45,026 bases of DNA from Gammaproteobacteria bacterium (GTDB lineage Bacteria; Pseudomonadota; Gammaproteobacteria; Eutrophobiales; Eutrophobiaceae), in assembly GCA_028281365.1 (NCBI GenBank), contig JANQJZ010000035.1:1-45026 (forward strand). Direction: 5' to 3'. The position numbers and the translations under genes were made by a program. The notes under the pieces are model-generated. The model was not told the origin of the DNA and ran no database searches. It saw only the letters and a program-made list of their open reading frames with translations. Below, in pieces: positions 1 through 45,026 of the stretch (its first letter is position 1; every line of letters starts with the position of its first letter).

Positions 1-27
1 CGAGTAATTCTTGTTTACAATCTAAAA

Positions 28-864
28 TTAATCCTCATTGCTGGAGAAACGGAGTGAAAAGTCTATTGCGCGAACATGTTTTGTTAATGCGCCGATAGAA
101 ATATAGTCTACTCCTGTTTCAGCAATGGCCCGGATATTTTGTTTATCAATATTTCCCGATGCTTCGAGTTTAGTTTGTCCTCTTGTCACTGATACAGCCT
201 TATTAAATTCGGCAATATTAAAGTTATCGAGCAGTATTTGATCAGGTTTGGCTGCCAGGGCTTCTTGTAATTCCTCCAATGATTCAACTTCTACTATTAC
301 CGGTACGTTCTTCTGTTTAGCAAGAATTATTGCTTTGGTAATGCTCCCCGCAGCAAGAATATGGTTTTCTTTTATAAGAATGCCGTCATAAAGCCCAATT
401 CTATGATTGATCCCGCCACCACAAGTGACAGCATATTTTTGTGCCATTCTTAAACCAGGAATTGTTTTTCTTGTATCTAATATTTTTGTTTTGGTGTCAT
501 TAATCAAACTAACAAAAGTAGCAACGGTAGTTGCGGTACCTGAGAGTGTTTGTAAAAAATTAATCGCTGTACGTTCACCGGTCAGTATTGAACGTGTCGG
601 GCCATTCAATGCACATAATGTTTGGTTTGGTTTGATTACATCACCATCAAAGGATTGCCATTCTATATTTATAGATTCGTCCAGTTGTTTGAATACTTCA
701 TTAAACCATGCACTACCAGCTAATATCGCGTGTTCACGCGTAATCAAGGTTGCAGATGTTGAAGCACTATCAGGAATCAATTCAGCGGTAATATCACCGT
801 TACCTATATCTTCCGAAAGAGCCGCTTTTACATTTTCAACAATTTCACTCTGGGCAATTCTCAT
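28..864 (-). CDS. nadC: Nicotinate-nucleotide pyrophosphorylase (quinolinate phosphoribosyltransferase)
   Basis: Cytosolic enzyme of de novo NAD synthesis. It converts quinolinate and PRPP to nicotinate mononucleotide, CO2 and pyrophosphate. The 278 residues match the usual family length. Family signatures are visible in order: GERTAINFLQ near residue 96, DTRKTIPGLR near 130, KYAVTCGGGINHR near 143, LYDGILIKENH near 158, and EASGN near 233; these carry the Arg, Lys and His residues that bind the substrates. The start ATG overlaps the stop of the upstream symporter gene by four bases (ATGA), so the two are probably translated together. No nadA or nadB lies in the window. Nothing looks truncated. 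Confidence 0.96.
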   Translation of the reverse strand: MRIAQSEIVENVKAALSEDIGNGDITAELIPDSASTSATLITREHAILAGSAWFNEVFKQLDESINIEWQSFDGDVIKPNQTLCALNGPTRSILTGERTAINFLQTLSGTATTVATFVSLINDTKTKILDTRKTIPGLRMAQKYAVTCGGGINHRIGLYDGILIKENHILAAGSITKAIILAKQKNVPVIVEVESLEELQEALAAKPDQILLDNFNIAEFNKAVSVTRGQTKLEASGNIDKQNIRAIAETGVDYISIGALTKHVRAIDFSLRFSSNED

Positions 865-2216
865 GACGAATTTTGATTATTGAAGTAATGCCGTGTTTTG
901 CTGAATACAATTGGACTCAGTAATAACAGGGCAATGAGATTAGGCAGTGCCATTAATCCGTTCAATACATCGGCCAATGTCCAGACTAGTTCCAGTTTTA
1001 TAACAGCACCGGTAAAGATGGCAATGATCCAGAGAATTCGATAATAAAAAATGATTTTTGTACTAAACAAATAACTGGCACAACGTTCGCCGTAATAACT
1101 CCAGCCAAGAATTGTGGTAAATGCAAATAACACGAGACCGAGGCTGACAATATAGCCGCCATAACCAAACAGACCGGTAGAAAAAGCCAGTGATGACATT
1201 GGTGCACCCTTTAATCCACTTTCCCATGCTCCGGTAAGGAGAATAACGAAAGCTGTAAGACTGCAGATAATTAGTGTATCAATGAACGTCCCCAACATCG
1301 CAACCATACCCTGTTTTACCGGGTCGTTGGTTTGAGCGGCTGCATGTGCAATCGGTGCACTTCCCAGGCCGGCTTCATTGGAAAAGATGCCTCTGGCAAA
1401 ACCCCACCTTATGGCCATCCAAATTGTTGCACCAAGAAAACCGCCGCTGGCTGCTGCACCGGAAAATGCACTGTTAAAAATGATAGTAAATACGGCGGGC
1501 ATTTTTTCAATATTGATGCCAACGATAACCAATGCCGCCAGCACATAAGCCATGGCCATAAACGGTACCAGAGCTGTGGCAACCTGAGCGATACGCTTCA
1601 CACCACCTATGATTACAAGTGCGGCAAGTATCGACATGGCGATTCCGGTAACCCAGGTTGGAATATTAAAACTGGTGTAGATTTCATCAGCAACTGAATT
1701 TGACTGCACCATATTACCTATGCCAAATGCTGCAAACATGGCAAAAAAAGCAAATGCAGCGGCCATCCATTTCCAGTTTTCTCCCAAACCATTTCGGATG
1801 TAGTACATCGGTCCACCGACATGATTTCCAAGTGAATCTGTTTCCCGGTAGCTGACAGCCAGGACTGCTTCAGCGTATTTCGTGGCCATGCCAAATAATG
1901 CAATAACCCACATCCAGAAGATAGCGCCCGGGCCGCCGAAATAAATGGCTGTTGAAACACCGGCAATATTACCTGTTCCTACTGTGGCGGACAGTGCGGT
2001 CATTAATGCCTGAAAAGGGCTTATGTCACCTTTGATATGGGGTGATTGTTTTCGACCTGACCACAGGGTCTGAAGTGCAAGAGGTAATTTCCGCCATGGC
2101 ATGGCATAGAGTCCGATCGTCAGATAGACGCCAACGATCGTTAATAAGGGGATCAATAAATATTCTCCCCATATAAAACCGCTTAATACATTTAATTTAT
2201 CCTGTAACCACGACAT
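861..2216 (-). CDS. Alanine/glycine:cation symporter family protein (AgcS)
   Basis: Inner-membrane sodium- or proton-coupled amino-acid importer of the AGCS family. The 451 residues are normal for the family, with about ten hydrophobic segments. Typical motifs are VGTGNIAGVSTA near residue 76, GGPMYYIRNGLG near 134, and EAGLGSAPIAHAAAQTNDP near 282. The exact substrate (alanine, glycine, perhaps D-alanine) cannot be read from the sequence. It is the first gene of a two-gene unit with nadC; the link is probably transcriptional rather than metabolic. A GAGAA stretch sits a few bases before the ATG. Confidence 0.92.
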   Translation of the reverse strand: MSWLQDKLNVLSGFIWGEYLLIPLLTIVGVYLTIGLYAMPWRKLPLALQTLWSGRKQSPHIKGDISPFQALMTALSATVGTGNIAGVSTAIYFGGPGAIFWMWVIALFGMATKYAEAVLAVSYRETDSLGNHVGGPMYYIRNGLGENWKWMAAAFAFFAMFAAFGIGNMVQSNSVADEIYTSFNIPTWVTGIAMSILAALVIIGGVKRIAQVATALVPFMAMAYVLAALVIVGINIEKMPAVFTIIFNSAFSGAAASGGFLGATIWMAIRWGFARGIFSNEAGLGSAPIAHAAAQTNDPVKQGMVAMLGTFIDTLIICSLTAFVILLTGAWESGLKGAPMSSLAFSTGLFGYGGYIVSLGLVLFAFTTILGWSYYGERCASYLFSTKIIFYYRILWIIAIFTGAVIKLELVWTLADVLNGLMALPNLIALLLLSPIVFSKTRHYFNNQNSS

Positions 2217-2307
2217 ATTATTGTTCTCGTTTATTTGGTTAAGGCTAAAGAAGTCAATCTGACTTTATTTGTAACCCGCAAGTGTATGACAGTTTAATCG
2301 CTAATAA

Positions 2308-2823
2308 TCAGTATTGTCGAATAATGAGCTGATCACCCTGTTGTGAAAAATCCAGGTGTTTAAGAAAACTCATCCCAAGCAGGACCTCTTCACCCTGCAT
2401 ATAGGGATTGATATTGGCACTAATATTATAGAGTTCTATGCCACCGAGATTGACCCGATCAAGGGACGTTGAAAATACATTAATCTGGCCGTTTGCGGTT
2501 TGAACGGGGAAGGAAATGCCTGCTTTTAAGTTTAGTTTTCGTGCTACTTTTTCCGGGATACTAATTTCTGTCGCACCGGTATCCAGAATAAATACAACGG
2601 TCTTGTTATTAATAGAACCATTCGCAACATAATGACCGAACCGATTTCGTTGTAGCTGGATCTCTTTAAATTCTCCATTTTGAATTAAACTCAGTTGTTG
2701 GTTAGGGTTAGTTTGTTTATCCAGATACTTGTTGAAGTAAACAGTCAGCAAACCTAACAGGATAATCCAGCCAACAATCGTCATTCCTTTACCGATACGT
2801 TTTTGAAAATTTTCATCATCCAT
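2308..2823 (-). CDS. Membrane-anchored retropepsin-like aspartic protease (clan AA, TIGR02281-like)
   Basis: Predicted single-pass inner-membrane protein of 171 residues. A hydrophobic segment at about residues 12-30 (MTIVGWIILLGLLTVYF) is followed by a periplasmic retropepsin-like domain. The catalytic motif FILDTGATEISIP lies near residue 79, with Asp in DTGA. A second conserved patch, LGMSFLKHLDF, is near residue 149 and matches the LGM-x-FL pattern of this family. Such proteins are thought to act as dimers because each chain supplies one catalytic Asp. The substrate is unknown. The gene stands alone between the symporter and egtB; its ribosome-binding site is weak. Confidence 0.82.
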   Translation of the reverse strand: MDDENFQKRIGKGMTIVGWIILLGLLTVYFNKYLDKQTNPNQQLSLIQNGEFKEIQLQRNRFGHYVANGSINNKTVVFILDTGATEISIPEKVARKLNLKAGISFPVQTANGQINVFSTSLDRVNLGGIELYNISANINPYMQGEEVLLGMSFLKHLDFSQQGDQLIIRQY

Positions 2824-2936
2824 GCTTAAGATTTTGTCATAAATGCCGCTAACTAGACCAGAGAAACGATCACAATTGCTGAGAAATCAAAGAATGAAAA
2901 ATTAATTAAATTACTTGAATCAACTTCTGAGTCACA

Positions 2937-4094
2937 TTAGTTAAAAACCAGTCTTAATCCGGCAAATATGTGCCGTTTATCCGGTTGGTAATAGTTTCGA
3001 AACGATGGTCGCTTTATAAAGCTTTTTGTATTGTAGCTGCCTCCACGCAAGACATAATGCTCATCATCGAAGTAGGGCGTAGAATAACCATCATATGGAA
3101 ATGCTGAAAAACCGGGATAGGGATGAAATGTATTACAACACCATTCCCAGGCGGTTGCTGTCTTTTCCAAAATCTGGTTTTTAAATGCGACCTCCCATTC
3201 ATATTCATGCGGTAATCTTGCCCCGGACCAATTTGCAAAAGCCGTCGCTTCATAATGATTTATACCATGCACAGGTTGCGCCGAATCAAGATTGTAGGGG
3301 CCGTTATGATCGATACCTTGCCATTCAGAAGAATTTGACCTTTGCCAGTGATGTGGATGTCCGGCATTACTATTTTGACGCCATTGCCAGCCTGAATCGG
3401 ACCAAAATTCCTGTTTGTCATAACCCCCTGCATAGATAAAGCTTAAATATTCGCTATTACTTACCGGGTTGGCATTAATGGCAAATTTATCTAATTCTAT
3501 ATTTAAGGCGGGATGTTCATTATCGTAAGGAAATAAATTGTTATCTGTTCCTATTTTATAGTGTCCGGCATCAACATACTCTTTTACAGGTGATAGTTTA
3601 TTATCTTTTATTGGTGTGAAACTATTGCTGTCATCTCTATCCTTGTAACGTTTGATATTTCTTTCAGTCAGGACCATTAGCATTGTTTCAATATGTTGTG
3701 AATAATGCTGGATTAAAAAATACAATAAATAATCTTCCTGCAACAATGGATTTGAATTTACTTTAATTGCTGATAGTAAAAGTTTTCGATTCTCTTGTTG
3801 TGTATTTTTTGCCCATTCAATTAATTCTTCTTTTTCAGGCAATGCTGAACCGCGAGAACGTTTATTACTCAATTCCGGTACATAAAGATCTTTTATAGAT
3901 TGTTCCAGACCTGTTTTTTCCAGTACGCGTTCTCTAATCCAGTACGTTTCCGTATAGACACAATGTCCAAGGTGCCAGCCGACAGGACTTAAATCCGGAT
4001 GGAATTGTTGGTTGAATTCAATGGATGAAATGCGATTTACAAGATCGATGGTTTCTTGCTGGAGTTGTTGTAATTGCGTAAACAACATACTCAT
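2937..4094 (-). CDS. egtB: EgtB-like sulfoxide synthase (ergothioneine biosynthesis), DinB_2 plus FGE-sulfatase domains
   Basis: Non-haem iron enzyme of 385 residues. The N-terminal DinB-like domain carries the expected iron ligands: His44 in the WHLGH motif and His130/His134 in QHYSQHIE. The C-terminal FGE-sulfatase/C-lectin domain ends in the family patch LRGGSY...RNYYQPDKR...AGLRLVF. By family knowledge EgtB joins hercynine to gamma-glutamylcysteine or cysteine with oxygen, forming the sulfoxide. The start overlaps the egtC stop (ATGA), so the two are coupled. A neighbouring EgtC suggests the gamma-glutamylcysteine route. The selenoneine enzyme SenA is related, but its usual partners SenB and SenC are absent. 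The methyltransferase EgtD is not in the window. Confidence 0.85.
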   Translation of the reverse strand: MSMLFTQLQQLQQETIDLVNRISSIEFNQQFHPDLSPVGWHLGHCVYTETYWIRERVLEKTGLEQSIKDLYVPELSNKRSRGSALPEKEELIEWAKNTQQENRKLLLSAIKVNSNPLLQEDYLLYFLIQHYSQHIETMLMVLTERNIKRYKDRDDSNSFTPIKDNKLSPVKEYVDAGHYKIGTDNNLFPYDNEHPALNIELDKFAINANPVSNSEYLSFIYAGGYDKQEFWSDSGWQWRQNSNAGHPHHWQRSNSSEWQGIDHNGPYNLDSAQPVHGINHYEATAFANWSGARLPHEYEWEVAFKNQILEKTATAWEWCCNTFHPYPGFSAFPYDGYSTPYFDDEHYVLRGGSYNTKSFIKRPSFRNYYQPDKRHIFAGLRLVFN

Positions 4095-4849
4095 AATTTA
4101 ATTGTAATTATATCTCCTGAATTGTTGAATTGGGTAAAACTGTTTTCTGAAAAAGTGATCCAGTCATTTGGAGATAACGGCTCTGAGGCAATCCATACGG
4201 CGGTATTGCCTAAAAAATAGTAAAGGCTTGGGCATGATGCATTGATCGCGCTTCGACACGCATAAAGTGAATTGCCATCACTAATAATTATATTTAAAAG
4301 AGCACTGCTTTTATCACAAACATCTTTTAATATATCCATTAGTGACAATATTGCATCATTGATTGTGTTACCTTTTGCCAGATATTCTTTTAGTAATGCA
4401 AATAGATAGAGTGAATCACTGTCCCCGTTTATATCTGCTTGCGTTTCTGTTGACATATTCTCCAATAAGCCGGATTTAATCCTGTTGTCAAAGGGTTTTA
4501 AACAACCATTATGCATAAAGATTAAATTATTATTGTGGAACGGTTGTGTATTTGCCTCGTTGATGCCTTGCCCTGGAGTTGCACCTCTGACATTCGCCAT
4601 CCACAGCCGGCTTTGAAGTGAATGACCCAGACCCTGCAGGTTGGAATCAGACCAAATAGGTAATATATTTTTATAGGAGCAAACGATATTATCGTTAACC
4701 AGCCATGCGAATCCATAACCATCCGCATTTATGGTCCCATCCTGCATTTCTTTTGGAGACCATGATTGCTTTAATAAACTATGTTCATGTTCTATCAGGA
4801 ATTGATCAAGTCTGATTTCCTTTCCCATATATGCAGCCAGACGACACAT
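4091..4849 (-). CDS. egtC: EgtC-like class II glutamine amidotransferase
   Basis: N-terminal-nucleophile amidohydrolase of 252 residues. Cys2 (MCRLAAYMG) is the expected catalytic nucleophile after Met removal. NADGYGFAWL near residue 41, the RGATPGQGINEANTQPF region near 89, and FMHNGCL near 112 are hallmarks of class II glutamine amidotransferases of the YafJ/EgtC type. In ergothioneine synthesis EgtC removes glutamate from the gamma-glutamyl sulfoxide made by EgtB. The assignment as EgtC rather than generic YafJ rests on its overlap with egtB just downstream. The gene is divergent from ampD; the 65-base gap must hold both promoters. Confidence 0.83.
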   Translation of the reverse strand: MCRLAAYMGKEIRLDQFLIEHEHSLLKQSWSPKEMQDGTINADGYGFAWLVNDNIVCSYKNILPIWSDSNLQGLGHSLQSRLWMANVRGATPGQGINEANTQPFHNNNLIFMHNGCLKPFDNRIKSGLLENMSTETQADINGDSDSLYLFALLKEYLAKGNTINDAILSLMDILKDVCDKSSALLNIIISDGNSLYACRSAINASCPSLYYFLGNTAVWIASEPLSPNDWITFSENSFTQFNNSGDIITIKL

Positions 4850-4914
4850 TAAAATTCTCTCAACTTATTTGATGCTGTTATAGTAATAAACCAGGTTAGC
4901 TTAACAGTCTATAA

Positions 4915-5493
4915 ATGGTATTGAAATTGAATAGTCCAAATTATGAAATTGATGAAGAAGGTGCATGGCTGGCAGATGTTCGTAAAGTTCAATCTCCGAA
5001 TTGTGACGAACGACCGGTTGGTACAGAAATCGACTTATTAGTGATACATGGTATCAGTCTGCCGCCAAGGCAATACGGAGGTCAGTATATTGATGATCTG
5101 TTCACAAATTCATTAGATGTTAATGTTCATCCTTATTTTGCAGAAATTCAGGATTTACGCGTATCTTCTCATCTGCTTATTGAGCGTGATGGGAGTGTCA
5201 CGCAATATGTTCCGTTTTCCAAGCGAGCCTGGCATGCAGGAATATCAGAGTTTGATGGACGAGAACAATGTAATGATTACTCTATTGGCATAGAACTCGA
5301 AGGTTCTGATGATGAAGCCTATTGTGATGAACAATATCGGACACTTGCTGTTCTAACAGATATAATTCGTCAGCGCTGGAACAGGATTACAAAAGATCGT
5401 ATCGTTGGCCACTGTGAAATTGCACCGGGAAGAAAAACTGATCCAGGCCCGGCATTTGACAAGGACTACTATTTTTCTTTACTGAAACTATGA
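4915..5493 (+). CDS. ampD: 1,6-anhydro-N-acetylmuramyl-L-alanine amidase AmpD
   Basis: Cytoplasmic zinc amidase of peptidoglycan recycling. It cleaves the bond between anhydro-MurNAc and L-alanine on imported muropeptides. Zinc ligands are visible as His45 (LLVIHGISLP), His166 (VGHCEIAPG) and Asp176 (RKTDPG); the catalytic Glu127 is in SIGIELEG and Lys174 precedes the last ligand. At 192 residues the protein is of normal length, with a slightly longer N-terminus than the E. coli enzyme. No clear Shine-Dalgarno precedes the ATG. The stop overlaps the ampE start (ATGA). In species with AmpC, loss of AmpD derepresses the beta-lactamase; no ampC or ampR is here. Confidence 0.96.
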   Translation: MVLKLNSPNYEIDEEGAWLADVRKVQSPNCDERPVGTEIDLLVIHGISLPPRQYGGQYIDDLFTNSLDVNVHPYFAEIQDLRVSSHLLIERDGSVTQYVPFSKRAWHAGISEFDGREQCNDYSIGIELEGSDDEAYCDEQYRTLAVLTDIIRQRWNRITKDRIVGHCEIAPGRKTDPGPAFDKDYYFSLLKL

Positions 5494-6353
5494 CATTAAT
5501 CTTTATATTGATTGCCCTGGGGCTGGATTATTTTCTTGGTAAGTTGCAACCGTTTCGAAACTACGAATGGGTTCCAACTCTGTATTATTCACTCGAGAAA
5601 AAAATTTCACATTATCGTTATTGGGATGGCACGATTGGCCTATTAGGGTTATTACTCATTCCAATTCTGTTGTTGTTATTAGTGATGTATATTTTAGATC
5701 AGTGGTCCTGGTTTGCTGAGACACTATTTACCTTACTCGTATTAATCTATTGTCTGGCTCCGGAGGAGCTTGATAATCGATTGGATGATTACATTATTGC
5801 GATTGATGAAGATGATTCTGAAAATATTGCTTCTCTATCGGATTGTTTAATCAATGATTCCGTTATTGGTGATGAAGATACAACTGAACAAGCAATCATT
5901 AAATCTTCGCTGACAGAAGCACATAAGCGTGTATTTGCCGTCATCTTCTGGTTTTTGATTCTTGGTCTGGTTGGAGCATTGCTTTACCGCCTGGTTGATA
6001 AATTAAATGATGAATTATCAGAGATCCGTAGTGGATTTTCCGACAGTGTTAATCTTTTATTAAATATTCTCGCATGGCCGACGAGTCGACTTTTTGTAGT
6101 TGGTCTTGGCTTGGCCGGCAGTTTAGTCGATGCTTTTAATGGGTGGCGTCAGGCTGAACATTTTACGTTTGAAGTAAATAATGCAGTGTTATCAGAAGGC
6201 GGTTTTGGGGCGTTACAATATATGCCGGATATAGAAGTGCCAGGAAGAGAAAAGTCTTATTGGATTAGTGAATTGAAATCACTAATAAACAGGACGTTAA
6301 TTATCTGGCTAGCAGTATTAGGTATTATGACTTTATCAGGAAATCTTGGTTAA
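5490..6353 (+). CDS. ampE: AmpE family membrane protein
   Basis: Inner-membrane protein of 287 residues, translated from an ATG overlapping the ampD stop. Four hydrophobic segments are clear: about residues 1-14, 50-90, 150-170 and 265-283. AmpE is the classical partner of AmpD and has been described as a signalling modulator of beta-lactamase induction; its biochemical role is not settled. The ampD-ampE order and overlap are the strongest evidence here. Downstream lies a palindromic repeat element and then the convergent lpxH gene. Confidence 0.87.
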   Translation: MTLIFILIALGLDYFLGKLQPFRNYEWVPTLYYSLEKKISHYRYWDGTIGLLGLLLIPILLLLLVMYILDQWSWFAETLFTLLVLIYCLAPEELDNRLDDYIIAIDEDDSENIASLSDCLINDSVIGDEDTTEQAIIKSSLTEAHKRVFAVIFWFLILGLVGALLYRLVDKLNDELSEIRSGFSDSVNLLLNILAWPTSRLFVVGLGLAGSLVDAFNGWRQAEHFTFEVNNAVLSEGGFGALQYMPDIEVPGREKSYWISELKSLINRTLIIWLAVLGIMTLSGNLG

Positions 6354-6382
6354 AAATGCACTTTTTCCGCGATTACTTCGTT

Positions 6383-6500
6383 ATCACCGTACTCAAATCC
6401 TCATGTATTAGTTATACACTCCGGTTCTCGGCTTTGGCCCCCTGCGTCGCTCTACCTCCTGCATCCATGCAGTCGTGCGTGCGGTGATTCCTTGTACTCA
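6383..6500. repeat. Palindromic intergenic element between ampE and lpxH
   Basis: This 118-base segment is bracketed by an inverted pair ATCACCG (6383-6389) / CGGTGAT (6482-6488) and by a direct pair GTACTCA (6389-6395 and 6494-6500). It also contains a perfect hairpin CTGCAT-CC-ATGCAG at 6459-6472. That hairpin is the reverse-complement counterpart of the small GGAT-loop hairpin in the elements at 7950, 9853, 10294 and 10344. It is more GC-rich than the surrounding spacer. It could also help end transcription of the convergent genes, but I see no clear T-run. Confidence 0.6.
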
Positions 6501-6529
6501 CAAAAAAAATGCTATTTTTAAAACAATAT

Positions 6530-7276
6530 TTAACATGTTTCATTAATATAGTTCTGTACGCGTTCGAACCGAAATCCAGCATCATCATGGATTAACACAC
6601 AATCATTTTCATACCAATCACCAAGTACGATCCGTTTGTATTGATTTCCGTTTATGTCAAAATTATGAATTGCCTTTCTATGTGTATGTCCATGAATTAA
6701 TATTTCGACATCATGTTGGATCATTGTGCTGATAACAGTTGCCTGGTTGACATCAATAATCTCTGCAGATTTGTTTTTCGAAATTGATACCGTTGTCTTT
6801 CTAACCCGGTGAGCGATTTTTTTTCTTAAAGACAAGGGAAAGATTGAAAATAATTTTTTTATGGACAGGTTAGTTATAAAAACTCTCCAGGTTTGATACT
6901 GAGTATCATCGGTACATAACGTATCACCGTGCATAATCAATACTTTTTCTTTAGCGAGTGTAATGACTGTCGGATCATTAATTAATGTGCATCTGGTTTT
7001 TTCTGCAAATTCGTTATCAAGATGAAAATCACGGTTACCTCGCATTAAATATAATTTTGTATCGTTACAACTAGAATAGTCTTTTAGGGTTGTAAGAATT
7101 TCCGGATTTGGCGGTGTTTGATCATCACAACCAATCCAGAACTCGTCAAAAAGATCGCCAAGTATATAAAGTGATTCTGCTTTTCTGGCAGGACCGTTTA
7201 AAAGTGCCTTAAATAAATCGATCTTTTCCGGTCTTTGCAAACTGAGATGCAAGTCAGAGATGAACAAAGTCGTCAT
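6530..7276 (-). CDS. lpxH: UDP-2,3-diacylglucosamine diphosphatase LpxH
   Basis: Peripheral inner-membrane metallophosphoesterase of the lipid A pathway. It hydrolyses UDP-2,3-diacylglucosamine to lipid X and UMP. The full set of calcineurin-like motifs is present: FISDLHLS near residue 5, YILGDLFDEFWIG near 37, MRGNRDF near 78, IMHGDTLCTDD near 113, and LIHGHTHR near 193. The 248 residues are normal for the family. It sits 32 bases downstream of ppiB on the same strand; the two probably share a transcript. Confidence 0.96.
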   Translation of the reverse strand: MTTLFISDLHLSLQRPEKIDLFKALLNGPARKAESLYILGDLFDEFWIGCDDQTPPNPEILTTLKDYSSCNDTKLYLMRGNRDFHLDNEFAEKTRCTLINDPTVITLAKEKVLIMHGDTLCTDDTQYQTWRVFITNLSIKKLFSIFPLSLRKKIAHRVRKTTVSISKNKSAEIIDVNQATVISTMIQHDVEILIHGHTHRKAIHNFDINGNQYKRIVLGDWYENDCVLIHDDAGFRFERVQNYINETC

Positions 7277-7308
7277 AAATAGAATGGGTATATTTACATT
7301 GAATAGTT

Positions 7309-7812
7309 TTAATCTTCTTCAAGAACGTCAACTTTTTCTATTTCAATAATTTCTTCCGGCACATCCTGGTGACCATCTCGAGTCGTGGTTGGTTTTTCCT
7401 CTATATTATTAACGACTTCTATTCCTTCAATAACTTCACCAAATACACAGTAACCCCAACCTTCTTCAGATTCAGCCTGAAAGTCGAGAAAAGGATTATC
7501 ATTCGTATTAATAAAGAATTGTGCTGACGCAGAGTGGGGATCAGCGGTCCTCGCCATCGCAATCGTACCATACGCATTTTTAAGTCCGTTATTCGCTTCA
7601 TTTTTTACCGGCGCATTGGTTGGTTTGCTATTCATGTCTTTATCCAGCCCACCTCCCTGGATCATGAAGTCTTCGATTACCCGATGAAAAATCGTTCCCT
7701 CGTAAAAACCGCTTTGGACATAACCTAAAAAGTTTTCAACGGTTTTGGGTGCCTTGTCCGGATTAAGTTGCAGGGTAATGGGTCCGAGTGTAGTTGTAAT
7801 TTGAACCTTCAT
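7309..7812 (-). CDS. ppiB: Cyclophilin-type peptidyl-prolyl cis-trans isomerase (PpiB-like)
   Basis: Cytoplasmic cyclophilin of about 167 residues; it speeds proline isomerisation. I chose the start at 7812 (MKVQITTTLGP) because GGAG lies at good spacing before it and cyclophilins begin at this point; an upstream in-frame ATG at 7881 would add 23 non-homologous residues. Conserved patches are GTIFHRVIEDFMIQGG (containing the catalytic Arg), AMARTADPHSASAQFFIN, and WGYCVFGEVIEG. No signal peptide is seen. It is followed by lpxH on the same strand and is divergent from cysS. Confidence 0.93.
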   Translation of the reverse strand: MKVQITTTLGPITLQLNPDKAPKTVENFLGYVQSGFYEGTIFHRVIEDFMIQGGGLDKDMNSKPTNAPVKNEANNGLKNAYGTIAMARTADPHSASAQFFINTNDNPFLDFQAESEEGWGYCVFGEVIEGIEVVNNIEEKPTTTRDGHQDVPEEIIEIEKVDVLEED

Positions 7813-7949
7813 TTTTGCTCTCCAAAGCCAGTAATATGAATAAATTTTAGAATCTGTAAGTGATTTACTTATTATGTCCATGTTATGTTAGTAATGACAA
7901 ATTCCTTTTGTCGCAAAACGGTCTTTCGGATAAGATGCGCGGTGCTTAT

Positions 7950-7997
7950 TTACAGGATGTAATGTATGTCGCGAGAGGACAGGATGTCCGTAGCGAC
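7950..7997 (+). repeat. Palindromic element unit upstream of cysS
   Basis: Two successive hairpins. The first is TTACA-GGA-TGTAA (7950-7962). The second is GTCGC / GGAC-AGGAT-GTCC / GCGAC (7968-7997), with an outer and an inner stem around an AGGAT loop. The same layout recurs at 10294-10338 and 10344-10389 with different but still complementary arms. The unit lies in the ppiB-cysS divergent spacer. The flanks carry GACAA (7896-7900) and TTGTC (8004-8008), which might mark the ends of a longer 113-base element. Confidence 0.65.
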
Positions 7998-8044
7998 CAA
8001 GAGTTGTCAAATTTATATCTAATGTCATTTTGTAAAATCGCCAC

Positions 8045-9436
8045 GTGTTAAAAATCTACAATAGCCTAACCAGGCAAAAAGAGACTTTTGAGCCAATCGA
8101 GCCTGGAAAAGTCCGAATGTATGTCTGTGGTATGACGGTTTACGATTACTGCCATGTTGGACACGCGCGTGTCATGGTTGTATTCGATATGATCGCGCGT
8201 TACCTACGAAGTATTGGTTTCAAAGTGAATTATGTACGTAATATCACTGACATAGATGACAAGATCATTAATCGCGCGAATGAAAATAATGAATCCATTC
8301 AGGATCTAAGTGAACGCTTTATCGAAGCAATGAATGAAGATGCGAATGCTTTAGGCGTCATATCACCCGATCAGGAACCAAAGGCGACAGAACACATCGA
8401 CCAAATAATTGCCATGGTAAAAGCCTTGATTGAACAACAACATGCCTATGTGGGAGCTAATAAAGATGTTTATTTTGATGTCAGTTCATTTAATGACTAT
8501 GGAAAACTCTCTGGTAAGAACATTGATGAGTTGAGGGCAGGGGAGCGCGTCGAGGTGCAAGAAGAAAAAGACGATCCGCTCGACTTTGTTTTATGGAAAG
8601 CGGCAAAACCGGATGAACCCAGTTGGCCCTCGCCCTGGGGCGATGGCCGGCCAGGCTGGCATATCGAATGTTCCGCGATGTCAACGCATTGTCTAGGCAA
8701 TCATTTTGATATTCATGGCGGTGGTCAGGATCTTCAATTTCCACACCACGAAAATGAGATTGCGCAATCGGTTTGTTCTACAAGAGACAAATTTGCAAAT
8801 GTGTGGATACATAATGGCTTTGTCAGGGTTGATGAAGAAAAGATGTCAAAATCACTTGGAAATTTTTTTACGGTAAGGGAAGTATTAAAAAAATATCAAC
8901 CTGAAGTGCTACGCTTCTTTATTCTCTCAAGTCATTATCGTAGTCCCTTAAATTATTCGACAGATAACCTTGATGAAGCCAGGGCTGCTCTAAATCGCTT
9001 GTATACGGCATTAAGAGATGCTTCGGTCGATACTGATACTAAAGCAGATAAAGCGCTTATTGAAAAGTTTAATTCCTGCATGGACGATGACTTTAATACG
9101 CCGAATGCCATTGCGTTATTGCATGAAGTTGCAAAAGACCTAAATAAAATCCCTGATAAGACTTCTACAGCATCGATTACACTTGCAACAACGTTGAAGC
9201 ATCTGGGGGATGTACTTGGTCTTCTACAAGGTGACCCACAAGCCTTCTTACAAGCTAAAACGAGTACAGATGAAAGTGATCTCGATGAAGAAGCAATCCA
9301 GAAAATGATTGATGATCGCCAACAAGCGAAACAAGAAAAGGATTTTGGAAAGGCAGATCAAATTCGTGATCAACTTACTGCAATGGGAATAGCGCTTGAA
9401 GATACATCTCAAGGAACAATTTGGCGTCGTAACTAG
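8045..9436 (+). CDS. cysS: Cysteinyl-tRNA synthetase
   Basis: Class I aminoacyl-tRNA synthetase that charges tRNA-Cys. The 463 residues are the standard length. Visible motifs are [17 protein letters not shown] near residue 27 (zinc Cys and the HIGH-type sequence HVGH), [10 protein letters not shown] near 205 (second zinc region), HHENEIAQS near 234, and KMSKS near 266. The start is a GTG; it is chosen because [12 protein letters not shown] aligns with the E. coli N-terminus. No clear Shine-Dalgarno is seen. Downstream lies a strong promoter and the tRNA cluster. Confidence 0.97.
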
Positions 9437-9461
9437 TTGATTTAAAAGTTTTTAAAGAAAA

Positions 9462-9490
9462 TTGACGCAATTATATGGGACGCGTATTAT
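9462..9490 (+). promoter_or_regulatory. Sigma70-type promoter of the tRNA-Pro gene
   Basis: TTGACG at 9462-9467 and TATTAT at 9485-9490 are separated by 17 bases. The region after the -10 (CGCACGTCC) is GC-rich, as is usual for stringently controlled tRNA promoters. The tRNA begins 34 bases after the -10. Confidence 0.75.
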
Positions 9491-9524
9491 CGCACGTCCT
9501 GTTGAGGCTGGAGATACAGGTAAT

Positions 9525-9601
9525 CGGGGCATAGCGCAGTCTGGTAGCGCATCTGCTTTGGGAGCAGAGGGTCGGGGGTTCGAATCCCTCTGCCCCGACC
9601 A
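9525..9601 (+). tRNA. tRNA-Pro (anticodon UGG)
   Basis: A 77-base cloverleaf with a CCA end encoded in DNA. The acceptor CGGGGCA pairs with TGCCCCG, the T-loop is GTTCGAATC, and the anticodon loop CTTTGGGA contains TGG. It is followed directly by a strong hairpin terminator, so it may be a single-gene transcript. Confidence 0.95.
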
Positions 9602-9607
9602 ATCAAA

Positions 9608-9640
9608 AACAAAGGCGTTATTTATAACGCCTTTGTTTTT
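9608..9640 (+). terminator. Rho-independent terminator after tRNA-Pro
   Basis: A perfect 13-bp stem, AACAAAGGCGTTA (9608-9620) with TAACGCCTTTGTT (9625-9637), has a TTTA loop and ends in a T-run to 9640. It separates tRNA-Pro from the following tRNA-Arg. Confidence 0.88.
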
Positions 9641-9661
9641 AGTTTTATAATTAGTTTTGAT

Positions 9662-9738
9662 GCGCCTGTAGCTCAACCGGATAGAGCACCGGCCTTCTAA
9701 GCCGGGGGTTAGAGGTTCGAGTCCTCTCAGGCGCGCCA
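9662..9738 (+). tRNA. tRNA-Arg (anticodon UCU)
   Basis: A 77-base cloverleaf. The acceptor GCGCCTG pairs with CAGGCGC, the discriminator is G, and CCA is encoded. The anticodon stem CCGGC/GCCGG encloses CTTCTAA, giving TCT. The T-loop is GTTCGAGTC. Confidence 0.95.
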
Positions 9739-9756
9739 ATTATTGGTAAAAAGTTT

Positions 9757-9778
9757 ATGGTGACTGTAGCTCAGTTGG
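9757..9778 (+). pseudogene. 5' fragment of tRNA-His (22-base direct repeat)
   Basis: The first 20 bases of tRNA-His plus two upstream bases (ATGGTGACTG...CAGTTGG) occur here and again at 9892-9913, where the intact tRNA-His begins. The copy stops inside the D-loop and is followed by a palindromic element. It cannot form a tRNA. Confidence 0.9.
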
Positions 9779-9893
9779 GTGAGTGATGACCGAAAGCGAA
9801 GCTTTCGCAGTATCACGAACGCGAGTCAAGGAAGACGAGCTGGTAGCCCCCACCATGGATGGATTAAGCTACGTAGGTAATTTGAAAGTCAAT
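9779..9893 (+). repeat. Palindromic element between the tRNA-His fragment and the intact tRNA-His
   Basis: This 115-base segment sits exactly between the two copies of the tRNA-His 5' end. It holds GAAAGC-GAA-GCTTTC nested within GTGAT...ATCAC, a GTC-AAGGAA-GAC hairpin (9825-9836) and CCAT-GG-ATGG (9853-9862). The last two resemble the loop-conserved hairpins of the units at 10294 and 10344, although the order is reversed here. A short open frame runs across it but has no coding support. Confidence 0.7.
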
Positions 9894-9970
9894 GGTGACT
9901 GTAGCTCAGTTGGTAGAGCCCCGGTTTGTGGTACCGGTCGTCGTGGGTTCGAGTCCCATCAGTCACCCCA
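9894..9970 (+). tRNA. tRNA-His (anticodon GUG)
   Basis: A 77-base tRNA with the extra 5' G paired to C73, as expected for tRNA-His. The acceptor GTGACTG pairs with CAGTCAC. The anticodon stem CCGGT/ACCGG surrounds TTGTGGT, giving GTG. CCA is encoded. Confidence 0.95.
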
Positions 9971-10001
9971 TTAAATTAACACGTTCTATTTTGATCAATA
10001 T

Positions 10002-10077
<76 letters not shown>

Positions 10078-10156
10078 TTTTCTAACATTTAAGTAAATTT
10101 AGTATTTTTTGAATTAGTTCATCGAACCTATGGGATTAAATATTTGGTCATAGGTT

Positions 10157-10276
10157 GACAAAAGCCAGCAGAAAAATGCTCCTGCATTTTCTGCACTTCC
10201 TACGTCCATGTAGGTCGTCCCTGGCTTTCACCCTGTGGGCGGCTGCGCCGTCCAAAATTGTTCCAGACAATTTTGT
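10157..10276 (-). repeat. Insert 1 in the tRNA-Lys copy: multi-hairpin element with GACAAAA/TTTTGTC ends
   Basis: The element starts GACAAAA and ends TTTTGT, followed by the C of the tRNA piece, so its ends are inverted repeats. Within it AAAGCCAG pairs with CTGGCTTT around two hairpins: CAGAAAAATGC-TCCT-GCATTTTCTG (10169-10193) and CCTAC-GTCCAT-GTAGG (10199-10214). Then come GGGCGGC-TGC-GCCGTCC (one mismatch) and AAAATTGT-TCCAG-ACAATTTT. Read on the minus strand the first two hairpins have ATGGAC and AGGA loops, like the other family members. No open frame of note is present. Confidence 0.75.
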
Positions 10277-10289
10277 CGATCCCTATACG

Positions 10290-10389
10290 ATATACATGGA
10301 TGTGTGAGTGTCACGGTGTCAGGAAGACAAAGAGTGACCGATGCACATGGATGTGCGAGTGTCGCGATAGGCAGGATGCCGATAGCGAC
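10290..10389 (+). repeat. Insert 2 in the tRNA-Lys copy: two tandem palindromic units
   Basis: Two head-to-tail units of about 50 bases. Unit 1 has ACAT-GG-ATGT (10294-10303) then GTCAC / GTC-AGGAA-GAC / GTGAC (10310-10338). Unit 2 has CACAT-GG-ATGTG (10344-10355) then GTCGC / GGC-AGGAT-GCC / GCGAC (10361-10389). Arms differ between units but remain complementary, while the loops stay the same. Comparison with 7968-7997 adds a third arm variant. Confidence 0.75.
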
Positions 10390-10401
10390 CGGCCCACCAT
10401 T

Positions 10402-10652
10402 CTCACTAAAGTGAAATTATCCTAATGCATGATAATTTTTTAACCGTTTATAATATTTATGTTAGTTTTAAATAAATCTTGAGATTAAATTAGTAAATAT
10501 ATAATTTTAATGACTTCGTCATTTAATAAATTTAGAATCTAGACTTAGTCTAAACATACGTTTATGGATGTTGGTTAAAAAACGTATATAAAAACTATAA
10601 TTTTATATGCAAAAGGAAATTGCACATTGAATGAGGCAATTTTCTAATAAGT
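10402..10652 (+). promoter_or_regulatory. AT-rich leader region of the receiver-cyclase gene with a possible promoter
   Basis: No gene is seen in these 250 bases. A possible -10, TATAAT, lies at 10596-10601, with TTGGTT at 10571-10576 as a poor -35 at 19-base spacing. An inverted repeat ATACGTTT (10556-10563) / AAACGTAT (10580-10587) overlaps the -35 area and could be an operator. A small hairpin AATGAC-TTC-GTCATT is at 10509-10523. All of these are weak individually. Confidence 0.35.
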
Positions 10653-11702
10653 ATGGGTAAACAAACTGTTTTAGTTGCAGATGACGATCGAACAACACGA
10701 TCAATCATAACCAGTATTCTTGAATCTAAAGGCTATATAGTTACCACAGCAGATCGTGGTGAAAAGTGTCTCTTTCTTGCCCTGGAAAATACCTATGATG
10801 CAGTATTGATCGATATCAATATGCCGGGCTTAAGTGGAATTGATCTTTGTCGACGGTTGCGTGAAATAGATCGTTACAAAATGATTCCAATTATTGTTGT
10901 GACGACCATGCATGAAGAGTTTGTTCTAACTGAGGCGTTTTCTGTCGGTGCCAGTGATTTTATTTCTAAACCGGTGAATCCAACAGTTCTTGCTGCAAGA
11001 CTGAAAAGCCATATTGATAAAAAGCACTATTACGATGAACTGGAACAGGCAAGACAATACCTTAATCGTTATATTTCCTCGCGCACTCAACGTATGGTAG
11101 AAGCCTACTCGGTTACAGGCTTATTACCGACACCCGAATTTCATGAGGTTAGTATTATGTTTACTGACATCCGGGGGTTTACCAGTTTGAGCCACAATAC
11201 TGAACCGGAAGAATTGTTTTTTCGTGTGAGTAAAGAATTAGGAAAACAGGTGGATCTGGTCTATGAGTTTAATGGTTATATTGATAAGTTTGGTGGCGAT
11301 GGTTTGATGGCAATATTTGATGGAGAAGATGCGGTAAAAAATTCCTGTCAGTGTGCCTGGCAGGTCATTAATACAAAAATTTCTGATCCTTTTCTTAAAA
11401 ATCAGGAACAACTACCGATCGGAATAGGGATACATCATGGGTCGGTCATCATTGGCAATATCGGTTCAGAAGAACACCTGGATTATTCGGCTTTGGGTGA
11501 GACAGTTAATCTTGCTGCACGTCTATGTGCTAATGCAGAGTCGAGACAAATTGAAGTAAGTCAGGCGGTAGCCGAGAAACTAAAGAATAATCCCGAATTT
11601 AAATTCTCGAAACCGGAGCAATTTGAGATTAAAGGGTTTGATAAACCTGTACCGGTTCAAAAATTACTCTCGGTTTCGATAGACAATAAATCCTATAATT
11701 GA
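10653..11702 (+). CDS. Response-regulator receiver domain fused to a class III adenylate/guanylate cyclase domain
   Basis: A cytoplasmic 349-residue protein with two domains. The receiver (about 1-125) has the acidic cluster Asp10-12, phospho-acceptor Asp54 (LIDINMPG), Thr84/Thr85 and Lys106. The cyclase homology domain (about 160-335) has metal-binding Asp172 (MFTDIRGFT) and Asp216 (KFGGDGLMAIF), Lys212 at the purine-selecting position, Ser279 where the partner Asp/Thr is usual, and transition-state residues Asn286 and Arg290 (TVNLAARL). The complete residue set argues for an active, probably ATP-using cyclase controlled by phosphorylation. No histidine kinase is adjacent. Confidence 0.9.
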   Translation: MGKQTVLVADDDRTTRSIITSILESKGYIVTTADRGEKCLFLALENTYDAVLIDINMPGLSGIDLCRRLREIDRYKMIPIIVVTTMHEEFVLTEAFSVGASDFISKPVNPTVLAARLKSHIDKKHYYDELEQARQYLNRYISSRTQRMVEAYSVTGLLPTPEFHEVSIMFTDIRGFTSLSHNTEPEELFFRVSKELGKQVDLVYEFNGYIDKFGGDGLMAIFDGEDAVKNSCQCAWQVINTKISDPFLKNQEQLPIGIGIHHGSVIIGNIGSEEHLDYSALGETVNLAARLCANAESRQIEVSQAVAEKLKNNPEFKFSKPEQFEIKGFDKPVPVQKLLSVSIDNKSYN

Positions 11703-11783
11703 AAATTTAATTATCTGAATTATCTTGACATTGGAATATAATGGAGTATCAGGAACATATAATAAATCATCTGTCTAACTAGT

Positions 11784-12059
11784 ATGACTGATATACATAT
11801 GAGAAGAATCCTAAATTTAGTTTTGGCATGTTTGTTATTTTTTTCATCCGTTTCTATTTTTGCGGATGAAAAACCAACGGATGTTAGTGTCAAGCCGATT
11901 GATGGAGAGTTACTTTTACCTGATGATTATAAAAATGCTGAAGAAAAAAAATGTCTTACGGTATGTGAACGTTGGGGTGAAGATTGTATAATCAACCCTA
12001 GAACGGGTAGCCGTAAATGCAGAAGAGTGTGTAAGTCTTTTGCTGAAGAATGTTTCTAG
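11784..12059 (+). CDS. Small secreted cysteine-rich protein of unknown function
   Basis: A 91-residue protein not recognised as a named family. It starts with a signal peptide (RRILNLVLACLLFFSSVSIFA, likely cut before DEK). The mature part of about 65 residues ends in a six-cysteine region: CLTVC, EDC, KCRRVC and EEC. The pattern suggests disulfides in the periplasm or outside the cell. An internal ATG at 11799 would give a tidier signal peptide starting MRR; neither start has a clear ribosome-binding site. It follows the receiver-cyclase gene by 81 bases on the same strand, so co-expression is possible but not shown. Confidence 0.7.
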   Translation: MTDIHMRRILNLVLACLLFFSSVSIFADEKPTDVSVKPIDGELLLPDDYKNAEEKKCLTVCERWGEDCIINPRTGSRKCRRVCKSFAEECF

Positions 12060-12193
12060 ATTAATGCTGTACTGAAACCCGCCTGTATTTTCTGAATAAT
12101 TAGAATCAATTATTAATTACCTTGGTATTGATACTTTATTGAGTATTACAGGAATAATTTGTGTTTAATATTTATTGGTTTTTTACATAAATT

Positions 12194-12199
12194 TATAAT
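12194..12199 (+). promoter_or_regulatory. Likely -10 box for tRNA-Leu
   Basis: TATAAT lies 45 bases before the tRNA-Leu gene. A weak TTTATT at 12171-12176 is at 17-base spacing. The rest of the 12060-12243 spacer is AT-rich with no other feature seen. Confidence 0.4.
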
Positions 12200-12242
12200 A
12201 GGAACGGTTTTTCAATAATTAACAGCTTGATAATTTTGATAT

Positions 12243-12328
<86 letters not shown>

Positions 12329-12373
12329 TTAATTAAATGATTGAAATTATTAACATTTTGAGGTTTAAATAGG

Positions 12374-13690
12374 ATGCAGGTATCAGTCGAAACGACAGGT
12401 AAATTGGAACGTAAGGTGCGCGTAGAATTACCCGAGGAAAAGGTAAGTACGGAGGTCAACAATCGTCTACAAAATCTGACAAAGACAACCAGGGTACAGG
12501 GATTTAGACCTGGCAAAGTGCCATTAAAAGTGATTAAAGGTCGTTATGGAACACAGGTTAGGAAGGAGGTTGTTGGAGAACTTGTACAATCCAGTTTTTA
12601 TGAGGCGATTAACCAGGAAAATCTAAAACCTGCAGGACCACCCAAGATCGATGATATTGCCGATGAGGCGGGATCGGATCTTTCTTACACAGCGACATTT
12701 GAAATTTATCCCGAGGTTACATTGAAACCGATGGATAGTATCAAGTTGGAAAAGCCTGTTTGCACAGTGACTGATGATGATATCTCGAAAATGATAGATA
12801 TCTTACGTAAACAGAGAAGAGAATTAAAACCAGTCGATAGAGCAGCGCAAGTTAATGATATTATTGACATTAATTTTGAAGGTTTTATCGATGGAGAAGC
12901 TTTTGAAGGAGGCAAAGCAGAGAATTATCAGTTGGAACTTGGTTCAAAAAGCTTTATAGAGGGTTTTGAAGATGGGCTAATTGGCAAAGGAACCGATGAA
13001 GATGTGACATTAAACCTAACTTTCCCGGATGATTATGGAAATGAACAATTAAAAGGAAAGCCGGTTAAATTTAAGGTAAAGATCAATACAGTTAATGAAG
13101 CAGTTTTACCTGAAGTTAACGCAAGTTTTATGGAAGCTTTCGGCGTGAAGGATGGTAATGAAGAGACATTTCGAAGTGAATTAAGACGGAATATGGAGCG
13201 TGAAGTTGAAGCAACACTCCGGCGTCAGCTAAAAACCCTCGTTTTAGATAAATTGCATGAAGAAAACACTGTGGAATTACCACAGTCCATGGTTGCAAAC
13301 GAGCGTCATCGTGTTCAACATGACCTCGAGAATAACCTTAAACAACAAGGACTTGATGGCAGCGCGATAGCCAAGGCTGACCCTTCTGTTTTTAATGAAC
13401 AGGCGGAAAAACGCGTTTCTCTGCAACTTATTGTTGCCGAGATTATTAAACAGAATGAATTAAAGGCTGAACCCGCTAAAGTCAGGGAAATGATTGAAAA
13501 CGCTGCAGCCGGCTATGAAGACCCCAGTGCGGTAATAAATTGGTACTATTCTGATCAGAAAAACCTGGCAGAAATGGAAGCACTGGCCCTGGAAGAGGAC
13601 GTGATTGATTGGGTATTGGCAAATGCAAATGTGACAGAAAAAGCCTGTACGTTTGACGAAGTAATGAATAAAGGGCAGACTGCTACCTAA
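12374..13690 (+). CDS. tig: Trigger factor (ribosome-associated chaperone and prolyl isomerase)
   Basis: A ribosome-bound chaperone of 438 residues that meets nascent chains at the exit tunnel. The N-terminal ribosome-binding domain includes the signature GFRPGKVPLKVI near residue 43. The FKBP-like domain follows at about 150-245 (FEGFIDGEAFEGG, SFIEGFEDGLIGKG), then the helical C-terminal chaperone arms. GAGG lies upstream of the ATG. It is the first gene of the conserved tig-clpP-clpX-lon-hupB block. Confidence 0.97.
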   Translation: MQVSVETTGKLERKVRVELPEEKVSTEVNNRLQNLTKTTRVQGFRPGKVPLKVIKGRYGTQVRKEVVGELVQSSFYEAINQENLKPAGPPKIDDIADEAGSDLSYTATFEIYPEVTLKPMDSIKLEKPVCTVTDDDISKMIDILRKQRRELKPVDRAAQVNDIIDINFEGFIDGEAFEGGKAENYQLELGSKSFIEGFEDGLIGKGTDEDVTLNLTFPDDYGNEQLKGKPVKFKVKINTVNEAVLPEVNASFMEAFGVKDGNEETFRSELRRNMEREVEATLRRQLKTLVLDKLHEENTVELPQSMVANERHRVQHDLENNLKQQGLDGSAIAKADPSVFNEQAEKRVSLQLIVAEIIKQNELKAEPAKVREMIENAAAGYEDPSAVINWYYSDQKNLAEMEALALEEDVIDWVLANANVTEKACTFDEVMNKGQTAT

Positions 13691-13717
13691 AGAAATAGAC
13701 GCTTTTTTCCGATAAAG

Positions 13718-14377
13718 ATGACTATGAATAATAAAGAAATACAAGCACTTAACCTAGTGCCAATGGTGGTCGAACAGACTTCACGGGGTGAGCGTGCCTA
13801 TGATATCTATTCGCGACTTCTGAAAGAACGGGTCATTTTTTTGGTAGGTCCAGTGGAAGATAATGTGGCAAATCTGATTGTAGCCCAACTGCTCTACCTT
13901 GAATCGGAAAACCCTGATAAAGACATCCATTTTTATATCAATTCTCCAGGTGGATCTGTGACTGCCGGATTAGCTATTTACGACACCATGCAATTTATTA
14001 AACCAGGTGTCAGTACCATGTGTGTTGGCCAGGCTGCCAGTATGGGGGCTTTACTATTAGCAGGTGGAGGCAAAGGCAAACGTTATTGCTTGCCACATTC
14101 AAGAGTCATGATCCATCAACCATTGGGTGGCTTTCAGGGACAGGCAACCGATATTGATATTCATGCCCGGGAAATTTTACAAGCACGAGAACGTCTAAAT
14201 CAGATATTGGCCAATCATACGGGGCAATCTATTGATACCATACAAAAAGATACCGAGCGTGATAATTTTATGAGTGCGGATGCTGCGAGAGATTATGGTT
14301 TGATAGATGCCGTTCTTGAGAAACGGAGTCTATTACCTGAAGAAGATGAGCAAGAAACTGGACAAGAATCAGAATAG
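13718..14377 (+). CDS. clpP: ATP-dependent Clp protease proteolytic subunit
   Basis: A serine protease subunit that forms the double-heptamer chamber used with ClpX. The catalytic triad is visible: Ser108 (GQAASMG), His133 (MIHQPLGG) and Asp181 (TERDNF). The N-terminal segment before [17 protein letters not shown] is probably a short propeptide, as in E. coli. The 219 residues are normal. A second ATG at 13724 could also be used. The gene lies 27 bases after tig and 39 before clpX. Confidence 0.97.
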
Positions 14378-14416
14378 TGTGTTTTATTTTGTATAAATCA
14401 ATGTCTGGAGCAAGCT

Positions 14417-15697
14417 ATGACCGATAGAAAACAGGGTAAAAATGGCGATGGTGACCGACTCCTATATTGCTCATTCTGTGGAAAGAGCCAACATGAAGTC
14501 AGGAAACTTATTGCTGGTCCTTCTGTTTTTATCTGTGATGAATGCGTTGAGTTATGCAACGATATTATTCGCGAAGAGATCCAGGAAAAATCTGTTGCAG
14601 GCGCAGGTGCAGCATTACCCACGCCACATGAGATTAATAAGATATTAAACGAATATGTTATTGGTCAGGATAAGGCCAAGAAAATATTATCGGTTGCTGT
14701 ATACAATCATTACAAGCGTCTTGAACAAGGTATAAAAAAATCTGAAGTAGAACTCGCTAAAAGCAATGTATTATTAATTGGGCCGACGGGTAGTGGTAAA
14801 ACATTACTGGCCGAGACACTTGCACGACTCTTAAACGTACCTTTTACCATAGCCGATGCAACGACATTAACCGAGGCGGGTTATGTTGGTGAAGATGTCG
14901 AAAACATTATCCAAAAACTATTACAAAAGTGCGATTATGATGTTGATAAGGCGCAAACGGGAATCGTTTATATTGATGAAATCGATAAGATTTCCAGAAA
15001 ATCAGACAATCCTTCTATCACTCGTGATGTTTCAGGCGAAGGGGTTCAACAGGCATTATTGAAATTAATCGAAGGAACCATTGCTTCAGTTCCACCACAG
15101 GGTGGGCGTAAACACCCGCAACAGGAATTCTTGCAGGTTAATACTGCCAATATTTTATTTATCTGTGGAGGTGCTTTTGCCGGACTGGACAGGATCATCC
15201 GTGAACGATCAGAAAAAGGTGGTATCGGTTTTTCTGCAGAGGTTAAAAGCAAAGATGATCGTAAGAGCATGAGCGAGATTTTGCATTCTGTTGAACCTGA
15301 GGATTTAATAAAATACGGATTAATCCCCGAGTTTGTTGGACGTCTTCCGGTGGCAGCAACACTTGATGAGTTAGATGAGGATCAATTAGTTCAAATTTTA
15401 CTCGAACCCAAGAACGCAATTACCAAACAATATGTTCGATTATTTGATATGGAGGGCTGCGAACTTGAGTTTCGTGAAGATGCCTTAAGGGCAGTTGCCA
15501 AAAAGTCAATGGAACGTAAGACCGGTGCAAGGGGTCTGCGTTCTATCATGGAAAATGTCTTACTGGATACCATGTATGATTTACCCTCAATGGATGATGT
15601 GACAAAGGTAGTTATAGATGAAGGTGTTATTAATGGTGAATCTGAGCCATTAATCATCTATGAGGGTCCAGAAATGTCTAAAGTAGCATCAGATTGA
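14417..15697 (+). CDS. clpX: ATP-dependent Clp protease ATP-binding subunit ClpX
   Basis: A AAA+ unfoldase of 426 residues that feeds substrates to ClpP. The N-terminal zinc domain has four cysteines (CSFC near residue 15 and CDECVELC near 40). Walker A is GPTGSGKT near 118, Walker B is VYIDEIDK near 183, and the sensor and C-terminal domain follow with the [11 protein letters not shown] stretch near 258 that includes the ClpP-contact IGF loop. Directly downstream of clpP, as in most proteobacteria. Confidence 0.98.
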
Positions 15698-15750
15698 AAA
15701 AATACGTTAATTGTATTTGTTGTAGGAAAATAGTTTTTTTTGTAAATGCT

Positions 15751-15779
15751 ATTGAATACAGGATAGTCTGACACCATAT
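15751..15779 (+). promoter_or_regulatory. Possible heat-shock (sigma32-type) promoter ahead of lon
   Basis: ATTGAAT at 15751-15757 and CACCATAT at 15772-15779 are spaced by 14 bases. This is close to the known sigma32 pattern CTTGAAA-N14-CCCCATNT. It lies 60 bases upstream of the lon ATG, in a 142-base gap after clpX. An inverted repeat ATAGAT-ACT-ATCTAT follows it. Confidence 0.5.
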
Positions 15780-15839
15780 ATAGATACTATCTATGTATTA
15801 TCCAATTCATAAACAGATTTCTAACTGGCAGGATACTTG

Positions 15840-18248
15840 ATGACTGAAGACACATTTACATTCCCCGTTTTACCATTACGTGATGTGGTGGTTTATCCGC
15901 ACATGGTTATTCCGTTGTTTGTAGGCCGGGAAAAATCCATTAAAGCACTCGACAGGGCTATGGAAGGTAATAAACAAATATTACTGGTTGCGCAAAAGAG
16001 TGCTGCTGAAGATGAACCGGGACAGGATGAAACTTATGATATAGGCACTCTGGCAAATATTCTGCAGTTATTAAAATTACCAGATGGAACAATAAAAGTT
16101 CTCGTTGAAGGTTCTGCCCGTGCCGGAATTAAAAGTTATTTTGAATCCGATGGAATGTTTGTCGCTGATGTAGAGTTACTCGAGCCGGGTGTAATAGATG
16201 AACAGGAAATGGATGTACATGCCCGTTCTGCCATGAACCAGTTTGAGCAATATGTAAAACTGAATAAAAAAGTCCCGCCCGAAATAATTTCTTCTTTGGC
16301 CAGTATAGACGACGCCAGCCGTCTGGCTGATACCATTGCAGCACATATGTCGATAAAAATAGAAGAAAAACAAAATGTTCTGGAAATTATCGATATCAAG
16401 GAACGGCTTGAACATTTAATCCACTTGATGGAATCCGAGATTGATCTTCTACAAGTAGAGAAACGTATTCGCGGCAGGGTCAAATCGCAAATGGAAAAAA
16501 GCCAGCGAGAGTATTACCTGAATGAGCAAATGAAGGCGATACAAAAAGAATTAGGTGAAATGGAAGATGTCCCGAATGAGATCGACGATCTGGCCGATAA
16601 AATTGAAAAAGTGGGTATGCATAAGGAAGCAAAGGAAAAAGCTGAATCAGAATTAAATAAACTGAAAATGATGTCGCCGATGTCTGCTGAAGCTACAGTC
16701 GTAAGAAACTATATCGATTGGCTTATCAGCGTTCCCTGGAAAAAACGCAGTAAAGTTTCGCAAGATATAGTGAAAGCAGAAGAGATACTTGAAGAAGATC
16801 ATTATGGTCTTGATAAGGTTAAAGAACGAATCCTGGAATATCTCGCAGTACAACAACGTGTGAAAAAAATGAAAGGTCCGATATTATGTTTGGTTGGGCC
16901 TCCGGGTGTAGGTAAAACTTCATTAGGTCGTTCCATTGCAAGAGCAACCAGTCGTAAATTTGTACGAATGTCGCTGGGTGGGGTTCGTGATGAAGCAGAA
17001 ATTCGTGGACACCGTCGCACCTATATTGGATCAATGCCAGGGAAAATTGTCCAGGGCATGTCAAAAGTAGGAAAGAAAAACCCGCTTTTTCTATTAGATG
17101 AAATTGATAAAATGGCAATGGATTTTCGTGGTGATCCTGCATCAGCATTACTGGAAGTCCTTGACCCTGAACAAAATAATAACTTTAACGATCATTATCT
17201 GGAAGTGGATTATGATTTATCAGAAGTTATGTTTGTGACGACAGCAAATAGCCTGAATATACCTCCACCGTTACTGGATCGAATGGAAGTTATTCGATTG
17301 TCAGGTTATACCGAGGACGAAAAAGTTAATATTGCTAAACGTTATCTTATTCCTAAACAATTAGAACGAAATGGACTGAAGGATGATGAGATAAAAATCC
17401 GGGATGCTGTTATCAGGGATATTATCCGTTATTACACGCGTGAGGCCGGTGTACGTAATCTGGAACGTGAAATTGCAAATATCTGTCGAAAGATCGTCAA
17501 GCAAATTTTACTTAAACCGACTGATAAGAGTGTCATTGTTACATCTAAAAAATTGGGAGAGTTACTTGGCGTCAAACGGTTCCGTTATGGGAAAGCAGAA
17601 GATGAAAACCGCATTGGCCAGGTAACAGGTCTGGCCTGGACAGAGGTCGGAGGCGAATTGCTTACGATTGAAGCGGCGATTGTCGATGGCAAGGGAAAAA
17701 TTACACGTACTGGTAAGTTAGGTGACGTAATGAAAGAATCAATCGAGGCCGCGATGACTGTCGTTAGAAGCCGAAGCAAAGTTCTGGGAATAGAACCAGA
17801 ATTTTACAAAGAACATGATTTTCATATCCATGTGCCTGAAGGGGCCACGCCAAAGGACGGGCCAAGTGCGGGTGTTGGGATGTGTACGGCACTTGTTTCT
17901 GCGTTATGTGAGATCCCGGTCCGTTCAGATGTTGCAATGACCGGAGAAATTACATTAAGAGGAGAAGTTTTACCGATTGGTGGACTAAAAGAAAAACTCC
18001 TGGCAGCACTTCGTGGCGGAATTGAAACGGTTCTAATTCCGCATGAAAATGATCGAGAATTAGCGGAGATACCGAAGAATATTAAACAGAATCTTGATAT
18101 AAAACCGGTCCGTTGGATAGATGAAGTGCTTGAAGTTGCATTAGAACAAATTCCAAAACCAATTACCAAAAGTAAGAAAGAATCTGATATAGTTAAATCG
18201 GATGAGGTCCGGGGCGAGAAAGAAAAAGATTTAATCAGGCCGCATTAA
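15840..18248 (+). CDS. lon: ATP-dependent Lon protease
   Basis: A homohexameric cytosolic AAA+ serine protease of about 802 residues that degrades misfolded and regulatory proteins. The N-terminal substrate domain begins [15 protein letters not shown]. Walker A is GPPGVGKTS near residue 356, and LLDEIDKM follows near 420. The C-terminal protease domain holds the catalytic Ser in [11 protein letters not shown] near 680 and the paired Lys in the [10 protein letters not shown] region near 722. I start at the ATG at 15840, since AGGA lies six bases before it; a TTG directly upstream is less likely. The C-terminal tail is Lys/Glu-rich and somewhat longer than in E. coli. Confidence 0.97.
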
Positions 18249-18286
18249 TTTTTTACTGAATATTTCTATTTCTTTGAAACCATTGC

Positions 18287-18315
18287 TTGACGCGCATTTC
18301 AGCACTTGGTATAAA
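18287..18315 (+). promoter_or_regulatory. Sigma70 promoter of the HU gene
   Basis: TTGACG (18287-18292) and TATAAA (18310-18315) are separated by 17 bases. It lies about 100 bases before the ATG, leaving an untranslated leader that ends in an AGGGGA ribosome-binding site. Confidence 0.7.
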
Positions 18316-18417
18316 TCCATCGCTATTAATTATGCAGATTAGTCAATCCAAGATTACCTCTCCAGTCTTTTATTAACTGTTCTAGAGGCTATTAATTTAA
18401 CAAGGGGAAATTTTATT

Positions 18418-18690
18418 ATGAATAAAGCTGAACTTATCGATGCTGTTGCAGACAGTGCTGATCTTTCCAAAGCTGCAGCAGGAAGAGCATTGGATGCCGC
18501 AATTGAAACAATAACAAAAGCCCTTAAGAAGGGAGACACAGTTACTTTAGTTGGATTTGGCACATTTTCAGTTCGTAAACGTAGTGCACGTACTGGAAGG
18601 AATCCAAGAACCGGTGAAGCAATTAAAATTAAGGCATCAAAAGTACCAGGCTTTAAGGCTGGAAAAGCACTCAAGGATGCCATAAACTAG
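18418..18690 (+). CDS. hupB: DNA-binding protein HU-beta
   Basis: A 90-residue nucleoid protein that dimerises and bends DNA. The family signature lies in the arm region: [21 protein letters not shown] at about residues 46-66, ending in the Pro-containing RNPRTGE arm tip that intercalates in DNA. The C-terminus [15 protein letters not shown] is typical. It has its own promoter and strong ribosome-binding site, yet keeps the conserved place after lon. Confidence 0.97.
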
Positions 18691-18702
18691 CGCGCCTCCT
18701 TG

Positions 18703-18778
18703 GGGTGCTTAGCTCAGTTGGGAGAGCGACGCCCTTACAAGGCGTAGGTCGGGGGTTCGAACCCCTCAGCACCCACCA
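18703..18778 (+). tRNA. tRNA-Val (anticodon UAC)
   Basis: A 76-base tRNA with acceptor GGGTGCT/AGCACCC and ACCA. The anticodon stem ACGCC/GGCGT surrounds CTTACAA, giving TAC. It starts only 12 bases after the hupB stop, so it may be partly read from the hupB promoter. Confidence 0.95.
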
Positions 18779-18790
18779 GAACTCATACCC

Positions 18791-18867
18791 GGAGTGGTAG
18801 TTCAGTTGGTTAGAATACCGGCCTGTCACGCCGGGGGTCGCGGGTTCGAGTCCCGGCCACTCCGCCA
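18791..18867 (+). tRNA. tRNA-Asp (anticodon GUC)
   Basis: A 77-base tRNA with acceptor GGAGTGG/CCACTCC, discriminator G and CCA. The anticodon stem CCGGC/GCCGG surrounds CTGTCAC, giving GTC. It lies 12 bases after tRNA-Val and is followed by a hairpin terminator. Confidence 0.95.
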
Positions 18868-18883
18868 ACTATAAATTAGAAAG

Positions 18884-18920
18884 CGGGCGTATCCTTTATA
18901 GATACGCCCGTATTTAATTG
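18884..18920 (+). terminator. Hairpin terminator after tRNA-Asp
   Basis: A perfect 10-bp stem, CGGGCGTATC (18884-18893) with GATACGCCCG (18901-18910), has a seven-base loop and is followed by TATTTAATTG, a modest T-rich tail. Confidence 0.7.
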
Positions 18921-18953
18921 CAAAATAAGAAAGTTTTAAATTAGTAATTACAT

Positions 18954-20861
18954 ATGTTAACTACGATTAGAGACAAAGCTACAGGTTGGGTTGCCGGAAT
19001 AATTGTCGGCGCACTTATAATTTCTTTTGCCTTTTGGGGTGTCAGTTTTTATTTTGGACAGGGTAGTGATGTCAATGTTGCTTCAGTTAATGGTACGGAT
19101 ATTAAATTACAAACCTATCAACGTTCTTTTTACAATATACGAAAGCAAATGCAATCTATTTTTGGAGATGATCTTTCGGCTGAAGAAGATGAAGTAATAA
19201 AAGATCAAACAATTCAAAAATTAATTAATACTGAAATTATTAACCAATTTGTTATGGACAGTGGTTTACGTGTTACTGATGCCAGGGTTATTGAAACAAT
19301 AAAGAACCTGGAATTATTTAAGGATGAAGATGGTTTTGACCGAACAAAATATGAACGTGGTATAAACAGTTTGGGCATGGATCCGGTTTTCTTTGAAGCA
19401 CAACTGCGTATGGATTTATTATCTGAACAGTTACAAGCGGGCCTTGCAGAAAGTGTTTTTGTTATCGACACGGAATTAAATGGTGTTATCCGTTTGAAAC
19501 TCCAGTCACGGGATATCAGTTATACGATTCTGGAAGTAGATAATTACATTGAAGATGGCGAGATTGATGAAGCTGATATTGAGTCATTTTATAAAGCAAA
19601 TCCACAAGATTATGCCGAGCCTGAAAAAGTAAAAATCGCCTATCTTGAACTTGATGTTGACGAAATGGCAAAAGACATTGAGGCCAATGAAGAGGAGTTA
19701 CGCACTTATTATCAGGACAATAAGGAAAAATACGATGTCACTGAACAACGTTCAGTTACCAAGTTATTTGTAAAGACGGGTGAAGAAGCAACAGAAGATG
19801 ATAAAACCAAAGCGAAGACAACCATTGATTCTGCAATGAAATTGGCTGAAGAAGGAAAAGATTTTGAAGAAATAATAGAAACCTTTAACAAAGACGGGAA
19901 AGGTTTGCTGGAGTTTAGTGAACATGCTTTTATGGCAAAAGGAATTTTGGAAAAGGAAGTTGATGAATTTCTTTTTAATTCAGATGAAGATGCAATTAGT
20001 GGAATAATTGAAACCAAGAAGGGCTTTAATATCGTCAAGGTTGGTGAGATTCGTGGCGGACCAAAAAATATCTATGAAAATTCTGCCGAACAGGTTGAAA
20101 AAGATTACAAATACTCACAGGCTGAATTACAATATTTTGAATTAGCAGATCAATTGACAACTTTGGCTTATGAACACTCGGATAATCTGGAGATTGCTGC
20201 TGAAGCAATTGATCATAAGATTGTAGAAACTGATTATTTTAGTCGTGATCAGGAATTAGACGGTGTCTTGGCTAATCCCGCGATAATTTCCAACAGTTTT
20301 AATCCCGAATTAATCAGTTCTCAACAGAATAGTGATGCTATTGAATTATCCGACAATCATATTGTTGTGCTTAGAGTTTTGGAGCATAAAGTTGCTACCA
20401 CAAAACCTTTAAATGAAGTAAGAGACCAGGTTATATCTGATATAAGGGACAAAAATGCGAAAGCACATGTAAAGCAAATAGGGGATGCAATAGTTGAAAA
20501 ATTGAATTCAGGTTCTTCAACAGATGATGTTGCCAGCGAATACAATGTTGAATGGTCATTTGCTGAAAAAGTTAATCGCAATGATGTAAATGTTAATAGG
20601 GCGGTGTTACGAGAGGCATTTCGCCTGGGTAAGTCAGATGGCCAGTCTGCCTTGATCTCAGGTCAGGTTTTAGGAAGTGGCGATTATGCTGTTGTTATGG
20701 TTACGGCAGAATATGATGGTCAACTTGATAATGAAGATAAAGGGGTAGAAAATGCAACCGATCTGGAACTACGCCGTGCTCGCAGTAGTTATGAATGGGA
20801 AGCATTTCTAAATAACGCAAGGGATAGTGCGGATGTCAGTATTTACGAAGATAATATATAA
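18954..20861 (+). CDS. ppiD: PpiD-type SurA_N/parvulin periplasmic folding factor
   Basis: A 635-residue protein with one N-terminal membrane segment at about residues 12-34 (WVAGIIVGALIISFAFWG) and a long periplasmic part. It has a SurA-like N-terminal chaperone domain, a parvulin-like domain at about 260-370 (SVTKLFVKTGEEA, FDRDG-like stretch and GFNIVKVGEI), and a C-terminal chaperone region. PpiD sits near the Sec translocon and helps proteins leaving it. Placement after hupB and the tRNAs is the common gammaproteobacterial order. It converges on the symporter gene with a gap of four bases. Confidence 0.93.
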   Translation: MLTTIRDKATGWVAGIIVGALIISFAFWGVSFYFGQGSDVNVASVNGTDIKLQTYQRSFYNIRKQMQSIFGDDLSAEEDEVIKDQTIQKLINTEIINQFVMDSGLRVTDARVIETIKNLELFKDEDGFDRTKYERGINSLGMDPVFFEAQLRMDLLSEQLQAGLAESVFVIDTELNGVIRLKLQSRDISYTILEVDNYIEDGEIDEADIESFYKANPQDYAEPEKVKIAYLELDVDEMAKDIEANEEELRTYYQDNKEKYDVTEQRSVTKLFVKTGEEATEDDKTKAKTTIDSAMKLAEEGKDFEEIIETFNKDGKGLLEFSEHAFMAKGILEKEVDEFLFNSDEDAISGIIETKKGFNIVKVGEIRGGPKNIYENSAEQVEKDYKYSQAELQYFELADQLTTLAYEHSDNLEIAAEAIDHKIVETDYFSRDQELDGVLANPAIISNSFNPELISSQQNSDAIELSDNHIVVLRVLEHKVATTKPLNEVRDQVISDIRDKNAKAHVKQIGDAIVEKLNSGSSTDDVASEYNVEWSFAEKVNRNDVNVNRAVLREAFRLGKSDGQSALISGQVLGSGDYAVVMVTAEYDGQLDNEDKGVENATDLELRRARSSYEWEAFLNNARDSADVSIYEDNI

Positions 20862-20865
20862 CGAA

Positions 20866-22080
20866 TTAATTATCATTTTTTGGTAGGAAAGGTTCAATAA
20901 CAGCTGCTCCTACACTATCTCCCCAGACATTAACGGTTGTTCTAAAACGATCTAACAGCCAGTCTACCGCTAATATCAGACCAATACCCTCAACCGGTAG
21001 ATTCACAGCACTTAGCACTATCAACATTGTTACCAAACCTGCTTGTGGTATACCAGCTGCCCCGATTGCCGCTAAAGTTGCCGTAATAAAAATAATTATC
21101 TGCTCCGTGATGCCCATAGAATGGGCATAAGCCTGGGCAATAAACATTACTGCCACTGATTCATACAATGCCGTCCCGTCCATATTGATTGTTGCACCAA
21201 TCGGTAATACAAATTTTACAGATCGTTTATCTACCCCGGCCTCAATAGCACATTCCATAGTCAATGGCAGGGTAGCGGATGAACTTGCTGTACCGAATGC
21301 AGTAAATAGCGCGCGTAATAACTTGGTTAAATAGGCTCGCCCACGTTTGGTAAATACAATCAGAACAATAAAAAGTAATATGAAATGGATAGCTAATCCG
21401 AGAATAACAGTAAAAAAATAGCTCCCAACAGCAATAAGTTCACTTTTTATTGCTGTCCCACCACCTGCTTTTCCGAATTGTCCGGCAATCAGGGCGAAAA
21501 TACCTATTGGAGCAAAATACATGACCCATATTACAAGTTTCATCATCACTTCGTTCAGGCCATCAAAAAACTGGATAATAGTCCTGTTTTTTTCACCAAT
21601 GGTGGTCAATGCGGCTGCAAACAATAAACAAAAAACAATCAGTGGAAGGAGTTGCGTATTAGCTGCAGCAGTAATAATGTTTGGTGTAATTAATGACTTT
21701 ATAATATCAACAATGCCGGTATTACCTTTACTCGATACTGATTCAGGAACTTTATCGCTAAGTTGTTCAACACCAACACCTGGCTGAATAAGGTTTACAA
21801 CAACCAGTCCAATAAAGACAGCAGAGGCTGTGGTTAACGCATAATAAAGAATAGTAAAACCACCAACCTTACCAAGTTTACGAATATCGCCTAATGAAGT
21901 AACACCGCTAATAACCGCAGCAACAATCAAGGGGATGATCATCATCTTTAATGCATCAAGGAATAAATCACCAATCCAGGCAACAGATAGCATGGCAGGT
22001 CCAAATAACCAGCCGCAGACTATGCCTGCGATAGCACCAAGCAGGATCCCGATAACCAGTTTGTTTTCACGAATAGACAC
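20866..22080 (-). CDS. Dicarboxylate/amino acid:cation symporter (DAACS family)
   Basis: An inner-membrane secondary transporter of about 404 residues, related to GltP and DctA. Family marks are the serine-rich re-entrant loop TASSSATLPLTMEC near residue 265 and NMDGTALYESVAVMFIAQ near 300, followed by GAAGIPQAGLVTML near 347. Residues Asp and Asn of the substrate site are near VDWLLDRFRTTVNVWGD at 376. I chose the GTG at 22080 (VSIRENKLVIG) because homologues start there; an ATG at 22140 would overlap fabI by 31 bases with non-family sequence. Substrate (glutamate, aspartate or C4-dicarboxylates) is not decidable. Confidence 0.9.
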   Translation of the reverse strand: MSIRENKLVIGILLGAIAGIVCGWLFGPAMLSVAWIGDLFLDALKMMIIPLIVAAVISGVTSLGDIRKLGKVGGFTILYYALTTASAVFIGLVVVNLIQPGVGVEQLSDKVPESVSSKGNTGIVDIIKSLITPNIITAAANTQLLPLIVFCLLFAAALTTIGEKNRTIIQFFDGLNEVMMKLVIWVMYFAPIGIFALIAGQFGKAGGGTAIKSELIAVGSYFFTVILGLAIHFILLFIVLIVFTKRGRAYLTKLLRALFTAFGTASSSATLPLTMECAIEAGVDKRSVKFVLPIGATINMDGTALYESVAVMFIAQAYAHSMGITEQIIIFITATLAAIGAAGIPQAGLVTMLIVLSAVNLPVEGIGLILAVDWLLDRFRTTVNVWGDSVGAAVIEPFLPKNDN

Positions 22081-22109
22081 GTGCTGGACAATAATTGGTG
22101 AATAAAAAG

Positions 22110-22886
22110 TTATGTAGTACCAATTGAATTGTAACCACAATCAACATAGGTGATTTCACCAGTAACAGCAGAGGCATAATCCGAACATAAAAATGCTGCA
22201 ACGTTACCGACTTCTTCGATTGTGACGTTTCTTCTTAGTGGCGATGATTTTTCAACCTGATTGAGAAAGTCACGCAGTCCACTAATTCCTGATGCTGCCA
22301 AGGTTTTAATAGGGCCTGCAGATATCGCATTGACACGAATACCCTCTGGTCCGAGGCTTGATGCCATGTAGCGGACATTAGCTTCAAGGCTCGCCTTTGC
22401 GACGCCCATCACATTGTAGTTGGGCATAGCACGTACTGCACCGATATAGCTTAGTGTCAACATCGCACCATTTCGTCCCTTCATCATTTCTCGTGCAGCG
22501 TCGCCCAATGCTGAAAAGCTATAGGAACTGATTTCGTGCGCGGTGAGAAACCCTTCCCGGGTCACATTCTCCAGGTACTCGCCATCCAATTGTTCCTTGG
22601 GTGCGAATGCGACTGAATGGACCAAAATGTCCAGACTGTCCCAATAATTGTCGAGGTGATGAAAAACCGACTGAATTTGTTCGTCATCAGCGACATCACA
22701 GGGTACAGTGATCTCGGAATTGACTTCTGCAGCAAATTTTTCAACGCGTCCGCGTAATTTGTCATTTTGGTAGGTAAAGGCCAATTCTGCACCTTCACGA
22801 CGCATTGCTTGAGCAATTCCCCAGGCAATAGAACGATTGCTGGCTACCCCGACTATGAGGGCGCGTTTATTATCAAGTAAACCCAT
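22110..22886 (-). CDS. fabI: Enoyl-[acyl-carrier-protein] reductase (NADH), FabI type
   Basis: A cytosolic enzyme of 258 residues that reduces trans-2-enoyl-ACP in the last step of each fatty-acid elongation round. The short-chain-dehydrogenase fold carries the atypical nucleotide motif [13 protein letters not shown] near residue 13. The FabI active-site residues are Tyr147, Tyr157 and Lys164 in the [19 protein letters not shown] region, very close to the E. coli enzyme. A strong GAAGGAAAA ribosome-binding site precedes the ATG. It is divergent from the peptide-transporter operon. Confidence 0.97.
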
Positions 22887-22975
22887 CTAATTTTCCTTCT
22901 AATATTGTTATTTGAATCTTTTTATCCTTTTAATATCAAAGTGTACAGAAAAACGCCCATGTTTATAATGTACTT

Positions 22976-25165
22976 GTGACGACAATACTGATAAAAATAA
23001 TAAATCGATTCAAGCTGGTTTCCCAAAATATACAGTTTATCCTGATTGGCCTGTTTTTCCTTTGTACTGCATGTGAACAATCGGCATGGAATAACCCCTA
23101 TCCTGATTCGGATTCCGATAAAAGTATCTATTATGATTCGTTTAGTGAGCGTCCCAAGCATTTGGATCCGGCTTCATCGTATTCTGAAAATGAAGCGGTA
23201 ATTATCGGGCAAATATATGAACCACCACTACAGTATCACTTTCTTAAACGCCCATATGAATTAATCCCGTTATCAGCAATAGAATTACCGCAAGCTATCT
23301 ATCTCGATGCAGACGCTAATGAACTTCCCGCTGATGCTGCGAATGAAGATGTTAAGCAGACCATTTATCGAATTTCTATTAAGCCAGGTATTCGTTATCA
23401 ACCACATCCTGCTTTTGCGAAAAATGACTCTGGAAAATATGTTTACCACAGTTTAGATAAAAATGATTTGCGTGATATTAATGTACTCTCTGATTTTGTT
23501 GAATCAGGAACACGAGAACTGGTTGCAGAAGATTTTGTTTATCAAATAAAACGTCTGGTTAAACCCGGTATCCATTCACCGTTAGCTGGTTTTATGTCCA
23601 AGTATATAAGTGGCTTGCATGAGCTGGGAAAAAAATTGCAGGCTACTGCAAAAGATAAAAAAGAATTTATTGATCTGCGTGAATATCCGTTTATCGGTGC
23701 AGAGGTGATTGATCGTTATACTTATGAAATCAGATTGAATCAAAAGTATCCGCAGTTTATTTACTGGTTATCGATGTATTTTTTTTCACCGGTGCCATGG
23801 GAAGTTGATTTGTTTTATTCGCAGCCCGGTATGAAAGAAAAGAATATCACGCTTGATTGGTACCCGGTCGGCACGGGTCCCTATATGTTAACAGCGAATA
23901 ATCCAAATCGGCATATGATCCTGGAACGAAATCCTAATTATTATGGTGCAAGTTATCCTGAAACAGGAGAGACCAGTGATCAGGAACAAGGATTTTTGGA
24001 TATGGCAGGACAGACTATGCCGTTTATCGATATGGCCTATTACAGTCTGGAAAAAGAAGCGATACCGGAATGGAATAAGTTTCTTCAAGGGTATTTCGAT
24101 ACGTCAGGTATCCTGTCGGATAGTTTTGATCAGGCGATTCAATTTGGTGATAGTGGTGATCCTGAATTAACGCCTGTAATGAAAGAAAAGGACATAAAGT
24201 TACTCACTGCTATCAGACCCTCCACCTATTACATGGGTTTTAATATGAAAGATAAGGTCGTCGGTGGTGATAGTGAAAGAGCGAGACTGTTAAGAAGAGC
24301 AATATCCATTGCCGTTGACTATGAAGAATTTATATCGATATTTGCCAATGGACGAGGTATTCCGGCACAGGGACCTTTGCCACCGGGTATATTTGGTTAT
24401 GTTGAAGGTGAGGCGGGAGTTAACCCTTACGTTTATGATTGGGTAAACGGCAAACCAAAACGTAAATCGATCGAAGATGCAAAACAAACCCTGGCCGAAG
24501 CGGGTTATCCTGATGGACGTGATAGTGAAACTGGAGAACCTTTGGTGCTCTATTTTGATACGGTTACTGCAGGGGCAGGAAGCAAATCAGTATTAAATTG
24601 GTATCGTAAACAATTTGAAAAGTTAAACATTCAATTTGTTATTCGTGCAACCGATTACAATCGTTTTCAGGAAAAGGTGCGAAAGGGAACCGCACAAATC
24701 TATAGCTGGGGCTGGAATGCAGATTATCCTGATCCGGAAAACTTTATGTTCCTGCTCTATGGACCTAATGCCAAGGTCGAAACCAGCGGTGAAAATGCCT
24801 CGAATTACCAGAATGCAGAATTTGATGAACTGTTTATAAAAATGAAAGCATTACCGAATGGTCCCAGGAGACAAGAAATCATTGATCAAATGCTGGAAAT
24901 AGCACGATTTGATTCACCCTGGTTATGGGGATTTCATCCGAAAGCCTATTCGTTGTATCACGCATGGTACGGTAATGCGAAACCGAATCTTATGGCGCGC
25001 AATACACTTAAATATAAAACGATTGATGCGAAACTTAGAAAACAAAAACGATTAGAGTGGAACAAGCCTGTCATTATGCCCGTCGTGATCGTACTTGTCT
25101 TTCTTCTAATAAGCACGATTCCAGCGATGGTGACTTATCGACGTCGACAACAGGGTAAGGTCTGA
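22976..25165 (+). CDS. Peptide ABC transporter substrate-binding protein (SBP family 5) with a C-terminal membrane anchor
   Basis: An extracytoplasmic solute-binding protein of 729 residues, much longer than OppA/DppA (about 540). A GTG start gives an N-terminal hydrophobic segment ending FFLCTAC; Cys33 could be lipidated, though Cys at -3 is unusual. The family-5 fold is shown by DWYPVGTGPYMLTANNPN, YYMGFNMKD, RRAISIAVDYEEF and YSWGWNADYPDPENF. At the C-terminus a hydrophobic stretch (about 700-720) followed by TYRRRQQ suggests a second anchor. First gene of the operon; its stop overlaps the next start by one base. Likely substrate: peptides or peptide-like molecules. Confidence 0.88.
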   Translation: MTTILIKIINRFKLVSQNIQFILIGLFFLCTACEQSAWNNPYPDSDSDKSIYYDSFSERPKHLDPASSYSENEAVIIGQIYEPPLQYHFLKRPYELIPLSAIELPQAIYLDADANELPADAANEDVKQTIYRISIKPGIRYQPHPAFAKNDSGKYVYHSLDKNDLRDINVLSDFVESGTRELVAEDFVYQIKRLVKPGIHSPLAGFMSKYISGLHELGKKLQATAKDKKEFIDLREYPFIGAEVIDRYTYEIRLNQKYPQFIYWLSMYFFSPVPWEVDLFYSQPGMKEKNITLDWYPVGTGPYMLTANNPNRHMILERNPNYYGASYPETGETSDQEQGFLDMAGQTMPFIDMAYYSLEKEAIPEWNKFLQGYFDTSGILSDSFDQAIQFGDSGDPELTPVMKEKDIKLLTAIRPSTYYMGFNMKDKVVGGDSERARLLRRAISIAVDYEEFISIFANGRGIPAQGPLPPGIFGYVEGEAGVNPYVYDWVNGKPKRKSIEDAKQTLAEAGYPDGRDSETGEPLVLYFDTVTAGAGSKSVLNWYRKQFEKLNIQFVIRATDYNRFQEKVRKGTAQIYSWGWNADYPDPENFMFLLYGPNAKVETSGENASNYQNAEFDELFIKMKALPNGPRRQEIIDQMLEIARFDSPWLWGFHPKAYSLYHAWYGNAKPNLMARNTLKYKTIDAKLRKQKRLEWNKPVIMPVVIVLVFLLISTIPAMVTYRRRQQGKV

Positions 25166-26145
25166 TGTTTGCCTATATTATTAGAAGAGTTCTCTATGCT
25201 ATTCCTATATTGATAGGCGTTAATATCATTACCTTTGTTTTATTTTTCGTTGTGAACTCCCCGGATGATATGGCGCGCTTACATCTGGGTGATAAATACG
25301 TCACACCTGAAGCTATTGTTAAATGGAAGACGGAAAGAGGTTATGAGAAACCATTGTTCTGGAATAGTGATAAAACGGGACTGGAAAAATTTAGCGATAC
25401 AATCTTTTTTGATAATTCAGTTAAGTTATTCGCCTTTAATTTCGGGCAATCCGATAGTGGCCGCGATATCGGTTATGACATCCAACAGCGTATGTGGCCA
25501 AGTCTTGCCATTGCTGTTCCGGTAATGTTGCTTGGTTTACTGATAAACATCAGTTTTGCCCTACTGGTTGCTTTCTTTCGTGCAACTTATATCGATATCT
25601 GGGGCGTTGTTATCTGCGTTATTATGATGTCTATTTCCGGACTGTTTTATATTATTGGCGGCCAGTTTGTTATTAGTAAATTATTACATCTCGTTCCCAT
25701 ATCAGGCTATGACACTGGTCTTGAAGCAATAAAATTTTTGATACTCCCTGTAATTGTCGGAGTTATAGGCGGTATTGGTAGTGGTACACGTTGGTATCGG
25801 ACGATCTTTCTTGAAGAAATCAATAAAGATTATGTCCGGACGGCACGTGCAAAAGGTTTAACTGAACTGACAGTTCATTACCGGCATGTATTACAAAATG
25901 CATTAATCCCGATATTAACCGGTGTTGTTGTCGTATTACCGCTGTTATTTATGGGAAGCCTTATTACAGAATCTTTTTTCAGTATTCCAGGTCTGGGAAG
26001 TTATACCATTGATGCGATAAATAGACAGGACTTTGCCATTGTGCGCTCGATGGTATTCCTTGGTTCTGTACTTTACATCATCGGTTTAATTCTGACGGAT
26101 ATTTCATATACGCTTGTTGACCCTCGCGTCAGATTGGAGTCTTAA
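25165..26145 (+). CDS. Peptide ABC transporter permease, DppB/YejB type
   Basis: An inner-membrane permease of 326 residues with about six transmembrane segments. It begins MFAYIIRRVLYAIPILIGVNII, the usual family start. The cytoplasmic coupling loop lies near residue 230: YVRTARAKGLTELTVHYRHVLQNAL, with the EAA-type motif followed by ALIPILTG. The gene lies between the binding protein and the second permease with overlaps or gaps of no more than two bases. It resembles YejB in having an extended periplasmic loop after the first helix. Confidence 0.9.
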   Translation: MFAYIIRRVLYAIPILIGVNIITFVLFFVVNSPDDMARLHLGDKYVTPEAIVKWKTERGYEKPLFWNSDKTGLEKFSDTIFFDNSVKLFAFNFGQSDSGRDIGYDIQQRMWPSLAIAVPVMLLGLLINISFALLVAFFRATYIDIWGVVICVIMMSISGLFYIIGGQFVISKLLHLVPISGYDTGLEAIKFLILPVIVGVIGGIGSGTRWYRTIFLEEINKDYVRTARAKGLTELTVHYRHVLQNALIPILTGVVVVLPLLFMGSLITESFFSIPGLGSYTIDAINRQDFAIVRSMVFLGSVLYIIGLILTDISYTLVDPRVRLES

Positions 26146-26147
26146 TC

Positions 26148-27563
26148 ATGCCATTTGATTATGTTCTGTTAAAAACTGATGCATTACTTTACGTATTGTT
26201 AATCTTTACAGGTTTTTATGTCGTCTATGCCCGTCAAAAAGAACATTTATGTATTCCCTGGCGACAGGTGGCAAGAAACAAGTTAGGCATGATGTCAGCA
26301 GTGATACTCAGTTTTTTTCTGAGTATTGCAATATTAGATTCAATTCATTTTCATCCTGCATTGGAAAGAACATCAGATGATGTAGAAATACAATACTCAA
26401 CTGAAATTATAAGTTTATTTGATGTAATTGTAGAACCGTTACGTACCAGAGTTGAAAAAACTTATTCCGCCCCCTTTGCAACGCATGCCTATAGTAAAGA
26501 AACAATAGAACAAGCCAATGGAGAAACGAGACGTGAATATCCCCGTTTGGTCTATGGCGGCTCTCATCTTGAAAATCCTGAAACAGAACGTACTGTTGAT
26601 ATTATTAAATCCAGTATTGTTGGTTTGATAAAAGGCCTGATAGCTTCAGCATTAATTATTAGTTTGTTAATTTTCCGGCAATCAAAACAGGCAAAGATCA
26701 GTTTTAAGGAAAGGTTGAGGATTGTATTACAAGCTAAAACAGAAGTTCCCTGGCAGGTTATCTTCGTAACTTTTTGCAGCATGATGATACTTGTCTTTGT
26801 TTCTGCAGAGTTATCGCTGAAATACCATATCTTTGGAACAGATAAGGTGGGTATGGATGTTTTTTATCAATCTCTAAAGAGTATTAGAACAGGACTATTA
26901 ATAGGCACATTGACCACTCTGGTTATGTTACCGTTTGCCTTAATTCTTGGTGTTATGGCAGGCTATTTCAGAGGCTGGGTAGATGATGTTATTCAATATC
27001 TTTACACGACTCTAAGTTCAATTCCGGGAGTATTATTAATCGCCGCTGCAGCCTTGATGCTGGAAATCTATATGGCCAAGCATGCTGCTGAATTTACCAG
27101 TCTCGCCGCACGTGCTGATTTACGTTTATTGTTCTTATGTATGATATTAGGTATTACCAGTTGGACCGGGTTATGCCGATTATTACGTGGTGAAGCACTC
27201 AAGCTGCGTGAAATAGATTATATAGAGGCATCGAAAGCGTTTGGTGTAAGTCATATGACTATCATATTCAGACATATGTTACCGAACGTCATGCATATTG
27301 TGATGATATCAGTGGTGATTGATTTCAGTGGTCTGGTATTGGCTGAAGCAGTCCTGACCTACATTAATATCGGTGTTGATCCAAGTATGGAAAGTTGGGG
27401 TAATATGATAAACAGTGCCCGTTTGGAACTCGCAAGAGAGCCGGTTGTCTGGTGGTCACTGGCGGCAGCATTTATTTTTATGCTTGGATTGGTATTGTCA
27501 GCTAATCTTTTTTCCGATGCTGTCAGAGATGCCTTTGACCCAAGATTGAGTGGGAGCAAGTAA
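26148..27563 (+). CDS. Peptide ABC transporter permease, DppC/YejE type, with extended N-terminal half
   Basis: A permease of 471 residues, about 130-170 longer than DppC or YejE. The C-terminal part is a normal ABC permease domain with the coupling loop EASKAFGVSHMTIIFRHMLPN near residue 360. The N-terminal extension holds extra hydrophobic segments (near 12-26, 48-64, 160-175 and 205-220) with a hydrophilic periplasmic stretch of about 95 residues between the second and third. The sequence runs in one frame with no sign of fusion damage. The following thioesterase gene starts two bases after the stop. Confidence 0.88.
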   Translation: MPFDYVLLKTDALLYVLLIFTGFYVVYARQKEHLCIPWRQVARNKLGMMSAVILSFFLSIAILDSIHFHPALERTSDDVEIQYSTEIISLFDVIVEPLRTRVEKTYSAPFATHAYSKETIEQANGETRREYPRLVYGGSHLENPETERTVDIIKSSIVGLIKGLIASALIISLLIFRQSKQAKISFKERLRIVLQAKTEVPWQVIFVTFCSMMILVFVSAELSLKYHIFGTDKVGMDVFYQSLKSIRTGLLIGTLTTLVMLPFALILGVMAGYFRGWVDDVIQYLYTTLSSIPGVLLIAAAALMLEIYMAKHAAEFTSLAARADLRLLFLCMILGITSWTGLCRLLRGEALKLREIDYIEASKAFGVSHMTIIFRHMLPNVMHIVMISVVIDFSGLVLAEAVLTYINIGVDPSMESWGNMINSARLELAREPVVWWSLAAAFIFMLGLVLSANLFSDAVRDAFDPRLSGSK

Positions 27564-27565
27564 AT

Positions 27566-27955
27566 ATGTCTATTGAATTACCAGCAGACAGACAACCTGT
27601 AATACGTGTTGTCGCCATGCCCAAAGACACGAATTCCTGTGACAGTATATTTGGTGGCTGGATTCTGTCACAAATCGATATTGCTGCCGCGATACCTGCC
27701 TTGGAACGAGCCAGGGGCAGGGTGGCGACCGTTGCAGTAAACTCTGTCGAATTTCATGAACCGGTATTTGTCGGTGATGTGGTCAGTTGTTATGCTGAAG
27801 TTATTAAAACAGGTAAAACTTCTATCACCGTAAAAGTAGAAGTCTACGCAGAACGTAATTTTTCTAACAAGGAAGTTGTGAAAGTAACAGAAGCAGAATT
27901 AACTTTTGTTGCACTTGATGAGAACCGCAAACCCAGATTAGTACCAGAAGAGTAA
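27566..27955 (+). CDS. Hotdog-fold acyl-CoA thioesterase (YciA-like)
   Basis: A cytosolic acyl-CoA hydrolase of 129 residues, the usual length for single-hotdog YciA proteins. The family signature is seen near residue 15: MPKDTNSCDSIFGGWILSQ, with Asp in the DIAAAIPA stretch just after. VAVNSVEFHEPVFVGDVV follows near 52. By family it hydrolyses short- to long-chain acyl-CoAs. It lies inside the peptide ABC operon with two- and three-base gaps on either side, so its translation is tied to transporter production; the reason is unknown. Confidence 0.9.
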   Translation: MSIELPADRQPVIRVVAMPKDTNSCDSIFGGWILSQIDIAAAIPALERARGRVATVAVNSVEFHEPVFVGDVVSCYAEVIKTGKTSITVKVEVYAERNFSNKEVVKVTEAELTFVALDENRKPRLVPEE

Positions 27956-27958
27956 ATC

Positions 27959-29596
27959 ATGTCTGAAGCATTGATACAAATAAATAATCTGACAACCAGT
28001 TTTGGCCATGGAGAAAACCAGGTCAATGTAGTTGATGATATTTCTTTTAAGATAAATCGTGGTGAAACTTTTGTACTGCTCGGTGAATCAGGCAGCGGAA
28101 AATCGATAACTGCCTTATCAATTATGCGCCTGCTACCCCCTGCAGCCAGGATAAATTCAGGCCAGGTGATATTAAATGAACAAAATTTGTTTAACCTGCC
28201 TGAAAGTAAAATGCGTGATATTCGTGGTGCAAATATCGGCATGATATTTCAGGAACCGCAGACATCGTTAAATCCTGTTTTAACAGCGGGTCAACAGATC
28301 AGTGAAACATTATACCGTCATCAAAAGCTGGCTAAAAAAGAATGCGTAAAACGTAGTATCGAATTACTGGATGCTGTTGGTATCCCGGAACCGGATCGCC
28401 GTATTAATGAATACCCGCATCAATTTTCCGGTGGGATGAAACAACGTATTATGATCGCAATGGCATTGGCGGGAGAACCGGAATTACTTATTGCCGATGA
28501 GCCAACTACTGCATTGGATGTAACTATCCAGGCCCAGGTTCTCGATTTACTGCGGCAATTACAAAAAGACACCGGCATGTCTATTTTGTTTATCACACAT
28601 GATTTGGGTGTCACTGCACAAATGGCTGACCAGGTTGCAGTGATGAAACAAGGTAAGATAGTTGAAATGAAAGATAAAGCCAGCTTGTTTGCAAAGCCGG
28701 AACATCCCTACACATTACAGCTTTTTGATGCGATTCCAGGTTGGGATAAACGTATGGCTGAACAGGATTCAGTTGAATCAAATCGTTCTGAAGAACAACG
28801 TATTTTAAAAGTCTCTGATTTAAAAGTTTATTATCCAATACGAAAGGGCATTTTTAAAAAAGTTGTTGGTCATGTAGAAGCTGTTGATAATGTTTCAATT
28901 GATGTGCATGCCGGTGAGACAGTAGCCATTGTTGGAGAATCAGGTTCCGGTAAAACTACTATGGGAAAAGGGATTCTGCAATTATTGAAAACGACAGCAG
29001 GTACGGTCAGTTTTGAAGGTGAAGATCTGGGCCAGCTTGATACAAAATCATTGAGGAAAAAAAGATCGGATATACAGATTGTTTTTCAAGATCCGTATTC
29101 GTCAATGAATCCGCGTATGATGATACGTGATATCTTACAGGAAGGAATGATTGCGCAAGATATCTGCGACACCAGAGAAGAACGAGATAAGTTTACTACT
29201 GAACTTTTAGAACAGGTCGGTCTATTACCTGAATATCAATTACGCTATCCCCATGAATTTTCAGGTGGTCAACGGCAACGAATCTGCATTGCACGTGCCC
29301 TGGCCGTAAAACCGAAGTTGATTATATGTGATGAACCGACCAGCGCTTTAGATGTGTCTGTACAGGCACAAATATTGGCTTTATTAAGAAAGCTACAAAA
29401 AGAATACCAGCTTGGTTACTTGTTTATTACACATAATATTAGTGTTGTTGAATACATCGCCCACTATGTGGCTGTTATGTATGAAGGAAAAATCGTTGAG
29501 CAGGGCAGTGTAGAGCAGGTATTGCAGAATCCGCAAAATGATTATACGAGAAAGCTGCTCTCTGCAGTGCCTCGTGTTGATAAGGTAAGCGCATAA
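27959..29596 (+). CDS. Peptide ABC transporter ATP-binding protein with two nucleotide-binding domains (YejF/DppDF type)
   Basis: A cytosolic ATPase of 545 residues with both nucleotide-binding domains in one chain. Domain 1 has Walker A GESGSGKSI near residue 42, signature FSGGMKQRI near 157 and Walker B LLIADEPTTALD. Domain 2 has GESGSGKTT near 322, signature FSGGQRQRI near 434 and LIICDEPTSALD. Each is followed by an oligopeptide-transporter C-terminal patch (HPYTLQLFDAIP and NDYTRKLLSAVP). It is the last gene of the transporter operon and supplies energy to the two permeases. Confidence 0.94.
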   Translation: MSEALIQINNLTTSFGHGENQVNVVDDISFKINRGETFVLLGESGSGKSITALSIMRLLPPAARINSGQVILNEQNLFNLPESKMRDIRGANIGMIFQEPQTSLNPVLTAGQQISETLYRHQKLAKKECVKRSIELLDAVGIPEPDRRINEYPHQFSGGMKQRIMIAMALAGEPELLIADEPTTALDVTIQAQVLDLLRQLQKDTGMSILFITHDLGVTAQMADQVAVMKQGKIVEMKDKASLFAKPEHPYTLQLFDAIPGWDKRMAEQDSVESNRSEEQRILKVSDLKVYYPIRKGIFKKVVGHVEAVDNVSIDVHAGETVAIVGESGSGKTTMGKGILQLLKTTAGTVSFEGEDLGQLDTKSLRKKRSDIQIVFQDPYSSMNPRMMIRDILQEGMIAQDICDTREERDKFTTELLEQVGLLPEYQLRYPHEFSGGQRQRICIARALAVKPKLIICDEPTSALDVSVQAQILALLRKLQKEYQLGYLFITHNISVVEYIAHYVAVMYEGKIVEQGSVEQVLQNPQNDYTRKLLSAVPRVDKVSA

Positions 29597-29614
29597 TTTA
29601 TATAGTATTTTTAA

Positions 29615-29655
29615 TTGATCTAGATCAATACTTATCAGTTAAGATTTCTTATTAT
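29615..29655 (+). promoter_or_regulatory. FNR/ANR-type site and -10 box upstream of the MlaC-like/RND pair
   Basis: TTGAT-CTAG-ATCAA at 29615-29628 matches the FNR-family consensus TTGAT-N4-ATCAA perfectly. A -10-like TATTAT follows at 29650-29655. If transcription starts around 29662, the site is centred near -41, the classical place for FNR activation. No good -35 is seen, which fits an activator-dependent promoter. The gene start is 57 bases downstream of the site. Confidence 0.7.
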
Positions 29656-29684
29656 TAATGAATAAATCTTGGGTAATTTGAACG

Positions 29685-30281
29685 ATGATAAAACAATATT
29701 TAATACAAGTATTGATTCTTGTTTATATGATTACAATTAGTAGTTATGTAGTCGCAGAATCGGCGGATCAGATCGTTTTTGATACAACTGAAGAAGTATT
29801 AAATCGGTTACAGGTTGATAGGAATAAATTGGCAAAGGAACCTGAATATATAAAGACCATTGTTCGTGAATTAATTATTCCCCATATGGATTTTATTACG
29901 ATGTCAGAACTGGTTTTGGGAAATAGATGGAATGAATTAAATCAGAATAAAAAGGAATGTTTCAGTAACGGGTTTAAAAATCTTCTGGTAGAACGATATG
30001 CCTATATTCTATTGAGCTACAAGCAACAAAATATCAGTTATCAATCTGCAAAACCAATAGGTGAAAAAGGAAACGTTTCTATTATGCAGACATTAACACG
30101 TGAAGGTGTCAAACCTCTCATTATTGAATACCCAATGCGTCCAGATGCCAATAGCTGGAAAGTGATCGATCTTGTGATAGACGATGTGAGTTTAATACGT
30201 AGTTACAGGAAAATGTTTACTAAAGAGATTAAACATACAGGCCTGGAAAACTTTGTTGGTAGTTTTCAGGAATGTAATTAA
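29685..30281 (+). CDS. MlaC/Ttg2D-family periplasmic lipid-binding protein (paralogue, HpnM-like)
   Basis: A 198-residue protein of the MlaC family. A signal peptide covers about residues 1-25 (ending SYVVA, before ESA). The core motifs ELIIPHMDFITMSELVLGNRW and VIDLVIDDVSLIRSYR match MlaC-type lipid carriers. It is a paralogue of the MlaC at 39308, but here it is paired with an RND/MMPL transporter 46 bases downstream rather than with an MCE system. This recalls the HpnM/HpnN pair of hopanoid clusters, although no hopanoid gene is present. Its role is probably carrying a lipid across the periplasm. Confidence 0.85.
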   Translation: MIKQYLIQVLILVYMITISSYVVAESADQIVFDTTEEVLNRLQVDRNKLAKEPEYIKTIVRELIIPHMDFITMSELVLGNRWNELNQNKKECFSNGFKNLLVERYAYILLSYKQQNISYQSAKPIGEKGNVSIMQTLTREGVKPLIIEYPMRPDANSWKVIDLVIDDVSLIRSYRKMFTKEIKHTGLENFVGSFQECN

Positions 30282-30327
30282 TAGTAAACCATAAAACTTT
30301 CAAAAATATCTTATAAACTGATTAATT

Positions 30328-32793
30328 GTGAAATTATTCACTTGCTATAATCATTTTATACTTGGAAATCCTCGTAAAGTAATTTTTTCCTTTATAGTTC
30401 TGTTAATTCTTTCAATCTATTATTCTTTTAACTTTGAGCTTGATGCTTCTGGTGAATCTTTGGTTTTGGAGAATGATCAAAGTCTAAATTATTATCGTGA
30501 AATCAGCCAACGCTATGCTTCAGATGATTTTGTCATAATCACATATAAACCGGAGGGCAAACTTTTTTCTAAAGGGTCGTTGGATGTTATTCGTTCAATA
30601 AGAGATGCGCTGCTTAAGCTTGAAAATATTGCATCAGTAAACTCGATCCTGGATGTGCCTATCGTTTATGAATCGGAATTGAAGTTGTCAGAATTAACAG
30701 GTGACTTAATGACCCTGTCAGAAGGTAATGTAGGTTTTGATATGGCGGGCAGGGAATTCAGTTCAAATCCACTCTATCGCGAACTATTAGTTAGTAAGGA
30801 GGGTAAAACAACAGCAATCCAGGCACTGTTTAAACGGGATGAAGAATATTATAACTACATTAATCAAAGACAACGGTTACAGTCCAAAAAAATAAAATTA
30901 ACAGAAGATGAAAGGAAGACTCTTGCATGGTTAAACGACGCAATTAAAGAAAAAAATAAATTCCTGTCCAGGCAGCGGGAACAGGATATTACTGAAATCA
31001 GAAAAATACTAGAACGACACAGGGTTAAAGGAGATATACATTTGGGTGGAGTGCCCATGATTGTCGTTGATATGATCCAGTTTATTCGACATGACCTTGT
31101 TGTTTTTGGTGCTTGCGTCTTTTTATTCCTGGTTTTTATTTTAACTATCTTTTTTTATCAATTACGTTGGGTGTTATTGCCGATGTTAATTTGTATGACG
31201 AGTGGCCTGGTAACAATAGGCTTCCTTGGTTATGCAGGTTGGGCGATTACGGTTATATCGTCTAATTTTCTGTCCATACTCTTGATCATAACCTTGTCGT
31301 TGACGATTCATCTAATTGTTCGTTACCGGGATTTACAACAACTTAATCCTGAATTGGGTCATATAGAGCTGGTTAGAATGACTACTTCATCTATGGCTCG
31401 GCCCTGTTTTTATACTATTGTAACAACGGCAGTTGCATTTGCATCGTTGGTTGTCAGCGAAATCCGCCCAGTGATTGATTTTGGCTGGATCATGGTGATC
31501 GGATTGTGTATCGCGTTTATAAGTAGTTTTACCTTGATGCCAGCAATACTTATGCTAATGGATGATGTGGATCTGTCTCGAAGGCTTAATATTGCTCGAA
31601 AAATAACATTGGGATTGGCCAGGCTTGTTCATAATTGGCCCGTAGTTATTATCCTGGCAGCTCTTTTTATTCTTGGTGCTATTGGTTTTGGTATTAATTA
31701 TCTAAAAGTTGAAAATCGTTTTATAAACAATTTTAAATCTGATACTGAAATCTATCAGGGTATGAAAATAATTGATCATGAACTGGGTGGTACGATGCCA
31801 ATGGATATTATTATTGATCCTGATAGGCAGTTTAATGAAGTTAAAAAAGAACTGGCTACAGAAGACAATGAACTGGATGAATTATTTTTCGATGATATGG
31901 AGACTGCACCAGCACTCAGCTATTGGTTAAATCCTATAATGTTGGAGAAAGCGAAACAGGTTCATAATCATCTCGAATCATATCCGGTAGTTGGTAAGGT
32001 AACATCAATTGTTTCATCATTAGCTATTGTCGAAAAACTGAATGGTGCTCCTTTTGATGAATTTGAATTGGCATTGTTGAGAAAGCGTATACCTGAGTCT
32101 ATATCAGGTGATCTTGTTAAACCCTATCTCTCGGATGATTCCAACCAGATCAGGTTTAACCTGAGAGTGATTGAATCTGATCCTGAGCTTAACAGAAAAG
32201 TATTATTAGAAGATATTCACAGTTTCTTGATTAATGATATGCAATTTGAAGAAGGGCAGGTTCACCTGACAGGAATGATGGTGCTTTATAACAATATGTT
32301 ACAAAGCCTGTTTCGTTCACAGATACTAACCATCGGGGCAGTATTCGCTGCTATCCTGTTTATGTTCATCATACTTTTTAGAAATATTCAGTTAGCTTTA
32401 ATTGCAATTATCCCCAATATTTTTTCTGCAGTACTAATCCTTGGAACAATGGGATGGTTAAATATCCCGTTGGATATGATGACGATAACCATTGCTGCAA
32501 TAACAATCGGTATATCAGTTGATGATACAATCCATTATATCCATAGATTTCAACATGAATATCCTGTTGATAAGAATTACGAAGAAGCAATTAATCGATG
32601 TCATGGTGGTATCGGTAAAGCTATCTACTATACCTCTATTGCCATATTCTTTGGTTTCGCAATGCTTTCATTTTCCAATTTTATTCCAACTATCTATTTT
32701 GGACTATTAACAGGATTTGCCATGATAGTGGCCCTGATAGGAGATTTATTATTATTGCCTTCAATAATATTGATCATAAAGCCAAAAGTTTAA
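30328..32793 (+). CDS. RND-superfamily MMPL-type transporter (HpnN-like)
   Basis: An inner-membrane protein of 821 residues with the twofold RND/MMPL layout. One hydrophobic segment near residue 17 precedes a periplasmic domain, then a cluster of five helices at about 255-415 that includes a sterol-sensing-domain-like region. The second half repeats this: a helix near 440, a periplasmic domain, then helices from about 670 to 820 with ITIGISVDDTIHYIHRF near 725, a typical proton-relay region. The start is a GTG. It is probably cotranscribed with the MlaC-like gene and moves a hydrophobic substrate, perhaps a lipid, outward. Confidence 0.85.
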   Translation: MKLFTCYNHFILGNPRKVIFSFIVLLILSIYYSFNFELDASGESLVLENDQSLNYYREISQRYASDDFVIITYKPEGKLFSKGSLDVIRSIRDALLKLENIASVNSILDVPIVYESELKLSELTGDLMTLSEGNVGFDMAGREFSSNPLYRELLVSKEGKTTAIQALFKRDEEYYNYINQRQRLQSKKIKLTEDERKTLAWLNDAIKEKNKFLSRQREQDITEIRKILERHRVKGDIHLGGVPMIVVDMIQFIRHDLVVFGACVFLFLVFILTIFFYQLRWVLLPMLICMTSGLVTIGFLGYAGWAITVISSNFLSILLIITLSLTIHLIVRYRDLQQLNPELGHIELVRMTTSSMARPCFYTIVTTAVAFASLVVSEIRPVIDFGWIMVIGLCIAFISSFTLMPAILMLMDDVDLSRRLNIARKITLGLARLVHNWPVVIILAALFILGAIGFGINYLKVENRFINNFKSDTEIYQGMKIIDHELGGTMPMDIIIDPDRQFNEVKKELATEDNELDELFFDDMETAPALSYWLNPIMLEKAKQVHNHLESYPVVGKVTSIVSSLAIVEKLNGAPFDEFELALLRKRIPESISGDLVKPYLSDDSNQIRFNLRVIESDPELNRKVLLEDIHSFLINDMQFEEGQVHLTGMMVLYNNMLQSLFRSQILTIGAVFAAILFMFIILFRNIQLALIAIIPNIFSAVLILGTMGWLNIPLDMMTITIAAITIGISVDDTIHYIHRFQHEYPVDKNYEEAINRCHGGIGKAIYYTSIAIFFGFAMLSFSNFIPTIYFGLLTGFAMIVALIGDLLLLPSIILIIKPKV

Positions 32794-32811
32794 GTATGAT
32801 TACAGCAATCT

Positions 32812-34047
32812 ATGGATAGAGAATCTGTATCTCTTAAACGCAGTTTGTCTTTTCAACTGGTCGTTTATTATGGTTTAGGTAATATTGTTGGAGCAGGTGT
32901 TTACGTATTAATCGGTAAGGTTGCGAGTCATGCCGGTATCTTTACGCCGTTATCTTTTCTTATTGCATCATTAGTTGCTACTTTGACAGCTTTTACTTAT
33001 GCCGAGCTTTCTGCCAGATATCCATTAAGTGCTGGCGAATCGATCTACTTACAACGCGGATTCAATATCACACAATTATCATTACTGGTAGGATTACTTA
33101 TTGTATTGGCAGGTATTGTATCTGCATCAACTATCGTAAGAGGGTTTGTTGGTTATATCCAGGTATTGATTGATATTCCAGCTGAAATAATAATCTTTAG
33201 TCTGGTTGTATTACTCGGGAGCGTGGCTGCATGGGGGATTACCGAGTCTGTACGTATCGCCGCCTTTTTCACTTTTTTGGCAATAGTTGGCTTGTTAATA
33301 ATTATTTTTGTTGCTGCTCCAAAGTTACTTACACAATCTATAGCGTTTCCTGAACTGACATCTTTTCCGGATGTAGCAGTGTTACAGGGTATTTTCGTTG
33401 GTGCGTTCCTGGCTTTTTATGCCTTTATAGGGTTTGAAGATATGGTCAATGTGGCTGAGGAAGTTAAAAATCCTGTCGTAATGATGCCTAGAGCTATTAT
33501 CCTTGCCTTGCTAATTGCAACCTTGCTGTATTTTTTGATCGCAACTACAAGTGTATTGATTGTATCACCCGCTGAACTTGCATTATCAGATGCGCCGCTT
33601 GCTATGGTGTATGAACACGCAACGGGAAATAAACCAATTTTCATTAGTATCATAGGGATGTTTGCAATAGTAAATGGCGCACTCATTCAGATTATTATGG
33701 CGACACGTGTATTTTATGGTTTAAGTCGACAAGGCTGGTTACCTGAAATATTGGGTCGGGTTCATTCTCGTACCCGTACTCCCTTATATTCAACCTTTAT
33801 AGTTACACTGATGATTTTGATAATGGCGATGTGGTTACCAACAGAAACTCTGGCTAAAGTGACCAGCTTTCTTCTTTTCATTGTTTTTGCTTTGGTAAAT
33901 CTGGCCTTATGGCGTATTAAATATCGGGAAGAGAGTCATCCAATGAATATAATTAATATCCCTATCTGGGTACCTGTAGGGGGTGCGGCCACTTCATTAT
34001 TCTTTGTAACTTTTCAATTATTGATTGAATTGAAATTGATCAACTAG
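32812..34047 (+). CDS. APC-family amino-acid permease
   Basis: An inner-membrane transporter of 411 residues with about twelve hydrophobic segments. The first-helix motif [18 protein letters not shown] near residue 22 and the [20 protein letters not shown] stretch near 201 are typical of the amino-acid/polyamine/organocation superfamily. The substrate is not readable. It lies 18 bases after the RND gene and may share its transcript. Its stop codon overlaps that of gor on the other strand in a CTAG. Confidence 0.9.
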
Positions 34048-35396
34048 CTGACAGGTTCGCGCATTGTGACAAATTCTTCAGCCGTTGTTGGATGTATACC
34101 AATTGTTGAATCAAATTCTTTTTTTGTTGCGCCTGCTTTGATGGCGATCCCGATTCCCTGAATAATTTCACCTGCGTCAGGTCCTAACATATGGGCACCA
34201 ATGACCCGATCTGTTTGCTTGTCAACGATTAATTTCATAAATACTTTTTCATCAATATCAGACAGGGATAATTTCATTGGTCGAAAGGATGATTTATAGA
34301 TGTCGATATCTGAGTATTGTTCTCGTGCTTCTTCTTCTGTTAGTCCCACAGTACCCAGGTTAGGTTGACTAAAAACACAGGTTGGAATGTTTGTATAATC
34401 AACGGCTATTTCCTGTTTATTATAAAGATGCCTTGCTAGCGCCATGCCTTCTGCAAGAGCAACGGGCGTCAAATTAACCCGATTAGTCACATCGCCGATA
34501 GCATAGATCGACGGGATGTTAGTCTGATAATTTTCATTAACGATAATAGCTTGTTTGCTATCTAATTTAACACCAACTTTTTCAAGACCCAGATTGGACG
34601 TATTTGGGTTACGGCCAGTGGCATACATGACCTGTCCGGTAATAAGTTGTTCCCCATTATCCAGGGTAGTTACTAATCCCTCTGTTGTTTTCTCAATTTG
34701 TCTGATATTGGTTTCAAATTTAAGTGTGATTCCTTTGTTTTCCATTTCTACGGCCAGTTTCTCTCGCAAATCACGATCGAATCCGCGTAAGAACAATGGT
34801 CCCCGGTAAACCAGAGTAGTTTCGACACCCAGACCATTAAATATTCCCGCAAATTCAACGGCAATATAACCGCCACCAACGATAATAATTTTTTCAGGTA
34901 ATTCCTCGAGGAAAAATGCTTCATTTGAAGAAATGATGTGTTCTTTACCTTCTATCTCGGGAATATTAGGCCATCCACCTGTAGCAACCAATATACGTTC
35001 GGTTGTTATCTTTTCATCATTAATTTCAATGGTATGTTCATCGCTAATCGTAGCCCGGCCTATAATCGTTTCGACGCCAGCACTATCCAGTAATCTTTTG
35101 TAAACACCATTTAATTGACTTATCTCAGTGTTTTTGTTTGCGATTAATTTTTTCCAGGAAAAATCAGCTTTGCCCGGATTCCAGCCAAAACTGGAAGCAT
35201 TTGCGAAGTCCTCGGAAAAATGAGAAGCATAGACAAACAACTTTTTTGGCACACAACCAACATTGACACAGGTACCGCCCAGGTAGCGGTCTTCGGCAAT
35301 AGCGACTCGTGCATCCAGGCTACCGGCAATACGTGCAGCGCGTACGCCACCAGAGCCAGCGCCAATTATGAATAAATCATATTGATAATCTGACAT
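34044..35396 (-). CDS. gor: Glutathione-disulfide reductase
   Basis: A cytosolic FAD- and NADPH-dependent homodimer of 450 residues that reduces glutathione disulfide. The redox pair is Cys43 and Cys48 in [13 protein letters not shown]. The NADPH-binding region is [20 protein letters not shown] near residue 168 with basic residues downstream. The second FAD motif is [11 protein letters not shown] near 295. The catalytic His435-Glu440 pair is in [17 protein letters not shown] precedes the ATG. It is divergent from the cation diffusion facilitator gene. Confidence 0.94.
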
Positions 35397-35549
35397 TTCA
35401 TTTTCCTCTTCAGGGAGATTAACGTATTTATTTAATAATCGCTATTTATCAATTTTAATCACTTTGATAGTTTATTTTCATAGATTCATTTTTCATTTTT
35501 TGGATAATAATCATTAATTTCGCTAAAAAAGAAAAGCGGTAGCATATTT

Positions 35550-36434
35550 ATGCAAGAACAGGTTTCAAATCAGAAAACTGACAGTAATTTAATGAAATTG
35601 GCTACGATCGCATCAGTACTGGTGGCTATTTTTCTGAATATTATTAAATTGATTGCCTATACATTAACAGGTTCCGTAGCAATACTTGCCAGCCTGCTGG
35701 ATTCATTTCTCGATTTATTAGCATCGATTGTCAATCTGATTGCAGTACGACATGCCTTGGAACCAGCGGATGCAGAGCATCGGTTTGGTCATGGTAAAGC
35801 GGAGGCTTTAGCAGGTTTTTCTCAAGCCGGTTTTATTATCGCTTCATCAGGCTTTTTATTATTTGAAGCAATCTTGAGATTAAAAAATCCGCAAGCGCTG
35901 GAACATGCAGAAATAGCAATAACAGTCATATTTATTTCAATTGTAATGACATTTCTTTTAGTTTCATTTCAGCGTTATGTCGTAAAACGGACAGGTTCTA
36001 TTGCTATACAGGCTGATTCAATACATTACTTAAGTGATTTTCTATTGAATATTGCCGTCATTATTGCATTGATTATAGTAAGCAAATTCAATTTAAATTG
36101 GATAGATCCGGTCTTTGCGATCTGTATTGCTATTTATATCCTAATCACTGCCCGTAAAATATTACTGCATTCTATTGATCAATTGATGGATCATGAATTG
36201 GCAGAAGAAGAAAGAGATAAAATCAAGAATATAGTATTAAATCATGAACAGGTTATTGATTTGCATGAATTACGTACACGTTTGTCAGGGCGCGATATTT
36301 TTATTCAATTTCATCTGGATATGGATGCGAGTATAAATTTGATGCAAGCACATAAAATTGCTGATGAGGTAAGAGACAGGCTGCTTAGAGAATTTCCTGG
36401 AGCAGATATTTTAATCCACCAGGATCCGGTATAA
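35550..36434 (+). CDS. fieF: Cation diffusion facilitator transporter (FieF-like)
   Basis: An inner-membrane divalent-metal/proton antiporter of 294 residues. The transport-site residues match FieF: Asp51 and Asp55 (DSFLD) and His159 and Asp163 (HYLSD). The HRFGHGKAEALA motif near residue 77 and the C-terminal ferredoxin-like cytoplasmic domain (about 205-294) also fit. DSFLD/HYLSD favours zinc or iron export. It ends two bases from the end of the convergent oxidoreductase gene. Confidence 0.92.
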   Translation: MQEQVSNQKTDSNLMKLATIASVLVAIFLNIIKLIAYTLTGSVAILASLLDSFLDLLASIVNLIAVRHALEPADAEHRFGHGKAEALAGFSQAGFIIASSGFLLFEAILRLKNPQALEHAEIAITVIFISIVMTFLLVSFQRYVVKRTGSIAIQADSIHYLSDFLLNIAVIIALIIVSKFNLNWIDPVFAICIAIYILITARKILLHSIDQLMDHELAEEERDKIKNIVLNHEQVIDLHELRTRLSGRDIFIQFHLDMDASINLMQAHKIADEVRDRLLREFPGADILIHQDPV

Positions 36435-36436
36435 TT

Positions 36437-37891
36437 TTAATGTCCCAGCATCCAGTTATGATATTTTCTGACTAATGAGAGTAGCTTCTCAGGTGCATGA
36501 GCTTTTTTCCAGACGCCTGCTGCAAATTTATTTGCTTCGGACAGCGTAGGGTAGATATGAATCGTACCAAGTATCTTATTCATGCCAAAACCCTGTTTCA
36601 TGGCACCAATATATTCTGTAATCAATTCTCCGGCATGATCACCGACTATAGTGACGCCCAGAATTTTATCTTTGCCCGGCACTGTTAATACTTTCACTAC
36701 ACCATGATCTTCACTTTCTGCAATTGCGCGATCCAGATCATCGATGCCATAATTAGTTATTTCATATTTAATACCTTTTTCTTTGGCTTCCTGTTCATTT
36801 AATCCTACACGGGCGACTTCCGGGTCAGTGAAGGTCGCCCAGGGAATAACAGAATAATCAACCTTAAAACTCTTGAATTTACCAAACAGGGCATTCACTG
36901 AAGCATACCAGGCCTGATGTGCTGCAGTATGAGTAAACTGATAAGGCCCGGCTACATCACCACAGGCATATATATTAGGTATGGAGCTCTGCAGCTTTTC
37001 ATTAACCTTTACTGTTTTATTCGGGTTTAATTCAACACCCAGTTCTTCCAAACCGAAACCACTTGTATTTGCAGCCCTGCCTACAGCGACCAATATTTCA
37101 TCAAATTCGATTTCGATGGTTTGATTATTATGTTCACAAATTAATGTTTTTTGTTCGCCTTTTATAATGACTTCTTTGGCGAGGTGGTTGGTACGGATAT
37201 CGACACCTTCTTCAATAAAACGTTTGGTAATCATGGCCGCGATCTCTTCATCTTCTCTGGCCATGATTCGTGGCAACATTTCGATTTGTGTCACCCGGCT
37301 GCCCAGGCGGGTAAATGCCTGAGTTAACTCACAACCAATCGGTCCACCACCTAAAACAACCAGTCGCTTGGGCAAATCCCGTATTTCCCAAAGGTTGTCG
37401 GAAGTTAAATGGTCAATTTCTTTAATGCCTTTTATAGGCGGAATAAAGGGGCGGGCGCCGGTAGCAATAATCATGTTTCTTGAAGTAAGTGTTTTACCAT
37501 TTACTTCAACTGTCCAGGGAGAGGTAATCTTTGCTTCGCCTGCAATACATTCAACTCCTAAACTTTCATAGCGTTCGACCGAGTCATGCGGTTCAATTTT
37601 ATTGACGATAGATTGGACGCGTTCCATAACTCTTGAAAAATCAATCTCTGCTGTTGTAGTTTTTATGCCGAATTCATCAGCCCGTTTGATTAATGAAGCT
37701 ACTTTGGCTGATTTAATCAGTGCTTTGGAAGGGACACAGCCGGTATTTAAACAATCTCCGCCCATCTTATGTTTTTCTATCAGTGTTACTTTTGCTTTAA
37801 CCGCAGCAGCAATATAGGCTGAGACAAGTCCTGCAGACCCTGCACCAATAACGATAAGATTACGATCAAATTTGGCAGGTTTACTATGCAT
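36437..37891 (-). CDS. FAD-dependent pyridine nucleotide-disulfide oxidoreductase (dihydrolipoyl dehydrogenase/mercuric-reductase-like)
   Basis: A 484-residue flavoprotein of the glutathione-reductase superfamily. FAD motif VIGAGSAGLVSAYIAA near residue 14, redox Cys47 and Cys52 in GGDCLNTGCVPSKAL, the second nucleotide motif VVLGGGPIGCELTQAF near 178, and HIYPTLSEANKFA near the C-terminus (catalytic His-Glu) are all present. It lacks the N-terminal metal-binding domain and the C-terminal vicinal cysteines of MerA, so mercuric reduction is unlikely. Its start overlaps the end of the TVP38-type gene by eight bases, suggesting a coupled job at the membrane. The electron acceptor is unknown. Confidence 0.88.
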   Translation of the reverse strand: MHSKPAKFDRNLIVIGAGSAGLVSAYIAAAVKAKVTLIEKHKMGGDCLNTGCVPSKALIKSAKVASLIKRADEFGIKTTTAEIDFSRVMERVQSIVNKIEPHDSVERYESLGVECIAGEAKITSPWTVEVNGKTLTSRNMIIATGARPFIPPIKGIKEIDHLTSDNLWEIRDLPKRLVVLGGGPIGCELTQAFTRLGSRVTQIEMLPRIMAREDEEIAAMITKRFIEEGVDIRTNHLAKEVIIKGEQKTLICEHNNQTIEIEFDEILVAVGRAANTSGFGLEELGVELNPNKTVKVNEKLQSSIPNIYACGDVAGPYQFTHTAAHQAWYASVNALFGKFKSFKVDYSVIPWATFTDPEVARVGLNEQEAKEKGIKYEITNYGIDDLDRAIAESEDHGVVKVLTVPGKDKILGVTIVGDHAGELITEYIGAMKQGFGMNKILGTIHIYPTLSEANKFAAGVWKKAHAPEKLLSLVRKYHNWMLGH

Positions 37892-38594
37892 CAGTTTCTG
37901 TTAGATCCAAATCGCTTTGTTTTTTCTTTCTTACAAATTCTATGAGTTTCTTCGCTAACAGAGGAAAAATACCCAGCAGTACAAATGAAAAAATCAATTC
38001 AGGAGAGAGTACATCACCAGGAGATTCAATTTTTGCTAATTGTGTACCTGCATTTACGAAAATCATTGTTCCAGGCAACATCCCTATTTGACTTATCAAA
38101 GCAAAGTGTAATGTTTTAATCGGCGTAAGTGCCATTAAATTATTAATAATAAAGAAGGGAAAGATTGGGATAAAACGAATAGTAAATAAATAAAACTCAC
38201 CTTCTTTTCTCATCCCCCGGTTTATAGGTTCCAGGTATTTGCCAAATTTTTCCTGTACATAATCATGAAACAGATATCGTGCTATCAAAAATGCCATGGT
38301 TGCGCCAAAAACCGAGGCAAATGAAACCAGGATAGTTCCCCATAAAAGACCAAAAATTGCACCTGCAGCAAGTGTCATAATTCCTGCACCTGGAAGTGAA
38401 ACCCCTGTGATCAAGATATAACTGATAAAAAATAACAGGCCGGTTTTAATCGGATTTTGAGAATAATAATTATCTATTACAGCTTGTTGTGATTTAACAA
38501 ATTCAAGATTAAGGTATTGACCAAGGTCTAATATAAAAAATAGTCCAACGGCGATAATAAATAGTATGACTACTGCAAGTTTTTTCTTATTCAT
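37884..38594 (-). CDS. TVP38/TMEM64 (DedA-like, VTT domain) membrane protein
   Basis: An inner-membrane protein of 236 residues with about six hydrophobic segments. The VTT-domain marks are LPGAGIMTLAAGAIFGLLWG near residue 68, FGATMAFLIARYLF near 95, and FTIRFIPIFPFFIINNLMAL near 137. Members of this superfamily are linked to lipid scrambling or membrane homeostasis, but the role of the TVP38 branch is not settled. It is first in a two-gene unit with the FAD oxidoreductase. Confidence 0.88.
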   Translation of the reverse strand: MNKKKLAVVILFIIAVGLFFILDLGQYLNLEFVKSQQAVIDNYYSQNPIKTGLLFFISYILITGVSLPGAGIMTLAAGAIFGLLWGTILVSFASVFGATMAFLIARYLFHDYVQEKFGKYLEPINRGMRKEGEFYLFTIRFIPIFPFFIINNLMALTPIKTLHFALISQIGMLPGTMIFVNAGTQLAKIESPGDVLSPELIFSFVLLGIFPLLAKKLIEFVRKKKQSDLDLTETDA

Positions 38595-38660
38595 GAGAGC
38601 TTAGAGGAAAATATTTAAGTTAGTTCATTTTATGTTAATTTAGCTGGATAAAACATAGAA

Positions 38661-38697
38661 AAAGGCTGTTGGCATGAATCCAACAGCCTTTATTTTT
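38661..38697. terminator. Strong hairpin terminator, probably bidirectional
   Basis: A perfect 12-bp stem, AAAGGCTGTTGG (38661-38672) with CCAACAGCCTTT (38680-38691), has a seven-base loop. T-rich tails lie on both sides (TATTTTTG on plus; TTTTTC on minus). On the minus strand it falls 30 bases after the small open frame ending at 38721. Confidence 0.8.
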
Positions 38698-38720
38698 GAG
38701 TAAACTATTTAAAAAGTATT

Positions 38721-39008
38721 TTAGATAGTAGCAAATAGCAGGCCGGCAACAGTATTTGGTTTCTTTTCAGGAAAAAATAACCATTTTAAAAAATATAAGG
38801 GATTAGATTTCTGTTTCTCTATACGATGCTCTATCTTTAATTCGTATTGCTTGGCAAAGACATTATTAAAGACCAGATCGTTCAACGAGATGTGTTTGTG
38901 GACGTTATTATTGTATTGCCCCATTTCGGGTACAAACATCCACTTCAAATTGTGGTTTCGACAACAGTAACCGTTCAAGCCTCTATACCAACATTGATAA
39001 ACATTCAT
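38721..39008 (-). CDS. Possible small hypothetical protein
   Basis: A 95-residue open frame with no recognised family. It is basic and aromatic-rich (CWYRGLNGYCC, KWMFVPEMGQYNNN, LKWLFFPEKKPN). The main support is position: it ends 30 bases before a strong terminator facing the same way, in a region with no other gene. The ribosome-binding site is weak, and an overlapping 77-residue frame on the plus strand (38847-39080) ends just before another hairpin, so the coding strand is uncertain. It could also be a decayed gene or non-coding transcript. Confidence 0.3.
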   Translation of the reverse strand: MNVYQCWYRGLNGYCCRNHNLKWMFVPEMGQYNNNVHKHISLNDLVFNNVFAKQYELKIEHRIEKQKSNPLYFLKWLFFPEKKPNTVAGLLFATI

Positions 39009-39078
39009 ATGATGACCCTGTTATTATTTTGTTATTATGAATCAGCAATTCATGTGCCGATTGGTTATCATAATGTGT

Positions 39079-39115
39079 AAATGTGAGCGATTCTGAGAAT
39101 CATGTCACATTTTTT
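39079..39115. terminator. Long inverted repeat with T-run upstream of mlaC
   Basis: AAATGTGA-GC-GATTCT-G-AGAATC-ATG-TCACATTT, followed by T residues, forms a hairpin with small internal loops. It could end plus-strand transcripts. The inner GATTCTGAGAATCAT also resembles part of a Fur box, and a TATAAT at 39126-39131 lies just after, so a promoter/operator is a second reading. No gene is seen between here and mlaC at 39308. Confidence 0.45.
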
Positions 39116-39307
39116 AAATGTAAAATATAATAAATTCAAATAGATAGAGCAATAAGTTTATACGATAAATATCTGTTCCGGATGATATTGTGGTAAAAAA
39201 AGTTTAGAAATACTCTATATTGTGTCGTGATATGATGACGATGTGATTGCTTCGAACTGACAAAGGCGTACTATCTAACGTGACTAGGGAATGTAGTTAA
39301 GGCTCAT

Positions 39308-39937
39308 ATGATAAGACATATTTCTCTCAGTATTTTTATAGTATTTATTGCTGTTCACGTTAATGCAGCTGAATTTTCCAATCCAACTGCACGTGTTAAG
39401 GATTCTGTTGATAAAGTAGTTAATATATTAAAAGACAAGTCCCTGGATAAAGAGCAACGTTGGTCTCGAATCGGTGTTGTCATTAATGACAGTTTTGATT
39501 TTCGAAGTATGTCACAAAGTGTTCTGGCAACGAACTGGAAAAAAGCAACTCCCGAAGAGCGTCAACGTTTTGTAGAATTTTTTTCGCAATACCTGGAAGA
39601 CACCTATCGTACAAAAATTGAAGCCTATACTAATCAAAAAGTTGAATATATTAGTGAATCGATTCGTGGGAAACGGGCAGTCGTTGAGACTGTAATTATT
39701 ACGGATAATTCAGAAATCCCGGTTATTTATAAGTTAAAAAATAATGATGGTAGTTGGTATGCTTATGATGTTGTAATAGAAGGGATCAGTCTTGTTAATA
39801 ATTATCGCAGTACATTTTCAGCGATAGTAAAAAATGATGGTATGGATGGATTACTCAATGATATACAGGGACGGATACAAAGACACAAGGCAGCTCAAAA
39901 GGAAAAAGCGATCGAAGAAATACCTGAAGAAGGCTAG
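39308..39937 (+). CDS. mlaC: MlaC periplasmic phospholipid-binding protein
   Basis: A soluble periplasmic lipid carrier of 209 residues. The signal peptide covers about residues 1-20 (ending HVNA, before AEF). FRSMSQSVLATNWKKATPEERQRFVEFFSQYLEDTY and YDVVIEGISLVNNYRSTF regions are standard for the MlaC/Ttg2D family. MlaC exchanges phospholipid between the outer-membrane MlaA complex and the inner-membrane MlaFEDB complex. Here the gene faces mlaFED, overlapping the mlaD stop by four bases, rather than lying in one operon with it. AAGG precedes the ATG. Confidence 0.9.
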   Translation: MIRHISLSIFIVFIAVHVNAAEFSNPTARVKDSVDKVVNILKDKSLDKEQRWSRIGVVINDSFDFRSMSQSVLATNWKKATPEERQRFVEFFSQYLEDTYRTKIEAYTNQKVEYISESIRGKRAVVETVIITDNSEIPVIYKLKNNDGSWYAYDVVIEGISLVNNYRSTFSAIVKNDGMDGLLNDIQGRIQRHKAAQKEKAIEEIPEEG

Positions 39938-40386
39938 TCTCCGGATTCAAAGATATATTTACTTATTAATTCTTCCAGATTAACTGACGGCTCTGTTTCG
40001 ATTATTTCATTGCCAGGTTCAACATATTGATCACTGCCCCCGGGTGAAATTTTTATAAACTTATCTCCTATTATTCCCGCAGTTCTAATCGATGCAATTG
40101 AATCGTCCGGTATAGTAATGTTAGTAGGCACACTAATATCAACAACAGCCAGAAAATCTTCAGGATCAAATATGATATCTTTGACTTTGCCAACAGGAAC
40201 ACCTGCCATTTCAACATAAGCACCTTGCTTTAGCCCGGATGCCGATGTGAATTTGGCTTTTATAATGTAATGGTCATTATCGAATAAACCGATATCACCC
40301 ATGCGAAGCGCAAGGAAGGTGATCGCTATAATACCGGTTAACATAAATAAACCGACTAGTAATTCTGTATGTTGTTTATTATCCAT
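39934..40386 (-). CDS. mlaD: MlaD, MCE-domain protein of the phospholipid ABC transporter
   Basis: A 150-residue protein with one N-terminal membrane helix (about 10-28, LLVGLFMLTGIIAITFLAL) and a single MCE domain (about 38-120: FTSASGLKQGAYVEMAGVPVGKV and IRTAGIIGDKFIKISPGG). MlaD forms the hexameric periplasmic ring that passes lipid to or from MlaC. It is the third gene after mlaF and mlaE. Confidence 0.94.
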   Translation of the reverse strand: MDNKQHTELLVGLFMLTGIIAITFLALRMGDIGLFDNDHYIIKAKFTSASGLKQGAYVEMAGVPVGKVKDIIFDPEDFLAVVDISVPTNITIPDDSIASIRTAGIIGDKFIKISPGGSDQYVEPGNEIIETEPSVNLEELISKYIFESGD

Positions 40387-40395
40387 AGTTAAAGT

Positions 40396-41184
40396 TTACA
40401 GGATCAATGCACTGAGTAAATAATCACTAAAGAGGATTGCAATTGATGAGAGAACAACAGCTTCAGTAGTTATACGACTTACTCCCTCGGATCCATATAT
40501 TCCACGTCTATCCAGATGCATATTAAAGCCCTTATCGCAGGCGATCCAGACAATTAATAATCCAAATACAAGCGATTTAGAAAATCCCATGATGATATCT
40601 CTGTTTAATACTGTATCTGACATATTTTGAAAATAGGATCCGGGACTCACACCGAATAATATGACACCCACGAAGTAGCCGCCAAAAATACCAACAACTA
40701 TAAAAATGGCGGTCAATAACGGTACTGATATCACCCCGGCAAGGATGCGGGGAGAAAAAAGATAGCGATAAGGATCGATTGCCATACATTCAAGCGCATC
40801 AATTTGATTATCGACTCGCATGATACCGATTTCTGCACACATAGCTGAACCGGCACGTCCAATAATCATCAACGCAGTTAAAACAGGTCCCAGTTCCCGG
40901 ATTAAACTTAAGCCAACAGCTGAACCCAGTAAACTTACAGAACCAAACCTGACTAATGTGTCATAAAATTGCAGGGCAATGACCATACCTACAAATAGGC
41001 CTGCGACAACAATCACTAATAGCGATCGTGCTCCGATGAATGCAAGCTGTTTTAACAAAGGTTCAAGTAAATAGGGAGGTGTAAAAATTTGATAAAATGT
41101 TCGATAAAGGAAAATTCCTGATAGACCAAGTCGCTTGATCTGGTAATCAATGGTAGAGAGAAATAATGTCTTTGCCGTATCCAT
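40396..41184 (-). CDS. mlaE: MlaE, permease of the phospholipid ABC transporter
   Basis: An inner-membrane permease of 262 residues. Family marks include QLAFIGARSLLVIVVAGLF near residue 45, GLSLIRELGPVLTALMIIGRAGSAMCAEIG near 90-120, and the C-terminal GAEGVS-like GSEGVSRITTEAVV. The gene starts one base after mlaF and ends nine bases before mlaD, so the three are one operon. Confidence 0.94.
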   Translation of the reverse strand: MDTAKTLFLSTIDYQIKRLGLSGIFLYRTFYQIFTPPYLLEPLLKQLAFIGARSLLVIVVAGLFVGMVIALQFYDTLVRFGSVSLLGSAVGLSLIRELGPVLTALMIIGRAGSAMCAEIGIMRVDNQIDALECMAIDPYRYLFSPRILAGVISVPLLTAIFIVVGIFGGYFVGVILFGVSPGSYFQNMSDTVLNRDIIMGFSKSLVFGLLIVWIACDKGFNMHLDRRGIYGSEGVSRITTEAVVLSSIAILFSDYLLSALIL

Positions 41185-41185
41185 A

Positions 41186-41986
41186 TTAATTTCGGGTTAA
41201 CTTATTTAAATAATCGTCAGCATTTATAGTTTCATTTGCAGCACGCCGTTGGAGCATATTTATAATTCTTGGATCATCACTGTCTTTTATCTCCTCCTTA
41301 TTACCGGTCATTATTTGTTTCCCTTTATCAATAACAGTAATTCTATCTGCTATTTTGAATGCACTTTCCAATTCATGTGTAACAACAACTATAGTCATAT
41401 TCATTGCGTCTCGAAGTTGTAATATTAAATCATCAAGTTCTGCTGAAGTAACAGGATCCAGACCAGCTGAGGGTTCGTCAAAAAAAAGAATATTGGGATC
41501 CATAACCACAGCCCGTGCTAAACCAGCACGTTTTAACATGCCACCCGATAATTCAGAAGGCATAAGTGATTCATTGTCACCCAGATCCATTAATTCCAGT
41601 TTGAGTCTGGCCATGATCCGAATGGTATTTTTATCCAACCTGGTGTGCTCATGTAAAGGTAACTCGACATTCTCAAGTAAATTCATTGAACTGAACATGG
41701 CCCCATTCTGAAAGGCGACACCTATTTTTTTACGTAATTCATATAATGCATAATGATCTAATGTCGTGATTTCCTGGTCTAAAATCTTGATCGAACCGGA
41801 GACGGGTCTATTTAATCCCAATACGTGTCGTAAAAGAGTACTTTTTCCAGAGCCGCTATGGCCCATGATTACCATTATTTCGTTTTCGATAATTTCAAGA
41901 GAAATATCAGACAATATCTGTCTATCACCATAAAAGGCATTTAAACCTTTTACATCAATGATGGTTTTTTTACTGGTTTCGTTCAT
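41186..41986 (-). CDS. mlaF: MlaF, ATPase of the phospholipid ABC transporter
   Basis: A cytosolic ATPase of 266 residues. Walker A is GHSGSGKST at residues 42-50, the signature is LSGGMLKRAGLARA near 145, and Walker B with the catalytic Glu is ILFFDEPSAGLDP near 165. The switch His is in VVVTHELES near 200. It energises MlaE. The STAS-domain partner MlaB is not seen downstream of mlaD or elsewhere in the window. Confidence 0.95.
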   Translation of the reverse strand: MNETSKKTIIDVKGLNAFYGDRQILSDISLEIIENEIMVIMGHSGSGKSTLLRHVLGLNRPVSGSIKILDQEITTLDHYALYELRKKIGVAFQNGAMFSSMNLLENVELPLHEHTRLDKNTIRIMARLKLELMDLGDNESLMPSELSGGMLKRAGLARAVVMDPNILFFDEPSAGLDPVTSAELDDLILQLRDAMNMTIVVVTHELESAFKIADRITVIDKGKQIMTGNKEEIKDSDDPRIINMLQRRAANETINADDYLNKLTRN

Positions 41987-42082
41987 TTATATCATTCACC
42001 TTTGATATAGCGAATGATGCCAGAAAAAAGCAGTACTGACACGATGTCAGGCCGGAAAGCTAAAGATATTTATCCAGAAAAA

Positions 42083-45026
42083 TTATAGTGAAGCGTTACT
42101 GTTTAATCTCGAGGTAATTTGGTTCGCTAGTTCTTCAGATTGAGAAAGTTCAATCTCTGTTAACTCTTTTTCCAACATATCCCGGCGCCGAATATCCATG
42201 GCATTACCCTGGTTTGCAACGATTTGATACCACGCCAGTGCCTGAACCTTATCTTGTCTAATGCCCTCACCATTTAAATACATGGTAGCCAGGTTACGTT
42301 GTGCAATTGTGTAACCCTGTTCGGCAGCTTTTCGGTACCATTCAGCGGCTTTTTTCTGATCCTGACGTACCCCTTCGCCGTATGCGTAACAAACACCGAC
42401 TTTATATTGGGCTAATGCATAACCTTTTTCTGCAGATTCGAGAAAAAGATTGAATGCATTTCGATCATTTTGCGGAACACCATCACCGAATGCAAAAGCC
42501 AATGCTTTTTCATATTCCATTTTTCCAGTTGTATCGTTTGTCGTATCTGTTTGATTACTTTCATCGAGATCAACCAAACGGTCATCGCTTGCAGGTAGAG
42601 ATTCAGTCCTGGCCATTTGTTGTTTTTGTAAGTTAGCGAGATTATGTTTAGCAGATTCATGTCCCCGATCAGCAGCAAGCGCATACCAATCTGCTGCCTG
42701 TTTATCATTCTGACTAACACCTTCACCCATTAAATACATGTTACCTAGACTATATTGTGCATCAGTATGCCCTTGTTGTGCTGCACGACGGTACCAAAGT
42801 GCAGCCTGTGCATAATCCTGTTTTACACCATTACCCGAATAATATTGTGTACCTAATTTATACTGTGCATCCTTATCACCCTGGATAGCAAGCTGTTGAA
42901 TATTATCAGCATTGTTTTCTACAGTAATTTGTTCAGTATCGATATCACTTACTAATGTTTCACTATTTCCTGCAGAAGAAGATTCTGCTGAGGGTTCCGC
43001 GAGAGCAACTACTTCTGGCTCATCAGTAGTATTATCTTCACTTTCAGAAGAAAACATTTCTCCGAAGAAACCAAACAAACCGCCGGATTCTTCTGAATCA
43101 ACGGATGTTTCTTCTGAAGATTCCGCTATCGCTGTTTCTGACTCAGTGTTTGAATTGTCAGTTTCAGTTTCTGTAGTAAGTTCTGGTTCAGTTGGTTCAA
43201 CTGTTTCATCCGGATTTTGTTCTACAGTCCGGGGTTCCTCTGCTGTCGATAACTGAGTTGATGTAGTTTGACTGTCTTCATTATTATCTATCGTTTCGGT
43301 TTCATCGCTACCAAAAAGTTGCTGAAAGAAACTGGGCGAAGATGTTTGTTCGGTTTCACCCTGATCAATCATTGCTATGTTTTCAGTTTCGTCTATCTCT
43401 ACTGTCTCTGTTTCAGTATCTTCAGATTCTAACGGGGTATACGGTGTCTCGATGACCGTTGCGACTGCGGCCGGTTCTTCATTAACGTCAGCCACGATTG
43501 CTTCATCTTCAGACGCATCAGGAATAGCAGAGACGGTTTCGATTTCTTCTTCATCTTTCTTGTCAGATAAGAACAGTCTGGAGAAGAACCCCCCGGATTC
43601 TTCTTCAGTTTCGACTTCGGGTTCGTCTGCATCAGCTATAGCAGTTGTTGCCGTGTCATCAGATTCTAATGGGATATACGGTGTCTCGATATCTGTTGTT
43701 GCGGCCGGGGTCGGTTCTTCATTAGCGTCAGCCACGATTGCTTCAGTTTCAGATGTATCAGGAACATCTTGTTCAATGTCTTCTTGTGATGTTTCTGATG
43801 AATTATCTTCATTTGTACCGAATATACCTCCTAGTAGACCAAGTAAACCGGATTGTTTTTCCTCAGTTTCTGCTGTCTGATCTAATGAATCAGCAGTGTC
43901 ATCCTGTTTATCCGCTACGGTAACTTCATCTACAACATCTTCTTCTTTTATATTATCAGGTTCTTGTAATTTGTTTTGCTGGGCTAAAGCTTGTTGTTTT
44001 AATTGGTTTTCGCGTTTTATCGCCTCCAGCTTTTCAAGGTTTTTAAGATTGTTTCTGGCAGCGATATGACCTTGTTCACTTGCCAGTGCATACCATTTTG
44101 CGGCATCAGGATTACTCTGTTCGATACCTTCGCCGAGTAAATACATATTACCCAGGCTATATTGTGCATCCATATTGCCCTGGTCGGCTGATTTTTTGTA
44201 CCAGTTATAGGCTTCACGATAGTTTTGATTCACGCCTTTCCCGACATAAAAAAGTGAACCCAGATGCGCTTGTGCTTCACTATCTCCAGCTTCCGCTAAT
44301 GGTCTGAATTGTTTTATTGCTTCACCATAATCATTGTTCTTTAATGCACGACGTCCCGCACTAACACTATATTTACTCAGATCAACTTCTGCCTGTTGAG
44401 CAAGTTCGATTTCTTCAATAACTGGTTCAGGCTTGTCAAGCTTTGCAATAATTACATCTTCATCTTCAGACGTATCAGGAACAACCGAGACGGTTTCGAT
44501 TTCCTCTTCGTCCTTTGTGTCAGACGAGAACAGTCTGGAGAAGAAACCCTCGGATTCTTCTTCTTCCGTTTCAACTTCAGGTTCGTCTGTGTCAGCCACT
44601 GCAGCAGTCGTTGCCGTGTCATCAGGCTCTAATGGGTTAAACGGTGTCTCGATGTCCGTTGCGATCGGGGTTGGTTCTTCATTAGCATCAGCCACGATTG
44701 CTTCATCTTCTTCCGACGTATCAGGAACGACCGAGACGGTTTCGATTTCTTTCTCGTCTTTCTTGTCAGCTGAGAACAGTTTGGAGAAGAAGCCCTCGGA
44801 TTCTTCTTCCGTTTCAACTTCAGGTTCGTCTGCGTCAGCGACAGCAGTCGTTGCCGTGTTATCAGGTTCAAATGGGTTAAACGGTGTCTCGATGTCCGTT
44901 GTGACCGCGGTCGGTTCTTTATCAGCCACAACCTCTTCAGTCTCAACGTCAGACGTATCAGGAACGACAGAGACGGTTTCGATTTCTTCTTCGTCCTTTG
45001 TGTCAGCTGAGAACAGTTTGGAGAAG
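42083..45026 (-). CDS. Long acidic Sel1-repeat protein with repeated Phe-rich motifs (5' end outside the window)
   Basis: The frame is open to the window edge, so the N-terminus is missing; at least 980 residues remain. Three clusters of Sel1/TPR-like repeats are visible (about 203-295, 683-768 and 805-910, counted from the GTG at 44929), with units such as AQYSLGNMYLLGEGI. They are separated by long Glu/Asp/Thr/Ser-rich, probably disordered segments built from a 79-82-residue repeat (IETPFNP..., TATTA..., EPEVETEEE..., FFSKLF, EIETVSVVPDTS). Short amphipathic motifs recur: GFFSKLFS, GFFSRLFS, GLLGLLGGIFG, GFFSRLFL, SFFQQLFG and GLFGFFGEMF. Probably a scaffold; function unknown. mlaFED lies downstream on the same strand. 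Confidence 0.85.
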   Translation of the reverse strand, partial: FSKLFSADTKDEEEIETVSVVPDTSDVETEEVVADKEPTAVTTDIETPFNPFEPDNTATTAVADADEPEVETEEESEGFFSKLFSADKKDEKEIETVSVVPDTSEEDEAIVADANEEPTPIATDIETPFNPLEPDDTATTAAVADTDEPEVETEEEESEGFFSRLFSSDTKDEEEIETVSVVPDTSEDEDVIIAKLDKPEPVIEEIELAQQAEVDLSKYSVSAGRRALKNNDYGEAIKQFRPLAEAGDSEAQAHLGSLFYVGKGVNQNYREAYNWYKKSADQGNMDAQYSLGNMYLLGEGIEQSNPDAAKWYALASEQGHIAARNNLKNLEKLEAIKRENQLKQQALAQQNKLQEPDNIKEEDVVDEVTVADKQDDTADSLDQTAETEEKQSGLLGLLGGIFGTNEDNSSETSQEDIEQDVPDTSETEAIVADANEEPTPAATTDIETPYIPLESDDTATTAIADADEPEVETEEESGGFFSRLFLSDKKDEEEIETVSAIPDASEDEAIVADVNEEPAAVATVIETPYTPLESEDTETETVEIDETENIAMIDQGETEQTSSPSFFQQLFGSDETETIDNNEDSQTTSTQLSTAEEPRTVEQNPDETVEPTEPELTTETETDNSNTESETAIAESSEETSVDSEESGGLFGFFGEMFSSESEDNTTDEPEVVALAEPSAESSSAGNSETLVSDIDTEQITVENNADNIQQLAIQGDKDAQYKLGTQYYSGNGVKQDYAQAALWYRRAAQQGHTDAQYSLGNMYLMGEGVSQNDKQAADWYALAADRGHESAKHNLANLQKQQMARTESLPASDDRLVDLDESNQTDTTNDTTGKMEYEKALAFAFGDGVPQNDRNAFNLFLESAEKGYALAQYKVGVCYAYGEGVRQDQKKAAEWYRKAAEQGYTIAQRNLATMYLNGEGIRQDKVQALAWYQIVANQGNAMDIRRRDMLEKELTEIELSQSEELANQITSRLNSNASL
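44380..45026 (-). repeat. In-frame tandem repeat within the Sel1-protein gene
   Basis: At least two full copies and part of a third of a 237-246-base unit lie head to tail at the window edge. Successive FFS(K/R)LF motifs begin their second Phe near 45025, 44788 and 44542. A more diverged copy recurs at about 43780-43470. The array continues out of the window. Confidence 0.8.

Follow-up and report, generated by a model that had tools for sequence, protein, structure and literature searches.

A probable tRNA-linked repeat beside a bacterial tRNA-Lys gene, and the dispersed hairpin element in its T-loop

Downstream of an intact tRNA-Lys(CTT) gene, in the 45,026 nucleotides of bacterial DNA that we analyzed (the window), there is a broken second copy of the 3′ end of that tRNA. 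We consider it probable that this locus is a tRNA-linked repeat (TLR), in which a mobile hairpin element, here called X, sits in the T-loop of a partial tRNA-Lys copy beside the intact gene, and that it is the scar of a mobile repeat and not a dedicated gene. TLRs were first described in 1978 and number 22 in ten loci, and their function is not settled (Stenum et al., PMC8144298); neither is their origin, and one of them lies in the rrnB terminator region of many cloning plasmids. Our data suggest that TLRs originate from a hairpin element that is mobile, has a fixed target in loops and has spread class-wide. Compared with the TLRs as presented in PMC8144298, the loop target, the presence in both orientations, the copies on the 5′ side, the class-wide spread and the evidence of mobility are new here. 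A literature search found no other paper on tRNA-linked repeats, and nothing on repeats targeted to the T-loop. The original prediction made from this DNA did not mention the resemblance to the E. coli repeats.

The broken tRNA-Lys copy in the window

Table 1. Features of the tRNA-Lys locus, in window coordinates
Feature	Coordinates	Strand	Support or remark
Intact tRNA-Lys(CTT) gene	10002..10077	+	ARAGORN; Rfam RF00005 66.6 bits
Inverted piece ATCGAACCTATGGGATTAA, tRNA T-arm and anticodon-stem strand, AAGGTC missing	10121..10139	-	
tRNA piece GGTCATAGGTT, from the partial tRNA copy: variable loop and 5′ strand of the T-stem	10146..10156	+	
Insert 1, core hairpin element X (putative TLR core) with nested repeat; lies antisense in the tRNA T-loop and follows TCGA directly	10157..10276	-	
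50-bp dispersed repeat nested in X	10168..10217	-	Relatives in many genomes of the family
tRNA piece CGATCCCTATACG, remaining T-loop, T-stem 3′ strand and start of the acceptor strand	10277..10289	+	
Insert 2, a pair of related hairpin units of 51 bp whose loops carry GGA (ACATGGATGT, GTCAGGAAGAC, GGCAGGATGCC)	10290..10389	+	
tRNA piece CGGCCCACCATT, CGGCCCACCA followed by TT, with which the partial tRNA copy ends	10390..10401	+	

The three plus-strand pieces are all present in tRNA-Lys plus the first bases downstream of it, and they match exactly and in the order that had been predicted. The chance of one 13-mer match within 250 bp is about 4e-6 by our own arithmetic, and therefore three ordered pieces are not a chance finding. 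The inverted piece that was predicted to precede them, with its six-base deletion, is also confirmed: it is the reverse complement of TTAATCCC and ATAGGTTCGAT without the six bases between them. It includes 12 bp complementary to the tRNA T-arm, and in the partial copy the final bases of its pairing partner lie beyond X, on the far side. The pieces had been said to join without loss, and nothing is indeed lost, but two base pairs (CG) are repeated at the second join, where ATACG is followed by CGGCCC. Two inserts do split the copy; the first is composite, being X with the nested repeat, and the second is a pair of related units.

A covariance model of the first hairpin of X, R1, which was built from six copies, matched insert 1 at 10248-10280 on the minus strand with 53.8 bits. 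The fold z values were -3.5 on the minus strand and -5.4 on the plus strand for insert 1, and -2.8 for insert 2. The nested repeat stands after GGA in the X loop, between GCCAGGGA and TGGC on the minus strand. The GGA loops of X are on the minus strand, opposite tRNA-Lys, and those of insert 2 are on the plus strand. The seven-base sequences GACAAAA/TTTTGTC, which had been taken for the ends of the element, did not withstand comparison, since they differ between copies (the copy in genome G006 has GATGAAAG at that end), and X does not show the combination of conserved terminal inverted repeats and target duplication that marks a MITE. What is conserved at the end of X is a minus-strand hairpin, CAAATTTG..GGA..CAAATTTG. 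An Rfam scan of the window returned tRNAs alone, with nothing near significance at this locus.

An exact-pattern search of the genome contigs returned G006 and three matches in unrelated bacteria that are presumably due to chance. Downstream of tRNA-Lys(CTT), G006 has a similar inverted piece, the forward T-stem strand, a shorter insert with X and a decayed tRNA end, and it has neither the nested 50-bp repeat nor insert 2. The orthology of the two loci is based on short sequences; the score of the spacer alignment between the window and the G006 loci was reached by 1 of 1000 composition shuffles. We infer that G006 represents the state before the nested repeat and insert 2 were inserted, and this earlier state can be inferred only, because the tRNA end in G006 is decayed.

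Insert 2 and the nested repeat each represent another dispersed family of hairpin repeats with GGA loops, and in relatives these repeats form tandem and branched arrays (L040, L044 and L060). Elsewhere in the window, at 9758-9866, a 5′ partial tRNA-His copy lies upstream of the intact tRNA-His; the D-loop of this copy holds a hairpin insert of unrelated sequence (GTGAGTGATGACCGAAAGCGAAGCTTTCG..), and a relative of this insert is found in G006 within an apparent copy of a tRNA-Pro anticodon loop; thus, other hairpin elements show the same pattern of tRNA copies.

Element X across genomes

X is a dispersed, covarying hairpin element that is present in both orientations, in copies of tRNA and 5S genes and in protein genes. 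R1 matched 36 of the 53 genomes of the family, representing 17 of 18 genera (E up to 0.5), as well as 42 among the 274 genomes that were sampled from the class Gammaproteobacteria (E up to 1e-4). Across 84 distinct copies, in an alignment that was fitted to the R1 model and is biased towards it, 99.4% of pair cells were paired and double changes were seen in seven of the eight pairs, far above shuffles and slid controls. The loop sequence C-N-GGA is kept almost without exception. Tandem arrays of X, with units of about 150 bp, were found at L119, L132 and L143.

Among 70 copies in the fetched regions, 50 had a tRNA-matching junction, 38 had an intact tRNA within 350 bp, and 52 had either, compared with 23, 10 and 28, respectively, of 150 control positions; this contrast is understated, because the control loci were partly picked for elements and are biased upward. 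About a quarter of the 70 copies had no tRNA link by this automatic test, whose tRNA library was without tRNA-Phe, and three further copies (L110, L112 and L121) were read by eye as tRNA-Phe fragments. The expectation that other copies abut tRNA fragments is thus borne out. The flanking pieces match whichever tRNA adjoins, and for this reason they are foreign to the element, which disposes of the possibility that the tRNA-like pieces are part of it. Insertion at tRNA sequence, which had been suggested for both inserts, holds for the relatives of insert 1 in many genomes and at many tRNA types, but the inspected copies of insert 2 and of the nested repeat were mostly without a tie to tRNAs.

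The junctions of X are fixed in position. In antisense copies the junction repeatedly falls between tRNA nucleotides 54 and 55, at 22 nt from the 3′ end. In sense copies it follows A58 in the T-loop or, for tRNA-Ser, the GGTTGA of the D-loop. The two letters before X are GA in nearly all copies and CA in a few, and identical junctions recur in families elsewhere in the class. The 38 classified loci comprise 14 sense copies downstream, 12 antisense copies downstream and 12 sense copies upstream of the intact tRNA; no antisense copy was seen on the 5′ side, against the 12 in sense. In 20 of these 38 loci, the tRNA-complementary stretch between the copy and the intact gene was longer than in 95% of shuffles. 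At the tRNA-Lys(TTT) locus of the same genome as the window, X splits, in the T-loop, a nearly full tandem copy that has a duplicated flank.

In the window's own genome, X is also present in a 5S rRNA fragment beside an intact 5S gene (L107; G000:C13, about 56650-56920). This putative TLR lies between two terminator-like hairpins, as in the E. coli rrnB T1-T2 interval, but with X flipped to the antisense orientation.

Comparison with E. coli TLRs and other systems

The TLRs of E. coli include rttR of tyrTV, as well as RrA, RrB and RrF, which lie between dual terminators of rRNA (Rudd 1999, cited in PMC8144298). Downstream of tyrT/V, lysT/W/Y, lysV and proK in E. coli K-12, the last tRNA bases are repeated, with GGCCCG.AGGG cores, and no TLR was seen in the glyVXY and proL regions. 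In the window, the repeat starts 44 bp after tRNA-Lys, i.e., immediately downstream of the gene. The copy shares 21 identical nucleotides with the tRNA-Lys 3′ end, although these are split by insert 2 and the CG is repeated, compared with the last 18-19 bp of the upstream gene that are repeated in E. coli. In both cases the repeat follows an intact tRNA or 5S gene and consists of a hairpin, a core that may be shared (GGCCCGAAGGG) and a hairpin. The E. coli insertion point in the T-loop also comes after GA, as for X, and the tyrT, lysV and proK TLRs have an inverted T-arm piece, as at the window. Unlike the E. coli TLRs, the window locus has X in antisense, a tRNA end that is split by another repeat, and a nested repeat, and relatives are also located on the 5′ side of tRNAs, within D-loops and inside protein genes. 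Most GGA loops are missing from the E. coli tRNA TLRs.

R1 matched the rrnB T1-T2 interval (GACAAATCCGCCGGGAGCGGATTTGAACG, RrB) weakly, with 19.1 bits (E 5.5e-4 in 2.6 kb), and had no match in the tyrT TLR. The link between X and E. coli rests on the common layout and the GGCCCGAAGGGTG core, which was identified by eye in the relatives. Judged by its sequence, the window locus would be a TLR by the published definition, and a variant one in its antisense core and later insertions. The X family appears to include the E. coli TLRs.

Other small repeats share some of these properties. Rickettsia palindromic elements are small and palindromic and form in-frame insertions in protein genes; X is likened to them by this insertion behavior, and differs in taxon and in its strong bias for RNA genes. 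CsrA-sponge RNAs of the CsrB/RsmZ type have several hairpins with A-N-GGA loops and GGA in the linkers; RNA from X would resemble them in this, but X is present in many dispersed copies in both orientations.

Mobility, mechanism and alternative explanations

X moves, because empty and occupied versions of two sites in protein genes show 72-bp in-frame insertions. Both pairs are from other families of the class, outside the genus of the window. The alignment of locus L184 (G223) with L185 (G176) spans the end of a serine recombinase gene and the reading frame that follows it, and L185 contains two 72-bp copies of X, each a multiple of three bases and both after GA, that are absent from L184. 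One pair permits a 2-bp GA duplication, while the other does not. In L185 the recombinase is truncated and there is a stop within the next frame, so that this locus is itself decaying. Searches of phage and plasmid records with the gene after the L184 recombinase gave distant homologues alone (at most about 50% identity). At L184 and L185, the serine recombinase gene has a copy of X at its stop codon in both genomes, a possible link to the enzyme that mobilizes X.

REP elements with TnpA-REP or IS200-IS605 type transposases are hairpin elements that follow a short motif on its 3′ side and show no clear target duplication (PMC8266576). X, too, is a hairpin element 3′ of a short motif and may lack a target duplication, but it has no linked Y1 transposase, and genomes with many copies are entirely without Y1. 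A Y1 transposase as the obligatory mover was rejected, since its presence does not track the copy number of X; none was found in G041 (100% complete, 8 copies) or G047 (95%, 14 copies).

X is found directly after GA in either orientation, and it probably gets there by entering single-stranded hairpin loops. In tRNA and 5S genes, X persists mainly where an extra partial copy spares the original gene. In the window, X would have entered the tRNA-Lys copy in antisense, probably in an ancestor common to G006; later, the 50-bp repeat would have entered the X hairpin loop after GGA, and the two-unit 51-bp repeat the acceptor strand of the tRNA-Lys copy. The partial copy may have been made together with the insertion, or it may have been an earlier spare copy that let the insertion survive, and fold-back copying during insertion would account for the inverted T-arm piece. 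More broadly, we tentatively propose that TLRs and their class-wide relatives could be one mobile hairpin family that enters tRNA, 5S and other loops after GA by a reaction that also copies part of the RNA gene and spares the host, and whose GGA loops, which fit the CsrA motif, let copies become growth-linked CsrA-binding RNAs such as RrB. With empty and occupied sites now given, mobility and CsrA binding are directly testable.

It is conceivable, although less likely than not, that the tRNA region was first duplicated in tandem, independently of X, which inserted into the spare copy afterwards. At tRNA-Lys(TTT), the near-complete tandem copy with its duplicated flank favors a spare copy. However, many copies are truncated near X, and the excess of inverted tRNA stretches facing the intact gene also speaks against this order of events. 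Moreover, the original prediction had looked to relatives for an empty site with an uninterrupted duplicated tRNA-Lys 3′ half, and no uninterrupted partial copy was found among the relatives compared at this locus, where the partial copy and the element occurred together. The T-loop is commonly used by integrases, which leave a tRNA 3′ fragment behind, and the fragment in the window would fit this habit as the old attachment site of a lost integrase-borne island. This is highly improbable, and we rejected it: the genes nearby include cysS, a response regulator-cyclase, trigger factor and clpP, and none of the six that were tested is an integrase; copies of X are also located on the 5′ side, within D-loops and 5S, and as tandem units of about 150 bp. 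No relative with an intact integrase island between the tRNA and the same fragment was seen.

We regard a regulatory role as rather unlikely to be the explanation of the repeats. TLRs would then be CsrA-binding small RNAs from tRNA or rRNA read-through, with GGA loops kept for CsrA and the tRNA 3′ end serving as a processing signal. RrA, RrB and RrF are transcribed and processed from the tRNA or rRNA transcript, and the GGA motifs of RrB mediate its binding of CsrA in vitro (PMC8144298). The C-N-GGA of the X loops stays almost invariant while the stems covary; csrA is present in 47 of the 53 family genomes, and seven genomes have a copy of X on the same strand as csrA and within about 1 kb of it. 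Of the 64 hexaloop cores counted in 328 kb of this genome, A-N-GGA-N is the most frequent, in modest excess (16 occurrences, whereas the other cores average 4.3 and reach 10 at most). On the other hand, deletion of RrA, RrB and RrF in E. coli had modest effects only (PMC8144298), and X is found within protein genes. Relative to the tRNA, X is also antisense at the window locus and at 12 of the 38 classified loci, and it is antisense in the 5S copy of this genome. In the window, a read-through RNA would therefore not show the GGA loops of X, and for this reason the scar of a mobile repeat is ranked above a regulatory RNA at this locus. RNA from the window locus might nevertheless bind CsrA via GGA loops, and sense copies of X elsewhere may act on CsrA.

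The csrA-linked copies are at G000:C34, G002:C137, G015:C190, G047:C31, G009:C73, G011:C109 and G024:C127, where they would place GGA loops close to the csrA transcript. Those of G000 and G002 lie beside tRNA-Ser(GCT).
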